Source of the DNA: Lutibacter oceani
GTDB lineage: Bacteria; Bacteroidota; Bacteroidia; Flavobacteriales; Flavobacteriaceae
DNA length: 64,000 nt
Assembly: GCF_003384935.1 (NCBI RefSeq)
Contig: NZ_QTTQ01000010.1
Span: 310,001-374,000 of the forward strand
Reading direction: 5' to 3'
How positions within the stretch are numbered: the first letter of the stretch is position 1; each line of letters opens with the position of its first letter. The translations under genes and the position numbers were made by a program. Under the pieces are notes generated by a model. The model saw only the letters and a program-made list of their open reading frames with translations, made no database searches and had not been told where the DNA came from. This document shows, in pieces, positions 1-64,000 of the stretch.

Positions 1-369
1 ACACCTCCTGTTTTTCCAGTATATGTTTCTATGTTAACTTTACAATGGTTAAAAGATTTAGGTGGAATACCTGCCATTGAAAAAATAAATGAAGAAAAAG
101 CAGCATTATTATACGCTGAAATTGATAGAAATCCTCTTTTTAATGGTTTTGCTGCAAAAGAAGATCGATCTTTAATGAATGTAACTTTTACATTGGCTAA
201 TGATGATCACAAAGAAATATTTGACAAACTTTGGAACGCAGCTGGTGTTAGTGGAATCAAAGGCCATAGATCCGTTGGTGGATATAGAGCAAGTATTTAT
301 AATGCAATGCCAAAAGAAAGTATTCAAGTATTAGTTGATGTAATGCAACAACTTGAAAAAGAAATTTAA
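1..369 (+). CDS. serC: Phosphoserine aminotransferase, C-terminal part (5' end outside window)
   Basis: PLP-dependent 3-phosphoserine/3-phosphohydroxypyruvate aminotransferase of the serine pathway. The reading frame is open from base 1 and begins TPPVFPVYVSMLTLQW, matching the conserved NTPPTF-IY segment of SerC; the ATG at 31 is therefore internal. The end (GIKGHRSVGGYRASIYNAMP) is the typical SerC C-terminus, with the GHR-GG-R-S pattern. The active-site lysine lies upstream of the window. serA follows after 22 bases, so the two genes of the 3-phosphoglycerate to phosphoserine route are almost surely co-transcribed. The product O-phosphoserine is also the proposed substrate of the cysteate synthase-like enzyme at 30365-31402. 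Confidence 0.95.
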   Translation, partial: TPPVFPVYVSMLTLQWLKDLGGIPAIEKINEEKAALLYAEIDRNPLFNGFAAKEDRSLMNVTFTLANDDHKEIFDKLWNAAGVSGIKGHRSVGGYRASIYNAMPKESIQVLVDVMQQLEKEI

Positions 370-391
370 ACTAAAAAAATAATAAAATAAA

Positions 392-1342
392 ATGAAAGTA
401 TTAGCTAATGATGGAATAGCTGCAAGTGGTGTAAAAGCACTAGAAGAAGCTGGTTTTGAAGTAGATTTATCAACTGTAGCCCAAGAGCAACTAGTTGATT
501 ATATAAATACAAATGAAATATCTGTGCTTCTTGTAAGAAGCGCTACAAAAGTAAGAACTGATATTATAGATAATTGTCCTTCTCTAAAAATTATTGGACG
601 TGGCGGTGTTGGAATGGATAATATTGATGTAGAATATGCAAGAGAAAAAGGACTTAAAGTAATAAACACTCCTGCAGCCTCTTCACATTCTGTAGCTGAA
701 TTAGTTTTTGCACATTTATTTAGTATGGTGCGCTTTTTACACGATTCTAACAGAAATATGCCTTTAGAAGGAGATTCAAAATTTAAAGCACTAAAAAAAG
801 CATATGCAAAAGGTGTTGAATTAAGAGGTAAAACTCTTGGTGTTATTGGTTTTGGTAGAATTGGACAGGCAACTGCAAAAGTAGGTTTAGGACTTGGAAT
901 GAATGTTATTGCTTTTGACCCATTTATTGATAATGTTAATCTAGAGTTAGAATTTTTTGATGGACAATCTTTATTCTTCAACATTAATACAATAACTAAA
1001 GAAGAGGTTTTAAAACAAGCCGATTTTATAACATTACACGTTCCAGCTCAAAAAGAATACGTTATTTCTACAAAAGAGTTTGAAATGATGAAAAACTCAG
1101 CCTGCATAGTAAATGCTGCTCGTGGTGGTGTTATTGATGAAGTTGCTTTAGTAAAAGCATTGGAAGAAGGACAAATTTCTAAAGCTGCTTTAGATGTTTT
1201 TGAAAACGAACCAACTCCTGAAATTCAGTTATTAATGAATCCTAACCTATCACTTACACCTCATATTGGTGCTGCAACTGGTGAAGCGCAAGACAGGATT
1301 GGATCTGAATTGGCAACACAAATTATTGAAATTTTGTTATAA
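392..1342 (+). CDS. serA: D-3-phosphoglycerate dehydrogenase, short form
   Basis: NAD-dependent D-2-hydroxyacid dehydrogenase of 316 residues that would oxidise 3-phosphoglycerate for serine synthesis. The Rossmann motif GFGRIG is at residues 153-158 and is followed by a dinucleotide-binding aspartate (AFDPF). The catalytic Arg244 (NAARGGVID), Glu273 (FENEP) and His291 (TPHIGAAT) are all present. There is no C-terminal ACT domain, so the serine feedback regulation of longer SerA proteins is absent here. It lies directly behind serC and ends before a strong hairpin terminator. Substrate assignment rests on the serC linkage; the fold alone would also fit other 2-hydroxyacid dehydrogenases. Confidence 0.9.
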   Translation: MKVLANDGIAASGVKALEEAGFEVDLSTVAQEQLVDYINTNEISVLLVRSATKVRTDIIDNCPSLKIIGRGGVGMDNIDVEYAREKGLKVINTPAASSHSVAELVFAHLFSMVRFLHDSNRNMPLEGDSKFKALKKAYAKGVELRGKTLGVIGFGRIGQATAKVGLGLGMNVIAFDPFIDNVNLELEFFDGQSLFFNINTITKEEVLKQADFITLHVPAQKEYVISTKEFEMMKNSACIVNAARGGVIDEVALVKALEEGQISKAALDVFENEPTPEIQLLMNPNLSLTPHIGAATGEAQDRIGSELATQIIEILL

Positions 1343-1364
1343 TTCTTATTCATAAAATAAATTT

Positions 1365-1396
1365 AAAAAAGACTGTTTATATAAACAGTCTTTTTT
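1365..1396 (+). terminator. Rho-independent terminator after serA
   Basis: A 16-base perfect inverted repeat with arms 1365-1380 and 1381-1396 (core GACTGTTTAT/ATAAACAGTC) ends in six T residues. It starts 22 bases after the serA stop and separates serCA from the DUF1015 gene. Confidence 0.85.
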
Positions 1397-1418
1397 AGTT
1401 TAAAGAAGCTAAATATTG

Positions 1419-1426
1419 TACCTTTG
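1419..1426 (+). promoter_or_regulatory. Putative -7 box of the DUF1015-yggS transcript
   Basis: TACCTTTG matches the Bacteroidota -7 element TAnnTTTG. It lies 34 bases before the DUF1015 start and just behind the serA terminator, where a new promoter is expected. No clear -33 TTG was seen at the right distance, so this is a moderate call. Confidence 0.5.
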
Positions 1427-1460
1427 AAGTTTGAAATTTATTTAAAAATTATATTAAATC

Positions 1461-2714
1461 ATGGCAATAATTAAACCCTTTAAAGGATTAAGACCTCCTA
1501 AAGAAATTGTAGAAGAAGTTGCATGTTTACCTTATGATGTAATGAATTCTGAAGAAGCTGCTAACATGGCTATCGGAAAGGAAGCATCTTTATTACGTAT
1601 TACACGAGCTGAAATCGAGTTTGAAAAAGGAACAGATTCACATGCAGAAAAAGTATACTTGCATGCAAAATCTAATTTTGAAGCTTTTCAGGATAAAAAA
1701 TATTTAGTTCAGGATAGTGAGGATAAATATTATATTTATGCTCAAACAATGAACAATAAAACCCAATATGGTATTGTTGGAGCTGCTTCTTGTCAAGATT
1801 ATATTGATGGAGTTATCAAAAAACATGAGCTAACCCGACCAGATAAGGAAGAAGATCGAAAAGTACTTTCAAGAATTTTGGAAGCAAATATTGAGCCGGT
1901 TTTTTTCACCTACAGAGCTGTTCCTGAAATTGATTCAATTGTTTCTAACATTGTAACTAATAATAAGGCTGAATACGATTTTACTGCAGAAGATGGTTTT
2001 GGCCATCATTTTTGGGTAATTAAAGATGCTGAAATAAATAAAAATTTAGAACAACTTTTTAAAGAAAAAGTACCGAATACGTATGTTGCAGATGGTCATC
2101 ATAGAACAGCTGCTGCTGCAGGTATGAGTGAGGAATTTCGTAAAAAAAATCCAAACCATACTGGAAATGAAGCCTATAATTATTTTATGGCAGTACATTT
2201 TCCAGATACTCAACTACAAATAATAGATTACAACCGTGTTGTAAAAGATTTAAATGGATTAAGTACAGATGAGTTTTTATCAAAAATTGATGAGAATTTT
2301 ATCATAAAACAAATTAGTGATACTATTCTAAAACCAGAAAAACTACATGATTTTTCTATGTATTTAGATAGTAAATGGTATGGCTTAACTGCTAAAAGCA
2401 GCACTTTTAATGATGATAATCCAATTGATAGCTTAGATGTAAGTGTTTTATCAAAATATGTTTTAGATCCTGTGTTAAACATTAAAGACTTAAGAACAGA
2501 TACTCGAATTGATTTTGTTGGTGGTATTAGAGGATTGTCTGAATTAAGCAAACGTGTTGATAGCGGTGAAATGGCAGTTGCATTTGCGTTATTTCCAGTA
2601 AGTATGAATCAACTAATGAATATCGCTGACACTAACAATATTATGCCTCCAAAAGTAACCTGGTTTGAGCCAAAATTAAGATCAGGATTAGTTATAAATA
2701 AAATTGACGAATAA
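1461..2714 (+). CDS. DUF1015 family protein
   Basis: Protein of 417 residues of the DUF1015 family. Its marks are the N-terminal KPFKGLRPP, the PYDVMNSEEA segment that names the family, and a central VADGHHRTAAAAG loop (about residues 209-221) that looks like a phosphate- or metal-binding active site. In Bacteroidota this gene commonly follows serC-serA, as here, which suggests a link to serine or phosphoserine metabolism, but the reaction is not known to me. It has its own putative promoter and is followed 3 bases later by yggS. No signal peptide or membrane segment; cytoplasmic. Confidence 0.85.
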   Translation: MAIIKPFKGLRPPKEIVEEVACLPYDVMNSEEAANMAIGKEASLLRITRAEIEFEKGTDSHAEKVYLHAKSNFEAFQDKKYLVQDSEDKYYIYAQTMNNKTQYGIVGAASCQDYIDGVIKKHELTRPDKEEDRKVLSRILEANIEPVFFTYRAVPEIDSIVSNIVTNNKAEYDFTAEDGFGHHFWVIKDAEINKNLEQLFKEKVPNTYVADGHHRTAAAAGMSEEFRKKNPNHTGNEAYNYFMAVHFPDTQLQIIDYNRVVKDLNGLSTDEFLSKIDENFIIKQISDTILKPEKLHDFSMYLDSKWYGLTAKSSTFNDDNPIDSLDVSVLSKYVLDPVLNIKDLRTDTRIDFVGGIRGLSELSKRVDSGEMAVAFALFPVSMNQLMNIADTNNIMPPKVTWFEPKLRSGLVINKIDE

Positions 2715-2717
2715 TTT

Positions 2718-3386
2718 GTGAGTATAACCAATAACATAAATACCTTAATTAAATCACTTCCAAAAAATGTAAAATTGGTAGCTGTTTCAAAAACTAAACC
2801 CGTTTCAGATATTTTAGAAGCATACAATGCTGGTCAAAGAGCATTTGGTGAAAACAAAATTCAGGAAATGGTTCAAAAATTTGAAGTACTTCCAAAAGAT
2901 ATTGAATGGCACATGATTGGGCATTTACAAAGTAACAAAGTAAAATATATAGCAAGCTTTGTACATTTAATTCATGGTGTAGATAGCCTTAAAACATTGA
3001 AAGAAATAAATAAACAAGCACTTAAAAATAATAGAATTATAAATTGTTTATTACAAGTAAAAATTGCCAAAGAAGACACCAAATTTGGCTTTTCATTTGA
3101 TACTATTGAAAATTTGTTATCTTCCGAAGAATTTAAATATCTTTCTAACATTAAAATTAAAGGTTTAATGGGAATGGCTAGTTTTGTAGACAACGAAACC
3201 ATTATTAGGGAAGAATTTAAAACATTAAAAAATTATTTTAACATCTTAAAAAAACACGATTCAGCAAATTTTAACCCAACTATTATTTCAATGGGGATGA
3301 GTGGCGATTATAAAATTGCCATTGAAGAAGGCAGTACTATGGTTAGAGTTGGAAGTGCTATTTTTGGAACAAGAAATTACAATTAA
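2718..3386 (+). CDS. yggS: YggS/PLPBP family PLP-homeostasis protein
   Basis: Single-domain alanine-racemase-fold protein of 222 residues that binds pyridoxal 5'-phosphate and buffers cellular B6 and amino-acid pools; no enzymatic reaction is established for the family. The PLP lysine is K25 in VAVSKTKP. AFGENKIQEM, WHMIGHLQSNKVKY and the phosphate-binding SMGMSGDYKIAIEEGSTMVRVG are all present. The start is GTG at 2718, three bases after the DUF1015 stop. The exonuclease gene follows after one base, so DUF1015-yggS-exonuclease form one unit. Confidence 0.93.
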   Translation: MSITNNINTLIKSLPKNVKLVAVSKTKPVSDILEAYNAGQRAFGENKIQEMVQKFEVLPKDIEWHMIGHLQSNKVKYIASFVHLIHGVDSLKTLKEINKQALKNNRIINCLLQVKIAKEDTKFGFSFDTIENLLSSEEFKYLSNIKIKGLMGMASFVDNETIIREEFKTLKNYFNILKKHDSANFNPTIISMGMSGDYKIAIEEGSTMVRVGSAIFGTRNYN

Positions 3387-3387
3387 T

Positions 3388-4467
3388 TTGTATGCAATTT
3401 TAGACATAGAAACCACAGGAGGTAAATTTGATGAAGAAGGAATTACCGAAATTGCCATTTACAAATTTGATGGCAACCAAATTGTAGATCAATTTATTAG
3501 TTTGGTAAATCCTGAAAAAGACATTCAACCATTTGTTGTTAATTTAACTGGAATTAACAATGGAATGCTTAAAAATGCACCAAAATTTTATGAAGTTGCC
3601 AAACGCATCATTGAAATAACTACAGATTGCGTTTTGGTTGCACATAATGCCAACTTTGATAATAGAATTTTAACTACCGAGTTCAGAAGATTAGGCTATG
3701 ATTTTGAACGCAAAACATTATGTACCGTTGAATTAAGTCAGAAATTAATACCTGAAGAAAATTCTTACAAACTTGGAAAATTATGTAGATCTTTAGGAAT
3801 ACCAGTATCAAGTAGGCATAGGGCCGATGGCGATGCAATTGCAACAACACAATTATTTAAATTACTTTTAAATAAAGATGTAGATAAGGAAATTGTAAAA
3901 CAGGCAATAAAAACTGATAACGGTCGTAAACTTGCTCCAAAATTACTTACTATTTTAGATGAACTTCCTACATCAACAGGATTGTTTTATGTATACAATA
4001 CAGAAAAAACAATTATGTATATTGGAAAAGGAAGAAATATTAAAAAAACAGTTAATCAATTATTTTTAAGAACTTCTAAAAAAGCAAAAACAATTCAAAA
4101 CAGTGTAGTTTCAGTTTCTTATGAAATAACAGGAAATGAATTAATTGCTCAGTTAAAGTTTGTTCAGGAAGTAAATTCCATTAAACCTAAATTCAATTTT
4201 AAACAAAGACCAAATTTTGCAAAAATTGAATTCAGCAATCAAAACCTATTAATAATTGATAAAGGAAGAACTATTGGCGAAAAATCGGTTCTTTTAATTG
4301 AGAATACAGAATTTAAAGGGTTTTGTTATACCGAATTAAGCTACCAAATTAATAATATTGACGTGCTTAGAAAACTTATTTCACCTATGGAAAATTCAAT
4401 TAATAACAGAAGTATCATAAAAAAATACCTACAAAAGAATAATGTTGAAAAACTAATCCGTTTTTGA
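3388..4467 (+). CDS. DnaQ-like 3'-5' exonuclease fused to a GIY-YIG domain
   Basis: Protein of 359 residues with two nuclease-type domains. Residues 1-165 are a DEDDh exonuclease like DNA polymerase III epsilon: D6 and E8 in LDIETTGG, D91 in AHNANFDNRI, H144 and D149 in SRHRADGDAIA. Residues 195-280 carry a GIY-YIG-like core (GLFYVYN then MYIGKG, 198-215), as in UvrC or Cho. I choose the TTG at 3388, one base after the yggS stop, because the protein then begins at the exonuclease strand itself; an ATG at 3301 would add 29 residues that merely overlap yggS. The combination suggests DNA repair. Whether the GIY-YIG domain still cleaves is uncertain. Confidence 0.88.
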   Translation: MYAILDIETTGGKFDEEGITEIAIYKFDGNQIVDQFISLVNPEKDIQPFVVNLTGINNGMLKNAPKFYEVAKRIIEITTDCVLVAHNANFDNRILTTEFRRLGYDFERKTLCTVELSQKLIPEENSYKLGKLCRSLGIPVSSRHRADGDAIATTQLFKLLLNKDVDKEIVKQAIKTDNGRKLAPKLLTILDELPTSTGLFYVYNTEKTIMYIGKGRNIKKTVNQLFLRTSKKAKTIQNSVVSVSYEITGNELIAQLKFVQEVNSIKPKFNFKQRPNFAKIEFSNQNLLIIDKGRTIGEKSVLLIENTEFKGFCYTELSYQINNIDVLRKLISPMENSINNRSIIKKYLQKNNVEKLIRF

Positions 4468-4480
4468 AAACACATTAACT

Positions 4481-6436
4481 ATGAAAAAAATTGCTTCACT
4501 ATTTATCCTAATAACAACTATAATAACATCTGCACAAAATAAATCAACTAATAATTTTGGAATAACAAGTAAAGAACTAAATCTCAAAATTTATGAAAAA
4601 GATTCAACTGCAAATGCTCTAGTTTTATTTGAATCAGGAAATTCCGAATTTAAAGAAGATCGTTATAACATCATAATAAGAACTAAATATTATTATAAAA
4701 TAAAAATATTTAATCGTGATGGATATAAAAACGCCTCGTTTTCAATTCCACTTTATAATAATAAAAATAACTTTGATAAAATTAAGGATATAAAGGCAGT
4801 AACTCACAACCTTAAAGAGAATACACCTTTAGAAAAAGATCAAATTTTTGAAGAAAAGGTCAATGAAAACTGGAAGTTAGTAAAATTTACAATGCCAAAT
4901 TTAACAGAGGGTTGTATCATTGAGGTTTCTTATACCATTGAAACTCCATTTAAATTTAATTTAACTGGTTGGGAATTTCAATCTGATATCCCAAAGTTAT
5001 TTAGTCAGTTTAAAGCATCTATTCCTGGGAATTATGTTTATAACAGGCAATTAAAAGGCTATTTAAAATTAAAAACAAATTCTTCAACAATAAAAAAGAA
5101 TTGTTTTAGAGTTACTGGTTTTAGTGGACATTCAGATTGCGAGGAAGTTGTTTATGAAATGGAAAATATTCCCGCTTTTGAGGAAGAAGATTATATGACT
5201 GATACTGATAATTTTTTAGCCAAAATAAAATTTGAATTATCTGAAACCAAGTGGTTTGATGGCAAAGTTTATAAATACACTAAAACTTGGGGGGATGTAG
5301 ATAAAGAATTTAAAAAAGATAAAAACATTGGTACACAAATAAAAAAAGCAAATTATTTTAAAGATAAATTACCTATTGAAATAACTAGTTTACCTTCAGA
5401 AATTGAAAAGGCAAAATCAATTTATTATTTTATACAAAACCACTTTAAATGGAATGAGAAATATAGCATTTTCAAAAATGTAAACGTTAAAAATGCATTT
5501 GAAAAAAAAACAGGTAATGTTGGAGAAATTAACATCTCCCTTATAAACGCTTTAAAATTAGCTAATTTAAATGCTGAGCTTGTAGTGCTTTCAGTGAGGA
5601 ATAATGGTTTTGCAACTAAATTATACCCTGTTATTTCAGATTTTAATTACCTGATAGCAAAAGTGAATATTGATGGTACATATTTTTTACTTGATGCTAC
5701 TGAAAAATTATTGCCCTTCGGTTTATTACCATTTAGGTGTTTAAATGGTTATGGAAGAGTAATGGATTTTGAAAAAGATAGCTATTGGATTGATATAAAA
5801 CCTAATGAAAAAAATATTACTAATCTTACTGCATTGTTAGAATTAAAAGAAGATGGGACAATTATTGGTAAAATAAGAAAATATTATTCCGGCTATAATG
5901 CTTTTTTAAGAAGGGAAAAAAGTTTTTCTCTACAGGAAGATGATTTAATCTCAGAATTCGAAAGTAGTTTTACAGATTTAGAAGTAATTAATTATGAAAT
6001 TATTAATAAAGATGAAAAAGAAAAGCCACTTATTGAAAATTTTGAAGTTAAGATTGAAAATTTAGATAATGTAAATACTATATATTTTAATCCTTTCTTT
6101 GATGAAAAATTTAGTAAAAACCCATTTAAGCAAAAAAACAGGTTATATCCAGTAGATTTTGGCTATCCAAGACAATTTAGCACCAATTTTTCATTAGAAG
6201 TACCTGATAATTTTAATATTGAATCATTCCCTAAAAATAAATCTATTGCTCTAAATGATAATGGTGGAAATTTTAGTTTACTAATTAGAAAAAATCAAAA
6301 TTTTAAAATAACTATGAAAAGTGATTTTAAAATTAAAAAACCTATTTATTTTAATGTAGAATATTACTTATTAAAAGAGTTATTTAATCAGGTAATCAAT
6401 TCGCAAAAAACTCCAATTATATTAAAAAAAATATAG
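4481..6436 (+). CDS. Secreted DUF3857/transglutaminase-like protein, probably not catalytic
   Basis: Exported protein of 651 residues with a signal peptide (residues 1-18, ending ITSAQ). Residues about 55-220 resemble the DUF3857 beta domain, 305-375 a transglutaminase-like core, and the C-terminal 200 residues a DUF3858-like beta domain. In the core, the position where active members have Gly-Asp-Cys reads GNVGE (345-349), so the catalytic cysteine is missing and enzyme activity is unlikely. Many Flavobacteriaceae carry such proteins, probably in the periplasm or at the surface. It follows the exonuclease gene by 13 bases. The substrate or partner is unknown. Confidence 0.8.
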   Translation: MKKIASLFILITTIITSAQNKSTNNFGITSKELNLKIYEKDSTANALVLFESGNSEFKEDRYNIIIRTKYYYKIKIFNRDGYKNASFSIPLYNNKNNFDKIKDIKAVTHNLKENTPLEKDQIFEEKVNENWKLVKFTMPNLTEGCIIEVSYTIETPFKFNLTGWEFQSDIPKLFSQFKASIPGNYVYNRQLKGYLKLKTNSSTIKKNCFRVTGFSGHSDCEEVVYEMENIPAFEEEDYMTDTDNFLAKIKFELSETKWFDGKVYKYTKTWGDVDKEFKKDKNIGTQIKKANYFKDKLPIEITSLPSEIEKAKSIYYFIQNHFKWNEKYSIFKNVNVKNAFEKKTGNVGEINISLINALKLANLNAELVVLSVRNNGFATKLYPVISDFNYLIAKVNIDGTYFLLDATEKLLPFGLLPFRCLNGYGRVMDFEKDSYWIDIKPNEKNITNLTALLELKEDGTIIGKIRKYYSGYNAFLRREKSFSLQEDDLISEFESSFTDLEVINYEIINKDEKEKPLIENFEVKIENLDNVNTIYFNPFFDEKFSKNPFKQKNRLYPVDFGYPRQFSTNFSLEVPDNFNIESFPKNKSIALNDNGGNFSLLIRKNQNFKITMKSDFKIKKPIYFNVEYYLLKELFNQVINSQKTPIILKKI

Positions 6437-6516
6437 AATTTGATATATTAAAAACTAATCCGTTTTTAATTAAAATAAAAGATTTATTTTAGTAAAAAAA
6501 TTTAGTTAAACATAAA

Positions 6517-7338
6517 TTGGAAAAACAAAAAGATAATAGGCATTGGAAAGTAAAACTTCATGAAATTATTTATGAAGCAGATACTCCTAATGGTAAGTTA
6601 TTTGATATTATTTTAATTTTTGCAATTATTGCCAGTATTATTTTGGTAATGTTGGAAAGTGTTGAGAGCTTCGATAAAGAGTATCATAATTTTCTTAATA
6701 TATCTGAATGGATTATAACCATTTTATTTACCATTGAATATTTAGCTCGTATAATTTCTATAAAAAAGCCCAGCACCTATATTTTTAGTTTCTATGGCGT
6801 TATAGATTTATTAGCAACTATCCCAAAATACCTTTCTTTAATATTTGTAGGCACGCATGCACTTATAGCATTGAGAGCACTTCGACTTTTAAGGGTTTTT
6901 AGGATTTTAAAACTAACACGTTATTTAGGCGCTTCTAAAACTTTAGCAGAATCACTAAAAGCCAGTAGAATTAAAATTGCTGTATTTTTATTTGTAGTTG
7001 TATTATTAACTATTATTTTAGGTACAATAATGTATTTAATTGAAGGTCCTAAAAATGGTTTTACAAGTATTCCTTACAGTATGTATTGGGCAATAGTTAC
7101 ACTAACCACAGTTGGTTATGGAGATATTTCACCACATACACCTATGGGACAATTTATTGCCAGCATTGTAATGATTTTGGGTTATGGAATTATTGCCATT
7201 CCAACAGGTATTGTTACTTCTGAAATGGCTAAAACAGATAAAAAAGTTCATACAAATACACAGCACTGTAAAAATTGTGGTGCGGATATGCACCTAGATA
7301 ATGCAGCATACTGCAATAAATGTGGATTAAAACTGTAA
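6517..7338 (+). CDS. Voltage-gated-type potassium channel with a C-terminal zinc ribbon
   Basis: Six-helix cation channel of 273 residues (ion_trans family). S1 is at about 28-46. The S4 voltage-sensor-like helix has spaced arginines at 120-135 (ALRALRLLRVFRILKLTR). The pore loop carries the potassium selectivity filter TVGYGD (198-203), followed by S6. The cytoplasmic tail ends in a small zinc ribbon with paired cysteines C251/C254 and C266/C269, an uncommon addition that may sense or anchor. The start is TTG at 6517. miaA follows after one base, so they are probably co-transcribed. Confidence 0.88.
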   Translation: MEKQKDNRHWKVKLHEIIYEADTPNGKLFDIILIFAIIASIILVMLESVESFDKEYHNFLNISEWIITILFTIEYLARIISIKKPSTYIFSFYGVIDLLATIPKYLSLIFVGTHALIALRALRLLRVFRILKLTRYLGASKTLAESLKASRIKIAVFLFVVVLLTIILGTIMYLIEGPKNGFTSIPYSMYWAIVTLTTVGYGDISPHTPMGQFIASIVMILGYGIIAIPTGIVTSEMAKTDKKVHTNTQHCKNCGADMHLDNAAYCNKCGLKL

Positions 7339-7339
7339 C

Positions 7340-8251
7340 ATGGCTAACTATTTAATTACTGTTATTGGGGCTACTGCAATTGGAAAAACAGCATTAAGTA
7401 TTAAACTAGCAAAACATTTTAAAACCGAAATTATTTCCTGTGATTCTCGTCAGTTTTATAAAGAAATGACAATTGGAACTGCTGTTCCCTCTTCTGATGA
7501 ATTAGCTGCTGCTAAACATCACTTTATACAAAATAGAAGTATTTTTGAAGACTATAGTGTTGGGCAATTTGAAAAAGATGCCCTTCAAAAGTTAACTAAA
7601 TTATTTGCTAAAAATGCTATAGTTGTTATGGTTGGAGGAAGTGGTTTATATACCAACGCAGTAATTAATGGCCTAGATTATTTCCCTGAAGTATCACCAG
7701 AAATTAGAATAAAATTAAATAAGCAAATTGAAAATGGTGAAATTTCATTGCTTCAAAACAAATTAAAAGAATTAGATCCTGAATCTTATTATAATATTGA
7801 AATTGAAAATCCACACCGGTTAATAAGAGCTTTAGAAATTTGCATTGGAACTGGTAAAACCTATTCTGAATTTAAAAATAAACCTAAAGAAATCCGAAAT
7901 TTTATTCCTATAAAAATTGGGATTTCAGCTCCAAGAGACATTATGTATAAGCGAATTAACCAACGCGTTGATATTATGATACAAGAAGGTTTATTAGAGG
8001 AAGCAAAATTATTATATAAACATAAAAATTTAAACGCACTACAAACTGTAGGTTACAGAGAGTTATTTAACTATTTTGATGGTAATTGTACTTTAGATTT
8101 TGCAATTGAGGAAATTAAAAAGAATACACGCCGATTTGCTAAACGCCAAGTAACCTGGAATAAAAAAGATGAGAATATTAACTGGTTTGATTTTCAAGAA
8201 GATTCAGAAAAAATTATTAATAAAATAGAAGCTTTAATTAACATTGAATAA
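7340..8251 (+). CDS. miaA: tRNA dimethylallyltransferase
   Basis: Transfers the dimethylallyl group to A37 of tRNAs reading UNN codons, the first step of i6A/ms2i6A formation. The 303-residue length is normal. The P-loop GATAIGKT is at residues 10-17, followed by the DSRQFYKEMTIGTA substrate segment, GGSGLYTNAVINGLD, and the C-terminal KRQVTWNKKD region that contacts tRNA. The stop overlaps the next start by 8 bases, indicating translational coupling. Confidence 0.96.
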   Translation: MANYLITVIGATAIGKTALSIKLAKHFKTEIISCDSRQFYKEMTIGTAVPSSDELAAAKHHFIQNRSIFEDYSVGQFEKDALQKLTKLFAKNAIVVMVGGSGLYTNAVINGLDYFPEVSPEIRIKLNKQIENGEISLLQNKLKELDPESYYNIEIENPHRLIRALEICIGTGKTYSEFKNKPKEIRNFIPIKIGISAPRDIMYKRINQRVDIMIQEGLLEEAKLLYKHKNLNALQTVGYRELFNYFDGNCTLDFAIEEIKKNTRRFAKRQVTWNKKDENINWFDFQEDSEKIINKIEALINIE

Positions 8252-9008
8252 AATAGAACTTAAAAACTTTTTAGATGATAAAGTATTGGAATACAACAAT
8301 CCAAAATTTATAGAAAGTGATCCTATACAAATTCCTCATCAATTCACAATAAAAGAAGATATTGAAATTTCAGCATTTTTAACTGCGACTATTGCCTGGG
8401 GAAATAGAAAAATGATAATAAAAAATGCTGAAAAAATGATGGCGCTTATGGGAAATTCTCCCTATGATTTTGTTATGAACCATAAAAAGCATCACTTAAA
8501 TAATTTTAATGGTTTTGTACATAGAACTTTTAATGCCCAAGATTTTAAATATTTTATAACTGCACTGCAACATATTTATAAAAAATACAATGGCTTAGAA
8601 CCTATATTTTCTGAACATTCAACAAAATATTCAACACAGCCTGCAATTCATCAATTAAAAAATGTTTTTTTTGAAATTTCACATTTGGAAAGAACAAAAA
8701 AACATATTTCTGATCCCTTAAAAGGTTCTGCAGCAAAACGAAAAAACATGTTTTTGCGCTGGATGGTTAGAAACGATAACGCTGGAGTAGATTTTGGGAT
8801 TTGGAAAAGCCTCTCTCCTGCTCAACTCTCCTGTCCGTTAGATGTTCATTCTGGAAATGTAGCACGTAAATTAGGTTTGCTAACTAGAAAACAAAATGAT
8901 GCCAAAGCATTGGCTGAATTTGATAGTTCACTCAGAATAATGGATAAAAAAGATCCGGTTAAATACGACTTTGCACTGTTTGGATTGGGAGTATTTGAAA
9001 AATTTTAA
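8244..9008 (+). CDS. TIGR02757 (DUF2400) family protein
   Basis: Protein of 254 residues of the TIGR02757 family, common in Bacteroidota and of unproven function. Visible marks are FLTATIAWGNRKMI near residue 48, GSAAKRKNMFLRWMVR near 155 and LDVHSGNVARKLGLL near 200. The last part looks like a helix-hairpin-helix DNA glycosylase fold, so a role in DNA repair is possible but inferred. The start is TTG at 8244, inside the end of miaA; an upstream start is excluded by the phase. Its stop abuts the convergent aroQ stop with no spacer. Confidence 0.83.
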   Translation: MNKIELKNFLDDKVLEYNNPKFIESDPIQIPHQFTIKEDIEISAFLTATIAWGNRKMIIKNAEKMMALMGNSPYDFVMNHKKHHLNNFNGFVHRTFNAQDFKYFITALQHIYKKYNGLEPIFSEHSTKYSTQPAIHQLKNVFFEISHLERTKKHISDPLKGSAAKRKNMFLRWMVRNDNAGVDFGIWKSLSPAQLSCPLDVHSGNVARKLGLLTRKQNDAKALAEFDSSLRIMDKKDPVKYDFALFGLGVFEKF

Positions 9009-9422
9009 TTACAAAAAACTTTCAATTGCTAAATCATAGCTTTTTAAACCAAAACCAGCAATTACACCTTTTGCATTAGGGGCTATATATGAAATATGTC
9101 GAAAATCTTCACGAGAATGCACATTTGAGATATGCACCTCAATTACAGGAGTTTCAATACCTTTTATAGCATCTCCAATTGCTACTGATGTATGTGTATA
9201 AGCACCCGCATTTAAAATTACACCATCAAAATTAAAACCTACTTCATGCAATTTATCAATTATTTCACCTTCAATATTACTTTGAAAATAATGTAAGTCT
9301 ATTGTACTGTACTTTTCTTTTAATGTACTAAAATACGCTTCAAAAGTTAAGCTACCATATATTTCCGGTTCACGTTTACCTAATAAATTTAAGTTTGGAC
9401 CATTTAATATTAATATTTTCAT
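9009..9422 (-). CDS. aroQ: 3-dehydroquinate dehydratase, type II
   Basis: Dehydrates 3-dehydroquinate to 3-dehydroshikimate in the shikimate pathway; dodecameric class II enzyme, 137 residues, normal length. It has NGPNLNLLGKREPEIYG with the catalytic tyrosine (Y22) and arginine (R18), SNIEGEIID, ILNAGAYTHTSVAI with the substrate-binding asparagine, and VEVHISNVHSREDFR with the catalytic histidine. Transcribed alone on the minus strand. Confidence 0.96.
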   Translation of the reverse strand: MKILILNGPNLNLLGKREPEIYGSLTFEAYFSTLKEKYSTIDLHYFQSNIEGEIIDKLHEVGFNFDGVILNAGAYTHTSVAIGDAIKGIETPVIEVHISNVHSREDFRHISYIAPNAKGVIAGFGLKSYDLAIESFL

Positions 9423-9506
9423 AAGTATTTATTCTATAAATAAAGTTGAAGTAAATTCTTCTGGCATCAAATTTAAAAATTATTATCTATTTTAAACGTT
9501 GTTTTA

Positions 9507-10070
9507 TTAATTATCAAATTTATATGCCAAACCTACCTGAATAAAATTTAATTTTTGATTATTATGGTAACCCGTATCAATATAATTGGAAATAGCCAAA
9601 TTGTATCTCGCATCTATTGTAAACTCATCTGAAACCATAAAACCAAAACCAGCACTTACAGCTAAAATAAACTTCTTATAATTTTTATCTTTATTAATGT
9701 CAATTCCTTTTACAGAAAGTAAAAATTGAGATTCTGGACCTCCATAAACCTCAAATTTATCTCCTAATTTATACTTAAATAAAACAGGTATATGTAATAG
9801 CCCTATTTTTTCATCAATTTTATTATTGTTTGATGAGTAATACATTTCTGGTTGAATGGAAAAATTAACATCCTTTCTAAATTCCATAAAAGCTCCTAAA
9901 TAAAACCCTGTTTTACTTACATGTGTAACTCCATCATCATTGAGTTTATCCCTGATATCAACAAAATTAACACCTGCTTTTAAACCAAACTGATTTAAAC
10001 TTTGTGCATTTATAGTATTAAAATTCAAAATGAAGATTACTATTATAAAACTTAAAATATATTTTTTCAT
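9507..10070 (-). CDS. Porin-family outer-membrane beta-barrel protein
   Basis: Small outer-membrane barrel of 187 residues with a signal peptide (MKKYILSFIIVIFILN..INAQ). The mature part shows alternating strands, starting FGLKAGVNF and ending FIQVGLAYKFDN, the C-terminal aromatic closing strand of OmpA/OmpX-like proteins (PF13568 type). I choose the ATG at 10070; a start 39 bases upstream would add 13 residues before the signal peptide. Function unknown. It is separated from aroQ by 84 bases and is divergent from xerD. Confidence 0.8.
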   Translation of the reverse strand: MKKYILSFIIVIFILNFNTINAQSLNQFGLKAGVNFVDIRDKLNDDGVTHVSKTGFYLGAFMEFRKDVNFSIQPEMYYSSNNNKIDEKIGLLHIPVLFKYKLGDKFEVYGGPESQFLLSVKGIDINKDKNYKKFILAVSAGFGFMVSDEFTIDARYNLAISNYIDTGYHNNQKLNFIQVGLAYKFDN

Positions 10071-10257
10071 ATCATTAAAAATTAGTTTAACTAAGATACT
10101 TAATTTCAAATTAATCTCTAATTTTAAATTTATTTAAAGTCAATTTTTTAAATGTTTATATTTACAATATGAAACGAGCATGCTAAAAAGTTTATCTCCA
10201 AATAAAATCAATTTTAGCGAATAGCATCTGACATTTTAAAAATAATAAGAAAGACAC

Positions 10258-11154
10258 ATGAAATGGAATAGTGCATTAACAGATTATATTACTTATTTAA
10301 AAATTGAAAAAGGCTTAGCAAAAAATTCTATTGAAAGTTACAGTAGTGATGTTAAAAAATTAATAAACTATCTTGAAGAAAATCAGATAAAAGTAACACC
10401 AATTTCAGTTGATGAAGATAACATTCAAAACTTTATTTATACTATTTCTAAAACAATAAATGCGCGTTCACAAGCAAGATTAATTTCTGGTCTTCGTAAT
10501 TTTTTTGATTATTTGATTTTTGAAGATTACAGAAAAAACAATCCAACCGATTTAATTGAAACTCCAAAAATTGGTTTAAAATTACCTGATACATTATCTA
10601 TTGAAGACATTGATTTATTAATTAATGCTATTGATTTAAGTGAACCACAAGGTGAACGAAACAGAACCATTATTGAAACATTGTACAGTTGTGGGTTAAG
10701 AGTATCTGAATTGGTTGGCTTACAACTCTCCGATTTGTTTTTTGAAGAAGGATTTATACGAGTTATAGGAAAGGGTAATAAACAGCGGTTTGTTCCAATT
10801 AATACACAAACTCAAAAATACATTGCCAATTACATAAATGATATTAGGGTTCATATAAACGTAAAAAAAGGATTTGAAGATACTGTATTTTTAAACAGAC
10901 GGGGTAAAAATTTAACACGTGTAATGATTTTTACCATTGTAAAAAACTTAGCTATTAAAATAGATTTAAAAAAGAAAATAAGTCCACATACATTTAGACA
11001 TTCTTTTGCTACACATTTATTAGAACGTGGAGCCGATTTAAGAGCTATTCAGCAAATGTTAGGTCATGAAAGTATTACTACAACAGAAATTTATATGCAT
11101 TTGGATAGAAGTTTTCTAAAAGAAGTTGTTAATACTTTTCACCCAAGAAAATAA
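10258..11154 (+). CDS. xerD: Tyrosine recombinase XerC/XerD
   Basis: Site-specific recombinase that resolves chromosome dimers at dif with FtsK. The 298-residue length and the absence of mobile-element context fit the housekeeping Xer protein. The N-terminal SAM-like core domain is residues 1-95 and the catalytic domain is 108-298. The catalytic residues are R148 (CGLRVSEL), K172 (GKGNKQR), H244 and R247 (HTFRHSFATH), H270 (LGHESITTTEIY) and the nucleophile Y279. Many Bacteroidota have a single XerD-like protein. A bidirectional terminator follows. Confidence 0.93.
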   Translation: MKWNSALTDYITYLKIEKGLAKNSIESYSSDVKKLINYLEENQIKVTPISVDEDNIQNFIYTISKTINARSQARLISGLRNFFDYLIFEDYRKNNPTDLIETPKIGLKLPDTLSIEDIDLLINAIDLSEPQGERNRTIIETLYSCGLRVSELVGLQLSDLFFEEGFIRVIGKGNKQRFVPINTQTQKYIANYINDIRVHINVKKGFEDTVFLNRRGKNLTRVMIFTIVKNLAIKIDLKKKISPHTFRHSFATHLLERGADLRAIQQMLGHESITTTEIYMHLDRSFLKEVVNTFHPRK

Positions 11155-11156
11155 AA

Positions 11157-11180
11157 AAAATCTCGCCAAAGCGAGATTTT
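11157..11180. terminator. Bidirectional terminator between xerD and rny
   Basis: Ten-base perfect stem with arms 11157-11166 and 11171-11180 (AAAATCTCGC/GCGAGATTTT) and loop CAAA. An A-run on one side and a T-run on the other let it serve the convergent genes xerD and rny. Confidence 0.85.
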
Positions 11181-11209
11181 TAACATTTAATTTATTTTAA
11201 CAATATATA

Positions 11210-12778
11210 CTATTTGGCGATATTTACAGCTCTTGTTTCTCTAATAACCGTAACTCTAACTTGACCTGGATAGGTCATATCGTTTTGAATTTTTTGTGAT
11301 ATTGTAAAAGAAAGTTCTGCTGCTTTTGCATCATTAACTTTTTCACTTTCAACAATAACACGTAATTCTCTACCCGCTTGAATAGCATAAGCTTTTTGCA
11401 CTCCCGTAAATCCGAATGCAATATCTTCTAAATCTTTTAAACGCTGTATATAGGAATCCAACACCTGACGACGAGCACCTGGTCTTGCACCTGAAATAGC
11501 ATCACAAACTTGTACAATTGGTGCAATTAACGTTTTCATTTCAATTTCATCGTGGTGCGCTCCAATGGCATTACAAATTTCTGGGTTTTCGTTGTATTTT
11601 TCCGCCCATTCCATACCTAACAATGCATGTGGTAATTCACTTTCCGTTTCTGGAACTTTACCAATATCGTGTAACAGACCTGCTCTTTTTGCCAATTTAG
11701 CGTTTAAACCAAGTTCAGCCGCCATTAAACCACATAGGTTTGCAACCTCACGTGAATGCTGTAATAAATTTTGACCATAAGAAGAACGGTATTTCATTCT
11801 ACCAATAGTTTTTATAAGCTCAGGATGTAAACCGTGTATTCCTAAATCTATTACAGTACGTTTTCCAACCTCAATAATTTCTTGTTGTAATTGTTTTTCT
11901 GTTTTCTTTACAATTTCTTCTATACGTGCAGGATGAATTCTACCATCAGTTACTAATTTATGTAATGATAAACGCGCAATTTCTCTTCTAACAGGATCAA
12001 AACAAGATAAAATTATAGCTTCTGGTGTATCATCAACAATAATTTCAACACCTGTTGCAGCTTCAATTGCCCTAATATTACGTCCTTCTCTACCAATAAT
12101 TCTTCCTTTTACATCATCAGATTCTATATTAAAAACAGAAACACAGTTTTCTACCGTTTGTTCTACACCAACACGTTGTATGGTATTTAAAATAACTTTA
12201 CGCGCTTCTTGCTGCGCAGTTAATTTGGCTTCTTCAATAGTATCTTGAATATGAACCATTGCATCAGATTTTGCTTGATCTTTTAGTGATTCTACCAATT
12301 CTTTTTTAGCATCTTCAGCAGATAAACCAGAGATTACTTCAAGATTTTCAACTTGTTTACGATGTAATTTATCAACTTCATCAGTTCTTCTTTCTAAAAA
12401 ATCTACTTTTTTATTGTAGTCATTAATTTTAGTAGATAATTCGTGATTTAATTTTTTATTTTTATCTAGTTCTTGAGATACTTGAGATTCTTTATCTCTA
12501 ATTCGTTTTTCAGTATCGGCAATTTTTTTATCACGCCCAATAATTACTTTTTCATGTTCAGATTTTAGCTCAATAAACTTTTCCTTAGCCTGTAATATTT
12601 TATCTTTTTTAATTGCATCGGCTTCAATTTGTGCTTCTCTAATTAAAGATGAGGCTTCTTTTTTTGTATTTCTTAAAATTTTAGTTGCTTTCTTCTTTTC
12701 AAGTGATTTTGCAATTACATAACCAATTGACAATCCTATTACTATACCAATAATTATTGGCATTATATATTCTACCAT
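11210..12778 (-). CDS. rny: Ribonuclease Y
   Basis: Membrane-anchored endoribonuclease that starts mRNA decay. The 522-residue layout is complete: an N-terminal transmembrane helix (about 5-23), a long Lys/Glu-rich coiled coil to about residue 180, a KH domain with [15 protein letters not shown], and an HD phosphohydrolase domain with HSREVANL and the metal-binding LLHDIGK. It lies downstream of zapA and a structured RNA on the same strand, with the RNA in the gap between them. Confidence 0.96.
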
Positions 12779-12795
12779 ATTTCAAATTTATATAT

Positions 12796-12958
12796 AAAAA
12801 AACCTACAATAGTTTGGGTTTTATGTAAACTCCTAAAAAACAAGTTTAGAGCTAACTAACTGTTCGAGGATCCGTTCTAGACGGCTTGCTCTAATAGTAC
12901 AGACTCACTCTTCATAAAAATGTGACGTTGAGTTTAACAAACAATAACTAATGTAGGC
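12796..12958 (-). ncRNA. ssrS: Putative 6S RNA (ssrS-like, 6S-Flavo type)
   Basis: Between zapA and rny lies a region that is richer in GC than other intergenic DNA and folds into a rod on the minus strand. The terminal stem pairs CCTACA (12957-12952) with TGTAGG (12808-12803), and the pairing continues imperfectly inward (TTAGTT with AACTA). A central 7-bp stem pairs TTAGAGC (12894-12888) with GCTCTAA (12852-12846). It encloses a small CCGT/ACGG hairpin (12872-12884) in an open region. A T-run follows at the 3' end. zapA next to 6S RNA is a widely conserved arrangement, and 6S RNA would sequester housekeeping RNA polymerase. No -7 box directly precedes it, so processing from the zapA transcript is possible. 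Ends are approximate. Confidence 0.72.
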
Positions 12959-12989
12959 AGTATTATTAATTAATATTATTTTAAAGAAC

Positions 12990-13286
12990 TTATTTTTTTA
13001 AATGTTCATCTAATAAAACATTTAATTTATTCATTGTTTCTATTGCTTCATTTAAATCTTCTTCTTTATTAATGGCTTTTATTTCAATTAATGATGCAAA
13101 TTGTAGCGCACACATAGCTAAAACATCTTGTTTATCACTAACCGCATAATTCTGCTCATATCTACTAACTAAATCATTAATTTTATTTGCAGCTTTACGC
13201 ATTCCCTCTTCTTCAATTGCATTTTTCACATTAAGCGGATATACTCTTCCTGCAACGGTAACTTTTATTTTTAACGATTCTGCCAT
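12990..13286 (-). CDS. zapA: Cell division protein ZapA
   Basis: FtsZ-ring-associated protein that bundles FtsZ filaments. It has 98 residues, normal for the family. The N-terminal beta region (LKIKVTVAGRVYPLNV) is followed by a helical part with MRKAANKINDLVSRYEQ, the segment that meets FtsZ, and a C-terminal coiled coil with DVLAMCALQFA. It lies 10 bases behind the coiled-coil gene at 13297 and is followed by the 6S-like RNA. Confidence 0.92.
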   Translation of the reverse strand: MAESLKIKVTVAGRVYPLNVKNAIEEEGMRKAANKINDLVSRYEQNYAVSDKQDVLAMCALQFASLIEIKAINKEEDLNEAIETMNKLNVLLDEHLKK

Positions 13287-13296
13287 TTAAAAGATC

Positions 13297-13587
13297 TTAT
13301 TCGCTTAATTGGGTGATACAATTATCAATTTCACGAATTAAAGCATTTATTTTGAGTTTTGTTTCTCTTCTATCTTCTTTACTGCCTTCTATAGTTTTAG
13401 CAATTTTTAATGAATTGTATTTTTTTTCAATTTCATTTATAAATCGCTTTTCTCCAGCTAATTGATTTTCTAAAGTCGCTATTTTATTATATAAAAACTC
13501 ATTTTCTTCTTTCAAAAAATTAAATTTTTCTAAAAGCGTTTTGAGTTTGTTTTCAAATAAATCAACAACTTCAGTAATATTATTCAT
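13297..13587 (-). CDS. Small coiled-coil protein, possible divisome partner of ZapA
   Basis: Protein of 96 residues, almost entirely charged heptad-like helix (for example LLEKFNFLKEENEFLYNKIA near residue 18), without signal peptide or membrane segment. I recognise no named domain. Its size, coiled-coil form and place directly upstream of zapA recall ZapB, which binds ZapA in Proteobacteria, but there is no clear sequence match, so the role is inferred from position. It is the first gene after the promoter at 13615-13645. Confidence 0.75.
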   Translation of the reverse strand: MNNITEVVDLFENKLKTLLEKFNFLKEENEFLYNKIATLENQLAGEKRFINEIEKKYNSLKIAKTIEGSKEDRRETKLKINALIREIDNCITQLSE

Positions 13588-13614
13588 TTATCTAAAGAAT
13601 ATAAACTATAAAGA

Positions 13615-13645
13615 CAAAGTTAGTGTTAGTATGTCAATATTACAA
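13615..13645 (-). promoter_or_regulatory. Promoter of the coiled-coil/zapA (and 6S-like RNA) transcript
   Basis: On the minus strand TTG (13645-13643) is followed after 20 bases by TAACTTTG (13622-13615), an exact TAnnTTTG -7 box. The gene starts 28 bases further on. Spacing fits the Flavobacteria promoter consensus. Confidence 0.7.
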
Positions 13646-13753
13646 CTGTTTTTATACCATTTTAAAAAAAACTTACGTTTATTATTATTAATTCGTTGAA
13701 ATTTTAAAGTTTACAAAAAATATTATTTAGTATTTTAGCACAAAACAATAAAA

Positions 13754-15466
13754 GTGAAAAAAGTTATAGTAATTTTAATTTTATGTACCTGTTTTAATAG
13801 TTTTAGTCAAGGGAATGCTAACTCTAACTATTTATATCCAGCCAATTATTTTAATAATCCGTTAGAAATTCCTTTGTTTTTATCAGGTACTTTTGGAGAA
13901 TTAAGATCAAATCATTTTCACTCTGGACTTGATATAAAAACTGAAGGAAGAGAGGGATTAAATGTTGTAACTGCCGCCGCTGGGTACGTATCAAGAATTA
14001 AAATTTCACATTGGGGGTATGGAAAAGCTATTTATATTACGCATCCAAACGGGTACACAAGTGTATATGCACATTTGAAAAAATTTAATAAAAAAATTGA
14101 AGCATATGTTAAAAAACAACAATATGCAAAAGAAAGTTTTGAAATACAATTATTTCCTTCAGCCTCAACGCTACCAATTTCTGAAAATGAGATTATAGCA
14201 CTTTCAGGAAACACAGGTGGTTCAGGTGGTCCACATTTACATTTTGAAATAAGAGATACAAAAACCGAAAAGCCCATAAATCCTATGCTTTTTGGTGTTA
14301 ATATTAACGACTCTAAAAAACCAAAAATCAACACTTTAATTGGATACAGTTTAAGTGAAGATGCTCATATTAACAAAATTTCTAAGCCAACTCAAATTTC
14401 ATTAGTTCAACTTAAAAATGGTGATTTAATTTCAAAAAACATCGCTGCTTTTGGTAAAATAAGTTTTGGGATAAATGCATATGATCAATTAGATGGTGCA
14501 TATAATAAAAATGGTTTATATAATTTAGAAATGAAAGTGAATGGGGAAAAAATACACGAATTTAATGCTACATCATTTTCTTTCTCTGAAAGTAAATACA
14601 TTAATTTGCTTATTGATTATGAGCGTTTTGTCAATTTAAAACAACGTATTCAAAAGTGTTTTATTGAGCCCTCCAATAAATTAAGCTTATATAAAAAATC
14701 TAATAATAATGGTTATATAAATGTTGAAGATGGATTGAATTATAATGTTGAAATTATTGCAAAAGATTTTAAAGGGAATAGTCAAAAAATTACAATTCCA
14801 ATTACTGGAAAAAAAGACAGTATTTTGGTAAAAAATGATGAACCAACAACTCCTTTTAAAATTGATAGAGACACCTTTAATAAATTTAGCCTAAATGGCA
14901 TTACTGTTGCTTTTCCTAAGTATACTTTTTATAAAAACTTTTACTTAGATTTTGATGTAAAGGATTCTATTGTAAAAGTACATACTCCTACAGTTCCTTT
15001 AGATAAAAAATATACGCTAACTTTTGATGTTTCAAATTATTCTGAAAATGAAAAAAAGCAGTTATATATTGCTTCAATTAATGATAAGGGAAGATCACAA
15101 TATGAAACAACTGTAAAAAAAGATTTAACTTTTTATACTTCAACTAAAAAATTAGGTAAATTCACTTTATTAACTGATAATGTTGAGCCTAAAATAAATT
15201 TAATCAATTTTAAAAATGAGCAATGGCTAACAAATTTCAGTTCCTTAAAAGTTAAAATAAGTGATAATGAATCTGGAATTAATTCATACAGAGGAGAAAT
15301 TGACGGTACCTGGATTTTAATGGAATACGATGCTAAAAAAGGTGTTTTAACCTATGATTTAAATGATAAAAAATTTAGTACAGCAAAACATAACTTAAAG
15401 GTTTCGGTAACAGATAATGTTGGAAATATTACTACATTAAATACTACTTTTTTTAGAAAAAAATAA
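13754..15466 (+). CDS. M23 family metallopeptidase (LytM domain)
   Basis: Exported zinc endopeptidase, probably acting on peptidoglycan cross-bridges. The signal peptide is residues 1-19 (ending NSFSQ). The M23 domain follows at once, at 40-180: H56 and D60 in HFHSGLDIKT and H161/H163 in GGPHLHFEIRD, with GYGKAIYITHPNGYTSVYAHL between, so all zinc ligands are present. The remaining 390 residues are beta-rich and end in an Ig-like region with DNVGN near residue 555, possibly for surface attachment or substrate recognition. The start is GTG at 13754. A TonB receptor follows after 10 bases. Confidence 0.9.
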   Translation: MKKVIVILILCTCFNSFSQGNANSNYLYPANYFNNPLEIPLFLSGTFGELRSNHFHSGLDIKTEGREGLNVVTAAAGYVSRIKISHWGYGKAIYITHPNGYTSVYAHLKKFNKKIEAYVKKQQYAKESFEIQLFPSASTLPISENEIIALSGNTGGSGGPHLHFEIRDTKTEKPINPMLFGVNINDSKKPKINTLIGYSLSEDAHINKISKPTQISLVQLKNGDLISKNIAAFGKISFGINAYDQLDGAYNKNGLYNLEMKVNGEKIHEFNATSFSFSESKYINLLIDYERFVNLKQRIQKCFIEPSNKLSLYKKSNNNGYINVEDGLNYNVEIIAKDFKGNSQKITIPITGKKDSILVKNDEPTTPFKIDRDTFNKFSLNGITVAFPKYTFYKNFYLDFDVKDSIVKVHTPTVPLDKKYTLTFDVSNYSENEKKQLYIASINDKGRSQYETTVKKDLTFYTSTKKLGKFTLLTDNVEPKINLINFKNEQWLTNFSSLKVKISDNESGINSYRGEIDGTWILMEYDAKKGVLTYDLNDKKFSTAKHNLKVSVTDNVGNITTLNTTFFRKK

Positions 15467-15476
15467 GATTCAAAAT

Positions 15477-17924
15477 TTGAAAACATTTACCCTATTCTTT
15501 TTATTATTAATAACACTTACTTTATCTGCTCAAACGGCAACAATTAAGGGTATTGTAAAAAATACTGATAAAAAACCAATAGAAGGTGTTTCAATATCGT
15601 ATTTAAATAATGGAACAACTTCAAATAAAAATGGTGAATATCAATTAAATGTTCCTGCTAATTTTGAAGTTTCAATTTTATTTAGTCATATTTCTTATAA
15701 ATCGCTTCAAAAAAAAATAAATATTCCCAAAAATAAAACATTTCGATTTTCTCCCACTTTAAGTATTAAAATTGAAGAAATTTCAGAAGTAATTGTTGAA
15801 GATTATACAAAAGATGCTGAAGGCATAATTAAAATTAATACTGCAGATATTTCTAAAATACCAGGAGCAAATCAAGGTGTAGAAAATATTTTAATGACTT
15901 TACCCGGCGTAAATAACAACAACGAATTAAGTACACAATACAATGTTAGAGGTGGGAATTTTGATGAAAATTTGGTTTATGTAAACGGTATTGAAGTTTA
16001 TAGACCGTTTTTGGTTAGAGCAGGTCAGCAAGAAGGTTTAAGTTTTGTAAATGGTAATATGGTACAAAATGTAAAGTTTTCTGCAGGTGGCTTTCAGGCC
16101 AAATATGGAGATAAACTATCTTCTGTATTAGATATTACTTATAGAGTTCCTCAAAATTATGGTGTAACATTAAATACGAGTTTATTAGGTGGAAGTTTAA
16201 CTTTAGAAGGAATTTCGCCCAGTAAAAAATTAAGCGCTTTAATTGGGATTCGCTACAGAAATAATAGCCTGTTTATTAATAGTAAAGACATACAAACAAA
16301 TACAAACCCTAATTTTACAGATGTACAAGCATATTTAACTTATGTTATAAATCCAAAATTAAAAATTGATTTTTTAGGTAATTATTCATTAAATAATTAC
16401 AATTATACTCCTAAAACTAGAAGAACCAAATTTGGGACAATAGCTGAACCTTTAGAATTAATTGTTTATTATAACGGACAAGAAAAAGATAAATTTAAAA
16501 CCTCATTTGGTGCTTTAAAAGCTGGCTACAGTGTAAATGATAATTTAAATTTAAGCTTAACAAGTTCAACCTACCACACTATTGAAGATGAATATTATGA
16601 TATTTTGGCAAGTTATAATATTGGTGAAGTAAATAACGATTTTGCTTCTGAAAATTTTGGTGAAGTTGAATTTTCTGAAGGAATAGGTTCACAACTAAAC
16701 CACGCACGTAATTCCATTGATGCTTTAATAATTAACACTGAATTTAAGGCTAATTTTAAAAAAAATAATCACCAAATAGATTTTGGTATTAAATATCAAA
16801 ACGAAGACATTAGAGATCAAATTAAAGAATGGGAAATAATTGATTCTGTAGGTTTTAGTGTTAGACCACCAGATGAAACAGTTAACAACCAACCATATGA
16901 ACCATTTTCTGGAAATTTAACTCCTTATAAAAGTATTGACACAAAAAATAATGTAAAAATTGATAGATTGGTTTGGTTTGTACAATACAGTAAAAATAAA
17001 AATTGGAATAATCATAAAATATGGTATAACATAGGTTTGCGATCACATAATTGGAACGTAAATGGTGAGGGTTTAAATACTTCAAACCAAATTATTTATA
17101 GCCTACGTGGACAATTTGCAATTAAGCCAGATTGGGAAAAAGATATGCTTTTTAGATTTTCAGGAGGCATGTACAACCAACCTCCTTTTTATAAAGATTT
17201 AAGAGATTTTAATGGCAATATAAATACAACAGTCGCTACACAAAAATCTCTTCAGGTTGTAGTTGGAAATGATTATAGTTTTAATATTTGGAACAGACCT
17301 TTTAAATTAGTTTCTGAAGTATATTATAAAAATTTAAGCAATGTAAATACTTATACCGTTGATAATGTAAAAATAAGATATCGTGCAAATAATAATGCAG
17401 AAGCTTATGCAACTGGAGTTGATTTAAGACTTAATGGCGAGTTTGTGCCAGGAACTGAAAGTTGGGTAAGTATTGGTTTTTTAAAAACTGAAGAAAATTA
17501 TAATAATCAAGGTTATATTGCTCGCCCTACTGATCAGCGCTTTAAATTTGGAATGTTATTTCAAGATTATGTACCAAATATACCAAACATAAAAATGTAT
17601 TTAAATTTAGTATTTAACAGCGGATTACCCGGAGGCTCACCATCTTACACTAATTCTTTTGATTATCAAAATAGGTTAAATGCTTATAAAAGAGCCGATA
17701 TAGGTATTTCCTATGTTTTTGCTGACAACAACAACCAACATAAAACAAGATGGCTAAAAAACGTTAAAGAATTTGCTTTAGGATTTGAAATATTTAATAT
17801 GTTCGATGTTCAAAACTCTATAACAAATACTTGGGTTAGAGATGTATATTCCAAACGTTTTTATGGTATTCCAAATTATATGACACCAAGAGTTTTAAAT
17901 ATTAAAATGGATTTAAAATTTTAA
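15477..17924 (+). CDS. TonB-dependent receptor with carboxypeptidase-regulatory-like domain
   Basis: Outer-membrane active transporter of 815 residues. A signal peptide (ending TLSAQ, about residue 19) is followed by a CarboxypepD-regulatory-like beta domain (TATIKGIVKNTDKKPIEGVSISY, broken by variable residues; 20-105). The plug domain has TLPGVNNNNELSTQYNVRGG and DENLVYVNGIEVYRP, and a 22-strand type barrel ends ..RVLNIKMDLKF. The start is TTG at 15477. There is no sigma/anti-sigma pair beside it and no SusD partner, so the ligand cannot be read from context. Co-transcription with the M23 peptidase (10-base gap) is likely. Confidence 0.92.
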   Translation: MKTFTLFFLLLITLTLSAQTATIKGIVKNTDKKPIEGVSISYLNNGTTSNKNGEYQLNVPANFEVSILFSHISYKSLQKKINIPKNKTFRFSPTLSIKIEEISEVIVEDYTKDAEGIIKINTADISKIPGANQGVENILMTLPGVNNNNELSTQYNVRGGNFDENLVYVNGIEVYRPFLVRAGQQEGLSFVNGNMVQNVKFSAGGFQAKYGDKLSSVLDITYRVPQNYGVTLNTSLLGGSLTLEGISPSKKLSALIGIRYRNNSLFINSKDIQTNTNPNFTDVQAYLTYVINPKLKIDFLGNYSLNNYNYTPKTRRTKFGTIAEPLELIVYYNGQEKDKFKTSFGALKAGYSVNDNLNLSLTSSTYHTIEDEYYDILASYNIGEVNNDFASENFGEVEFSEGIGSQLNHARNSIDALIINTEFKANFKKNNHQIDFGIKYQNEDIRDQIKEWEIIDSVGFSVRPPDETVNNQPYEPFSGNLTPYKSIDTKNNVKIDRLVWFVQYSKNKNWNNHKIWYNIGLRSHNWNVNGEGLNTSNQIIYSLRGQFAIKPDWEKDMLFRFSGGMYNQPPFYKDLRDFNGNINTTVATQKSLQVVVGNDYSFNIWNRPFKLVSEVYYKNLSNVNTYTVDNVKIRYRANNNAEAYATGVDLRLNGEFVPGTESWVSIGFLKTEENYNNQGYIARPTDQRFKFGMLFQDYVPNIPNIKMYLNLVFNSGLPGGSPSYTNSFDYQNRLNAYKRADIGISYVFADNNNQHKTRWLKNVKEFALGFEIFNMFDVQNSITNTWVRDVYSKRFYGIPNYMTPRVLNIKMDLKF

Positions 17925-17934
17925 TATTTAAAAA

Positions 17935-18723
17935 TCAGACCTCTAATTTTTTGTCGTAAGGAATACTTTTTAGAATATGGTTAATTGCATTTACTCTTGC
18001 AATAGTTTTCTTATTCGCTCTTATTATTTTCCAAGGAACAACTCCATTAACTGTTTTAGAAAACATTTTCCCTTTATAGTCTGTATAAGTATCCCATAAT
18101 TCTTGCGCTGCTTCATCTACAGCGGTCATTTTCCACTGCTTCAAAGGGTTCATTTTAATATCGTCAAAACGTTTTTTTTGTTCCTTTTTAGAAATGGACA
18201 TATAAATTTTAACCAAACGAATTCCAGATTCAGTAATCATTCTTTCAAAATCGTTCACTTGATTCATAAACACCTCATATTCATGCTGGGTACAAAACTT
18301 GTTAACAGGCTCTACTACAGCACGGTTATACCAGCTTCTATCAAAAAATACAATTTCACCACCTTTCGGAAATTGGCTTACATATCTTTGAAAATACCAT
18401 TGTGTTTTTTCATCTTCATTAGGTTTAGGTAAAGCTACAATTCTAAGATGGCGAGGATTCATTCGTTCAGTTGCACGTCTAATTGCACCACCTTTTCCTG
18501 CAGCATCCCTTCCTTCAAAAATTATAATAATCCTTTCGTTTTCCTTAATTGCCCAAGATTGCATTCTAATTAACTCAACTTGCAGTTTTTTTAACCTTTT
18601 TTCATATTTAACATACCTTACCGCTTTTTCTAAATTGTAAGGCTCTCTTGATAGTAATGCTGTTAATCCTTTATTAGAATTAAGAATTTCAACATTTTGG
18701 TCAGTTAATGTAAATTCTTCCAT
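17935..18723 (-). CDS. ppk2: Polyphosphate kinase 2 family protein (downstream copy)
   Basis: PPK2 enzymes move phosphate between polyphosphate and nucleotides, mostly making nucleoside di- or triphosphates from polyphosphate. It has 262 residues and one catalytic domain. Walker A GRDAAGKGG is at 71-79, the Walker B-like FFDRSWYNR at 126-134, followed by the lid region with a conserved VKIYMSISKKEQKKRF. It is the last gene of the ccoG operon, 2 bases after a second ppk2. The copies share their motifs but differ clearly in between, so the duplication is old. Confidence 0.92.
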   Translation of the reverse strand: MEEFTLTDQNVEILNSNKGLTALLSREPYNLEKAVRYVKYEKRLKKLQVELIRMQSWAIKENERIIIIFEGRDAAGKGGAIRRATERMNPRHLRIVALPKPNEDEKTQWYFQRYVSQFPKGGEIVFFDRSWYNRAVVEPVNKFCTQHEYEVFMNQVNDFERMITESGIRLVKIYMSISKKEQKKRFDDIKMNPLKQWKMTAVDEAAQELWDTYTDYKGKMFSKTVNGVVPWKIIRANKKTIARVNAINHILKSIPYDKKLEV

Positions 18724-18725
18724 AA

Positions 18726-19583
18726 TTAATCTAATTGTTTTGATGAACGGTGGTACCTCATTATAATATTTGGGTCTGGTAATAAAGTAGTTAATGCTTC
18801 ATCTTTTCCTTCATAATTAAATTGAGATAAAACATAACGGATACATTCTAAACGCGCCACTTTTTTATCGTTTGCTCTTACAATTATCCAAGGGCTATAA
18901 CTAGTATGGGTTTTACTAAACATTTGTTCTTTGTAATGTGTATAACTATCCCATAGCTCCTGCCCCTTTTTATCTACAGGACTAAATTTCCAACGCTTTA
19001 ACGGAGTTTCTAAACGTGCATTAAACCTTGCTAATTGTTCATTTTTTGAAATAGAAAACCAAAACTTTATCAGCACTAGATTATCTTCATATAACATATG
19101 TTCAAACTCTGGAACTTGAACCATAAAATTATTATACTGTGTTTCATTACAAAAACCCATAACTGGCTCAACCACAGCTCGGTTATACCAACTTCTATCA
19201 AAAAATACAATTTCACCTGAATTTGGTAATTCTTTAATGTAGCGCCTAAAATACCATTGTCCTCGTTCTACTTCTGTAGGTTTTGTAAGTGCTACCAAAC
19301 GTGTTGATCGTGGGTTTAAATGTTCTGAAAACCTTCTAATATTTCCTCCTTTTCCTGCAGCATCGCGACCTTCAAAAATAATAGCAACTCTTTTTTTATT
19401 TTTAGAAATCCAACGTTGTAATTTTACTAATTCAATTTGTAATTTTTTTAGTTCATCTTCATAAAATATTCTATTTTTTACTTTATCAATAGAAATATTT
19501 TTTTCGCTGATAATATCTAAAAGTTCTTTATTTGAAGATACTTTTTCAAAATCTTCACGAGTTAACCTTGGAGTTTCTTTCAT
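18726..19583 (-). CDS. ppk2: Polyphosphate kinase 2 family protein (upstream copy)
   Basis: Second PPK2 protein, 285 residues from the chosen ATG at 19583, which lies 2 bases after the stop of the TauE-like gene; an in-frame ATG 30 bases earlier would sit inside that gene. Walker A GRDAAGKGG is at 72-80, FFDRSWYNRAVVEPV follows, then the lid. Having two copies suggests different nucleotide preference (for example NMP against NDP phosphorylation) or a hetero-oligomer; the sequence does not decide. The surprising point is the operon partner: cbb3 oxidase assembly genes. Confidence 0.92.
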   Translation of the reverse strand: MKETPRLTREDFEKVSSNKELLDIISEKNISIDKVKNRIFYEDELKKLQIELVKLQRWISKNKKRVAIIFEGRDAAGKGGNIRRFSEHLNPRSTRLVALTKPTEVERGQWYFRRYIKELPNSGEIVFFDRSWYNRAVVEPVMGFCNETQYNNFMVQVPEFEHMLYEDNLVLIKFWFSISKNEQLARFNARLETPLKRWKFSPVDKKGQELWDSYTHYKEQMFSKTHTSYSPWIIVRANDKKVARLECIRYVLSQFNYEGKDEALTTLLPDPNIIMRYHRSSKQLD

Positions 19584-19585
19584 AT

Positions 19586-20308
19586 TTATTCTACCTTTTC
19601 TATGGTTAAACAATCAGCTGGATTATTTGAAATTTGTAATTTCGCATCCGAAGGAGAGATATACGGTATACCTAAACCTAATCCACGCAATATAAATAAT
19701 AATCCAATTATAACTACAAATACAGGAATAGCTTTTTGAATCTTATTTCGTATTGATAAATTTACAAAATTTCCTAAAAATATAGCTCCTGTCATTAAAG
19801 GAATTGTTCCAATTCCAAATAAGACCATATATAAAGAACCATTAAAAATATTACCTACTGATATTGAACCAAGTAACGCCATATAAACAAGCCCACAAGG
19901 TAAAAACCCATTAAAAAAGCCAATAGAAAAAATTGCTTTATTTGATTTTTTGGTTAAATAAGAACCTAATTTTTGTTTTATTTGACCAATAATTTTATAT
20001 AGTGGTTTTGTAAAATTGTATTTATTAAATATTGAAATAGGTATTAAAACCAAAGCAATCATAACAACCCCCATTAAAATAGATAAACGTTGTTGAAAAC
20101 CTGCTAAATAAAGGCCTTTACCAATTATACCAAAAAGTAAACCAATTAGAGAATAACTAATTATTCTTCCCAAGTGATATAAAAAAGTTTGAAATATTAA
20201 TTTAGATTTAGATGATCTGTCAACTGGTAAAACAAACGCAATTGGCCCACACATTCCAATACAATGAAAGCTTCCTGCCAATCCTAATACTAAAGCCGTC
20301 CATAACAT
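19586..20308 (-). CDS. Sulfite exporter TauE/SafE-family (DsbD-like) membrane protein of the cbb3 cluster
   Basis: Integral membrane protein of 240 residues with about six helices. The signature is near the N-terminus, LGLAGSFHCIGMCGPIAFVLP (split by one variable residue; about 9-28), and a second Gly-Phe-Leu-Pro-Cys-Gly motif (NGFLPCGLVYMALLGS) lies midway; paired Cys motifs of this kind occur in DsbD-like transporters. In Bacteroidota and Proteobacteria this family often sits between ccoH and other cbb3 assembly genes and is linked to copper or redox maturation of the oxidase. The start follows ccoH by one base. Confidence 0.83.
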   Translation of the reverse strand: MLWTALVLGLAGSFHCIGMCGPIAFVLPVDRSSKSKLIFQTFLYHLGRIISYSLIGLLFGIIGKGLYLAGFQQRLSILMGVVMIALVLIPISIFNKYNFTKPLYKIIGQIKQKLGSYLTKKSNKAIFSIGFFNGFLPCGLVYMALLGSISVGNIFNGSLYMVLFGIGTIPLMTGAIFLGNFVNLSIRNKIQKAIPVFVVIIGLLFILRGLGLGIPYISPSDAKLQISNNPADCLTIEKVE

Positions 20309-20309
20309 A

Positions 20310-20762
20310 TTAATACATTAGTTTCTCTTTAAATAAATAAGTATCATCAAAAACACTCCATTCTATCTTCACGTCCCATCTACCTTCAACTAAATTTTCA
20401 TCTTTAATTAAAAATTCATTTGTTACCAATTTTATTGGCTCATTGAAATCTATTTTATCATTAGATAATCTTTTAAACGAAATAGTACCTGTAATATCTG
20501 AAGGATTAAACTCTTTTGGAAACGTTATTAACAACCCCTCGGTTACTTTTTTTACTATAACATTCTCATTTAATGCAATACCTTTATTTTCTTTGTCAAT
20601 TTCTTTTTGGTAATTCAACTCATCTTTATAATACTCTTCCGATACTAAATGATGGTCATACTCAGGTAAAAATGTTACTTTATAAACAAAAGACAATATA
20701 AATACCATAAATGCCACTATTGAAAATATAATTGCTGCTGGCCAAGTTATTTTTAATTTCAT
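20310..20762 (-). CDS. ccoH: FixH/CcoH family cbb3 oxidase assembly protein
   Basis: Membrane-anchored assembly factor of 150 residues. One N-terminal helix (TWPAAIIFSIVAFMVFILSFVY, residues about 5-27 with the flanking Trp-Pro typical of FixH) is followed by the EYDHHLVSEEYYKDELNYQKEID segment typical of Bacteroidota FixH, then a periplasmic beta domain ending GRWDVKIEWSVFDDTYLFKEK. It interacts with the oxidase during assembly in other bacteria. The gene abuts ccoG with no spacer. Confidence 0.88.
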   Translation of the reverse strand: MKLKITWPAAIIFSIVAFMVFILSFVYKVTFLPEYDHHLVSEEYYKDELNYQKEIDKENKGIALNENVIVKKVTEGLLITFPKEFNPSDITGTISFKRLSNDKIDFNEPIKLVTNEFLIKDENLVEGRWDVKIEWSVFDDTYLFKEKLMY

Positions 20763-22178
20763 TTATTTTATTTTTATAGGACCCATAAAATTAGTTTTAG
20801 TTGTTTCAATTAATTTTCCTTTTGAATAAATCCCAATTTCTAATTTTTCTTTGGACGAATTTAGGTCTTTTTTATTAATTTCAATAAATAAAGTACCTCC
20901 TTGTAATGCTTGTTTTGCAATATTTAAGTTCCCACCAACTAAATCTACTGTTCCTTTATGAGAAATTAACTTAATTTCTACATCCTCAATAGCTTCGGTT
21001 GTTTTATTTATTAATTTTACTGTATACACATTTTTTATAGTAGTATCAGTACTTTGAAACGTTTGTCCTGGTAATCTTAAAATTGTAGCTTCCACATCAT
21101 TACGTAAAAATAACATAGTAACTAACACTCCAATTAATATAGTTAAAATAACAGAATATGCTATTAATCGGGCATTAAATTTAAATTTTTCTTTTTTCTC
21201 AATATTGTCTTCTGAAGCATATCTAATTAAACCTCTATCAAATCCAGATTTATCCATTATGTCATCACAAGCATCAATACAAGCTGTACAATTAATACAT
21301 TCTAATTGTGTTCCGTTTCTAATATCAATACCTGTTGGACAAACTTGTACACATTGTTTACAATCAATACAATCTCCATATCCTAATTCATCTCTATTCT
21401 CGTCCTTTCTTAATTTTTTACGCCCGTTTTCACCTTCACCTCTAACAAAATCATACGCAACATTTATTGATTTATTATCTAACAATACACCTTGTAATCT
21501 TCCATAAGGACAAACAATAATACAAACTTGCTCTCTAAACCAAGCAAATACAAAATAGAAAACTCCTGTAAAAACCAATAAATAAACAAGTGTACTTAAA
21601 TGTGCTACAGGACCATCAGTTATATAACCCATTACATTATCTGAACCAATAATATATGCTAAAAAAACATTAGAAATTATAAATGAAATTATAAAGAATA
21701 TAAACCATTTCAATATTCTTTTTCTAATTTTTTCAGCATCCCATTTTTGCTTATCAAGTTTTATTTGCTTTGCCCTATCTCCTTCAATTAAGTATTCTAC
21801 TTTTCTAAAAACCATTTCCATAAAAATAGTTTGTGGACACATCCAGCCACAAAATATTCTTCCAAATACCACTGTAAATAATATTATAAAAACAACACTT
21901 ACCAGCATTGAAATTACTAATAAATGAAAATCCTGAGGCCAAAAAGGAAAACCAAAAATGTGAAATTTTCGTTCTAAAACATTAAAAAGTAGAAACTGGT
22001 TTCCTTTTATTTTTATAAATGGAGCGGCTATTAAAAAAGCAAGTAAAATCCAACTAACTATTGTTCTATAATTATAAAACCTTCCTTTTGGTTTTTTTGG
22101 AAAAATAAAATTCCTTTTTCCACTTTCATCAATTGTAGCAATTGAATCTCTAAATCTTTCTTTGGTTTCTTTTTCCAT
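20763..22178 (-). CDS. ccoG: Cytochrome c oxidase accessory protein CcoG (RdxA/FixG)
   Basis: Polyferredoxin of 471 residues needed for cbb3 maturation; it reduces copper for the CuB centre in studied relatives. Membrane helices come first (about 38-55, 85-110, 160-180, 195-215). They are followed by a cytoplasmic ferredoxin domain with two 4Fe-4S motifs, CIDCKQCVQVCP and CINCTACIDAC. A further helix (about 338-358) and a periplasmic Ig-like FixG C-terminal domain follow. First gene of ccoG-ccoH-tauE-ppk2-ppk2, all spaced by 0-2 bases. Confidence 0.95.
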   Translation of the reverse strand: MEKETKERFRDSIATIDESGKRNFIFPKKPKGRFYNYRTIVSWILLAFLIAAPFIKIKGNQFLLFNVLERKFHIFGFPFWPQDFHLLVISMLVSVVFIILFTVVFGRIFCGWMCPQTIFMEMVFRKVEYLIEGDRAKQIKLDKQKWDAEKIRKRILKWFIFFIISFIISNVFLAYIIGSDNVMGYITDGPVAHLSTLVYLLVFTGVFYFVFAWFREQVCIIVCPYGRLQGVLLDNKSINVAYDFVRGEGENGRKKLRKDENRDELGYGDCIDCKQCVQVCPTGIDIRNGTQLECINCTACIDACDDIMDKSGFDRGLIRYASEDNIEKKEKFKFNARLIAYSVILTILIGVLVTMLFLRNDVEATILRLPGQTFQSTDTTIKNVYTVKLINKTTEAIEDVEIKLISHKGTVDLVGGNLNIAKQALQGGTLFIEINKKDLNSSKEKLEIGIYSKGKLIETTKTNFMGPIKIK

Positions 22179-22211
22179 ATTAAATTGAATAAACTTCTAA
22201 AATTTATATGA

Positions 22212-22219
22212 CAAATTTA
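22212..22219 (-). promoter_or_regulatory. Putative -7 box of the ccoG operon
   Basis: TAAATTTG on the minus strand (22219-22212) matches TAnnTTTG, 34 bases before the ccoG start. No FNR-like TGAT-N4-ATCA site lies upstream, unlike the ccoS and ccoI promoters. A weak half-palindrome (GAAAC-AAAA-GTGAC, 22242-22255) is centred 33 bases from the box. Confidence 0.5.
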
Positions 22220-22351
22220 TTGTTTATTAGTTTAGTTAGACGAAACAAAAGTGACAAAAAAACGGGGAAAAAGAAGTTGATTTAATTTTATTTATTATAA
22301 ACCTACTACTTTGCTCCCCGAATTTACTACTAACTAAAAAAATCAAAAACA

Positions 22352-22371
22352 TATCTCTCAGGAGAGAGATA
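22352..22371. terminator. Hairpin terminator after ccoP
   Basis: Eight-base stem TATCTCTC (22352-22359) with GAGAGATA (22364-22371), loop AGGA, T-rich on both sides. It lies 14 bases past the ccoP stop and separates ccoSNOQP from the ccoG operon. Confidence 0.75.
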
Positions 22372-22385
22372 ATTTTTTAAATATA

Positions 22386-23033
22386 TTATTCAGCTGGCCA
22401 AATAATATCTCCTTCTGCAGCTTTTGGCGTTGCTGGTGCTGTGCCTTGCATAGAAATAATATAGCTCGCTAACAAAATTCTTTCATCTCTACTAATTGTG
22501 CTTTCCCAAGCAATCATACCTTTTCCTGGTCTACCTCCTTTAGAAATAGTGTTGTAAATATTCTTTACTCCACCTCCTAAAACCCAATGATTATCGGTTA
22601 AGTTAGGTCCAATACTTCCTCCTAAATCAACTAAATGACAAGCTGTACAAGTTTTTGAAGCAAATAATTCTTTTCCTTTGGCTATACTTTCCTCATCAGT
22701 TAATGCAACAATATTGCTGTCATCAAATAATTGTGGATTTGCTTCTTTATACGCTTCAATAGCAGCTTTACCTTCTGCTACTTCTGTAGCAAACTCTTCT
22801 TTTTGACTATACTTTTCTGAATTAAAAAACACTTGTGTATAATAAAAAATACTAATTGCTATAGTTATATAGAAACCCGCAAGCCACCAAGGTGGTAACA
22901 CATTATCTAATTCCTTAATGCCATCATAATCGTGATCTAGCATTATATCTTCTTCGGTTCCTAACTCGTGGGCCTTAGTTATGGATTTCATAAACTTTTT
23001 CCAACCTGATATATTTTCTGAATTTTTATTCAT
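22386..23033 (-). CDS. ccoP: cbb3 oxidase subunit CcoP, single-heme form
   Basis: Membrane-bound cytochrome c subunit of 215 residues. The N-terminal CcoP segment HDYDGIKELDNVLPPWW (34-50) is followed by one membrane helix (51-70) and a c-type domain with one heme motif, C129-TA-C132-H133, and axial M173 (GKGMIAWE). Canonical CcoP has two CxxCH motifs and about 300 residues; only one is present here, with no sign of truncation at either end. The start overlaps ccoQ by 8 bases. Confidence 0.9.
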   Translation of the reverse strand: MNKNSENISGWKKFMKSITKAHELGTEEDIMLDHDYDGIKELDNVLPPWWLAGFYITIAISIFYYTQVFFNSEKYSQKEEFATEVAEGKAAIEAYKEANPQLFDDSNIVALTDEESIAKGKELFASKTCTACHLVDLGGSIGPNLTDNHWVLGGGVKNIYNTISKGGRPGKGMIAWESTISRDERILLASYIISMQGTAPATPKAAEGDIIWPAE

Positions 23034-23220
23034 GATTAAATTCTTTGTTATTATCGTTATCTAAAGGTAATTGGCTTACTTCATCTATACTTCTCTTTGG
23101 CAGTTTAAAAACAAATACAATCATTGTTACAAAAACTATAAAGAATAATAGTAAAGAAATTATTGGGTAAATTTCTACCCCATCAATACCTTCTAAATTA
23201 TGTTTAATAAATTTTAACAT
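23026..23220 (-). CDS. ccoQ: CcoQ-like small subunit of cbb3 oxidase
   Basis: Protein of 64 residues with one membrane helix (about 17-39, SLLLFFIVFVTMIVFVF) and a charged tail. Position between ccoNO and ccoP, size and topology match CcoQ, which stabilises the complex; sequence similarity in this family is too low to add support. Confidence 0.82.
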   Translation of the reverse strand: MLKFIKHNLEGIDGVEIYPIISLLLFFIVFVTMIVFVFKLPKRSIDEVSQLPLDNDNNKEFNHE

Positions 23221-23224
23221 ACTA

Positions 23225-25393
23225 TTATTTTAAGGCTGTATTATTAGCTTTTATATCCGTACCTAAACGTTGTAAATAAGCAATTAATGCAACTATTTCT
23301 TTGTTTTGAATATTACTTGAACCATAATTTTTAACAAACTCTGGATCTTGTCTTAAATTACTTTCAATTTCTTTAGCTTGTGCTAATAATTGTTGTTTAG
23401 CACCACTAATTTGCTCAGTTGAATAAGGTACACCCAACGAAACTAATCCTTCCATTTTACTTTCTAAATTAGAAGCATTAATGTCATTTTTAATTAACCA
23501 AGCATAACGAGGCATAATTGAACCCGGTGAAGTTGAACGAGGGTCAAGCATATGATTAAAATGCCAGTTATCGTTATATTTTCCACCAACTCTATGTACA
23601 TCTGGACCCGTTCTACGAGAACCCCATAAAAATGGGAAATCATACACATATTCTCCCGCTTTTGAATACTCACCATAACGCTCAACTTCTGAACGGAACG
23701 GACGGATCATTTGAGAGTGACAGTTATTACAACCTTCTCTAATGTAAATATCTCTTCCTTCTAATTCTAAAGGAGTATATGGTTTTACACTTTCAATAGT
23801 TGGAATATTTGATTTTACTAAAATTAATGGCACAATTTCAACTAAACCACCTATTAATATAGCAACTGTTGTTAATATTGTGAATAAAACAGTTCTTCTT
23901 TCCAACCAGGTGTGCCAACCTTCTCCAGCAATTCTTTGACCGCTGATTTTTTTAAGTGGAGCTGCTTCGGCTAATTCATCTTCAACAGTTGAACCTGCTT
24001 TTGCAGTTTTAATTATATTAATTGCCAATAAAATAAAACCTGTTAAATATAGTGTACCTCCTATTGCACGCATTGCATACATTGGTATAACTTGTGTAAC
24101 AGTTTCTAAGAAATTTCCATATACTAAAGTACCATCTGGGTTAAATTGTTTCCACATAAATGCTTGGGTAAAACCTGCTACGTATAATGGAATTGCATAA
24201 AATAATATACCTAAAGTACCTAACCAAAAATGAGTATTTGCTAATTTTTTAGAATATAATGGCGTTTTCCATAATTTTTCAGCTAACCAGTAAACAATAC
24301 CAGCAATCATAAATCCATTCCAAGCTAAAGCTCCAATATGAACATGACCTACAATCCAATCGGTATAATGCCCAATTGCATTTAAGTTTTTAAACGATAA
24401 CATTGGACCCTCAAAAGTAGCCATACCATAACCTGTAATAGCAACTACAAAGAATTTTAATACTGGGTTTTCACGCACTTTATCCCAAGCTCCACGCAAG
24501 GTTAATAAACCATTAATCATACCACCCCAAGAAGGGAAAATAAGCATCACAGAAAATACTGTACCTAAATTTTGTGCCCATTCAGGTAAAGCAGTATATA
24601 ATAAATGGTGAGGTCCAGCCCAAATGTATAAGAAAATTAATGTCCAGAAGTGAATAATAGAAAGTCTATAAGAATACACTGGTCTATTCGCAACTTTAGG
24701 TACAAAATAATACATGAGTCCTAAAATTGGTGTTGTTAAGAAAAATGCAACTGCGTTATGTCCATACCACCATTGCACTAAAGCATCCTGAACACCTGAA
24801 TATACTGAGTAACTTTTAAAAGCACTCACAGGCATTTCTAAATTATTAAATATGTAAAGTACAGCAATAGTTACTAATGTGGCTATGTAAAACCAAATTG
24901 CAACATAAATATGACGTTGTCTTCGCTTTAAAATTGTACCGATAAGGTTAATTCCAAATACTACCCATATTAAAACAACTGCAATATCAATTGGCCATTC
25001 TAATTCTGCGTATTCTTTAGATGAAGTTAATCCTAAAGGTAAGGTAATTGCAGCCGCAACAATAATTGCCTGCCAACCCCAAAAGTGAATTCTACTTAAA
25101 ACATCGTTAAACATTCTTGCTTTTAACAATCTTTGTGTAGAATAATAAACTCCTAAAAAGATTCCGTTACCTACAAAAGCGAAAATTACGGCATTGGTAT
25201 GTAAAGGACGTAAACGTCCAAAACTTAACCAGGATATCGCATTATCTGCTCCTGCAAATTCTAAAAGCCCTGGGAAAACAAAAAGTAGCGCTACTAAAAG
25301 CCCTACTAACATCCCTACAACTCCCCATAGAATTGTAGCCCAAAGAAACATTTTTACGATTTTATTATCATAATAAAACTGTTCTTTTTCCAT
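23225..25393 (-). CDS. ccoN: Fused cbb3 cytochrome oxidase subunits I and II (CcoNO)
   Basis: Catalytic subunit of the high-affinity oxidase, 722 residues. About residues 1-490 are CcoN, a twelve-helix heme-copper oxidase with conserved histidines (RPLHTNAVIF, QWWYGHNAVAFF, GPHHLLYTALPEW, DWIVGHVHIGALAWNG). About 515-722 are CcoO, a membrane-anchored cytochrome c with C555-NN-C558-H559 and axial M627 (GSIMPRYAWL). The fusion of CcoN and CcoO is characteristic of Bacteroidota. It lies in ccoS-NO-Q-P behind an FNR-like operator, fitting use at low oxygen. Confidence 0.97.
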   Translation of the reverse strand: MEKEQFYYDNKIVKMFLWATILWGVVGMLVGLLVALLFVFPGLLEFAGADNAISWLSFGRLRPLHTNAVIFAFVGNGIFLGVYYSTQRLLKARMFNDVLSRIHFWGWQAIIVAAAITLPLGLTSSKEYAELEWPIDIAVVLIWVVFGINLIGTILKRRQRHIYVAIWFYIATLVTIAVLYIFNNLEMPVSAFKSYSVYSGVQDALVQWWYGHNAVAFFLTTPILGLMYYFVPKVANRPVYSYRLSIIHFWTLIFLYIWAGPHHLLYTALPEWAQNLGTVFSVMLIFPSWGGMINGLLTLRGAWDKVRENPVLKFFVVAITGYGMATFEGPMLSFKNLNAIGHYTDWIVGHVHIGALAWNGFMIAGIVYWLAEKLWKTPLYSKKLANTHFWLGTLGILFYAIPLYVAGFTQAFMWKQFNPDGTLVYGNFLETVTQVIPMYAMRAIGGTLYLTGFILLAINIIKTAKAGSTVEDELAEAAPLKKISGQRIAGEGWHTWLERRTVLFTILTTVAILIGGLVEIVPLILVKSNIPTIESVKPYTPLELEGRDIYIREGCNNCHSQMIRPFRSEVERYGEYSKAGEYVYDFPFLWGSRRTGPDVHRVGGKYNDNWHFNHMLDPRSTSPGSIMPRYAWLIKNDINASNLESKMEGLVSLGVPYSTEQISGAKQQLLAQAKEIESNLRQDPEFVKNYGSSNIQNKEIVALIAYLQRLGTDIKANNTALK

Positions 25394-25424
25394 ACTTGTT
25401 TGATTAATTGTTAATTATTATTAT

Positions 25425-25607
25425 TTATTCCGGTTGATTTTTGATATTCTCTTTAGGCTTAGCAACTAATTCATCATCAAATAACATTCTAACAGACGGA
25501 GTATATGTATCCTCATACTGTCCAGATTTTACTGATTTTATAAATACTATGAAAAAAAACACGGCTACAATAATACTTACGCCTATTGTAATGTAGACTA
25601 CTTCCAT
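25425..25607 (-). CDS. ccoS: cbb3 oxidase assembly protein CcoS
   Basis: Protein of 60 residues with one N-terminal helix (about 5-24) and the CcoS signature VKSGQYEDTYTPSVRMLFDDE, broken at its variable residues, matching the SGQ-D-TPa-RiLFDD pattern of the family. It is needed to insert cofactors into the oxidase in other bacteria. First gene behind the FNR-like operator at 25672-25685; ccoNO follows after 31 bases. Confidence 0.92.
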   Translation of the reverse strand: MEVVYITIGVSIIVAVFFFIVFIKSVKSGQYEDTYTPSVRMLFDDELVAKPKENIKNQPE

Positions 25608-25642
25608 TTTTTAGTTACTAGGTTTTTACTTTTGATTTTTTA

Positions 25643-25650
25643 CAAATTTA
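25643..25650 (-). promoter_or_regulatory. -7 box of the ccoSNOQP operon
   Basis: TAAATTTG on the minus strand (25650-25643) fits TAnnTTTG and lies 35 bases before ccoS. Its centre is 32 bases from the centre of the FNR-like palindrome at 25672-25685. Confidence 0.7.
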
Positions 25651-25671
25651 TATTTTTAATTATAAAAAAAA

Positions 25672-25685
25672 ATGATAATTATCAT
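25672..25685. promoter_or_regulatory. FNR/CRP-type operator upstream of ccoSNOQP
   Basis: Perfect palindrome ATGATAATTATCAT, that is ATGAT-N4-ATCAT, close to the FNR consensus TTGAT-N4-ATCAA. Centred 32 bases upstream of the -7 box centre, about -40 from the expected transcription start, the place used by class II activators. The Fnr-like protein at 28205 is the likely ligand. Confidence 0.78.
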
Positions 25686-25722
25686 GTTTTAAAATTACAC
25701 TTTTTTTTAATTATTGATGAAA

Positions 25723-28092
25723 TTATAGCTTTTTTGAAATCCAATTTGTAAGTATTGTTACAAAAACCACTATTGAAATTGAACTTAATGGCATTAATAT
25801 AGCTGCAACTACTGGTGTTAATAATCCGTTAAGGGCAAAGTACATACCTACTATATTATAACAAAGTGATAAAACAAAACTTGCTTTTATAATTGAAATT
25901 GTTTTTTTAGAAAGTGTTAAAAACTTAGGTAATTTGTTAAAAAGTTTTGCATCAAGAATTGCATCACAAGCTGGTGAAAACACATTTACATCTTCTGAAA
26001 TTGCAATTCCAACATTACTTTGCGCTAATGCACCTGCATCATTTAGACCATCTCCAATCATCATTACTTTTTTACCACTTTTCTGAAGGTTTTTAATAAA
26101 CTCTAATTTATCTTCAGGCTTTTGATTGAATTTAAAGTGTGTATTTTTAGGTAAAAGTTTTTCTAAATATGGTTTTTCACCATCATTATCTCCTGATAAA
26201 ATTACTAAATCATACTCTTTTCCAAGTTTTTCAAAAACCTCTTTTGTTCCTTCCCTGTAACTGTTTTTAAACAAATAATAACCTTTAAATTCATTATTTA
26301 TTTTAATATAAATTGAGGTTTCATTTGCATTAATTGCCTTTGCTTCAACAAAACTGGAAGACCCTAATTTAAAATTCATATTTTTTATAACAGCTTCAAT
26401 TCCTTTACCTAAAATTTCATTAAACAATGTTGGTTTTTCTTCAAAAGGAGTTGCAATAATATATTCATATAAAGATCTGCTTAATGGATGGTTTGAAGCT
26501 CTTAATACACTTTTTAAACCTTTCTTTTCTATTTTTGTCAGCTCTTTCCCTATATAAGTAAGTTGTGTTTTATCGCTTGAGGTTATTGTGCCTGTTTTAT
26601 CAAATATTATAGTATTAACTTTTGAAATACTTTCAATGGTTTCAGCATTTTTTAAATAGAAATTTTTATAACCAAAAATTCTTAAAATATTTCCAAAAGC
26701 AAATGGTGCTGATAATGCCAAAGCACAAGGACAAGCAATAATTAATACTGCAGTAACCACATTAAAAGCCATAGAAGCATTATAAAAATACCAGAATATA
26801 CCGGCAAACAGTGCTATTAATAAAATAGCTATCGTAAAATATTTACTTATTTTATCTGTAATGTTTTTAATTGTAATTTGTTCACTTTTATTAAAAACAT
26901 CATTACTCCATAATTGAGTTAAATAACTTTGTGAAATTGTGCTAACTACTTCCATTTCAATGGCTCCTGCTGTTTGCTTACCGCCTGCAAATAATTTATC
27001 TCCAGATTGTTTTATAACTGGAACCGATTCACCTGTAACAAAACTATAATCAATGGCTGCATTTCCGTTAATTAAAATACCATCAACGGGAATTAATTCT
27101 TCATTTCTAATTAATAAACGATCTCCTTTTTTAATGTCTTTTACTTGTATACTAGTTTCTTTATCGTTATTAAGTATTGTTACTGCAATTGGGAAATAGG
27201 ATTTATAATCTCTTTCAAACGATAAAAAATTATATGTTTTTTGTTGAAAAAATTTACCTAGTAATAGAAAAAAAATCAAACCGGTTAAACTATCAAAAAA
27301 ACCTGAACCAATATCTAAAAATATTTCGACAGTACTTCTTATAAATAGCACTGAAATTCCCAATGCAATTGGCACATCTATATTTAATATTTTGTGTCGT
27401 AACCCTTTGTATGCTGAAATAAAATAATCTTTGGCAGAATACAAAACTACTGGAACAGCCATTGTAAACATTAACCATCTAAATAAATATTTATATTTTT
27501 CCAGCCAAAATTCATCAACTTCAAAATACTCAGGAAAAGACAATAGCATTATATTTCCAAAAGCAAAAGCTGCAATAGAAACCTGATAAACTAAAGTTTT
27601 ATCAACTTTTTTATTTTTAGAATCAGCATCTTCTAAACTTATATAAGGCTCATAACCTATTGACGTAATTAATTCTACCAATTCTTTTAAATTGGTACTT
27701 TTATTTTTAAAAGTAATACGCAATATTTTTTTTGGGAAATTTACCATTGAAGTGGTAACTCCTTTATTTAATTTACTTAAATTCTCTAACACCCAAATAC
27801 AAGAACTACAATGTATACTTGGTATGTAAAATTCAACTACTGAAGTTTCTGTATCGTTAAATTCTAATAACTTTTGAATAATATCTTCATTATCTAAATA
27901 ATTGTATTTGCCTTTTATATCTTTCGGAATTGTACCTGGCGAAGTTTCTAAATCATAGTAACAAGTTAGTTCATTGGCATTTAATATTTCATAAACTGTT
28001 TTACAACCATTACAACAAAAATATTTATCATTAAATTCTACTGGTTTTTTGCCACAATCTAAACCGCAATGATAACAATTATTAAAACTCAT
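25723..28092 (-). CDS. ccoI: Copper-transporting P1B-type ATPase CcoI (FixI)
   Basis: Heavy-metal ATPase of 789 residues that exports copper for cbb3 assembly. A cysteine-rich N-terminal metal-binding domain (CYHCGLDCGKK and CCNGCKTVYE, residues 6-38) precedes an HMA domain with CSSCIW (about 95-100). Then come eight membrane helices with the transport motif CPCALALS, the phosphorylation motif DKTGTIT, the TGES actuator motif and GDGLNDAGAL. The cysteine-rich start plus HMA is the standard CcoI plan in Bacteroidota. It has its own promoter and FNR-like operator, shared with the divergent fnr gene. Confidence 0.95.
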   Translation of the reverse strand: MSFNNCYHCGLDCGKKPVEFNDKYFCCNGCKTVYEILNANELTCYYDLETSPGTIPKDIKGKYNYLDNEDIIQKLLEFNDTETSVVEFYIPSIHCSSCIWVLENLSKLNKGVTTSMVNFPKKILRITFKNKSTNLKELVELITSIGYEPYISLEDADSKNKKVDKTLVYQVSIAAFAFGNIMLLSFPEYFEVDEFWLEKYKYLFRWLMFTMAVPVVLYSAKDYFISAYKGLRHKILNIDVPIALGISVLFIRSTVEIFLDIGSGFFDSLTGLIFFLLLGKFFQQKTYNFLSFERDYKSYFPIAVTILNNDKETSIQVKDIKKGDRLLIRNEELIPVDGILINGNAAIDYSFVTGESVPVIKQSGDKLFAGGKQTAGAIEMEVVSTISQSYLTQLWSNDVFNKSEQITIKNITDKISKYFTIAILLIALFAGIFWYFYNASMAFNVVTAVLIIACPCALALSAPFAFGNILRIFGYKNFYLKNAETIESISKVNTIIFDKTGTITSSDKTQLTYIGKELTKIEKKGLKSVLRASNHPLSRSLYEYIIATPFEEKPTLFNEILGKGIEAVIKNMNFKLGSSSFVEAKAINANETSIYIKINNEFKGYYLFKNSYREGTKEVFEKLGKEYDLVILSGDNDGEKPYLEKLLPKNTHFKFNQKPEDKLEFIKNLQKSGKKVMMIGDGLNDAGALAQSNVGIAISEDVNVFSPACDAILDAKLFNKLPKFLTLSKKTISIIKASFVLSLCYNIVGMYFALNGLLTPVVAAILMPLSSISIVVFVTILTNWISKKL

Positions 28093-28111
28093 ATTTATTT
28101 TTATTTCGCAA

Positions 28112-28119
28112 CAAAACTA
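28112..28119 (-). promoter_or_regulatory. -7 box of ccoI
   Basis: TAGTTTTG on the minus strand (28119-28112) fits TAnnTTTG, 19 bases before the ccoI start. Its centre is exactly 32 bases from the centre of the operator at 28141-28154, the same spacing as at ccoS. Confidence 0.68.
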
Positions 28120-28140
28120 TTCATTTATTCCTTTATAAAA

Positions 28141-28154
28141 ATGATAAAAATCAT
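28141..28154. promoter_or_regulatory. FNR/CRP-type operator between ccoI and fnr
   Basis: ATGATAAAAATCAT, the ATGAT-N4-ATCAT pattern, extended by two matching bases on each side (AAATGAT/ATCATTT). It is in activating position for ccoI and covers the -33 region of the divergent fnr promoter, so activation of ccoI together with autorepression of fnr is plausible. Confidence 0.78.
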
Positions 28155-28163
28155 TTAATTTTG

Positions 28164-28171
28164 TACATTTG
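28164..28171 (+). promoter_or_regulatory. -7 box of the fnr-like gene
   Basis: TACATTTG fits TAnnTTTG, 33 bases before the start codon. Its centre is only 20 bases from the operator centre, so a bound regulator would cover the -33 region. Confidence 0.65.
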
Positions 28172-28204
28172 TAACTTATAGTACTTTAAAACAATTGGTT
28201 AAAT

Positions 28205-28891
28205 ATGTCGAATTGCAGACAATGCATTATTAAAAGATTTAATGCCCTTAAAACTCTAACAAATGATGAATTAGAAAATATTTCTGATCATAAAACAACT
28301 CTTATTATTAAAAAAGGAGAAAATTTAATGACTGAAGGTAATGCTATAAATGGCATGTATTGCATTAGAGATGGTAAAGGAAAATTGACCAAGTTAAACA
28401 CAAATGGTAAAGAACAAATTATTAAATTTATAAAAGGCGGTGATATTTTAGGTCACAGGTCTATTTTAAGTGAAGAACTTGTTGGTTTAAATGCTATTGC
28501 TCTTGAAGATATGCATGTGTGTTTTATTCCGAAGGGTGATATTTTAGACACTATTAAAGAAAACACACAATTTTCACTTAAATTAATGAAAAATATATCC
28601 CATCAATTAAATGAGGCCAATACTTCCATTTCCCAAATGGCACAAAAACCCGTAAAAGATAGGTTAGCAGAAACATTATTGCATTTAGAAGAAATTTTTG
28701 GAGTGGACAATGAAGCCTGTATTGATGTTATACTTACAAGAGAGGAAATTGCAAATACTATTGGAACAGCTACAGAATCTGCAATTAGATTACTATCAAA
28801 CTTAAAAAAAGATGGTGTAATTGATTTAATTGGTAAAAAAATTAAAATTTCTAATAAAAATGCTTTAAAAAATATCTCTGAAGGATATTAA
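28205..28891 (+). CDS. fnr: Crp/Fnr family transcriptional regulator, FNR-like
   Basis: Regulator of 228 residues: cyclic-nucleotide-binding-type beta domain (about 20-140), dimer helix (120-150) and winged helix (155-225). The recognition helix reads TREEIANTIGTATESAIRLL; it keeps the FNR Glu and Arg that read GA/TC but has Ile where E. coli FNR has Ser212. Cysteines C4 and C7 form an N-terminal CxxC, with C53, C106 and one more near residue 173; the four-Cys cluster spacing of E. coli FNR is not fully reproduced, so an Fe-S cluster is possible but unproven. Divergent from ccoI; two matching operators stand at cbb3 promoters. Confidence 0.88.
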   Translation: MSNCRQCIIKRFNALKTLTNDELENISDHKTTLIIKKGENLMTEGNAINGMYCIRDGKGKLTKLNTNGKEQIIKFIKGGDILGHRSILSEELVGLNAIALEDMHVCFIPKGDILDTIKENTQFSLKLMKNISHQLNEANTSISQMAQKPVKDRLAETLLHLEEIFGVDNEACIDVILTREEIANTIGTATESAIRLLSNLKKDGVIDLIGKKIKISNKNALKNISEGY

Positions 28892-28909
28892 TTTTTTTAA
28901 ACACCTATA

Positions 28910-28947
28910 AAAAAAGCCTTTTTGATTTTTATCAAAAAGGCTTTTTT
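28910..28947. terminator. Bidirectional terminator between fnr and the oxoamine synthase gene
   Basis: Seventeen-base perfect stem, arms 28910-28926 and 28931-28947 (core AAGCCTTTTTGAT/ATCAAAAAGGCTT), loop TTTT, with A- and T-runs. It serves the convergent genes on both sides. Confidence 0.88.
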
Positions 28948-28970
28948 GTTGTATGTAATTTATTTAATAC

Positions 28971-30215
28971 TTATTGCATTGAAGCTGCAATACGTTTGTA
29001 AATACCTTTTTCAAGTTTTTCACGAATTGCAGAAAATGAAGTTATTGTAGTTTTAACATCCTCTAATGTATGAGTTGCTGTAGGTATTAATCTTAAAATA
29101 ATTAAACCTTTTGGAATTACTGGATACACGACAATTGAACAAAATATTCCATAATTTTCTCTTAAATCATTTACCATAGCCATAGCTTCTGGAATATCAC
29201 CTTCTAAAAATACAGGAGTTACACACGTATTTGTTTTACCAATATTAAAACCGTTTTCTTTTAACCCGTTTTGAAGTGCATTAACATTTTCCCAAAGTTT
29301 TGCTTTTAACTCTGGCATTGTACGCAACATATCTAAACGTTTAAGTGCACCTTTCACCATTGGCATTGGCAAAGATTTAGCAAACATTTGAGAACGCATA
29401 TTGTATTGTAAATACTGAATTATATCTTTATCTGCAGCAAAAAAGGCTCCAATTCCAGCCATAGATTTTGCAAATGTAGCAAAGTATACATCAATATCAG
29501 CTTGTATGCCCTGCTCAAAACCAGTACCTTTTCCTTCTTCACCTAATGTTCCAAAACCATGAGCGTCGTCAACAAGTAATCTAAAGTTATATTTATCTTT
29601 AAGTGCTACAATTTCTTTTAACTTACCTTGTTCACCTCGCATTCCAAAAACACCTTCGGAAATTACTAAAATTCCACCATTATTTTCTTCAGCAATTTTA
29701 ACTGCACGTTGTAAGTTTTTTTCTAAACTTTCAATATCATTATGTTGGTATGTAAAACGTTTTCCATGATGTAACCTAACACCATCAATAATACAGGCAT
29801 GAGAATCTATATCATATACAATAACATCATGCTTGGTCACCAAAGCATCAATTGCAGATACCATTCCCTGATATCCAAAGTTTACCAAATAAGCTGCTTC
29901 TTTATCAACAAATTCAGCACATTCCTTTTCTAATTGTTCATGATATTTAGTATGTCCAGACATCATTCTGGCACCCATTGGGTAAGCCATTCCGTATTCA
30001 GCTGCAGCTTCTGCATCTGCTTTTCTAACATCTGGATGGTTGGCCAATCCTAAATAATCATTAATACTCCAAGTAATTACTTCTTTTCCATTAAATTTCA
30101 TTCTGTTTGAAATTTCCCCTTCTAACTTTGGAAACACATAATAACCTTCAGCTTGTTTTGCCCATTTTCCTAATGGACCTTTATCTTTAACTATTCTTTC
30201 AAATAAATCTTTCAT
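28971..30215 (-). CDS. Alpha-oxoamine synthase (SPT/KBL family), likely cysteate acyltransferase for capnine
   Basis: PLP enzyme of 414 residues that condenses an amino acid with an acyl thioester. The PLP lysine is K250 (ATFAKSMAG), with DDAHGFGTLG (D216, H219) and the stacking H139 (DIDSHAC). The family includes serine palmitoyltransferase, glycine C-acetyltransferase and the cysteate acyltransferase of sulfonolipid synthesis. The gene before it on the same strand is a cysteine-synthase-like enzyme that could make cysteate, which favours capnine synthesis, the sulfonolipid base of gliding Flavobacteria. Sphingolipid or glycine acyltransferase roles remain open. A terminator separates the two genes. 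Confidence 0.85.
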   Translation of the reverse strand: MKDLFERIVKDKGPLGKWAKQAEGYYVFPKLEGEISNRMKFNGKEVITWSINDYLGLANHPDVRKADAEAAAEYGMAYPMGARMMSGHTKYHEQLEKECAEFVDKEAAYLVNFGYQGMVSAIDALVTKHDVIVYDIDSHACIIDGVRLHHGKRFTYQHNDIESLEKNLQRAVKIAEENNGGILVISEGVFGMRGEQGKLKEIVALKDKYNFRLLVDDAHGFGTLGEEGKGTGFEQGIQADIDVYFATFAKSMAGIGAFFAADKDIIQYLQYNMRSQMFAKSLPMPMVKGALKRLDMLRTMPELKAKLWENVNALQNGLKENGFNIGKTNTCVTPVFLEGDIPEAMAMVNDLRENYGIFCSIVVYPVIPKGLIILRLIPTATHTLEDVKTTITSFSAIREKLEKGIYKRIAASMQ

Positions 30216-30310
30216 AAATATTATTTTGCAAAAATTATAATACTATAATTATATTTTCTGGGTACAAAGTACGGTTTTTTTTTTGTGCTAATCAAATGTT
30301 AATATTACAA

Positions 30311-30346
30311 AAAAAGAGGCTAAAAATAAATTCTTAGCCTCTTTTT
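30311..30346 (-). terminator. Terminator after the cysteine-synthase-like gene
   Basis: Thirteen-base perfect stem, arms 30311-30323 and 30334-30346 (AAAAAGAGGCTAA/TTAGCCTCTTTTT), 10-base loop. On the minus strand the T-run follows the stem. It implies that the oxoamine synthase has its own promoter or depends on read-through. Confidence 0.82.
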
Positions 30347-30364
30347 AATAATTTTTATAATCTT

Positions 30365-31402
30365 TTACTTGATAAATTCAACTTCTTTATGAGCTTGTTT
30401 CTGAGAATCAAAAAAACCTTGTTCTTTCATCCATTCATCACTATAAATTTTCTCCATATAACGTGAGCCATGGTCTGGTAAAACCAACACAACTTTTGAG
30501 TTTTCATCAAACATTCCTTGTTCAGCATACTGAATAGTTGCCTGTATAATTGCTCCACTTGTGTAACCTGTAAATAACCCCTCTGTAATTGCAAGTTCTC
30601 TTGCTCTATGGGCCGCAGCTTCATCTGTTACTTTTTCAAAAACATCAATTACATCAAAATTGGTTGCTGTTGGAATTAGGTTTTTTCCTAAACCTTCAAT
30701 TCTATAAGGGTAAATTTCATTTTTATCAAATTCTCCAGTTTCATGAAATTTCTTTAATATAGATCCAAAAGCATCAACACCCAAAGTTTTAATTTTTGGA
30801 TTTTGTTCTTTTAAATATTTGGAAACTCCTGAAATTGTACCTCCTGTACCACTTGCAGCTACTAAATGAGTAATTTCTCCATTTGTTTGTTTCCAAATTT
30901 CCGGTCCAGTTGAATTGTAATGAGCATCAATATTCAATTTATTAAAATATTGATTTATATATAAAGAATTAGCAGTTTCAGCATGTAGTTTTTTTGCTAC
31001 TTCATAATATGATCTTGGATCATCAGCTTTCACGTGTGCAGGGCAAACATATACTTTTGCACCCATTGCCTTTAACATATTTATTTTACCTGCTGAAGCT
31101 TTTGAGCTTACTGCTAAAATACATTTATAACCTTTAATAATACTCACCAAAGCCATACTGAAACCAGTATTACCTGATGTAGTTTCTATAATTGTACTTC
31201 CTTCTTTAAGTAAACCTTGTCTTTCTGCTTCTTCTATTATATGCAGTGCAATTCTATCCTTCATAGAATGACCAGGATTAAATCCCTCATACTTTGCATA
31301 GAAATTTCCAGGAAGATTTTTTGTGATTTTGTTTAATTGAATTAAAGGAGTGTTACCAATATGGTCTAAAATATTTTTACTTATTCCAGTATTATGTTCC
31401 AT
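30365..31402 (-). CDS. PLP-dependent cysteine-synthase-family enzyme, candidate cysteate synthase
   Basis: Fold-type II beta-replacement enzyme of 345 residues. It has [11 protein letters not shown], the PLP lysine K48 in NPGHSMKDR, the phosphate loop TTSGNTG (74-80) and [13 protein letters not shown]. It is longer than CysK and has an extra C-terminal stretch, with a Cys-Pro-Ala-His-Val loop ([16 protein letters not shown]) where CysK is different. CysK-type, cystathionine beta-synthase-type and cysteate synthase-type reactions (phosphoserine plus sulfite) are all possible from the fold. The neighbouring acyltransferase points to cysteate. Promoter at 31466-31473. Confidence 0.82.
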
Positions 31403-31465
31403 TTTTTAGAGTTTAATTCAAGTATTTAAATGAAATATTTGAACTATTAATAATATTCTAACGTG

Positions 31466-31473
31466 CAAATTTA
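31466..31473 (-). promoter_or_regulatory. Putative -7 box of the cysteine-synthase-like gene
   Basis: TAAATTTG (31473-31466 on the minus strand) fits TAnnTTTG, 64 bases before the start, in the 89-base gap after oligopeptidase B. Confidence 0.5.
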
Positions 31474-31491
31474 ATAATTTTTTTTAAATCT

Positions 31492-33549
31492 CTATGTAAC
31501 TTCTAAATCTAAAATAAAACTATAGTCACGCGCAATCTCTTTTAAAGCATCAAACCTGCCCGAAGCACCGCCATGTCCGGCTTCCATATTGGTATGCATT
31601 ATTAAAATATTATTATCAGTTTTTAATTCACGTAATTTAGCTACCCATTTAGCAGGTTCAAAATATTGCACTTGAGAATCATGAAGTCCTGTTGTAACCA
31701 ACATATTAGGATAATTTTGACAAACAACATTATCATACGGAGAATACAATTTCATATATTCATAATACTTTTTCTCATTTGGATTTCCCCATTCATCATA
31801 TTCACCTGTTGTAAGCGGAATGCTATCATCTAACATTGTAGTAACAACATCAACAAAGGGAACAGCAGAAATTATACCTTTATATAATTCAGGATTCATA
31901 TTAATAATTGCTCCCATTAATAAACCTCCCGCAGAGCCACCACTTGCATATAAATGTTCTTTAGATGTATATTCTTGTTCTATTAAAAATTTTGAACAGT
32001 CAATAAAATCGGTAAATGTGTTTATTTTGTTTAGTAGCTTACCATTTTCATACCAATTTCGTCCTAAATACTCACTTCCTCTAACATGTGCAATTGCAAA
32101 AACAAAACCTCTGTCTAACAAACTAAGTCGGGTTGAACTAAAACCTGCATCAATAGTATGTCCATATGAGCCGTAACCATATAAAAGCAAAGGAGTATTT
32201 TTTGAAATCTCAGTACTCTTTTTATATACTAATGAAATTGCTATTTTGGTTCTATCTTTTGAGGTTGCCCACAAACGTTCACTTTTATAATTATTCTTAT
32301 CAAATTTTCCTCCTAAAACTTCTTGTTCTTTTTTTACTTCTTTAGTTTTATCTAAAACATTAAAATCAATTACAGAGCTAGGCGTAGTCATAGAATTATA
32401 GCCATAGCGAATTACATTTGTATCAAATTCAGGATTGAAATAAACTCCAGCTGAATAAGCTTCTTCTTCAAAAGGAAGGTAAAAATCTTCAGAATTATCC
32501 CAACGCAAAATTCTTATTTTATTCAATCCATTACTTCGTTCTTCAACAACTAAAAAATCTTTAAAAATTGAGATATCCTCTAATAAAACATCTTCTCTAT
32601 GTGGAATTACATCAATCCAGTTTTCTTTTAATGTCTCCGAACTTGAAGTTTTCATTAACTTAAAATTAGTTGCATTATCTTTATTGGTAAGTATGTAAAA
32701 ATAATTATTATAGTGTGCTATATTATATTCTAAATCACGTTCTCTAGGTTGAAATAATTTAAATTCCCCTGTTGGATTATCAGCTTTTAAAATCCTGTAT
32801 TCTGTTGAAACAGTACTGTGGGAGCCTATAATAATGTATTTATCCGATTTTGTTCTGTAAACGTATGTATTAAAAGCTTCTTCTTCTTCATAAAAAACTT
32901 CTACATCTAATGCTGGATCTGTTCCCAAAACATGTCGAAATATTTTTTCGCTTCTTAACGTTTTTGGGTTTTGTTGCGTATAAAAAACAGTTTTATTATC
33001 TGATGCCCAAGCTGCACTACCAGTAGTATTTTCTATTTTTTCCGAAAATAATTGGTTTGTTTCTAAATTTTTAAATTGTAACGTATATTCTCTTCTACCA
33101 ACAGTATCTATTCCAAATGCTACATATTTATTATTCGGACTTACTGATAAACCTGTTAATTTATAATAATTATGACTTTCAGCTAAAACATTTACATCAA
33201 ATAATATTTCTTCAATAGCTTCTAAAGTTTCCTTTTTTCGGGTGTAAATAGGATATTGATTTCCTGATTTAAAACGAGTTATATAAAAATAATTATTCTT
33301 TTTATAAGGAACAGACTCATCATCTTCCTTAATTCTAGCTTTCATTTCTTCAAATAAATCCTCCTGAAATTGTTTAGTATGTGCTGTTTTTAAATCATAA
33401 TAATCATTTTCAGCATTTAAATAATCTATTACTTTCGGGTTTTCTCTATCATTAAGCCAATAATAATTATCTATTCTAACATCGCCGTGAATTTTTAATT
33501 CCTTTCTAATTTTATCAGCAATTGGGGTATTTATTTCGTTTTCCGACAT
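31492..33549 (-). CDS. ptrB: Oligopeptidase B / prolyl oligopeptidase family (S9A)
   Basis: Serine peptidase of 685 residues that cleaves short peptides, in oligopeptidase B after Arg or Lys. The N-terminal seven-bladed propeller (about 75-400) is followed by an alpha/beta-hydrolase domain. The catalytic triad is S539 (GGSAGG), D624 (TGLHDSQVQYFEP) and H659 (MEAGHGG). The acidic-rich DDSIPLTTGEYDEWGNP stretch is typical of PtrB rather than of true prolyl oligopeptidase. No signal peptide; cytoplasmic. Divergent from ybaB. Confidence 0.93.
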   Translation of the reverse strand: MSENEINTPIADKIRKELKIHGDVRIDNYYWLNDRENPKVIDYLNAENDYYDLKTAHTKQFQEDLFEEMKARIKEDDESVPYKKNNYFYITRFKSGNQYPIYTRKKETLEAIEEILFDVNVLAESHNYYKLTGLSVSPNNKYVAFGIDTVGRREYTLQFKNLETNQLFSEKIENTTGSAAWASDNKTVFYTQQNPKTLRSEKIFRHVLGTDPALDVEVFYEEEEAFNTYVYRTKSDKYIIIGSHSTVSTEYRILKADNPTGEFKLFQPRERDLEYNIAHYNNYFYILTNKDNATNFKLMKTSSSETLKENWIDVIPHREDVLLEDISIFKDFLVVEERSNGLNKIRILRWDNSEDFYLPFEEEAYSAGVYFNPEFDTNVIRYGYNSMTTPSSVIDFNVLDKTKEVKKEQEVLGGKFDKNNYKSERLWATSKDRTKIAISLVYKKSTEISKNTPLLLYGYGSYGHTIDAGFSSTRLSLLDRGFVFAIAHVRGSEYLGRNWYENGKLLNKINTFTDFIDCSKFLIEQEYTSKEHLYASGGSAGGLLMGAIINMNPELYKGIISAVPFVDVVTTMLDDSIPLTTGEYDEWGNPNEKKYYEYMKLYSPYDNVVCQNYPNMLVTTGLHDSQVQYFEPAKWVAKLRELKTDNNILIMHTNMEAGHGGASGRFDALKEIARDYSFILDLEVT

Positions 33550-33570
33550 TTATATTTTTTTACTAGTTTG

Positions 33571-33587
33571 CAAAAATACTATATTTG
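33571..33587. promoter_or_regulatory. Back-to-back divergent -7 boxes for ptrB and ybaB
   Basis: TATTTTTG on the minus strand (33578-33571) and TATATTTG on the plus strand (33580-33587) both fit TAnnTTTG and are one base apart. The 67-base gap leaves no room for two independent full promoters, so the two may compete for polymerase. Confidence 0.5.
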
Positions 33588-33616
33588 TGCTTTTAACTTG
33601 TTAAATTTAAAATAAA

Positions 33617-33937
33617 ATGTTTGGAGACTTATCTGGAATGATGGCAAAGCTTAAAGAAGCTCAACAAAAAATAGAAGATACAAAAGCTAGATTAAACACT
33701 ATTTTGATTGATGGTGAAGCTAATAATGGTAATATTAAAGTTACCGTAACAGCAAACAGACACGTTAAAAATATTTCTATTTCAGAAGAATTAACCGATA
33801 AAGAAGAAATTGAAGATTATTTAATAATTGCTTTAAACAGTGCTTTGGAAAAAGCTAATGAAATAAGTGAAACAGAACTTGCAGCTGCTGCAAAAAATGG
33901 AATGCCAAATATTCCTGGAATGGATCTATTTAAATAA
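33617..33937 (+). CDS. ybaB: YbaB/EbfC family nucleoid-associated protein
   Basis: Small DNA-binding protein of 106 residues, dimeric tweezer fold. It starts [22 protein letters not shown], with a variable residue breaking the family motif, and contains [14 protein letters not shown] and a C-terminal [12 protein letters not shown]-like helix, all typical. It binds and bridges DNA. Usual partners dnaX and recR are not adjacent here. Confidence 0.93.
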
Positions 33938-33939
33938 AG

Positions 33940-35367
33940 TTATTCAATAAAAAAATCATCTTTAAAACCAATTAAATACACTTTTTCTTGCGCTCTGGTA
34001 ACTGCAGTATATAGCCATCTTAAGTACTCAATATTTTGTCCATCAGGCAAATAAGGTTGCTCAACAAAAACTGTTTTCCATTGCCCACCTTGTGATTTAT
34101 GACAGGTTACTGCATAAGAAAATTTTACTTGTAACGCATTAAAATATTTGCTCTTTTTAACTCCTAGTAACTGCTTGTATTTAGATTTTTCATGTAAAAA
34201 ATCTTTACGAACTTCATGATACAATTTATTTGACTCTTCGTAAGATAAAGATGGAGATTCTGAAGTTAAAGTATCTAATAACAATACCGTTTCAAAAGGT
34301 TTTTCATTTGGGTAATCAATCATCCTTACTTTTACTTCAGCAAATCTAAATCCATATAAATCTTTAATATTAAAAATTTGAAGAATTTCGCAAATATCAC
34401 CATTGGCAATAAAACCAGCTTCACTGGATTCTTTTAACCAGAAATAATTATTTTTTACAACCATTACAAAATCTCCTGTTGAAATTTCGTTTTCCTGCCC
34501 TCTTATTTTACTTCTAATTTGTTGATTATACTGATTAGCACGTTTATTTGAACGCACAATAAATGCCGTATCCTCTACTCCAATATTATCATACGCAGTA
34601 TTTATGGCGTCTTCAATTTCATAACCATCTATTAATCTAATTAAATCAGGATAACCTAACTTAAATTGAAAGGTTTCAAATCCATTATTCGATAAAATCA
34701 ACCGTAATTCAGTTGCATTAATTAAAATACCTGAATCTACATGTTGACGCATGACTTCATTTAACTCAATTTCAGTTACATCCTTGTTATAATTTAACTC
34801 TAATTTTTGAGCATCTAAAGCTGGGCTAATATCTAATTTTACCGGTGGTAATTGTGCAGTATCACCTATAAATATAATTTTACAATGAACACCTGCGTAT
34901 ACAAAAGAAATTAAATCATCCAGTAGAGAACCATTTTCAAACAATTTTGCATTACTTGGGCTATCAGGAATCATTGAAGCCTCATCAATAATAAAAATGG
35001 TATTTGTATGCTTATTTGTTTGCAGTGTAAAATCTACTCCTCCTGCTTTATTTTTTTTAGGAAAGTATATTTTTTTATGAATTGTAAAAGCCTGCCTGTT
35101 GGAATACCCTGAAATTACTTTTGCAGCTCTCCCTGTTGGTGCTAACAAAACAGCTTTTTTACCAACGCGCCATAAATTATTAACTACAGTACTAATTGTA
35201 GTTGTTTTTCCAGTACCAGCATAACCTTTAATTAAAAACAAAGCATTATTGTTGTTCTCAAAAATAAATTCTGATAAATTTTCTAACAATAAATTTTGCG
35301 AATTTGTTGGTTCAAAAGGGAATTTTTCAACTAATTCTTTATAAAATTCTGGTGCGGTTTTTGTCAT
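33940..35367 (-). CDS. RecD/Dda-like superfamily 1 DNA helicase
   Basis: ATP-dependent 5'-3' DNA helicase of 475 residues from the chosen ATG at 35367 (MTKTAPEFYKELVEKFPFEP); a start 93 bases upstream would add non-conserved sequence. Motifs: Walker A GYAGTGKT (48-55), motif II IIDEASMI, motif III GDTAQLPPV, VMRQ, and the C-terminal UvrD-like TCHKSQGGQWKTV and YTAVTRAQEKVYLIG. No RecB or RecC lies nearby, so it is a stand-alone RecD2/Dda type, probably in repair or replication restart. Confidence 0.9.
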   Translation of the reverse strand: MTKTAPEFYKELVEKFPFEPTNSQNLLLENLSEFIFENNNNALFLIKGYAGTGKTTTISTVVNNLWRVGKKAVLLAPTGRAAKVISGYSNRQAFTIHKKIYFPKKNKAGGVDFTLQTNKHTNTIFIIDEASMIPDSPSNAKLFENGSLLDDLISFVYAGVHCKIIFIGDTAQLPPVKLDISPALDAQKLELNYNKDVTEIELNEVMRQHVDSGILINATELRLILSNNGFETFQFKLGYPDLIRLIDGYEIEDAINTAYDNIGVEDTAFIVRSNKRANQYNQQIRSKIRGQENEISTGDFVMVVKNNYFWLKESSEAGFIANGDICEILQIFNIKDLYGFRFAEVKVRMIDYPNEKPFETVLLLDTLTSESPSLSYEESNKLYHEVRKDFLHEKSKYKQLLGVKKSKYFNALQVKFSYAVTCHKSQGGQWKTVFVEQPYLPDGQNIEYLRWLYTAVTRAQEKVYLIGFKDDFFIE

Positions 35368-35434
35368 CTTTAAAATAAATTTCAAATATACAATTGATTT
35401 CTGCATAAAAGTTTTCCGCATTAAAAAAAATTTG

Positions 35435-35442
35435 TAGATTTG
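35435..35442 (+). promoter_or_regulatory. Putative -7 box of the 35472 gene set
   Basis: TAGATTTG fits TAnnTTTG, 29 bases before the start of the membrane protein gene. It would drive the membrane protein, DUF3822 and rsmD. Confidence 0.55.
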
Positions 35443-35471
35443 CGTACATTCACAAAACAAAAATAAAAATT

Positions 35472-36200
35472 ATGACCTTTTTGATTATCGCAGCTGGTAT
35501 TTTAGTTACAGCTCTTTTAGCGTATGCTATTGTAAATTATATTCCAAGAAAATTGCATTGGATAGTTTCAATAGTTTTAATTGCACTCGCAGCTTTATTA
35601 ATTTACAAAATTAATTTTGAAATTAGAAAACCTATAAAATTTAACAAGGCTAAAAAAGCACGATATGCAAAGGTTATAAACAACCTTAAAATTATACGTG
35701 ATGCTGAAGTAGCTCATAAAAAAGTAACAGGTACTTATACTGCCAATGGTGAAAATTTGATTAAATTTATTGATACTGCAAAATTTGCATTAACCCAAAC
35801 AAGAAACGTTCCTAAAACAATTGATGTTGGTGGTGGAATTACTAAAGAAATTGAAGAAAGAGTTGTTGATACAATTGGGTACGAAGATGTAAAAGCACAA
35901 TTTATAGGCAGGGATTACAAAAATATGCTGCAAATTCCTGGAACTGACCAGAAGTTTAAAATTGAAGTTGGTTTTGTTGAAAAAATTGCAGGTTTAAAAG
36001 CTCCAGTTTTTGAAGTAAAAGTTGATAAAGCTTTAATTTTAAAAGGAATGGACATGAATTTAGTAAAACAAGAAAAAGAAGCAATTGGTGGTGAAGAAAT
36101 TAGAGGAGAATATGTACGAATTGGTTCTTTAGGTGAAGTAAGCGAAGACGGAAACTGGCCTCCATTTTATGATAAAGGAGATAAAAAAGATAACGAATAA
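35472..36200 (+). CDS. Conserved hypothetical membrane protein
   Basis: Protein of 242 residues that I do not recognise. Two hydrophobic helices at the N-terminus (about 2-22 and 29-47) form a hairpin anchor, followed by a soluble domain of about 190 residues. The segment after the membrane (KVINNLKIIRDAEVAHKKVTGTY, broken by the hairpin end) recalls the N-terminal helix and Gly-Thr-Tyr turn of type II pseudopilins, but there is no prepilin cleavage site, so this is only a resemblance. It overlaps the DUF3822 gene by 32 bases, so the two are coupled. Confidence 0.75.
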   Translation: MTFLIIAAGILVTALLAYAIVNYIPRKLHWIVSIVLIALAALLIYKINFEIRKPIKFNKAKKARYAKVINNLKIIRDAEVAHKKVTGTYTANGENLIKFIDTAKFALTQTRNVPKTIDVGGGITKEIEERVVDTIGYEDVKAQFIGRDYKNMLQIPGTDQKFKIEVGFVEKIAGLKAPVFEVKVDKALILKGMDMNLVKQEKEAIGGEEIRGEYVRIGSLGEVSEDGNWPPFYDKGDKKDNE

Positions 36201-37011
36201 AAACCTAGATTTTAAAAATCTAGAAGAAAACCATTTATCCATCCAACTTAGTTTGGATGGATTTTCTTTTTGTATTTATAACAAAGTTCACAATGCCATA
36301 AGTGTATTTGCTAATTATGAATTTGAAAAAACTCCAGCAACTCCTTTTGAACATTTAGAGTTTATAAAACAATTATATCATCAAGAAGAATTATTAAAAT
36401 TAAAATATAAAACAGTAAATGTTACACATTTTAATAATTTAGTTACCCAAGTACCACTTCCATTCTTTAATAAGGATAATTTATCCGATTACTTACAAAA
36501 TACTGTTAAAGTACTTGAGAATGATTACATTACCTATGATGAAGTAAATAATTCAGAAATAATTAATGTATACATTCCATTTGTAAATATTAATAACTTT
36601 TTAATTGATACGTATGGAACTTTTATTTTTAAACATTCATCTACAGTATTAATTGAAACACTTTTAAATAAATATAAAAATTTTGATGACGATTTTTGCT
36701 TTGTAAATGTTACTAATTTTAATTTTGAAATAGTAATTATAAAAAACAAAAAATTAGCATTATTTAATTGTTTTTCCTTTAAAACTAAGGAAGATTTTAT
36801 TTACTATATTCTTTTTACAGCAGAACAACTAAACTTAAATCCTGAAGAATTTAACCTTGTTCTTTTAGGTGATATTGAACAAGAATCAGAATTATATAAC
36901 ATGCTATACCAATATATTAGAAATATAAAATTCTACGATTTTGAAAATCCAAATCAATCCATTGAAGGTCTTTCTTTACACTCACACTTTACTATTCTAA
37001 ATCAAATTTAA
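36169..37011 (+). CDS. DUF3822 family protein
   Basis: Protein of 280 residues of the DUF3822 family, confined to Bacteroidota. The mark is NHLSIQLSLDGFSFCIYN near residue 21, which resembles the first strand of an actin/hexokinase-like ATPase fold. No catalytic residues are known to me. The start at 36169 lies inside the previous gene; no later in-frame ATG precedes the conserved region. Its stop overlaps the rsmD start by one base (TAATG), as often seen in Flavobacteriaceae. Confidence 0.8.
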   Translation: MIKEIKKITNKNLDFKNLEENHLSIQLSLDGFSFCIYNKVHNAISVFANYEFEKTPATPFEHLEFIKQLYHQEELLKLKYKTVNVTHFNNLVTQVPLPFFNKDNLSDYLQNTVKVLENDYITYDEVNNSEIINVYIPFVNINNFLIDTYGTFIFKHSSTVLIETLLNKYKNFDDDFCFVNVTNFNFEIVIIKNKKLALFNCFSFKTKEDFIYYILFTAEQLNLNPEEFNLVLLGDIEQESELYNMLYQYIRNIKFYDFENPNQSIEGLSLHSHFTILNQI

Positions 37012-37565
37012 TGCGCATTATTTCAGGTAAATATAAAAGTAAACGTATTCAGGCTCCAAAAAAATTACCTGTTAGGCCAACCACAGATATGGCTAAAGAA
37101 GCACTATTTAACATTATAAATAACTTATATTATTTTGATGAATTAACAGTTTTGGACTTGTTTTCGGGTACTGGAAATATAAGTTATGAATTTGCGTCGA
37201 GAGGAACCTCCAATATTACTTCTGTAGATGCCAATTTTGGTTGTATAAAATTTATAAATGAAACCTCTAAAGAATTAGAAGCGACTATTAATACAATTAA
37301 AAGCGATGTCTTTAAATTTTTAGAAAATTCAACATCAAAATTTGACATAATTTTTGCTGATCCTCCGTATGATTTTGAATTAGAAAAATTTGAAAAAATT
37401 GTTGATTTAGTATTTCAAAATGAATTACTTACTGAAAATGGATTGTTAATTGTTGAACATTCTAAACACACCAAATTAGATACTCATAAAAAAATAAGTT
37501 ATCAAAAAAAATATGGTGGAAACATGTTTAGTTTCTTTGAAAATTCAGAAGAAGAATTAGAATAA
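37011..37565 (+). CDS. rsmD: 16S rRNA (guanine966-N2)-methyltransferase
   Basis: SAM-dependent methyltransferase of 184 residues. It starts [13 protein letters not shown], then [15 protein letters not shown], the SAM-binding [18 protein letters not shown], and the catalytic DPPY motif (FADPPYDF). Coupled to DUF3822. Its 3' end overlaps the convergent moxR gene by 9 bases. Confidence 0.95.
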
Positions 37566-38510
37566 GGATTTTATTATTTGTTTTTCAGAAATTCCTTCAG
37601 CCTCAGCTTTATAATTTTTAACAATTCTGTGTTTTAGAATTGAATAAGCTACTGCTTGAACATCTTCAATATCTGGCGAATATTTACCATTAACTGCTGC
37701 ATTTGCTTTTGCACCTAAAATTAAATTTTGTGAAGCTCTTGGCCCAGCACCCCAATCAATATAATTATTTACTATTTCTGGAGAAAATTCTGAATTTGGT
37801 CTTGTTTTAGAAACTAATTTAACCGCATACTCAATTACATTATTTGCAACTGGAATTCTTCTAACCAAATGTTGAAAATTAATAATTTCTTCTGAAGTTA
37901 ATATTGAATTTATTTTTGTTTTTTCATCATTTGTTGTGCTTTTAACAACTTCAACTTCTTCATCAAAACTTGGATAATCCAATTGAATAGAAAACATAAA
38001 CCTATCCAATTGTGCTTCTGGTAGTGGGTAAGTTCCCTCCTGCTCAATTGGGTTTTGAGTTGCTAATACAAAAAATGGTTCAGCTAAAATATGATGATGC
38101 CCCGCAACAGTTACAGAACGCTCTTGCATAGCTTCCAAGAGTGCAGCTTGTGTTTTTGGCGGTGTTCTATTTATTTCATCAGCTAATATAATATTGCTAA
38201 AAATAGGACCTTTTATGAATTTAAAATGACTGGTTTCATCTAATATTTCACTTCCTAAAATATCAGATGGCATTAAATCTGGTGTAAATTGAATACGTTT
38301 AAAGTTTAATCCTAAAGTTTCGGCTATTGTGTGTACAATTAGTGTTTTTGCTAATCCTGGAACTCCTATTAAAAGAGAATGTCCACCACTTAAAATTGAA
38401 AGTAAAATGTGGTCTATAGCTTCATTTTGACCAATAATTACCTTTCCAATTTCTTTTTTTAAATCTTTATGTTTTAGAACTAATTCTTTTAAAATATCAA
38501 CATCAGACAT
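37557..38510 (-). CDS. MoxR family AAA+ ATPase
   Basis: Chaperone-like AAA+ ATPase of 317 residues from the ATG at 38510, one base after the upstream stop; an ATG 33 bases earlier lies inside that gene. Walker A GVPGLAKT (49-56), Walker B IILADE (105-110) with [18 protein letters not shown], and the arginine-rich QLDRFMF segment are present. MoxR proteins usually act with VWA-domain proteins, but none is in this window; here the gene ends an operon of three SurA-like proteins, which suggests a role in envelope protein quality control. Confidence 0.93.
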
Positions 38511-38511
38511 A

Positions 38512-39870
38512 TTATTCCTTTTTCCAATTATTTTTAAACTCACATTTTTTAAAATCCTTATTAATTTTTATGTAAGTGTCTTCAATTTTGTTTTTAGCCC
38601 ATTTATCAACGGTTTCCTCTTGCTTTTTTTGTAATGTTAATTGTTGAATTTTTTCGTAATCTTGCGTGAAATTAGCAGTATGAGTTTCATTTTTGCTTTT
38701 CAACAATATAATTTTATGCATTTTTGCACCGCCTCTAATTTCATCAAAGAAAGGTTCTGTTATTTCACCTGCCTTTAGGCTACTTACTTTACTATATAAA
38801 TTAGGATCCATACGTGTTAAATCAAAACGCGTATCGTTTGTTTGTGGGTTTAATATTAACCCTTTATTGCTTCTGGTTTCTATATCATCAGAATATTTAA
38901 GGACTGCATCTTCAAAAGTAATTTCACCATTTATAACTTGTTCACGTACTTTAGCCAACTCAGCTTTAGATGCATCTAATTCTTCCTGGGTAATTTTAGG
39001 TTGAATTAATATATGACGCACATCTCTCTCTTGACCTTTTACTTTTTCAACTTGGATAATATGAAAACCAAAACCAGATTCAAATGGTTCAGAAATTTCC
39101 CCTTCATCTAAACTAAAAGCCACTTCTTTAAATTCCTTAATAAAATTAGATTCTCTTGTAATAGTATATTTACCTCCTGCACCTGCACCATTTCCTGAAA
39201 CAGCTGGATCATCAGAGTTTATTAATGCTTTAAGTCTAAAACTATATCCTTCTTCAATATCTTTTTTAATGCTATTTAGTTTTTCAAATACACGGTTGGT
39301 TTCTTCTTCAGTAGGTTTTAGGGTTTTTACAATTTGAGCCAATTCAATTTCTGCACTAAATTCAGGTAAACTATTTTCTTTTTCCAGATTTTTAAAATAA
39401 GTTCTAACTTCTTCTGGAGTTACATCAATTTTTTCAGTAATACTTGCGCGTTCACGTTGAATTAAAAGTTGTTCATTTTGTATGGTGTACAATTCTTTTC
39501 TAAGATCTTCTTCATCTGAAAAACCATAATATTCTACAACTGCATCTATTGATCCTAGTTGCTGACCAAAATAAGCTATATTACGTTCTACTTCAGAATT
39601 AACTTCGGCTTCAGAAACCTCAATACTATCAATAACAGCGTGATGAGCTAATAATTTTTGAGTCATAATTTCTTCAAGAATTTCACAATCTGTAATATCT
39701 ATTTTACCCTCAATACGTTGCTGTAATTCTTTTTTAAACTTATCAATATCAGAATCTAATACAATATTTTTACCTACTACAACGGCAACACCATCCACTT
39801 TTATTCGTTCTTGAGCATTTATTCCAATAAAAATAAAAAGGAAAGCTATTAATATACTGTTTTTCATCAT
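38512..39870 (-). CDS. SurA-like periplasmic peptidyl-prolyl isomerase
   Basis: Exported parvulin-type chaperone of 452 residues from the ATG at 39870. Signal peptide ends GINAQ. An N-terminal SurA chaperone region ([21 protein letters not shown], with a variable break) is followed by two PPIase-like domains: [11 protein letters not shown] to [12 protein letters not shown], and [10 protein letters not shown] to [13 protein letters not shown]. Its likely role is folding outer-membrane proteins. It is the third gene of a tight four-gene unit, each spaced by one base. Confidence 0.88.
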
Positions 39871-39871
39871 G

Positions 39872-40720
39872 TTAGTATGTTTCAATTTGTTGTTTTTTTC
39901 TTGCATCATCAATTAAAGTTTCTTCAATTTTTCTTAATAATAATAATTTACGTTGGTGTAAAATCATTTGCTTTATAGTTGGTGTTATGTAGCTTTTTGG
40001 GGCTATATCGTTTCGTTTTAACACCTCTTTTATGGTCACCAAATATAAGCTTAATGAATCTTCTTTTTGAATAAAATTTCCTTTTTTTAATATTTCGTTT
40101 TTATCAACATTTTTTAAAACTGTAACTTTAGAAACTAAGTCACTATATTTTACCCAAACTGAATCGTTTAAATGGTGAGAATTTAACGCTAACTCGTTTG
40201 CGTGTAAACTATCCAAATCCTTTTTTTTAGTTGATTTAAATAGCTTTAACAATTCATTTTTATTATAAACGTCTTTTCCAATCTTGATATATTTCAACTT
40301 CAACAATTCTTCATTTAGTTTAAAATTTTGATTGTTTTTTGAATAAAAATCATCAATATCCTCATTTGTAACAACGGTGTCTAAATATTGTTTAACTACC
40401 GCCTCTTTATAGGAATTAATAAATAAATCTTCACGGTATTTTTTAACCAAATTTTCAAAATCTTCCGCTTTGTTTTCTAAATTTAATTGTGCTTTAGATA
40501 AAAGAAGCTGTTGTTTAATCCAATTATTTATATAATTGTTGGCTAATAAAATACTATCGTTTGTATTAATTTCATTATTAAATATTTTTTTTAAATCATC
40601 TTTATACAAATACGTGTTATTTACACGTGCTACAGCTTCACGATTTTCATTTTTAATAGTGAAATAATTGCAGGAATGCAATACTAAAATCCCAATTATA
40701 TAAATATATAATTTCTTCAA
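39872..40720 (-). CDS. Lipoprotein related to SurA N-terminal domain
   Basis: Predicted lipoprotein of 282 residues, with the lipobox LHSC (Cys17) after a short hydrophobic signal. It has VARVNNTYLYKDDLKKIF, the SurA-like opening, and a long helical stretch, and then only a weak trace of a parvulin domain with no HILV or GYHI motif. It probably keeps a chaperone function without isomerase activity. It lies between two complete PPIase genes with one-base spacers. Confidence 0.78.
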   Translation of the reverse strand: MKKLYIYIIGILVLHSCNYFTIKNENREAVARVNNTYLYKDDLKKIFNNEINTNDSILLANNYINNWIKQQLLLSKAQLNLENKAEDFENLVKKYREDLFINSYKEAVVKQYLDTVVTNEDIDDFYSKNNQNFKLNEELLKLKYIKIGKDVYNKNELLKLFKSTKKKDLDSLHANELALNSHHLNDSVWVKYSDLVSKVTVLKNVDKNEILKKGNFIQKEDSLSLYLVTIKEVLKRNDIAPKSYITPTIKQMILHQRKLLLLRKIEETLIDDARKKQQIETY

Positions 40721-40721
40721 T

Positions 40722-42329
40722 TTAAACTTTATTTAATTTTAATAATTTCTTTTTTACCTTATTATTTATTTTAACCTGATACTTTTTGTGCAAAGAATCA
40801 ATCCATAATTTTTCTAAATAATTTTGGTAATCGCTAATTACTACTCCTTTAATATCTTCTAAAATAGCTCCTTTATATTTTTTATCTTTAACAGCATTAA
40901 AATAATTTGAAAGCCCTAAACTATCTTTAGATTTTTCCCATACTTTCTTTTCCAACAAATCAAAAAGTAATAACCCTTCTTTAAATTCATTATAAGTTGC
41001 CGCAAACTCTTTATTGGTAAACTCAATATTTTCTTTATAATAGTTTAAAACTTCTTGTTCTTTAAAACTATTAAAGGCCTCATTTACTGTATTATATTTA
41101 GCTTTCTTTAAAAAAGACACAAAACTATTCTGATTTATATTTTTATTCTCTATTGTAAGTATGTTGCTGTTAAATATTTTTGAATCATTTCTCCAATCAT
41201 CAGTTTTAAATTGATTTAGTGCATTTTCATGAACCCTTATTTCGTATTCATCAAATAATTTATCAACAACTGATTGCCCTATTAAATTTGAACGGTTATC
41301 TCTTTTAATCTTTTGAGTTAGATTATCCTTGACTTTTTCAAAACTTTCAATTGGATATTTATTCAACAATTTTATAATATGCCAACCATATTTAGTTTGA
41401 AAAGGTGTTGAAATTTCTCCTACTGTTTGCAGTTTAAACGCAACATTAGAAAAATCTTCAACCATTTGACCGTAACTAAATTTATTTAATTTTCCACCAT
41501 TAACAGCACTTGCATTATCTTCTGAAACTCTAGTTGCAATTGCTTCAAAACTTTCATTTTCATTTATCACTAAATTATAAATTGAATCTATTCTCTTTTT
41601 TGCTTTATTAGATTCGCTTTTTAACATAATATGTGCAACTTCCAATTCTCCTCTTGCATCTCTTTTATCATGCACTTGCACAATATGATATCCAAATTTT
41701 GTTTTAAATGGTTTAGAAATAGTATTAACAGGAGTTGAATATACAGCATTTTCAAAAGGATAAACCATTTGCAAAGCAGTAAAAAAACCTAAATTACCTC
41801 CATTTTGCTCAACAGATGGATCCTCAGAATATTGTTTAGCTACTTCAGAAAATGATTTTCCCTGCAGCACTTTTTCACGAGCTTCTAACAATTTATTATA
41901 GGCTAGTAAAGTGTCATTTGGAGTTGCGTTGGGCTTTATAAAAACAAGCATATGGCTTGCGTTAACTTCTTTTAAAAGCCTTTCATAAGCTTCTTTAACC
42001 AATTTGTCAGTTACTTCTTTATCTTTTAAATAAGGCTGAATCAGTCTGTTTTTATAATCTTTTAATTCATTAATATATTTTTGAAAAGTATCTAGTTTTA
42101 AATCTTTTGCTTCTTTTACCTTTAGTTTATAGTTTATAAATAACTTTAAATAATCTTCTAAACTATTTGCTGAATCAGGAATAATGTTTCTATTTTTTTC
42201 ATAATTATAAATAAATTCCTGAGTATCATAAGAAGCATCATTTATTCTAAATAATGTTGACTGTTTAGTTTGAGAAAAACTATAAATACTAACAAAACAA
42301 AAAATAATTAATACATTATTTAACTTCAT
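40722..42329 (-). CDS. Periplasmic peptidyl-prolyl isomerase with two parvulin domains
   Basis: Exported protein of 535 residues, signal peptide ending SFSQ. Two full parvulin domains are in tandem: ASHMLVFIKPN to KFGYHIVQVHDKR (about 125-225) and VAHIMLKSE to KYGWHIIKLLNKY (about 232-333). A helical C-terminal part of about 200 residues follows. First gene of the four-gene unit ending in moxR. Likely chaperone for outer-membrane proteins in the periplasm. Confidence 0.9.
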   Translation of the reverse strand: MKLNNVLIIFCFVSIYSFSQTKQSTLFRINDASYDTQEFIYNYEKNRNIIPDSANSLEDYLKLFINYKLKVKEAKDLKLDTFQKYINELKDYKNRLIQPYLKDKEVTDKLVKEAYERLLKEVNASHMLVFIKPNATPNDTLLAYNKLLEAREKVLQGKSFSEVAKQYSEDPSVEQNGGNLGFFTALQMVYPFENAVYSTPVNTISKPFKTKFGYHIVQVHDKRDARGELEVAHIMLKSESNKAKKRIDSIYNLVINENESFEAIATRVSEDNASAVNGGKLNKFSYGQMVEDFSNVAFKLQTVGEISTPFQTKYGWHIIKLLNKYPIESFEKVKDNLTQKIKRDNRSNLIGQSVVDKLFDEYEIRVHENALNQFKTDDWRNDSKIFNSNILTIENKNINQNSFVSFLKKAKYNTVNEAFNSFKEQEVLNYYKENIEFTNKEFAATYNEFKEGLLLFDLLEKKVWEKSKDSLGLSNYFNAVKDKKYKGAILEDIKGVVISDYQNYLEKLWIDSLHKKYQVKINNKVKKKLLKLNKV

Positions 42330-42423
42330 AAAACTGTAATTTTTGTTTTTAAATTAAAACATATAAGATTAACAAAAAACGCTGCAATTTATTTTATATT
42401 TTTTAATTTGAATGTTAAAGCAA

Positions 42424-42705
42424 TCACAAAGAAATTATACCTTCTATTTTTTCTGCTAGCTGATATTTTAAAATAATATCATCAGCTTTTTTCATAACAA
42501 TATGAATTGAAACGCTGGTGTATTTTCCTGTTTTTGAAGTTTTTTTATTAATTACTGCACCTTCATAATTAAATAAATTTTCAACCTGATCAATTTTAGA
42601 AGTATCAGAAGGTACAATAAATTTAAAAAGGTATTTTGTTGGAAAACTAGTATCCTGTTTTAATTTTTTCTTTAATTTTTTATAAAATTGTGTTCTATTA
42701 TCCAT
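42424..42705 (-). CDS. DUF493 (YbeD-like) family protein
   Basis: Protein of 93 residues with the alpha/beta ACT-like fold of DUF493: FPTKYLFKFIVPSD, then KTGKYTSVSIHIVMKKADDI, broken by Ser/Val variation, and YQLAEKIEGI. Function unknown; related proteins are thought to be regulatory. It is divergent from the ATPase gene at 42824. Confidence 0.82.
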   Translation of the reverse strand: MDNRTQFYKKLKKKLKQDTSFPTKYLFKFIVPSDTSKIDQVENLFNYEGAVINKKTSKTGKYTSVSIHIVMKKADDIILKYQLAEKIEGIISL

Positions 42706-42731
42706 CTACTTTTTTTTAAAAATATAAATTG

Positions 42732-42739
42732 CAAATATA
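42732..42739 (-). promoter_or_regulatory. Putative -7 box of the DUF493 gene
   Basis: TATATTTG on the minus strand (42739-42732) fits TAnnTTTG, 26 bases before the start codon. Confidence 0.5.
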
Positions 42740-42811
42740 ATACCAAGCTAAAATGTTAATATTTTACTGACAAAATTACATTAATATTTTAGTATAATTT
42801 ATTGAATAACT

Positions 42812-42819
42812 TATTTTTG
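42812..42819 (+). promoter_or_regulatory. -7 box immediately before the ATPase gene (possible leaderless transcript)
   Basis: TATTTTTG fits TAnnTTTG and ends only 4 bases before the ATG at 42824. If used, transcription would start at or within the start codon, giving a leaderless mRNA. The match may be chance in such AT-rich DNA. Confidence 0.4.
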
Positions 42820-42823
42820 TAAT

Positions 42824-43357
42824 ATGCAAAATAAAATTGTAATAACTGGCGGACCAGGAACTGGAAAATCTACGGTAATTGAAGAACTTAATAATCGTAA
42901 TTTTTTATGTATGTCCGAAATTTCAAGAGAAGTTATATTAAATGCTCGCGCTGATGGAATTGAACAATTATTTTTAAAAAAACCATTACTATTTAGTGAG
43001 TTATTGCTTGAAGGCAGAATTAACCAGTATATTGAAGCAGAGAAAAAAAATACTGATGTTGTTTTTTTCGATAGAGGAATTCCTGATGTGCATGCGTATA
43101 TGAATTATATAAGTATCGATTACCCAAAAACGTATGTAAACAAGAGTAATTTATACCGATACAATTACATTTTTTTAATGCCACCATGGGAAGAAATTTA
43201 TATTTCAGATAACGAACGTTATGAAAATTTTGAGCAGGCTTTAGCAATTCACAACCATTTAGAACGTACATATAAAAACTTAAATTACCCAATTATTGAA
43301 GTTCCAACCGGAACAGTAGAAGAAAGAGCTGATTTTATTTTGAAGTGTATTAAATAA
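42824..43357 (+). CDS. NadR-like P-loop ATPase/kinase (AAA_28 type)
   Basis: P-loop protein of 177 residues. Walker A GGPGTGKST is at 8-16, with MSEISREVI after it, and Walker B-like VVFFDRGIPDVHAYM in mid-protein. These match the AAA_28/NadR kinase group, of which some members phosphorylate nucleosides. The substrate is unknown. Its stop overlaps the recQ start by one base (TAATG). Confidence 0.83.
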   Translation: MQNKIVITGGPGTGKSTVIEELNNRNFLCMSEISREVILNARADGIEQLFLKKPLLFSELLLEGRINQYIEAEKKNTDVVFFDRGIPDVHAYMNYISIDYPKTYVNKSNLYRYNYIFLMPPWEEIYISDNERYENFEQALAIHNHLERTYKNLNYPIIEVPTGTVEERADFILKCIK

Positions 43358-45252
43358 TGAATACACCTATTGATATATTAAAAACATATTGGAATTACAA
43401 TCAATTTAGAGCGCCTCAAGAAGAAATAATTAATACAGTTATTAACCGTAAAGATTGTGTGGTTTTATTACCAACAGGAGGTGGAAAATCTATTTGTTAT
43501 CAAGTTCCAGCTCTCCTTTTAGAAGGAGTTTGTGTTGTTATTTCTCCATTAATAGCTTTAATTAAAGATCAGGTAAATAGTTTATTAGAAAAAAATATTA
43601 AGGCAATTGCCTTAACTTCACAACTTTCACAAGAAGAAATTATAATTGCCTTTGATAATTTACAGTTTGGCGGATTTAAATTTTTATACTTATCCCCTGA
43701 AAAACTGCAATCAAAATTTATTCAAGATAAAATTAAACAATTAAAAGTTTCCCTTATAGCAATTGATGAAGCGCATTGTATTTCAGAATGGGGACACGAT
43801 TTTAGGCCATCTTATTTAAAACTACCTATTTTAAAAGAATTACAACCCAATGCAACTATAATAGCTTTAACTGCAACAGCAACTGAAAGGGTAATTTTAG
43901 ATATCAGCAAAAATTTAGAAATTGAAAATGCTACGCTATTCAAAAAATCATTTCAAAGAGATAATTTAACATACCAAGTTATTTATACCGAAAATTTTTA
44001 TGGAAAACTATTGCAAATACTTCAAAAAATAAACGAATCTGTAATTATTTATACAAATAACAGAAAACAAACAAAAGAAGTAAACAACTACATAAACAAA
44101 AACAATTTTAAAAGTACCTTTTATCATGGAGGACTATCATTTAAAGAAAAAAATACAGCTTATGCAAGTTGGATAACTGACCAAACGCCTATTATGGTTG
44201 CAACAAATGCATTTGGAATGGGAATTGACAAATCTAACGTAAGGGCAGTTATACATTTAAATATTCCAAATAGTTTAGAAAATTATATTCAAGAAGCAGG
44301 AAGAGCAGGAAGAGATGGTAAAGAGTCTTTTTCAATAATTTTAACTAATGAAGCAACTATTTATAACACGGAAGAACGATTTAAAACAACAACACCTTCA
44401 TTAAAATTTATAAAAAAAGTTTATTCAAATTTAAATCAATTTTATAAAATTTCACTTGGAGAACAGCCGCTTGAATTATTCAATTTTTCATTACAAGAAT
44501 TTTGCGCAACATATAAATTAAACATTTTAAAAACCTATAATTCAATTAAAATATTAGAGCGAGAAAATATTATTTTACTAGATGAAAACTATACTAAAAA
44601 ATCAGTTTTAAAATTTATAGTTAGTAATAAACACCTTTTTAATTATTTAGAAAACAATCCTTCAAAAAACAACTTAATTAAATTAATATTAAGAAGTTAT
44701 GGTGGAATTTTTGAACACTTCACAATAATTGATGAGCATAATTTATCAATAAAATTAGGCATAAAAAAAAGTGAAGTGATTTCAATTTTAAAAAATTTAA
44801 ATGAAACTGGAATTGTAAATTATACTTATGAAAATTCAAATTCTAAACTTTCATTTTTAGTAATTAGAGAGGATGCTTACACGATTAACAGAATTTCAAA
44901 AAATATTGAGAAACAACATCATTTAAAATATGAAAAATTAATGGCCACTATTTCATTTATCAGAAATAAAACAGCCTGTAGAAACATTCAACTACTCTCC
45001 TATTTTAATGAATATATAACTGAAAATTGTGGTAAATGTGATGTATGTATTTCAAAGAACAAAAATACTGAAATTACATTTCAAATTTTAAATCAAATTC
45101 TTGCATTGCTATCTGAACAGAGTTTGTCTTCACAAGAACTTTCTGTATTATTAAAATACAACGAAAAACAACTTTTAAATTCTCTTAAAATACTCTTAGA
45201 AAAAAATAAAATTGCCATAACTTCGCAAAATAAATTTAAATTAAAACTTTAA
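43357..45252 (+). CDS. recQ: ATP-dependent DNA helicase RecQ
   Basis: 3'-5' DNA helicase of 631 residues. Motif I PTGGGKSICYQ (39-49), DEAHCISEWGHDFRPSY, TATATERV, the motif IV-VI region with TNAFGMGIDKSNVR and QEAGRAGRDGK. A zinc-binding domain follows with CRNIQLLSYF and CGKCDVC. The C-terminus shows a winged-helix-like region; a clear HRDC domain is not visible. Coupled by one-base overlaps to the genes on both sides. Confidence 0.95.
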   Translation: MNTPIDILKTYWNYNQFRAPQEEIINTVINRKDCVVLLPTGGGKSICYQVPALLLEGVCVVISPLIALIKDQVNSLLEKNIKAIALTSQLSQEEIIIAFDNLQFGGFKFLYLSPEKLQSKFIQDKIKQLKVSLIAIDEAHCISEWGHDFRPSYLKLPILKELQPNATIIALTATATERVILDISKNLEIENATLFKKSFQRDNLTYQVIYTENFYGKLLQILQKINESVIIYTNNRKQTKEVNNYINKNNFKSTFYHGGLSFKEKNTAYASWITDQTPIMVATNAFGMGIDKSNVRAVIHLNIPNSLENYIQEAGRAGRDGKESFSIILTNEATIYNTEERFKTTTPSLKFIKKVYSNLNQFYKISLGEQPLELFNFSLQEFCATYKLNILKTYNSIKILERENIILLDENYTKKSVLKFIVSNKHLFNYLENNPSKNNLIKLILRSYGGIFEHFTIIDEHNLSIKLGIKKSEVISILKNLNETGIVNYTYENSNSKLSFLVIREDAYTINRISKNIEKQHHLKYEKLMATISFIRNKTACRNIQLLSYFNEYITENCGKCDVCISKNKNTEITFQILNQILALLSEQSLSSQELSVLLKYNEKQLLNSLKILLEKNKIAITSQNKFKLKL

Positions 45253-46196
45253 TGAGAGATTTAAGAATTGTATTTATGGGAACACCAGAATTTGCTGTTG
45301 CCACTTTAGATGCACTTATAAAAGCAAAATTTAATGTAGTTGGTGTAATTACAGCTCCCGATAAACCTGCTGGTAGAGGTAGAAAATTAAATGAGTCTGC
45401 AGTTAAAAAATATGCTTTAGAACATAAATTAAACATTTTACAACCAACAAATTTAAAAGACGAAGATTTTATTAAAGAACTTGAAAACTTAAATGCCAAT
45501 TTACAAATTGTTGTAGCATTTAGAATGTTACCAAAAATTGTTTGGCAACTACCAAAATATGGCACCTTTAATTTACACGCATCTTTACTCCCAAATTACA
45601 AAGGAGCAGCTCCAATAAACTGGGCTATAATAAATGGTGAAACAAAAACTGGTGTTTCAACATTTTTTATTGATGAAAAAATTGATACAGGAAATATTAT
45701 TTTACAAGAAGAAGTTAAGATAGGAAAAGATGAAATTTTAGGTGAACTCTATAATAAACTAATGAATATTGGAAGTAATTTAGTTGTAGAAACTGTAAAA
45801 ATGATTGAAAAAGGTGACGTTAAAACAAAAAAACAACCCGAAACTGAAGAAAAACCAGCGCCAAAAATATTTACAAAAACTTGTAAAATAAATTGGAACG
45901 ACTCTCTAAATAATATTTATAATTTAATAAGAGGCTTAAATCCATATCCTGCAGCTTGGACAACCTTAATTAACAATGGAGAACCAATAAAAGTAAAAAT
46001 ATTTGATGTAAAACCTGAATTTAAAAATCACAACTTAAAATCAGGTTCAATTATTACATCAAAAAATGAAATTAAAGTTGCCGTTTCTAACGGTTTTGTA
46101 ATAATTGAAAGTTTACAATTGGCAGGTAAAAAGAAAATGGATAGCAAAAGTTTATTAAACGGATATACGTTTTATCCAAATTCAATAATGAAATAA
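45252..46196 (+). CDS. fmt: Methionyl-tRNA formyltransferase
   Basis: Formylates initiator Met-tRNA using 10-formyl-tetrahydrofolate. It has 314 residues, normal length. FMGTPEFAV, APDKPAGRGRKL (the loop that contacts tRNA), the catalytic region FNLHASLLPNYKGAAPINWAI with the Asn-His pair, and IDTGNI with the catalytic Asp are present, followed by the C-terminal OB-like domain. Overlaps recQ by one base. A short inverted repeat (46194-46216) covers its stop codon but lacks a T-run. Confidence 0.96.
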   Translation: MRDLRIVFMGTPEFAVATLDALIKAKFNVVGVITAPDKPAGRGRKLNESAVKKYALEHKLNILQPTNLKDEDFIKELENLNANLQIVVAFRMLPKIVWQLPKYGTFNLHASLLPNYKGAAPINWAIINGETKTGVSTFFIDEKIDTGNIILQEEVKIGKDEILGELYNKLMNIGSNLVVETVKMIEKGDVKTKKQPETEEKPAPKIFTKTCKINWNDSLNNIYNLIRGLNPYPAAWTTLINNGEPIKVKIFDVKPEFKNHNLKSGSIITSKNEIKVAVSNGFVIIESLQLAGKKKMDSKSLLNGYTFYPNSIMK

Positions 46197-46300
46197 GCCC
46201 TATTTTAAAGGGCTTATAAGGCATTTTCACAAAAAAAAAGCTAGGTTATTAACATTTATAATCATTTATTAACAAAAAACTCACTTTTTTAGTCAAAAAC

Positions 46301-46330
46301 TTGCATAAACCCTTATTCCATCTAACTTTG
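46301..46330 (+). promoter_or_regulatory. Strong promoter of the HU gene
   Basis: TTG (46301-46303), 19-base spacer, then TAACTTTG (46323-46330). This is an exact match to the flavobacterial TTG-N19-TAnnTTTG consensus and suits a highly expressed gene. The start codon is 53 bases further on. Confidence 0.85.
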
Positions 46331-46383
46331 TTAAGCTTATTGTAAGCAAAAAATGTTTAACCAATTAATTTAAAATTTAAATT

Positions 46384-46656
46384 ATGAACAAATCAGATTT
46401 AATTGATGCAATGGCAGCAGATGCTGGCATTTCAAAAGCAGCAGCTAAAGCAGCGTTAGAATCATTAACAGACAATGTAACAAAAACTCTTAAAAAAGGT
46501 GGTAAAGTTGCATTAGTAGGATGGGGAACTTGGTCAATTTCTAAAAGAGCAGCAAGAACTGGTAGAAATCCTCAAACAGGAGCTACTATTAAAATTGCAG
46601 CTAAAAATGTAGTTAAATTTAAAGCAGGTGCTGGATTTAGTGATGCAGTAAACTAA
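46384..46656 (+). CDS. hup: HU family DNA-binding protein
   Basis: Nucleoid protein of 90 residues that bends DNA as a dimer. [20 protein letters not shown] begins the helical dimer part, and [15 protein letters not shown] is the DNA-binding arm with the Pro that inserts between bases. A GWGTW replaces the usual GFGTF at about 46-50. Good codon use, a strong promoter and a strong terminator indicate high expression. Confidence 0.96.
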
Positions 46657-46684
46657 TACATAAGAAATTTCTTATTACGCATTT

Positions 46685-46716
46685 AAACTCTTCAATTTTT
46701 TTGAAGAGTTTTTTTT
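46685..46716 (+). terminator. Terminator of the HU gene
   Basis: Eleven-base stem AAACTCTTCAA (46685-46695) with TTGAAGAGTTT (46701-46711), loop TTTTT, followed by more T residues. Confidence 0.88.
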
Positions 46717-46761
46717 ATAATTAAATTTTACTATATTTAAAAAAACATTGTTCGTTTTTAT

Positions 46762-47319
46762 ATGATAGACAAAAATCCAACTAAAGGTAAATTATTAATT
46801 GCTGAACCCTCTATTCTTAATGATAAAGAGTTCAATAGATCTGTAATTTACTTAACTGAACATAATAAAGAAGGTTGTATTGGATTTATTTTAAATAAGC
46901 CTACTGAATTTGTTTTAAATGATTTAATCCCAGAAATTGAATGTGATTTTGTTGTTTATAATGGTGGGCCCGTTGAACAAGAAAACTTATACTTTATTCA
47001 TAAAATTCCAGAATTAATTCCAGACAGTATTCAAATTGATGATGAATTTTATTGGGGAGGTGATTTTGATATACTTACAAAACTTTTACATAATAAAGCT
47101 ATAAATGCTACAGATATTCGTTTTTTTCTAGGGTATTCAGGTTGGTCTATCAACCAATTGAATGAAGAATTAAAAGAATCTACTTGGGTTATTGTTAAAA
47201 ACAAATATCCAAATATGTTAAACATTAAAAGCGATGATATTTGGAAAAACCAATTAATGGCTTTTGGAGGTGAATATCAAATTTGGGCAAATGCACCTAA
47301 AAACCCTGCATTAAACTAA
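46762..47319 (+). CDS. YqgE/AlgH family protein
   Basis: Protein of 185 residues of the YqgE/AlgH (UPF0301) family. KGKLLIAEPSILNDKEFNRSV, broken by a variable residue, GFILNKPTEF, YNGGPVEQENLYFIH and FLGYSGWSINQLNEEL are all characteristic. Its biochemical role is not established. Its end overlaps the convergent aminotransferase gene by 9 bases. Confidence 0.92.
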   Translation: MIDKNPTKGKLLIAEPSILNDKEFNRSVIYLTEHNKEGCIGFILNKPTEFVLNDLIPEIECDFVVYNGGPVEQENLYFIHKIPELIPDSIQIDDEFYWGGDFDILTKLLHNKAINATDIRFFLGYSGWSINQLNEELKESTWVIVKNKYPNMLNIKSDDIWKNQLMAFGGEYQIWANAPKNPALN

Positions 47320-48129
47320 GTCTTTTATTTTTAGAGATAATTCTCGTCCAATTGAAGTTTTAAAAATACTTTTTTTATATTTTGTGACTGGCTGAATTCC
47401 AATAATTGAATTTGTAATAAATACTTCATCTGCTTTTTGAAGTTCAAAAGGAGAAATGGCTATCTCTTCTATTGAATAATTATCGCTTTTTGAAAGCATT
47501 TCAATAATTTTTTTCCGCATTACTCCTTTAATACAGCCTTCTGTTATAGGTGGAGTTTTAATAATATTATCTTTAATTATAAAAATGTTTCCATTAATTG
47601 CTTCAACCACATATTTTTTTTCATTCAACAATATGCAATTATCAATATTATTTTCTTCAGCATAAATACTAGCCAATACATTCGTTATTTTATTAGTGGT
47701 TTTAATAGTTGACAACAAACCAGAATACACGTAATAATCTTTAAAAACATCTAATATATATATATCTTTTAATCCATAATTTAAATCTGAAGCCTCAATT
47801 AAATAGCTAGTTTCGTTACTTACTGGTGCATAAAAACCGCCATTATTTCTAAAAACAGTAAGTCGCACTCTTGCATTTTCTAAATTATTTGATTTAACAG
47901 TATTTATAATTTCATTTTCAAAATATTCCAATGTAAAAATCATTGGAATTTCCATTCTTAACATTCTCATTGAAGCCATTAATCTAAAATAATGATCTTC
48001 CAAAAAATGAACCTTGAAATTTTCAACTTTAATTGTTTCAAAAAGCGCATCCCCATATTTAAACGCCCTATTATTGGCATTAAATAATTCTATAGAATCG
48101 TTTACAAGTGAACCGTTAAAATTTATCAT
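47311..48129 (-). CDS. Class IV aminotransferase (possible aminodeoxychorismate lyase)
   Basis: Fold-type IV PLP enzyme of 272 residues, the family of branched-chain aminotransferase, D-amino-acid transaminase and PabC. The start (FNGSLVNDSIELFNANNRAF), the probable PLP lysine in TIKTTNKITNVLAS, VVEAINGNIFI with the conserved Glu and Asn, and TPPITEGCIKGVMRK are present. The short length and sequence best fit 4-amino-4-deoxychorismate lyase of folate synthesis; branched-chain transamination is not excluded. Confidence 0.82.
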   Translation of the reverse strand: MINFNGSLVNDSIELFNANNRAFKYGDALFETIKVENFKVHFLEDHYFRLMASMRMLRMEIPMIFTLEYFENEIINTVKSNNLENARVRLTVFRNNGGFYAPVSNETSYLIEASDLNYGLKDIYILDVFKDYYVYSGLLSTIKTTNKITNVLASIYAEENNIDNCILLNEKKYVVEAINGNIFIIKDNIIKTPPITEGCIKGVMRKKIIEMLSKSDNYSIEEIAISPFELQKADEVFITNSIIGIQPVTKYKKSIFKTSIGRELSLKIKDLV

Positions 48130-48161
48130 AAATTAAAAATAAGGTAGTAAAACTACATAAA

Positions 48162-48187
48162 AAAACCTTGAATGAGATCAAGGTTTT
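48162..48187 (-). terminator. Terminator after the START-like gene
   Basis: Ten-base stem AAAACCTTGA (48162-48171) with TCAAGGTTTT (48178-48187), loop ATGAGA. Read on the minus strand the stem is followed by a run of T residues. Confidence 0.8.
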
Positions 48188-48207
48188 AAAATATAAAAAG
48201 TTTTTAA

Positions 48208-48591
48208 TTAAGCGCCAATTGTATGTTTTAATTCATCAATTTGATTTTCCCAAAACATTTTAGATTCTTCTATTTCATCTTCTTCAGCAAAATCAGTAAC
48301 AATTAATGATACATCTTTGGTTATTTCATCTACTTCAATTCTAAATTCAAAGAACGATTTATCGTCTTCGCCATCTAACCATTTAAATTTTATTTTTTCC
48401 TCGGGTCTTTCTTGTAAAACCTTTGCTTTTTCTTCTGATCCATCCCAGATAAAAGTAAATACTTCTCCTCTAGAATTCACATTGTCGGCAAACCATTCTG
48501 AAAGTCCAGAAGGTGTTCCAAAATATTGATATAACATATGAGGTGAAGCGTGTATCGGAAACTCTATTTCAAATTTTATTTTTGTTGACAT
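48208..48591 (-). CDS. START-like (SRPBCC superfamily) protein
   Basis: Protein of 127 residues with the helix-grip fold of the SRPBCC superfamily: HASPHMLYQYFGTPSGLSEWFA near residue 13 (broken by variable residues), FTFIWDG, EEKIKFKWLDGEDDKSFFEF and a C-terminal helix FWENQIDELKHTIGA. The family may bind a small hydrophobic ligand or act like AHSA1. Widely conserved in Bacteroidota, function unknown. Confidence 0.82.
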   Translation of the reverse strand: MSTKIKFEIEFPIHASPHMLYQYFGTPSGLSEWFADNVNSRGEVFTFIWDGSEEKAKVLQERPEEKIKFKWLDGEDDKSFFEFRIEVDEITKDVSLIVTDFAEEDEIEESKMFWENQIDELKHTIGA

Positions 48592-48671
48592 CTCTTTTAT
48601 TTAAAAGCACAATATATATAAATTATCCATTCTAAAAAAATTTAAATTATTAAAAAAAATAGCTAAATAAA

Positions 48672-48704
48672 TTTGCGACAACAAGTTTTTTATTTTTATA
48701 TTTG
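48672..48704 (+). promoter_or_regulatory. Promoter of tRNA-Met
   Basis: TTTG (48672-48675), 21-base spacer, then TATATTTG (48697-48704), an exact TAnnTTTG box. The tRNA begins 15 bases further on. Confidence 0.75.
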
Positions 48705-48718
48705 CACCCTCAATAAAT

Positions 48719-48792
48719 GGCGTGGTAGCTCAGTTGGTTAGAGCGTCGGATTCATAACCCGGAGGTCTCCAGTTCAATTCTGGATCACGCTA
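48719..48792 (+). tRNA. tRNA-Met (CAT), elongator type
   Basis: Cloverleaf readable by eye: acceptor GGCGTGG pairs with TCACGCT, D stem GCTC/GAGC, anticodon loop TTCATAA with CAT at 48753-48755, T stem TCCAG/CTGGA with loop TTCAATT, discriminator A. The G1-U72 pair differs from the initiator-type mismatch, so it is the elongator; a C34-modified tRNA-Ile reading AUA is less likely but not excluded. The 3' CCA is not encoded. It stands alone with its own promoter and terminator. Confidence 0.93.
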
Positions 48793-48814
48793 CAAATTTA
48801 AAGTCAACAAAACG

Positions 48815-48844
48815 AACAGTTTAGCTTTCTAAACTGTTTTTTTT
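48815..48844 (+). terminator. Terminator of tRNA-Met
   Basis: Ten-base stem AACAGTTTAG (48815-48824) with CTAAACTGTT (48829-48838), loop CTTT, then a run of T residues to 48844. Confidence 0.87.
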
Positions 48845-48905
48845 ATGTCTAGTTTAAATGAAATTCTTACCTTTAACTACGAAAGTGCATACGATTGCTT
48901 TTACT

Positions 48906-49188
48906 ATTTTTCATTAATATTTATATTATCTATAGATACAGTTCCAAGTACTATTCCAAAAACATCTTTTTTTGTGTAAAAAACGTTAACTAATTTACCG
49001 AAAATGTGGTTTGAAATATATTGTTTGACTTTTTGATAATAAGATTGTTTTTTTCAGGACAATCAATATAAAGTAATCTCACTTTTATTTCGAAATTCCA
49101 ACAATTATAGCCGCTTCACTTGGATAAAGTTTAGATCTTTAAGGATAGCTTTAAAAATAAAAATTGTTTCATTTGGAAAGAAAATCAT
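48906..49188 (-). pseudogene. Frame-broken remnant of a small unidentified gene
   Basis: On the minus strand four protein-like pieces follow one another in shifting frames. An ATG at 49188 opens MIFFPNETIFIFKAILKDLN and ends at a stop at 49105. YPSEAAIIVGISK ends at 49085. WNFEIKVRLLYIDCPEKNNL and onward (from 49100) ends at 48990. GKLVNVFYTKKDVFGIVLGT and onward ends at 48906. Joined they would give about 95 residues, consistent with one gene that has taken several small insertions or deletions. I do not recognise the family. The frame reading is by hand and chance open reading is possible, so this is tentative. Confidence 0.45.
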
Positions 49189-49379
49189 TATAAAACTGTT
49201 GATTGTACAACTGATTTATCTAGTCCTATTTAATTATATTTTTAAGAACAGCAATTAAAGTTTAATAGGTAATTACAGCTTAAAATAGTTAATTAAATTC
49301 GCTGCTTAAAAACTAACCTACTTCAAAACGTTTATTAAAATTAAGTATATTAGCATTACACTACTAACTTTAATTTATT
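49189..49379. other. Intergenic DNA without recognised content
   Basis: AT-rich stretch between the gene remnant and the amidohydrolase. A degenerate -7 box TAACTTTA (49365-49372; A in place of the final G) lies 7 bases before the ATG. No other signal was seen. Confidence 0.4.
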
Positions 49380-52300
49380 ATGTTAAAAATTAAACACCTT
49401 TTACTTTTTATAATTGTACTGTCAATTAATTTAAATGCACAGAAAAAAGACTCTTTAAAATGGGATGTTTCAAATCCTAAAGGCGATTGGAATTTCAAAG
49501 AGTTAAAATTAACTACTAATGAAGGAACCTGGATGAATTTAGATGTAAGTCCAGATGGTAAAGAAATCGTTTTTGATTTACTTGGTGATATTTACAAAAT
49601 TCCAGTAAGCGGTGGAAATGCAACATTATTAAGAGAAGGGTTGGCTTTTGAAGTTCAGCCAAGATTTAGTCCTGATGGTAGTAAAATTTTATTTACAAGT
49701 GATGCTGGTGGTGGCGATAATATTTGGGTTATGAATGCTGATGGAACCAATGCAAAACAACTTACTAAAGAAAAATTTCGATTGTTAAATAACGGTGCCT
49801 GGTCTGCTGATGGAAATTATATTTTTACCCGTAAGCACTTTACTTCAGGACGCTCTTTGGGTGCTGGAGAAATTTGGATGTATCACATTACCGGAGGTGT
49901 TGGAACCCAAATTACCAAAAGAAAAAATGATCAACAAGATGTAAATGAACCTGTTACTTCTCCTGATGGAACTTATTTGTATTATAGTGAAGATGTATAT
50001 CCCGGTGGCTCTTTTCAATACAATAAAGATCCAAACAATCAAATTTATGTTATTAAAAGGTACGATCTTGAAACCGGTAAAACCGAAACAATTACAGGTG
50101 GTCCTGGCGGTGCTGCAAGACCACAACTATCAAGAGATGGCAAAAAAATGGCTTTTGTAAGGCGTGTAAGAACAAAAACTGTATTATTTATTCACGATTT
50201 AGAAACTGGTGAGGAATGGCCAATTTATGATCAATTAAATAAAGATCAACAGGAAGCCTGGGCTATTTTTGGTGTATATCCTGGTTTTAGCTGGATGCCA
50301 AATAATACTGAAATTGTTTTTTGGTCTGGCGGAAAAATCAATAAAATTGACATCAATAATTTAAGTATCAATAATATCCCTTTTAACGCGGAAGCAACCA
50401 TTAAAATTGCCGAATCAATTCATTTTGACACACCTGTTTTTTCAGATGAATTTACTTCAAAAGTAATTAGAAACGTTGTAACTTCTCCTGATGGAAAAAC
50501 CATATTGTTTAATGCTTTAGGGCATCTTTGGACTAAAAAATTACCAAATGGCACACCAAAAAGGGTAACAAATGGAACTGACTCAGAAGCTGAACCTAGT
50601 TATTCTCCAGACGGTACAAAAATTATATACGTAACCTGGAATGATGAAAATTTAGGTGCAATTTATCAGCTTTCGTTGAAAGATGGAAAAAGTTTAAAAT
50701 TAACTTCTGAAAAAGGAATCTATCGAACTCCTTCTTACAGTTCTGATGGTAATAAAATTACCTATTTTAAAGAAGGTGGAAACAGTGATCAAGGAAGAAC
50801 TTTTACCAAAAAAACTGGTATTTACACTATGAATGCCAATGGAACCAATAAAAAATGGATTACTAAAAACGGGCAATTCCCTGAATTTAATAAAGAAGGA
50901 ACACGAATTTTATTTCAAACCGGTGGTACCTTTTTTGGGAATTTAGTAAAAGAATTAAAAAGCGTTGATTTAAACGGACAAGATGAAAGAACTTTAGTAA
51001 AATCTAAATATGCAAACCGATTAGTGCCTAGTCCAGATAATAATTGGATTACTTTTAGTCATTTACACAAGGTTTATATTGCACCAATGCCAAAAATTGG
51101 CAAAACCTTTGATTTAGATGATGCAACCAAATCTGTTCCTGTTTCTCAACTTGCAAAAGATGCCGGTGTAAATATTCATTGGTCTTCCGACAGTAAAAAA
51201 ATTCATTGGACATTAGGTGAAGAATATTTTACAAATAACATTGCAGATCGCTTTACATTTTTAAAGAACTCACCGGATAGTATTTCTCCAATGACAACAA
51301 AAGGCATCAAAGTAAATTTGGTACAAAAATCTGATAAACCTTCCGGTAAAATTGCATTTACCGGTGCACGAATTATTACAATGGAAGGAGATGAAGTTAT
51401 TGAAAACGGAACCATTGTTATTAATGAAAATAAAATAGAATCCGTTGGAAAAAGTGACGAGATAAACATCCCGTCAAATGCTAAGGTAATTGATGTAACC
51501 GGTAAAACCATAATGCCTGGAATTGTTGATGTTCATGCACATGTTGGTGGTTTTAGAAATGGTTTAACAGCTCAAAAACATTGGCAATTTTATGCAAATT
51601 TAGCTTTTGGTGTAACTACTTCACATGATCCATCAGCAAATACTGAAGCTATTTTTACGCTGGCTGAATTAATTAAAGCAGGAGAAATGGTAGGGCCAAG
51701 ACTCTACTCTACCGGTTTTATTTTATATGGTGCCGATGGCGATTTTAAAGCTAAAGTGAATAATATAGAAGATGCTCGTTCTGCAATTAGAAGAACAAAA
51801 GCATTTGGTGCACTTTCCGTTAAAAGTTATAACCAGCCTAGAAGAGAACAGCGTCAACAAATACTGCAAGCTGCTCGTGAAGAAGGTATTTTTGTAGTTC
51901 CGGAAGGTGGATCTACTTTTTATCATAATATGACAATGATTATGGATGGCCATACAGGCATAGAGCATAACATACCTGTTGCACCAGTTTATAAAGATGT
52001 ATTGGAACTTTGGAGCAATAGCAAAACAGGATATACTCCAACATTAATTGTAAATTATGGAGGTGTTAACGGTGAATATTACTGGTACCAAAAAAATAAT
52101 ATTTGGGAAAATGAAAAACTTTTAAAATATACTCCAAGAAATATTGTTGATGCCCGCTCCAGGTATAGAACAATGGTTCCTTTAGAAGAGTATGAAAACG
52201 GACATATTCTAACTTCAAAAACCTGTAAACAATTAGCTGATTTAGGTGTAAAAGTAAATTTAGGTGCACATGGCCAACTTCAAGGTTTAGGAGCACATTG

Positions 52301-52667
52301 GGAATTAGCAATGCTAGCACAAGGAGGTATGAGTACAATGGAAGCGCTCCATTCTGCAACTATTAATGGTGCCGAATATTTAGGAATGGGAGCTGATATT
52401 GGATCTTTAAAAGCTGGGAAATTAGCTGATTTAATTATTTTAGATGAAAATCCACTAGATGCTATTGAAAATTCAAAAACTGTTCGATATACCATGGTAA
52501 ATGGAAGATTGTATGATACAGAAACAATGAATGAAATTGGAAACAGAATTAAATCAAGAACTAAATTTTATTGGGAAAATAATAAATACAATACTGCTTT
52601 TCCATGGCACGAATCAACAAACAGCTATACATTACCAGGATGTAGTTGTGAAGTTTTACATGATTAG
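49380..52667 (+). CDS. Exported TolB-propeller protein fused to an amidohydrolase
   Basis: Protein of 1095 residues with a signal peptide (ending LNAQ, about residue 20). Residues about 50-610 contain many PD40/TolB-type repeats of the SPDG type (DVSPDGKEIVF, RFSPDGSKILF, SYSPDGTKIIY). Residues about 655-1075 are an amidohydrolase: GARIITMEGDEVIENGTIVI, H719 and H721 in GIVDVHAHVGG, further candidate ligands in EGGSTFYHNM, GIEHNIP and GAHGQLQGLGAHWE, and KLADLIILDENPLDAI. A periplasmic hydrolase of cyclic amides or peptides is likely; the substrate is unknown. Followed by a strong terminator. Confidence 0.9.
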   Translation: MLKIKHLLLFIIVLSINLNAQKKDSLKWDVSNPKGDWNFKELKLTTNEGTWMNLDVSPDGKEIVFDLLGDIYKIPVSGGNATLLREGLAFEVQPRFSPDGSKILFTSDAGGGDNIWVMNADGTNAKQLTKEKFRLLNNGAWSADGNYIFTRKHFTSGRSLGAGEIWMYHITGGVGTQITKRKNDQQDVNEPVTSPDGTYLYYSEDVYPGGSFQYNKDPNNQIYVIKRYDLETGKTETITGGPGGAARPQLSRDGKKMAFVRRVRTKTVLFIHDLETGEEWPIYDQLNKDQQEAWAIFGVYPGFSWMPNNTEIVFWSGGKINKIDINNLSINNIPFNAEATIKIAESIHFDTPVFSDEFTSKVIRNVVTSPDGKTILFNALGHLWTKKLPNGTPKRVTNGTDSEAEPSYSPDGTKIIYVTWNDENLGAIYQLSLKDGKSLKLTSEKGIYRTPSYSSDGNKITYFKEGGNSDQGRTFTKKTGIYTMNANGTNKKWITKNGQFPEFNKEGTRILFQTGGTFFGNLVKELKSVDLNGQDERTLVKSKYANRLVPSPDNNWITFSHLHKVYIAPMPKIGKTFDLDDATKSVPVSQLAKDAGVNIHWSSDSKKIHWTLGEEYFTNNIADRFTFLKNSPDSISPMTTKGIKVNLVQKSDKPSGKIAFTGARIITMEGDEVIENGTIVINENKIESVGKSDEINIPSNAKVIDVTGKTIMPGIVDVHAHVGGFRNGLTAQKHWQFYANLAFGVTTSHDPSANTEAIFTLAELIKAGEMVGPRLYSTGFILYGADGDFKAKVNNIEDARSAIRRTKAFGALSVKSYNQPRREQRQQILQAAREEGIFVVPEGGSTFYHNMTMIMDGHTGIEHNIPVAPVYKDVLELWSNSKTGYTPTLIVNYGGVNGEYYWYQKNNIWENEKLLKYTPRNIVDARSRYRTMVPLEEYENGHILTSKTCKQLADLGVKVNLGAHGQLQGLGAHWELAMLAQGGMSTMEALHSATINGAEYLGMGADIGSLKAGKLADLIILDENPLDAIENSKTVRYTMVNGRLYDTETMNEIGNRIKSRTKFYWENNKYNTAFPWHESTNSYTLPGCSCEVLHD

Positions 52668-52738
52668 TAATTTTAACAAATCATAATCCAAACTTCTTTA
52701 GTTCAATTCTGTATATTACTAAAAATTCAACTTTATAA

Positions 52739-52772
52739 AAAAAAACCTTACATAGAACTGTAAGGTTTTTTT
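52739..52772 (+). terminator. Terminator after the amidohydrolase gene
   Basis: Fourteen-base perfect stem, arms 52739-52752 and 52759-52772 (core AAAACCTTACA/TGTAAGGTTTT), loop TAGAAC, ending in seven T residues. Confidence 0.88.
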
Positions 52773-52972
52773 AATAAAGTTGAGGTTAAAAAACTACATT
52801 TTATTAAACCTAGTTTTGTTTTAATCTTTTAAAGTATAGCAACTTTCCTAATGTAACCCCAAATTAATACGCTATTTGTTTAACTAAAATTTAAGTTTAA
52901 CACTTTCAAAACTACTAAGAATTTATAAAAAAAAATTACGGATTTCCATAAAGTATTTTATTAAATAGAATC
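52773..52972. other. Intergenic DNA between convergent genes
   Basis: After the terminator, the gap to the response regulator gene holds no open frame or clear signal. A run of nine T residues on the minus strand (complement of A-run near 52927-52935) might assist termination of the regulator transcript. Confidence 0.4.
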
Positions 52973-53641
52973 TTAAATTAGTCCTAAATCTTTTGCAATA
53001 GAGACTAAATGTGTAGGATTATTGGCATTAAATTGCTCTCTTAAAATTTTTAATCTTTTTTCTATAGAACTTACGCTTGTAGGAGACCACATTTTTTCTT
53101 TTAAAATAGTACTTATTTCTTCTTGCAAATATCCTTTAGATAGACATTCTATCAAGAAAATATCATATTCAACTATTTCAATTGAGTTACTTTTAGACAT
53201 TGATCCAGCAACATGTGGAGAAATGTAAATACTTTCTGAATTATTTAGTTGTTGTACTGCTTTTTTAAGTTCTCTTAAACCTTCCCTGCTTTTCCAAACA
53301 TAGGCATTAATTTTATGCTCATTGAATAATGTTTGAACCCTATATTTTTTATCTTCAACCGAAAACACAGCAATTTTTAATGAAGGGAATTCCTTCCTAA
53401 CAATTTTTATTAGTTCATCACCGGAAGTTATTTTTTGTTCTAAATAATCCTCATTAAATGATAAGTCACTAATTAATAAGTCATAAGGAACATTATTTAA
53501 ACTTGCGCTCTTTAATTTTAAAAGAGCTTCATCACAATATTGAACATAGTCAATTTGTTCTATATCTAATTTACTGAGTTCTACCTTTATTCCACTGTTA
53601 ATAAAGTCCATATCTTCAGCTATCAATACTTTTTTAAACAT
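52973..53641 (-). CDS. Response regulator, LuxR/NarL-like
   Basis: Two-component regulator of 222 residues. The receiver domain (1-125) has the acidic pair E9/D10, the phosphoacceptor D59 (LLISDLSF) and K117 (YVWKS). The C-terminal part (about 155-215) is a helix-turn-helix region: IECLSKGYLQEEISTILKE, followed by TSVSSIEKRLKILREQF, spaced as in LuxR-type domains. It is the second gene of the kinase-regulator pair, 5 bases after the kinase. Target genes are unknown; the neighbouring TonB receptor is one candidate. Confidence 0.87.
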   Translation of the reverse strand: MFKKVLIAEDMDFINSGIKVELSKLDIEQIDYVQYCDEALLKLKSASLNNVPYDLLISDLSFNEDYLEQKITSGDELIKIVRKEFPSLKIAVFSVEDKKYRVQTLFNEHKINAYVWKSREGLRELKKAVQQLNNSESIYISPHVAGSMSKSNSIEIVEYDIFLIECLSKGYLQEEISTILKEKMWSPTSVSSIEKRLKILREQFNANNPTHLVSIAKDLGLI

Positions 53642-53646
53642 AGCTC

Positions 53647-55590
53647 TTATTTTTTAAAACTAATAAATGCTTTAAATCCTTTATTTAAAGATGTTTCAAA
53701 AGTAATAATACCATTTATTGATTTTATACGGCTTTCCATATTCTTAAGGCCATTTTTAAATTTTAACTCTTTTAAAGCAAATCCAATTCCATTATCAGAA
53801 TAATTTATAAAATGTTGATTACTGTCTTTTTTAAAGGAAATTGCAACTAGTCTGGCACTACTATGCTTTTGCATATTCACCATTAATTCTTGCAATACTC
53901 TGTATATTTCAATTTGTTTGTCTTTCGTTAATAATTTCAATTCAACATTATTAATATCTTTAACAATAATTGTTGTAGTATTTGTATTAAAACTTGCAAG
54001 TAATGCTTTTAAAGACTTCTCAAAACTTTCCCCTGTTTCAATTGTGCTGTTTTGATGTGAAATATCTCTTGTAAGCAAATACACTTTTTCCAAATCATCT
54101 AAAAGTACTTCTTTTGTTTCACTGGTATACTGAACCTTATTCATAATATTAACAACATTATTAGCCACTTCGTCATGAATTTTTTTGGCAATTCGAGTTT
54201 CAGTCTTATAAACTTCTTCTTTTTTTTCTTGTTGATGTTTTTGTCTGCGGTAATATCCAAAACCTATAAAGCCTAAAAGGATTGCACCACTTGATGCAGC
54301 TCCAATAATATTTCTCGCTTTTTCTTTTTCTAATTCGAGCTCTTTTTTTGAATTAACAATTTTTAATCTCAAATTTTCTCCACGGTTTTTTTCACTATCA
54401 TATTTTAATTTGGCGAATTTATTCTCTACTTGTCTTTCAGCCTCAACTAAACTGTCACTTATGCTAATATATGAAGCATAATATTTTTTTATCCTTGAAG
54501 AATTATCAAGGCTTATAAGTTTTTGCAGTGCTTCCAACTGGTCTCTAGGGCTTTTTTTATGACTTGCCAGATTATACATTTTTAAAGCATAGTCTACAGC
54601 TATTTTATCATTCCTTATTTTATAAAAATCAGATAGGTGAGCATAACTAGTAATAAGTCCCATACTGTCTTTATCCTTCTGCCTAATCTCTTTCGCTAAC
54701 ATATAATCAGAAAGTACACTTAAATTTTTATTATTTAGCCATTGCGCATAAGCTTTATTGTCTATAATTCTAGCTTTTTTTCTTGGTTTTTTTTCGATAA
54801 GAGAGTCCTTTAATAATTCAGTAAATAATGCTATACTTTCATCGTATTTTTCCAAACTACGTAAAGCAATTGCTTTATTATTTAAAATACCTATAGAATC
54901 GATTCTGTTTGTAGCAATTTTTAAAGCTTTATCATTCCAATAAATTGCTTCATTAAAATCCTTTTGATTTTTTGAATTTATAGCTAAACAATTGTATAAA
55001 GAAGATAAGTATAATACATTTGTTTTATCCAAATAGTTTATTGCTTTTATACCTGTTTCATCACTTCCTGTATAATCACCTAAATTTGATTGTATAATTG
55101 CCATGTGAGTTAAATTCTCTCCTATCCTAGCACTATCTTCTACTATTAAAAACATTTCATTGGAATAATTATAGCAATAATAAGCACTATCAATTTGAGA
55201 ATTAGCTCGATAATAATATCCCATTCTGGAATATTGATTTCCTATACCTTTTATATTATCTTTTTTCAACAATTTTAAATATCTTTTTGAAATATAAATC
55301 GCACTATCATAGTTTCTTAAATTTCCAAAAAGGTATGTTTTGTATGCCAGAATTTCTTTTTGTTTTGATGTTAACTCTTTCTTTTTTGCCAATTCCATGG
55401 CCTTATTCGCATATTTCAAAGAAACACTTAAAGGTAAACTGTTTTCTTTCATATTTTTAATATGATAATCTAAAGAGTCTGATTCAATTTTTAATTTAAA
55501 TTTTAAAAATTCATCTCCAAAGCTAAAATTTGAGGCATGTGCTATATTAAAAACACAAAAAAAGAGGAATGTAACTTTTAATCGTTTCAT
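53647..55590 (-). CDS. TPR-containing sensor histidine kinase (NarL/LuxR-type partner)
   Basis: Membrane sensor kinase of 647 residues. Signal peptide (ending IAHAS), then about 370 residues of tetratricopeptide-like helices in the periplasm, one membrane helix (IGAASSGAILLGFIGFGYY, about 427-445), and the kinase core. The phosphoacceptor is H472 in KKIHDEVANNVVN, a HisKA_3-type box, followed by an ATPase domain with ELMVNMQKHSSA and SDNGIGF. This layout of periplasmic TPRs with an intracellular kinase is frequent in Flavobacteriaceae; the stimulus is unknown. Confidence 0.9.
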   Translation of the reverse strand: MKRLKVTFLFFCVFNIAHASNFSFGDEFLKFKLKIESDSLDYHIKNMKENSLPLSVSLKYANKAMELAKKKELTSKQKEILAYKTYLFGNLRNYDSAIYISKRYLKLLKKDNIKGIGNQYSRMGYYYRANSQIDSAYYCYNYSNEMFLIVEDSARIGENLTHMAIIQSNLGDYTGSDETGIKAINYLDKTNVLYLSSLYNCLAINSKNQKDFNEAIYWNDKALKIATNRIDSIGILNNKAIALRSLEKYDESIALFTELLKDSLIEKKPRKKARIIDNKAYAQWLNNKNLSVLSDYMLAKEIRQKDKDSMGLITSYAHLSDFYKIRNDKIAVDYALKMYNLASHKKSPRDQLEALQKLISLDNSSRIKKYYASYISISDSLVEAERQVENKFAKLKYDSEKNRGENLRLKIVNSKKELELEKEKARNIIGAASSGAILLGFIGFGYYRRQKHQQEKKEEVYKTETRIAKKIHDEVANNVVNIMNKVQYTSETKEVLLDDLEKVYLLTRDISHQNSTIETGESFEKSLKALLASFNTNTTTIIVKDINNVELKLLTKDKQIEIYRVLQELMVNMQKHSSARLVAISFKKDSNQHFINYSDNGIGFALKELKFKNGLKNMESRIKSINGIITFETSLNKGFKAFISFKK

Positions 55591-55745
55591 TCCTCTAAAA
55601 TAATATAAAATTTATCAATTATAAATTTTAATCTCCAATAGTTAACACTTTTATTGGTATGTAAATTAGAAGGAGAACTTTACCGTGAATTATAAAATTA
55701 TTGCTCAAGATTTAGATTTTAAGAAATTACAACCAAAAACCATAT

Positions 55746-58259
55746 TTAATATTTTAATCTAAAACTTAAATTAAAAGTTGGTTGTATAGAGTACCTATCA
55801 ATAGGTACAATTTCTTTACTTGCAAAATTATAAGTGAAAAATCTGTGAAGTATATTTTTTGCTTTTAAAATATTTACAAAGGATAATTCAATTTCTGGAA
55901 TTACTTTGCTTTTAAAGTTTTTAAACTCATATCCTAAAGAAATATCCATCCTTTTATAATTTGGTAATGTAAAAGTATTTAACCTATCATATGAAAATCT
56001 ATATGTTGTAGCAGACAATTCAGTTACTTTAGAAGGGTAAGAATAAGGTTTTCCAGTATGCCATTTCCAAGCCAAAGCAATATTTAAATTAGCTATATCT
56101 ACAGAGGTTGAAGCAATTAATTGGTGCTTTATACTCTGATTTCCAGGAAACGACTTTGAATTATTTAATTCTTTAAAAATATTAACTGCATCGGTATATG
56201 TATAACTTAACCAACTTGTAAAAACACCTGTTTTATTTCTTAAAAAAAAATCAAAACCTTCAATTTCGCTTTCACCTTCATGAAAATCTTGATCATTTGG
56301 ATCTAAGAACCCATAATTAAAAGTAGTAATTGACTCTATCCCTTTTTTAAAATATTCAATATCTATTAAAAAACTTTTATTATTAAAAGATACTCCTCCA
56401 TTAAACTGATGAACATTTAATAATGGAAATTGCTCTCCATCTACCCCTACCCATAATTGATTGCCGTTTTCAAATGTATCACTTACGGTTTCATACGTTT
56501 GAAGAGATGCTTGTGTTTTTATTTCAAAAGAAGCATTTACATTAAAATGATTAGCAATTGTTTTTTTAGTATAAATTCTTGGTTCAAATTGAAATGAATT
56601 TAATTGGTCATAATAATTTAACCGAACACCAAAACGAATAAAATAATTTTCAGGTTTCTGTGCTGTAAAATTACTAAATAAAGAATGTGTTCCAATAATA
56701 CTCTTTTGAGAATCTGTTATTGAATAATCATCTTCTTGTCTGGATAAATAATCAAATACTATTTTTTTCTCATTCCATTGATAACCAAGTTGAATTTTTG
56801 CAACTTCAGTTAAAATATTTTCGCGATTAATATTAAAATTAATCTCTTTTATTTTATTATTTCTAGTTTGTAATTGCTCCTCTTCATAATCATCATCTTC
56901 ATACTCACTGAGTCGCTGAAAATAATCCATCTCATATTCTGTATAATTAGCAGTAATTTGAGTGTTATTTTTTTTGGTTTCATTATTCCAAACTATCCCG
57001 CCACTTTTACTACTGGCATATAAGTTTTCATTTAATAAATACTCATCCTCTTCAAAACTGTAATTAAATTTATCTAACATCATTAAACCGTGTATTCGAA
57101 GCGTATTATTTTTATTTAATTTATAATTAACACCTCCACTAAAATCATAATAATAAACATCTTTTTTCAATGTTTTAGATGTTGTAATACTAGAGTTTTT
57201 AAAGGTTTGATTCATTAAATTATTAAAAGGTTGTAACTGTAAAACATCTGTAAAAGACCGTCTAAATGAAAAATCTGTAGTTATTTTACTTCCTATTTTT
57301 AAATTTGAAGAAAAATCTACATCTAATAAATTAATCCCTAAAGATGCATTTGAATTAATACTGTCTATCATTAAGGTTGAAATCTCAATTAAACCACCTG
57401 TATGATTGCCATATTTGGCACTTACTCCGTTGCTAAAAAAGTTTACTTTATTTACAGAGTTTGGGTTTACCGATGAAATACCTCCTAATAAATGCCCTGT
57501 TTGATATAATCGAATACCATTCCACAAAATTAAATTTTGGTCTGGTGTACTTCCATGTACAAATAAATCCGTTGCATTTTCTTGAGAATTGGTAACTCCA
57601 GGTAAAAACTGTATACTTTGAAAAACATCAGCATTAATCAATCCTCCTAAAACTCCTTGATTTTTTGGATTTAAAACAAATGCACCTTCACTATTTTTTG
57701 AAATTCCTTTAGCTAAATATGAAATTTCAACCAGGTCCAATTCAGTTTCTTTAGCTGAAATCTTAATTTCAACATAATTTTTAGTTCCAGAAATTGTAAC
57801 ATTATACTTTCCATAGGCAATATGGCTTATCTGAATATTTTTTGGAACAGTTCTTTTTATAAACTCAAATTTTCCGTTTGCATCTGTAATTGAATTTAAA
57901 TCATTAACAAATACCAAGGCACCTTCAATAGGTAAGTTCGTATTTTTATCAATAATTACGCCACTAAATTTGGTATCAAAATCTTGAATTGCTAAACTAA
58001 GTGCATAAATATTTTTGCCAGTTTTAATAGATGAAATTTGATATGCTTCTTTTAAATCAGCTAAAAAAGTGTCTAATATATCAGGTAATTCTTTGTTATA
58101 AACAGCTAAATGAGTAAGTTCCTCATCATTGTATGAAAAAAAAACTTTATATTTATTTTCAGCATTTTTAAGCGTTTGTTTCAGACTTATTTCAGTTTGA
58201 CTATATAAAATATTGACATTTATTAAGAAAAGAACAATAAAGTAATATTTAATATTCAT
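55746..58259 (-). CDS. TonB-dependent receptor with STN-like and carboxypeptidase-regulatory-like domains
   Basis: Outer-membrane receptor of 837 residues from the ATG at 58259, which overlaps fecR by 11 bases; a start 12 bases earlier is also possible. Signal peptide ends ILYSQ. Residues about 20-95 look like an STN signalling domain (SLKQTLKNAENKYKVFFSY). A CarboxypepD-regulatory-like domain (FSGVIIDKNTNLPIEGALVF) follows, then the plug (SIQFLPGVTNSQ, DLFVHGSTPDQNLILWNGI) and a barrel ending FNLSFRLKY. The STN domain and the fecR/sigma genes before it fit cell-surface signalling. The ligand is unknown. Confidence 0.9.
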   Translation of the reverse strand: MNIKYYFIVLFLINVNILYSQTEISLKQTLKNAENKYKVFFSYNDEELTHLAVYNKELPDILDTFLADLKEAYQISSIKTGKNIYALSLAIQDFDTKFSGVIIDKNTNLPIEGALVFVNDLNSITDANGKFEFIKRTVPKNIQISHIAYGKYNVTISGTKNYVEIKISAKETELDLVEISYLAKGISKNSEGAFVLNPKNQGVLGGLINADVFQSIQFLPGVTNSQENATDLFVHGSTPDQNLILWNGIRLYQTGHLLGGISSVNPNSVNKVNFFSNGVSAKYGNHTGGLIEISTLMIDSINSNASLGINLLDVDFSSNLKIGSKITTDFSFRRSFTDVLQLQPFNNLMNQTFKNSSITTSKTLKKDVYYYDFSGGVNYKLNKNNTLRIHGLMMLDKFNYSFEEDEYLLNENLYASSKSGGIVWNNETKKNNTQITANYTEYEMDYFQRLSEYEDDDYEEEQLQTRNNKIKEINFNINRENILTEVAKIQLGYQWNEKKIVFDYLSRQEDDYSITDSQKSIIGTHSLFSNFTAQKPENYFIRFGVRLNYYDQLNSFQFEPRIYTKKTIANHFNVNASFEIKTQASLQTYETVSDTFENGNQLWVGVDGEQFPLLNVHQFNGGVSFNNKSFLIDIEYFKKGIESITTFNYGFLDPNDQDFHEGESEIEGFDFFLRNKTGVFTSWLSYTYTDAVNIFKELNNSKSFPGNQSIKHQLIASTSVDIANLNIALAWKWHTGKPYSYPSKVTELSATTYRFSYDRLNTFTLPNYKRMDISLGYEFKNFKSKVIPEIELSFVNILKAKNILHRFFTYNFASKEIVPIDRYSIQPTFNLSFRLKY

Positions 58260-59145
58260 TAACAAATTCAATTTGATATTTATTTTTCTGAATTTTTTCA
58301 GCTTTTAAATGAAATGGAGTAAAAACAGTCAACAATGCTTCCTCTAAATTCTCTTTTGAATACCTTCCTGAAAAATACATTTTTTTATTTAATTCCGAAA
58401 AAGAAATTTCAATATCATAAATTGCTTCCAAATCAGCTATTACAACTTCTAGTGGCGTGTGCTGATATGTGGCATATTTCGTCTGAATTTCTTCATTCCA
58501 TTTATATTTAACAGGTTTTATTTCATTTTGTAAATTATCCACTTCTTGAGAAGCTGTAATTATAAATTCATTCTTTTTAATGCCAACTTTTACTTTACCT
58601 TCAAAACAAGCTACTTTAAAAAAGTTTAAGCGATCTAAAACTTTAAAAGTAGTTCCTAAAACAGCAATAGTTCCATTTTTTGTTTCAACATTAAAAGGCG
58701 AACCCTTTGAAACTTTAAATACCATGGCACCTTCAGCTTTTAACTTTCTAAAAAAACGATACGTAAGCTTATTATATTGTATTGATGAATTTGGTTCTAA
58801 ATAAATTTTTGAGCCATCTTGCAAATCTATCGTTTTAAAAGCCGCTATTTCAGTAGTAAATTTTACATTATTGATTTGATAAATACCTAGTCCAAAAACA
58901 ATTAAAATTGATGCCGCTATACCAACCCAAGAATATAATGAAACTTTTTTCTCTTTTTTTACAAATACCATTTTACTAAGTAATTGTTCCCAAGTAGTAT
59001 TCTTTCTTTTTGGAACGCTCCAATTATCTAAAGTTTTTATAATTTTAGAATAGGATAAAAAAGCTTCTTTCCCTACAATTTTTTCTAATTCTTCATCGGT
59101 AATTTTACCTTCCATCCAATCTGCCAAATACTTTTGATCTTTCAT
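58249..59145 (-). CDS. fecR: FecR family anti-sigma factor
   Basis: Inner-membrane anti-sigma protein of 298 residues. The cytoplasmic N-terminus (1-70, ADWMEGKITDEELEKIV) binds the sigma factor, one membrane helix lies at about 72-88 (WVGIAASILIVFGLGIY), and the periplasmic FecR domain has FKTIDLQDGSKIYLEPNSSI, PFNVETKNGTIAVLGTTFKV. The DUF4974-like end (TPLEVVIADLEAIYDIEISF) is typical of Bacteroidota and may contact the receptor's STN domain. 24 bases after the sigma gene, overlapping the receptor gene. Confidence 0.93.
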   Translation of the reverse strand: MKDQKYLADWMEGKITDEELEKIVGKEAFLSYSKIIKTLDNWSVPKRKNTTWEQLLSKMVFVKKEKKVSLYSWVGIAASILIVFGLGIYQINNVKFTTEIAAFKTIDLQDGSKIYLEPNSSIQYNKLTYRFFRKLKAEGAMVFKVSKGSPFNVETKNGTIAVLGTTFKVLDRLNFFKVACFEGKVKVGIKKNEFIITASQEVDNLQNEIKPVKYKWNEEIQTKYATYQHTPLEVVIADLEAIYDIEISFSELNKKMYFSGRYSKENLEEALLTVFTPFHLKAEKIQKNKYQIEFVNEY

Positions 59146-59169
59146 GATTATATTTTTTAGCTTTGGGGT

Positions 59170-59673
59170 TTATCTATTAAATTCTTTAACATTAGTTCTC
59201 AAATAAACCAACGCATTATGCATCCTTTTTTCAATTGTTTTTACTGATAAATTAAGTTCCTCAGCAATTTCTCGATACTTTTTTTTATCAATCCTATTCA
59301 TTAAAAAAACTTGTCTTTCTCCATCTTTTAAATTTGAAATGACTAGTTCCAATTTTTGTTCAAACTCATTTTTTTCCAAATTAAACTCAGGCGATTCTAT
59401 ATTTACATCTGATATTTTTTGCTTCTGAAAAACAATTTTCACCTTTTCATGCTTTTTTATGTTTAAGCATTCATTTCTACCTAAAGTATATAGGTAACTT
59501 TTTATGTTTTCCAAAGAAACCGTTTTACAGCGTTCCCAAAGTTTTAAAAACACATTTTGAGTAACATCTTCCGCTTCAATTTGATTTCCAAATGTGTAAT
59601 ACAAATAATTGTACAAACCATCTGAATACTTTTTATAAACCGTTTCAAATGTTTTATGATTACATAAATTCAT
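59170..59673 (-). CDS. ECF RNA polymerase sigma factor
   Basis: Sigma-70 family protein of 167 residues of the ECF type. Region 2 (FETVYKKYSDGLYNYLYYTF, then AEDVTQNVFLKLWER) and region 4 (DKKKYREIAEELNLSVKTIEKRMHNAL, broken here) are clear; no region 3 or 1. Followed by fecR and a TonB receptor, the classic surface-signalling trio that usually activates its own receptor gene. It is preceded on the same strand by the DUF3570 gene at a 51-base distance. Confidence 0.94.
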   Translation of the reverse strand: MNLCNHKTFETVYKKYSDGLYNYLYYTFGNQIEAEDVTQNVFLKLWERCKTVSLENIKSYLYTLGRNECLNIKKHEKVKIVFQKQKISDVNIESPEFNLEKNEFEQKLELVISNLKDGERQVFLMNRIDKKKYREIAEELNLSVKTIEKRMHNALVYLRTNVKEFNR

Positions 59674-59681
59674 AAAATAAA

Positions 59682-59705
59682 TTTTAAGTTTCTACAAACT
59701 TAAAA
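59682..59705 (-). terminator. AT-rich hairpin between DUF3570 and the sigma gene
   Basis: Ten-base perfect stem TTTTAAGTTT (59682-59691) with AAACTTAAAA (59696-59705), loop CTAC, with T-rich DNA beyond it on the minus strand. With only one G-C pair it is a weak terminator or an attenuator, so part of the upstream transcript may read into the sigma gene. Confidence 0.5.
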
Positions 59706-59724
59706 GAAAAACTTTAAACGGTTC

Positions 59725-61236
59725 TTAATCCATTACAAATTTAAATCCTACATTAACTATTCCAGCTGTTAACCCTGTATTTCTTTTGTAATTACTGTAC
59801 TTTAAATCAATACTTTTTAAGCCTAGTTTCCAAATTCTTCGAGACGTAAAAATATCGGTATATGAGATTCCAAAGCCAAATTGATTAGAATTAAATTCAG
59901 ACAAATCATAATCTGAAGTATAATAATCACTGGTTGATAAATTTTCTTCATAAGGTGCAAAATAATCTGCAGCTGTTTGTGTGTAATATCTATACGTTGG
60001 ATATAAAGTAAAAGTGTCTGAAATTTTTATTGGTAATTCAATATTTGCTGTGTGTGCTGTAATTCCCCAATCATCATAATAATACCTATAATAAGTTCTC
60101 AAAGAAACAGCCTCATTTATATAATAGTTAAAACGTGCACCTACAGGAATTTTAAATCTAGTTGTAGGTAAACGCTCAATATCATCTGCTAATTGAAATA
60201 CATCTGTATTACTTTTTGAAGTATAATTTGGAATACTTGAAGCATTTCCAATAAAATAATTAGCTTTATCTCCAAAATAAACCCGTTGCATAGGATTTGC
60301 TAACCAACCATCTTGTTTTACCAAATCTAAAAAGAGAGAAACTTGAGCTTTTTTACTTAAAATTTGAAAAAAACTCAATGAAACTGAATACGTATTTCTT
60401 GATTTATTGTCAATTAAATTTGTATTAAATGGACTCCAAACTGTTGGTCCATTTTTGTTTATAATTGTTCCGTTTTTATTTAGAATATCTACCCCGGTAA
60501 AAAAACCTGCATTAAGGTTACTGTTTGCCTCTTTATATGCCTTAATTTCTGTTGGATAAACAGGTTGCCAACTATCAAAATATACATTTCCTTTTAAATC
60601 TATTTCTGTATTTTTTTCATTAAAAAGCTTTGTAAAGCTTCCACCAAATCCAAATGACGTATAATCAAATTCATTTGCAAAATTTAAGTGCACCCCAACA
60701 ATACTATTTCTATCAGCTGAGTAATGGCTATAACCAATATCTCCACTTGCCCAAACATCTGATTTTGAAGCTCCGGAAGACTCAACCCAAGGACTTCCAC
60801 CTGAACTATTAGAAATACTATTTCCTAAATTATTAGTATTTACATTTGTTGATGCAGCACTTTTGGCTGAAATAGTTCCTTTGTCATCATCATCATAATC
60901 AAAACGATTTGAAGTGTTTCCACCTCCATCAAACGGATTTACATTACTAGACGAAGCTGATGTGTATGCTGAAATAGTTCCATCAATAGTTAAAACGTCA
61001 TTTGCATTTAAAGGAATTGAAACTGTAATATTTGTTGCTATATCAGTTAATTTTTCAGTTCCAATACCACCAGTAACAGCTGCATTATCACCATCTTGTG
61101 AATAAAAACTTGAAATTAAGTCAACTTCAGCATTTTCTAAAACACGCTTTGTATAGTTTTTGTTTAAATCTTTGCTAGTTTGTGAAAAACCAACAAATGA
61201 AAAAAGAAAAACAACTGGTATTATTATTTTTTTCAT
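59725..61236 (-). CDS. DUF3570 outer-membrane protein
   Basis: Exported protein of 503 residues, signal peptide ending GFSQ (ATG at 61236, chosen because 93 further upstream bases would place non-signal residues before it). The mature N-terminus has DLISSFYSQDGDNAAVTGGIGTE, broken by variable residues, typical of DUF3570. The long C-terminal part has alternating aromatic strands of a beta barrel (YRYYTQTAADYFAPYEENL) and ends in a barrel-closing Phe region (KFVMD). D85-GTIS-A90-YTS resembles the Asp-x-x-Ser-Gly-Ala-Thr context of ApbE flavinylation sites, only loosely. Encoded in one unit with apbE. Confidence 0.85.
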   Translation of the reverse strand: MKKIIIPVVFLFSFVGFSQTSKDLNKNYTKRVLENAEVDLISSFYSQDGDNAAVTGGIGTEKLTDIATNITVSIPLNANDVLTIDGTISAYTSASSSNVNPFDGGGNTSNRFDYDDDDKGTISAKSAASTNVNTNNLGNSISNSSGGSPWVESSGASKSDVWASGDIGYSHYSADRNSIVGVHLNFANEFDYTSFGFGGSFTKLFNEKNTEIDLKGNVYFDSWQPVYPTEIKAYKEANSNLNAGFFTGVDILNKNGTIINKNGPTVWSPFNTNLIDNKSRNTYSVSLSFFQILSKKAQVSLFLDLVKQDGWLANPMQRVYFGDKANYFIGNASSIPNYTSKSNTDVFQLADDIERLPTTRFKIPVGARFNYYINEAVSLRTYYRYYYDDWGITAHTANIELPIKISDTFTLYPTYRYYTQTAADYFAPYEENLSTSDYYTSDYDLSEFNSNQFGFGISYTDIFTSRRIWKLGLKSIDLKYSNYKRNTGLTAGIVNVGFKFVMD

Positions 61237-61246
61237 ATTATTTAAA

Positions 61247-61459
61247 TTAATTACATCCACAACCACCACCTGATTTCCCTCCATTAGCTCCAGAAGCTGC
61301 CTCTCTATAAACTTGAAAGCTAGTTTCAAACTTATACGCTTTTTTTGATGCTAATAACATATCTGGATCATTCAAATAAACTTTTTCATATTCTTTAACT
61401 GCCACACAAGAAGCAGTTAAAGAACTAATTACTAGTAATACACAAATTTTTTTAATCAT
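61247..61459 (-). CDS. DUF4266 small lipoprotein
   Basis: Lipoprotein of 70 residues: signal with lipobox LTASC (Cys18), then VAVKEYEKVYLNDPDMLL, the DUF4266 core, and a glycine-rich tail GANGGKSGGGCGCN with C67 and C69. The paired C-terminal cysteines could hold a metal, form a disulfide or be a modification site. Overlaps apbE by 4 bases and precedes DUF3570 by 10 bases, a linkage that recurs in several bacteria. Confidence 0.88.
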   Translation of the reverse strand: MIKKICVLLVISSLTASCVAVKEYEKVYLNDPDMLLASKKAYKFETSFQVYREAASGANGGKSGGGCGCN

Positions 61460-62448
61460 ATTTTATTAATATTTATATTTTTAGAATTATGGATACCACC
61501 TTTATTATCAATAATTATGCATTCAATATTGTTTAATTGATTTATTCGGTTAAGTCCAACTTCAGTTCCCATAACAAAAATTGAAGTGGCTAAAGCATCT
61601 GCTAATTCAGCTTTAGGTGCAAAAACAGAAACACTAACTATATCACTTGCAGGATAACCAGTTCTGGGATCAATAATATGAGAATAGCGCTTACCATTAA
61701 ATGTTACAAATTTTTCATAATCACCTGAAGTTACAACTGCCTTATTTGAAATTGGTAAAAGAGCAAATGCATTATTCTTATTTAATGGATTAGTAATTGC
61801 TACTTTCCAATCGTTTTCATTGGGTTGTTTTCCCCATGTATTCATATCACCAGAGGCATTAATAATACCAGCCTTAACACCTTTTGAAATTAAAAGCATT
61901 TTTGCTTTATCAGCAGCATACCCTTTTCCAATAGCACCAAACCCAATTTTCATACCTTTTAATTTTAAAAACACTGTTGAATTTTCCTTATCAAGAATTA
62001 TATTTTGAAAGCCAACTTTTAAAACAGATTTTTTTATTTCTTCTTCCGAAGGCATTGTTTTTAAACTACCATCAAATTTCCAAATTTTGTCCATTGAAGC
62101 ATAACTAATATCAAAAGCTCCATCAGTTAATTTTGAAATAGCTAATGATCTTTCAATTAAGTCAAATAATTCTTTATCAACTTTTACAGGTTTAATACCA
62201 GCGTTTTTAATAATTTCTGATGTTTGAGAATTGGTATCCCAAGAAGATATTAGTTTTTCAATTCTTGAAATTTCATTTATGGCTAAATTAATGTACTTAG
62301 TGGCACTAACTGTATCATTAGCAACCACCGAAATATCAAATCGGCTTCCCATTAATTTTAATGTTTTTCTATGTATTTGTTGGCTATAAAAAGAAGTCGT
62401 TAATAAAAGAAAAACAACTAAAAATTTATATTTATTTTTTAAGCGCAT
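61456..62448 (-). CDS. apbE: FAD:protein FMN transferase (ApbE)
   Basis: Exported flavin transferase of 330 residues that attaches FMN to a Ser or Thr of partner proteins in the periplasm. Signal peptide ends SFYSQ. It has MGSRFDISVV, GFGAIGKGYAADKAKMLL, NASGDMNTWG and YSHIIDPRTGYP, the FAD- and Mg-binding motifs. No RnfG, NqrC or FMN-binding-domain target is in the window, so the DUF4266 or DUF3570 neighbours or the unseen gene at 63994 are candidate targets. 2 bases after the thioredoxin-like gene. Confidence 0.94.
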   Translation of the reverse strand: MRLKNKYKFLVVFLLLTTSFYSQQIHRKTLKLMGSRFDISVVANDTVSATKYINLAINEISRIEKLISSWDTNSQTSEIIKNAGIKPVKVDKELFDLIERSLAISKLTDGAFDISYASMDKIWKFDGSLKTMPSEEEIKKSVLKVGFQNIILDKENSTVFLKLKGMKIGFGAIGKGYAADKAKMLLISKGVKAGIINASGDMNTWGKQPNENDWKVAITNPLNKNNAFALLPISNKAVVTSGDYEKFVTFNGKRYSHIIDPRTGYPASDIVSVSVFAPKAELADALATSIFVMGTEVGLNRINQLNNIECIIIDNKGGIHNSKNININKI

Positions 62449-62450
62449 CT

Positions 62451-62882
62451 TTAAAATGAAATGAGTATTTTTATATATTCAGAAGGTGTTGTTTTTTTGT
62501 AACCAGTATTTCCTAAAACCTCCCCTTTTTTATTTAAAACAACAACATAAGGAAAATAACCAGGTTTATTATATTTTTCCATAAGTCTCTTATTTTGTAT
62601 TTGTTGTTTCTCCGTTAATCTATTTTTACTTTTTCTAGGAAAGTCTGCTTTAAACATTATAAAATGTTGCTTAGAATATTTTATGAATTCAGGAGTACTC
62701 CAAATTTCTCTATCTAATTTTATACAAGGCGCACACCAATCGGAACCTTGAAATACCAAAATAATATTTTTATTTTCTTTAAGTGCTAAATTTTTGGCAT
62801 CATCAAAATTTGTATTCCAATTTTGAGAATACATTGTGTAACTTCCAATAAAAAGAAAAAGGATTGCTATTTTTAAATTCAT
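62451..62882 (-). CDS. Periplasmic thioredoxin-family protein
   Basis: Exported thioredoxin-like protein of 143 residues, signal peptide ending TMYSQ. It has the redox pair C50-AP-C53 in QGSDWCAPCIKLDREIW and the cis-Pro region GYFPYVVVLN. First gene of thioredoxin-apbE-DUF4266-DUF3570; it probably reduces or reshuffles cysteines of the neighbours, such as the DUF4266 tail. Direction of electron flow is not known. Confidence 0.9.
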   Translation of the reverse strand: MNLKIAILFLFIGSYTMYSQNWNTNFDDAKNLALKENKNIILVFQGSDWCAPCIKLDREIWSTPEFIKYSKQHFIMFKADFPRKSKNRLTEKQQIQNKRLMEKYNKPGYFPYVVVLNKKGEVLGNTGYKKTTPSEYIKILISF

Positions 62883-63163
62883 ATAAATATGTTATAAGTA
62901 TTTCGTTTTACTTTAAAACAATTTAATAATGAGATACCCTAAGAAATTAATATCTTTTTCTCAAAAAAATCTTAAAAACTATATTAGAGCTAAATCATTT
63001 CATAAAACATTATTTTAATAATAATTCAATAAAAAGTTAAACATAAAAAAATTGAGTTTGAAGTAGGGTAAATTAAAAATCACTTGTTATAATTAATACA
63101 ACAAATGTTTATTTATAAATCAATTGTTAATATTTACTAACCCCTAATCCTCCTTTATTTAAG
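62883..63163. promoter_or_regulatory. Divergent intergenic region of the thioredoxin/ApbE operon and the cytochrome b gene
   Basis: A 281-base AT-rich gap without genes between divergent operons. It holds an imperfect 21-base palindrome (63084-63104, TTGTT...AACAA ends). TAGGGTA occurs twice in opposite orientation (63064-63070 and, as TACCCTA, 62935-62941). No exact TAnnTTTG box with proper spacing was found, so the promoters may use another sigma factor. Confidence 0.4.
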
Positions 63164-63994
63164 TTGAAAACTTTAACACATACTATTTATATTGCAATTA
63201 TGTCTTTAATAGTTATCGTTGTTACTATATACCTCTCATATGTAGGTTACAGCTATTACAATACTCCCTTAGAAGAACGATTTTATCATCCTAATCATAA
63301 TTGGTTTAAATCAAGTGGTCTCTTTGGACAAGGTATTGGTATTATAGGAACCTTTATGATTACTTTTGGTGTAGCAATTTATATTGCAAGAAAAAGGTAT
63401 CATTTTTTAGCAAAATATATTCGCTTAAAATACCTTTTAGAATTTCATATTTTTTTATGCACTTTAGGACCCATTTTAATTCTTTTTCATACGACTTTTA
63501 AATTTAACGGTATAGTATCAATTGCTTTTTGGAGTATGGTAGCTGTAGTATTGAGTGGTGTTGTTGGAAGATTTATTTATATACAAATACCTCGATCTAT
63601 TGAAGGTAGGGAACTAAGTTTAAGTGAAGTTCATAATATGAAAACGGATTTAACTTTAGTTTTAAACGAAAAATTTGAATTAGACAACAATGTAATAAAT
63701 ATGATTGTAAGTGCTACGGATGCTAACCAAAACTTATCTGAATCCAAAATTTCAATACGAAATTTAAGAAAAATTTTGAAATCAAAAAGAATTCCTAAGC
63801 CTGAAAGAAATTCTATTATAAAAATGGTTGTAAAGGAAAAAATTCTTTCAGGTAGAATTGCCAGATTACAAACTATGCAAAGGCTTTTTAAATATTGGCA
63901 TGTAGCACATTTGCCCTTTGCTCTTATTATGCTCATTATTTTAATTATTCATATTGGTGTAACAGTTGCCTTTGGATATAAATGGATATTTTAA
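63164..63994 (+). CDS. Membrane cytochrome b-like protein with four conserved-type histidines
   Basis: Integral membrane protein of 276 residues with about five helices (near 10-28, 57-75, 90-110, 118-140 and 247-270). H95 and H109 lie 14 residues apart in one helix, and H249 and H263 lie 14 apart in another, the ligand pattern of two-heme cytochrome b and ferric-reductase-like proteins. A polar cytoplasmic or periplasmic segment of about 100 residues separates the helix groups. The start is TTG at 63164. Overlaps the next gene by one base. Likely carries electrons across the membrane; partners unknown. Confidence 0.78.
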   Translation: MKTLTHTIYIAIMSLIVIVVTIYLSYVGYSYYNTPLEERFYHPNHNWFKSSGLFGQGIGIIGTFMITFGVAIYIARKRYHFLAKYIRLKYLLEFHIFLCTLGPILILFHTTFKFNGIVSIAFWSMVAVVLSGVVGRFIYIQIPRSIEGRELSLSEVHNMKTDLTLVLNEKFELDNNVINMIVSATDANQNLSESKISIRNLRKILKSKRIPKPERNSIIKMVVKEKILSGRIARLQTMQRLFKYWHVAHLPFALIMLIILIIHIGVTVAFGYKWIF

Positions 63995-64000
63995 TGAAAG
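63994..64000 (+). CDS. Start of a gene running out of the window
   Basis: An ATG at 63994 overlaps the cytochrome b stop (TAATG). The pattern is used repeatedly in this genome for coupled genes. Only two codons are visible, so its product cannot be named. Confidence 0.5.

Follow-up and report, generated by a model that had tools for sequence, protein, structure and literature searches.

The 64,000-nucleotide stretch of the Lutibacter oceani genome analysed here (the window) closes with two gene units that face away from each other across a short divergent intergenic region (Table 1). The minus-strand unit encodes a thioredoxin-like secreted protein, an ApbE FMN transferase, a DUF4266 lipoprotein-like protein and a DUF3570 protein. 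The plus strand opens with a cytochrome b-like protein (cytb), whose operon runs past the window to about window-equivalent position 75106; the segment 59725-64000 truncates it. The original prediction had described the four minus-strand genes as one tight unit and cytb as coupled to a further gene outside the window, and both descriptions are borne out. The strands and the spacers of 2, -4 and 10 bases agree with the ORF coordinates and the Pfam matches, these spacers following from a DUF3570 start taken at the ATG, instead of at the upstream TTG 61329 of the ORF list. On the other strand, the next gene begins inside the 3' end of cytb, and extension of the contig past 64000 reveals it as an NAD(P)H/FAD/Fe-S flavoprotein gene heading the rest of the operon: two multiheme cytochromes c (mhc1 and mhc2), a barrel, a lipoprotein and CcsBA. 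We call these plus-strand genes the conduit, after the function proposed for them below.

Table 1. Features of the two units; positions beyond 64000 are window-equivalent and belong to the operon continuation.
Feature	Position	Strand	Remarks
DUF3570 family, predicted ApbE substrate	59725..61236	-	Pfam 1e-37; ATG start inferred
DUF4266 lipoprotein-like	61247..61459	-	Pfam 5.2e-19; 70 aa; C-terminal GGGCGCN (CXC)
ApbE FAD:protein FMN transferase	61456..62448	-	Pfam ApbE 1.2e-83; 330 aa
Thioredoxin-like secreted protein	62451..62882	-	Thioredoxin_7 (Pfam 2.3e-12); CxxC; 143 aa
Divergent intergenic region	62883..63163	.	281 bases; 18% G+C
Di-heme cytochrome b-like inner-membrane protein (cytb)	63164..63994	+	276 aa; TTG start; predicted 5 TM helices
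Membrane-anchored 2x Fe-S / FAD / NAD(P) oxidoreductase	63982..65334	+	450 aa; L003 5983-7335; 63982..64000 inside window
23-heme cytochrome c (mhc1)	65338-67182	+	
31-heme cytochrome c (mhc2)	67161-69485	+	Triheme repeats
Predicted outer-membrane barrel	69495-71123	+	
GW/OB-like lipoprotein	71126-71941	+	
CcsBA	71981-75106	+	

By its sequence, the minus-strand unit is of the published DsbD-type flavinylation cluster (PMC8238504), with DUF3570 as its predicted flavinylated substrate; common to both are all four genes, the DUF3570 motif and the DUF4266 CXC tail. The original prediction regarded the ApbE-DUF4266-DUF3570 association as known and its job as undescribed; the first part stands and the second only in part, since that paper shows the DUF3570 protein of Chlorobium luteolum to be a substrate of ApbE. 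The C. luteolum protein has two [ST]GA[ST] motifs, and the window protein a single one, in the context W-x2-SSGAS-x-SD-x-W. Some form of this motif occurs in 17 of 18 DUF3570-like rows, L018 being the exception, where two genes are present twice (L013/L028 and L015/L029) and the motifs of L139 and L142 are not alignable with the window SGAS. The CXC of DUF4266 is retained in the five relatives inspected, and a further ApbE gene lies in the same genome, unlinked to this unit. A genome search gave no DsbD linked to the unit: two DsbD_TM matches over the cut-off are both on contig C1, and a weak third, below it, is at G000:C2:329763. As PMC8238504 counts unlinked clusters too, with 316 without a linked DsbD on record, this absence is compatible with membership. 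Unlike the clusters described there, the window unit adjoins a multiheme conduit.

In cytb, helix prediction places H95/H109 on helix 3, the SGxxG motif (131-135) on helix 4 and H249/H263 on helix 5. The conservation expected of these heme-b-like histidines is found, all four being invariant in the 59 aligned rows (the window protein plus 58 of the 79 uncut proteins from named loci), and two HX13H motifs plus SGxxG occur in 93/93 cytb sequences. No Pfam family, Ferric reductase PF01794 included, scores over its cut-off for the window protein; a short relative of 201 aa (L154) matches PF01794 at 3.3e-4, also below cut-off. The structure model gave no significant match, the best being to cytochrome b561 (Foldseek E 2.6). 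The flavoprotein that follows has an FAD motif in 89 of the 91 sequences compared, an NAD(P) motif in 85 and an N-terminal hydrophobic anchor in 88, while a recognisable NADPH-like YR-x-D-x-F-x-R motif is missing from 20. Two identities were rejected for it: thioredoxin reductase, with a CxxC after residue 150 in just 1/91, and YpdA, which matches at 2.1e-47 yet reaches 161.5 bits against an NCBIfam cut-off of 339.9.

The two multiheme cytochromes have wire-like features: medians of 26.6 (mhc1, n=80) and 25.3 (mhc2, n=70) residues per heme, and no counted sequence with fewer non-motif His residues than hemes. The heme number of mhc2 ranges from 10 to 73 (median over all sequences 22) and equals 3n+1 in 68 of 70 sequences; therefore, the length shifts by whole triheme cassettes. 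These counts pool the 80 named loci with L003, L023, L025, L139-L152, L156 and L157, and take in one 10-heme short paralogue from L156. Both proteins match Pfam Cytochrome_C7 over the cut-off, as well as the MtrC/MtrF domain II/IV model (mhc2 66 bits, mhc1 34.1, cut-off 30), for which shared heme motifs may be responsible. The NCBIfam DmsE and OmcA/MtrC models score far under cut-off, and the NCBIfam scan lists no type IX sorting domain for mhc2. The predicted barrel model (pLDDT 82) has 22 strands, counted on the DSSP line, and its matches are outer-membrane porins, ushers and TonB receptors; an MtrB-type structure is absent among the 50 matches listed in either search, which excludes nothing. 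Another CcsBA-sized match occurs elsewhere; the operon copy is a second CcsBA. Close to the conduit, the window has FecI/FecR/TonB-receptor-like genes, as do L093, L103 and L135.

The order cytb-flavoprotein-mhc1-mhc2-barrel-lipoprotein is kept in 7/7 full-length family members (G000 in L003 and six relatives) and the conduit gene order recurs in Bacteroidota by the dozen, with no ApbE gene close by in most of these loci; cultured hosts include Arenibacter, Maribacter, Aequorivita, Yeosuana and Emticicia. Among 80 named loci, with lipoprotein presence taken from the gene listing, the flavoprotein follows cytb in 77 of the 78 that extend 500 bases or more past it, mhc1 is found in 63/64 with 3.5 kb downstream, mhc2 in 44/45 with 6.5 kb, and the barrel in 36/37 with a complete mhc2 plus 2.5 kb beyond; in the sole miss (L117) a second mhc2 runs to the locus end. 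Left out of these counts were a cytb fragment with 6 stops (G048), proteins truncated at contig ends, multiheme proteins with fewer than 10 hemes and the short paralogue loci L153-L155. The original prediction had named a lack of linkage between cytb and the ApbE unit in relatives as grounds for its rejection. Against the 77/78 for the flavoprotein, genes of the ApbE unit lie within 2 kb upstream of cytb in 4 of the 67 other loci with that much upstream, and in most relatives those grounds apply. Cytb is not a dedicated partner of the ApbE unit; its constant partners are the flavoprotein, the two giant multiheme cytochromes c and the barrel.

In MtrCAB, MtoAB and OmcB-type systems, a porin and multiheme cytochromes move electrons through the outer membrane, as we propose for the conduit. 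Published Mtr/Mto-type decaheme subunits are far smaller than the conduit cytochromes. The conduit also resembles PCC3, a porin-cytochrome complex reported from Proteobacteria (He et al. 2017, PMC5566968) and described as functionally unverified in PMC12442390; the comparison, with Bacteroidota hosts on our side, is made with the published description. The PCC3 inner-membrane protein (about 300 aa) has five TM helices and SGXXG on TM4, as cytb does, and WX3HX13H on TM3 and TM5. This last motif is present twice in just 16/93 cytb sequences, and in the window protein on TM5 only, with L91 in place of W on TM3; therefore, the conduit is filed as PCC3-like and not as a PCC3 member. The periplasmic-type PCC3 cytochrome has a median of 21 hemes, near the 23 or 20 of mhc1, and the larger, length-variable one a median of 34, above that of mhc2. 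Both systems have about 26 residues per heme, repeats and a barrel gene; the barrel predictions differ, at 22 strands here and as many as 42 transmembrane regions in PCC3 porins. Unlike PCC3 as described in that source, the conduit carries the flavoprotein, and in Bacteroidia loci the GW/OB-like lipoprotein and CcsBA accompany the operon.

PCC4 and the porin-less IMP-MHC pairs (PMC5566968) have the same inner-membrane helix/histidine plan as cytb. However, the Fe-S gene upstream of the inner-membrane protein in PCC4 subgroup II is pfam13247, not an FAD/NAD(P) flavoprotein, and PCC4 is described without an extracellular giant cytochrome; most of the porin-less pairs come with an additional redox gene, and the short cousin of the conduit resembles them. 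An uncharacterised seven-gene extracellular electron transfer cluster from a bioanode Bacteroidetes MAG (PMC8258643) also combines multiheme cytochromes with a barrel in Bacteroidota, and its figure legend names a b-type cytochrome. It has six multiheme cytochrome genes, unlike the conduit, and is reported to match hypothetical proteins only; the comparison is by description.

We think that the locus is best read as two neighbouring envelope electron-transfer units that evolve separately, of which the conduit carries electrons outward from NAD(P)H, a reading to which we give a probability of about 0.6. On the minus strand, ApbE would attach FMN to the DUF3570 protein at the SGAS site, and the thioredoxin-like protein and the CXC lipoprotein DUF4266 would serve as thiol carriers. 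The plus-strand unit would be a trans-envelope conduit of PCC3-like plan, in which the membrane-anchored flavoprotein may accept NAD(P)H electrons by way of FAD and a pair of Fe-S clusters, the five-helix cytb would move them across the inner membrane over two hemes b, and the 23-heme cytochrome would bridge the periplasm. Passage across the outer membrane, or past it, to an acceptor outside the cell would fall to the 22-strand barrel together with the triheme-repeat cytochrome, adjusted in length by whole cassettes; the operon's own CcsBA would aid heme attachment. Several observations weigh against this reading: the NCBIfam scan lists no sorting signal that would place mhc2 outside the cell, the listed barrel matches include no MtrB-type structure, the cytb model has no significant structural match, and 20 of the 91 flavoproteins lack the NADPH-like motif. 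In Sideroxydans ES-1 both published PCC3 clusters go down on Fe(II) (PMC8788666), and the proteome table gives Slit_1448, predicted to be the extracellular PCC3 cytochrome, as 0 in each of its eight columns (PMC12016527), so that the related system too is without a proven role in these sources. Many conduit hosts are, by name, aerobes, which would not be expected to need an outward route for electrons, and this too counts against the reading.

The opposite direction, in which the donor is a cathode, another cell or Fe(II) outside the cell and the electrons end on quinone or, uphill, on NAD(P)+, seems unlikely to us. He et al. modelled PCC3 electrons inward to quinone and proposed the complex for Fe(II) oxidation, an oxidiser of Fe(II) and one of Mn(II) being among its hosts (PMC5566968); moreover, Mto/Mtr wires can, by description, run both ways (PMC10734462) and cytb could react with quinone. 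An NAD(P)/FAD flavoprotein conserved in the operon argues against it. So does the down-regulation on Fe(II) of the PCC3 clusters in Sideroxydans ES-1 (PMC8788666).

The joining of both units in one route, with cytb, alone or via the conduit, feeding flavinylated DUF3570 at the outer membrane, would be compatible with either direction, and we consider it rather improbable. The adjacent cases show divergent as well as co-directional layouts, and an ApbE unit lies within 4 kb of the conduit in 4/58 other loci (P about 1e-5 under random independent placement), or in 5/59 (P 3e-7) if the window, which itself prompted the test, is counted in. In the window's genus, DUF4266 is present in 5/5 genomes with a long cytb match, of which that of G540 is truncated by a contig end, vs 17/38 overall (Fisher p=0.012). 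One of the two DUF4266 copies of G557 adjoins the conduit; in L135, which has the same coordinates as that conduit-side unit, the unit is without apbE. Against this, most conduits have no ApbE unit beside them, and all 5 adjacent cases fall in one 24-row clade, and so are not 5 independent events. Co-occurrence is not significant family-wide (5/7 vs 51/142, p=0.10) and falls below expectation phylum-wide (6/40 vs 107/355, odds 0.41, p=0.044), a figure swayed by family f18, which makes up 62 of 113. Adjacency is thus commoner than chance, restricted to one clade and not general. From the original prediction, an electron route from the inner to the outer membrane survives as the best reading of the cytb operon; cytb feeding a flavinylated protein as a general rule does not. 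Service to a periplasmic or surface reductase (of an oxyanion, a peroxide or an Fe(III)-chelate for uptake), or as a charge store, with no electrons leaving the cell, would fit the nearby FecI/FecR/TonB-receptor-like genes and the mhc2 export signal not listed in the NCBIfam scan, but is distinctly unlikely given a conserved operon without a catalytic subunit, histidines that suffice for all hemes to be bis-His, and a barrel conserved alongside the cytochromes.

To the flavinylation cluster and the PCC3 plan, which were already known, this analysis adds the flavoprotein within a PCC3-like set of Bacteroidota; by accompanying this set, it names a candidate electron source and direction, and the role becomes testable. 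Tentatively, the conduit might be a Bacteroidota-wide wire driven by cytoplasmic NAD(P)H, not quinol, with an outer section tuned by triheme cassettes and present in flavobacteria generally regarded as aerobes, for which one clade pairs a flavinylated outer-membrane protein as a second outlet. If outward transfer is true, extracellular electron transfer would call for attention in organisms generally regarded as aerobes. With its 3n+1 heme counts, mhc2 provides, besides, a natural series of lengths on which conduction through protein heme wires could be measured.

The di-heme cytochrome b-like gene at the end of the window (cytb) was expected to be coupled to a further gene outside it, and extension past the window end bears this out: cytb overlaps the next gene and heads an operon that extends about 11 kb further, hereafter the conduit. 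The conduit gene set and its ligands are observed directly, and the folds are those of predicted models.

Features of the ApbE unit, the conduit operon and neighbouring genes in Lutibacter oceani (L003, the window genome's own conduit locus)
Feature	Strand	Window or window-equivalent	L003	Length (aa)	Description
FecI/FecR/TonB-receptor-like genes		55746-59673			immediately downstream of DUF3570
ApbE unit	minus	59725-62882			thioredoxin-like, apbE, DUF4266 and DUF3570 genes
cytb	plus	63164-63994			di-heme cytochrome b-like
flavoprotein		63982-65334	5983-7335	450	two ferredoxin-type motifs, FAD and NAD(P) sites, N-terminal anchor
mhc1				614	cytochrome c, 23 CxxCH
mhc2			9162-11486	774	cytochrome c, 31 CxxCH
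barrel protein				542	beta-barrel by structure prediction
lipoprotein-like				271	GW match slightly under cut-off
CcsBA				1041	CcsBA fusion

The cytb product matches no Pfam family over the cut-off. Its predicted structure has five helices: helix 3 and helix 5 each bear a histidine pair, and helix 4 bears an SGxxG motif. Both HX13H pairs, proposed in the original prediction as heme b ligands, are kept in 93 of 93 homologues, as is SGxxG. The ferredoxin motifs of the flavoprotein point to an unusual cluster ligation: motif 2 reads CxxHxxCxxxCP in 91/91 homologues, with histidine where the second cysteine is expected, and at the same place motif 1 has serine in 81 and cysteine in 8 of the 91. 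Histidine at that position occurs in [3Fe-4S] ferredoxins.

Both multiheme proteins match Pfam Cytochrome_C7 (90 bits for mhc1, 110 bits for mhc2), and both also exceed the cut-off of 30 bits for the MtrC/MtrF domain II/IV model, mhc1 with 34 and mhc2 with 66. In each cytochrome c counted, the spare histidines equal or outnumber the hemes, so bis-His ligation of every heme would be possible, wire-like rather than enzyme-like. In mhc2, a head of almost constant heme spacing (36 or 37/16/16/34/19/25 in 5/7 examples) precedes a series of three-heme cassettes, each about 71 residues long. Heme counts range from 10 to 73 and equal 3n+1 in 68/70 relatives, a proportion inflated by relatedness, though many different lengths were found. 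The exceptions are L059 (42 hemes), in which one CVTCN replaces a heme site and counting it restores 3n+1, and L085 (12 hemes), which is a separate upstream gene. Because of this regularity and of DNA repeats that match at 84–93% in the window-genome mhc2, length polymorphism of this protein is likely. The barrel protein has no family match in Pfam or NCBIfam; its model (pLDDT 82) has 22 predicted strands and a small N-terminal beta domain, and aligns in structure searches with outer-membrane porins, ushers and TonB receptors. A second match of CcsBA size lies on another contig of the window genome, which suggests that the copy in the conduit is dedicated to it.

We think that the conduit most likely provides an electron path from NAD(P)H to an outside acceptor. 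NAD(P)H would reduce the FAD and Fe-S clusters of the flavoprotein, which would pass electrons to the two hemes b of cytb, then to a periplasmic 23-heme wire. From there they would cross the barrel region, enter the cassette wire and reach the acceptor; localisation, contacts, direction and acceptor are what we infer here.

Matches were found in 8/149 genomes of the family, one being a fragment with 6 stops. The order cytb-flavoprotein-mhc1-mhc2-barrel-lipoprotein is kept in the remaining seven, the window genome and six others, one of which is cut off within the lipoprotein gene. A scan of GTDB contigs gave 142 confirmed relatives; in the best 80, the flavoprotein gene follows cytb in 77/78 sufficiently long loci, mhc1 follows in 63/64, mhc2 in 44/45 and the barrel gene in 36/37 loci. 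Across the phylum, 61/395 genomes have any match and 40 a strong one. In some more distant families the flavoprotein gene stands at the opposite operon end (e.g., L139/L140, L147, L151). The Emticicia plasmid pEMTOL02 (L157 and L162) carries an entire conduit with CcsA, divergent from sigma factor, two barrel, Rieske, YceI and cytochrome c genes.

Compared with the porin-cytochrome complexes of Proteobacteria, we call the conduit only PCC3-like, because the tryptophan on TM3 of the stated PCC3 motif is missing from the cytb of the window and the likeness is one of described features. The available part of the PCC3 description (PMC5566968) does not mention a FAD/NAD(P) flavoprotein such as that of the conduit; it does place an Fe-S gene beside the inner-membrane protein gene in PCC4 subgroup II. 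Gallionellaceae PCC3 have periplasmic cytochromes with 21, 24 or 27 motifs and extracellular ones with 10 to 35 (PMC10734462), and PCC3 is functionally unverified (PMC12442390). In Sideroxydans ES-1 its genes are down on Fe(II) (PMC8788666), and a proteome table of this strain gives 0 for one extracellular subunit (PMC12016527). Other reports describe an unnamed cluster of similar kind in a bioanode Bacteroidetes MAG (PMC8258643) and OmbB- and MtrB-like complexes in Ignavibacteria (PMC7399161); the larger part of a survey of multiheme clusters (PMC11475568) does not describe the present conduit.

The four minus-strand genes opposite cytb are present as originally predicted, and all clearly exceed their Pfam cut-offs. 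DUF3570 carries SGAS in the context W-x2-SSGAS-x-SD-x-W, and DUF4266 ends in CGCN. This unit is a member of an already known kind, since PMC8238504 lists the same four-gene set, both with and without DsbD, and shows that the DUF3570 of Chlorobium luteolum is flavinylated by its own ApbE at two [ST]GA[ST] sites. In the window genome, DsbD_TM matches over the cut-off sit on a different contig, and a second ApbE lies away from the unit. FecI/FecR/TonB-receptor-like genes are also close to the conduit in L093, L103 and L135.

The proposed synteny of cytb with the ApbE unit stands in part: besides the window, genes of the unit recur at most 2 kb upstream in 4/67 loci (L083, L090, L115, L135), but all five cases fall in one 24-row clade, so shared descent explains much of the adjacency. 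The layout is divergent in the window, L083 and L135, and co-directional in L090 and L115; in L135 (7653-9816) apbE is missing and thioredoxin-DUF4266-DUF3570 stands beside the conduit. Under random independent placement, 4/58 loci within 4 kb gives P of about 1e-5, and 5/59 with the window included gives 3e-7. DUF4266 occurs in 5/5 genomes of the genus with cytb vs 12/33 others (p=0.012); co-occurrence is not significant in the family (p=0.10) and is below expectation in the phylum (p=0.044). Within the genus, the two are linked in the window genome and G557, DUF4266 is on other contigs in G555 and G540, and G545 is not scorable, as only 226 bases separate the gene start from a contig end. 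G557, which by coordinates is the same place as L135, carries a further DUF4266 at another site. Among the phylum genomes sampled, G201 and G393 carry a DUF4266/DUF3570-like pair 9–12 kb from cytb. We prefer to regard the ApbE unit as an additional envelope redox route, independent of the conduit and sometimes next to it.

A short cytb cousin of about 190–200 aa also occurs in L153-L156, in families f18 and f35 and in further genomes of the genus to which the window belongs. In L153-L156 it adjoins a 10–14-heme cytochrome c, resembling the porin-less IMP-MHC pairs of PMC5566968. On plasmids of Methylophaga, Qipengyuania, Alteromonas and Acetobacter (L158-L161), a related cytochrome b is flanked on one side by a 2Fe-2S protein gene and on the other by a cytochrome c or hypothetical gene, near metal-resistance or hydrogenase genes.
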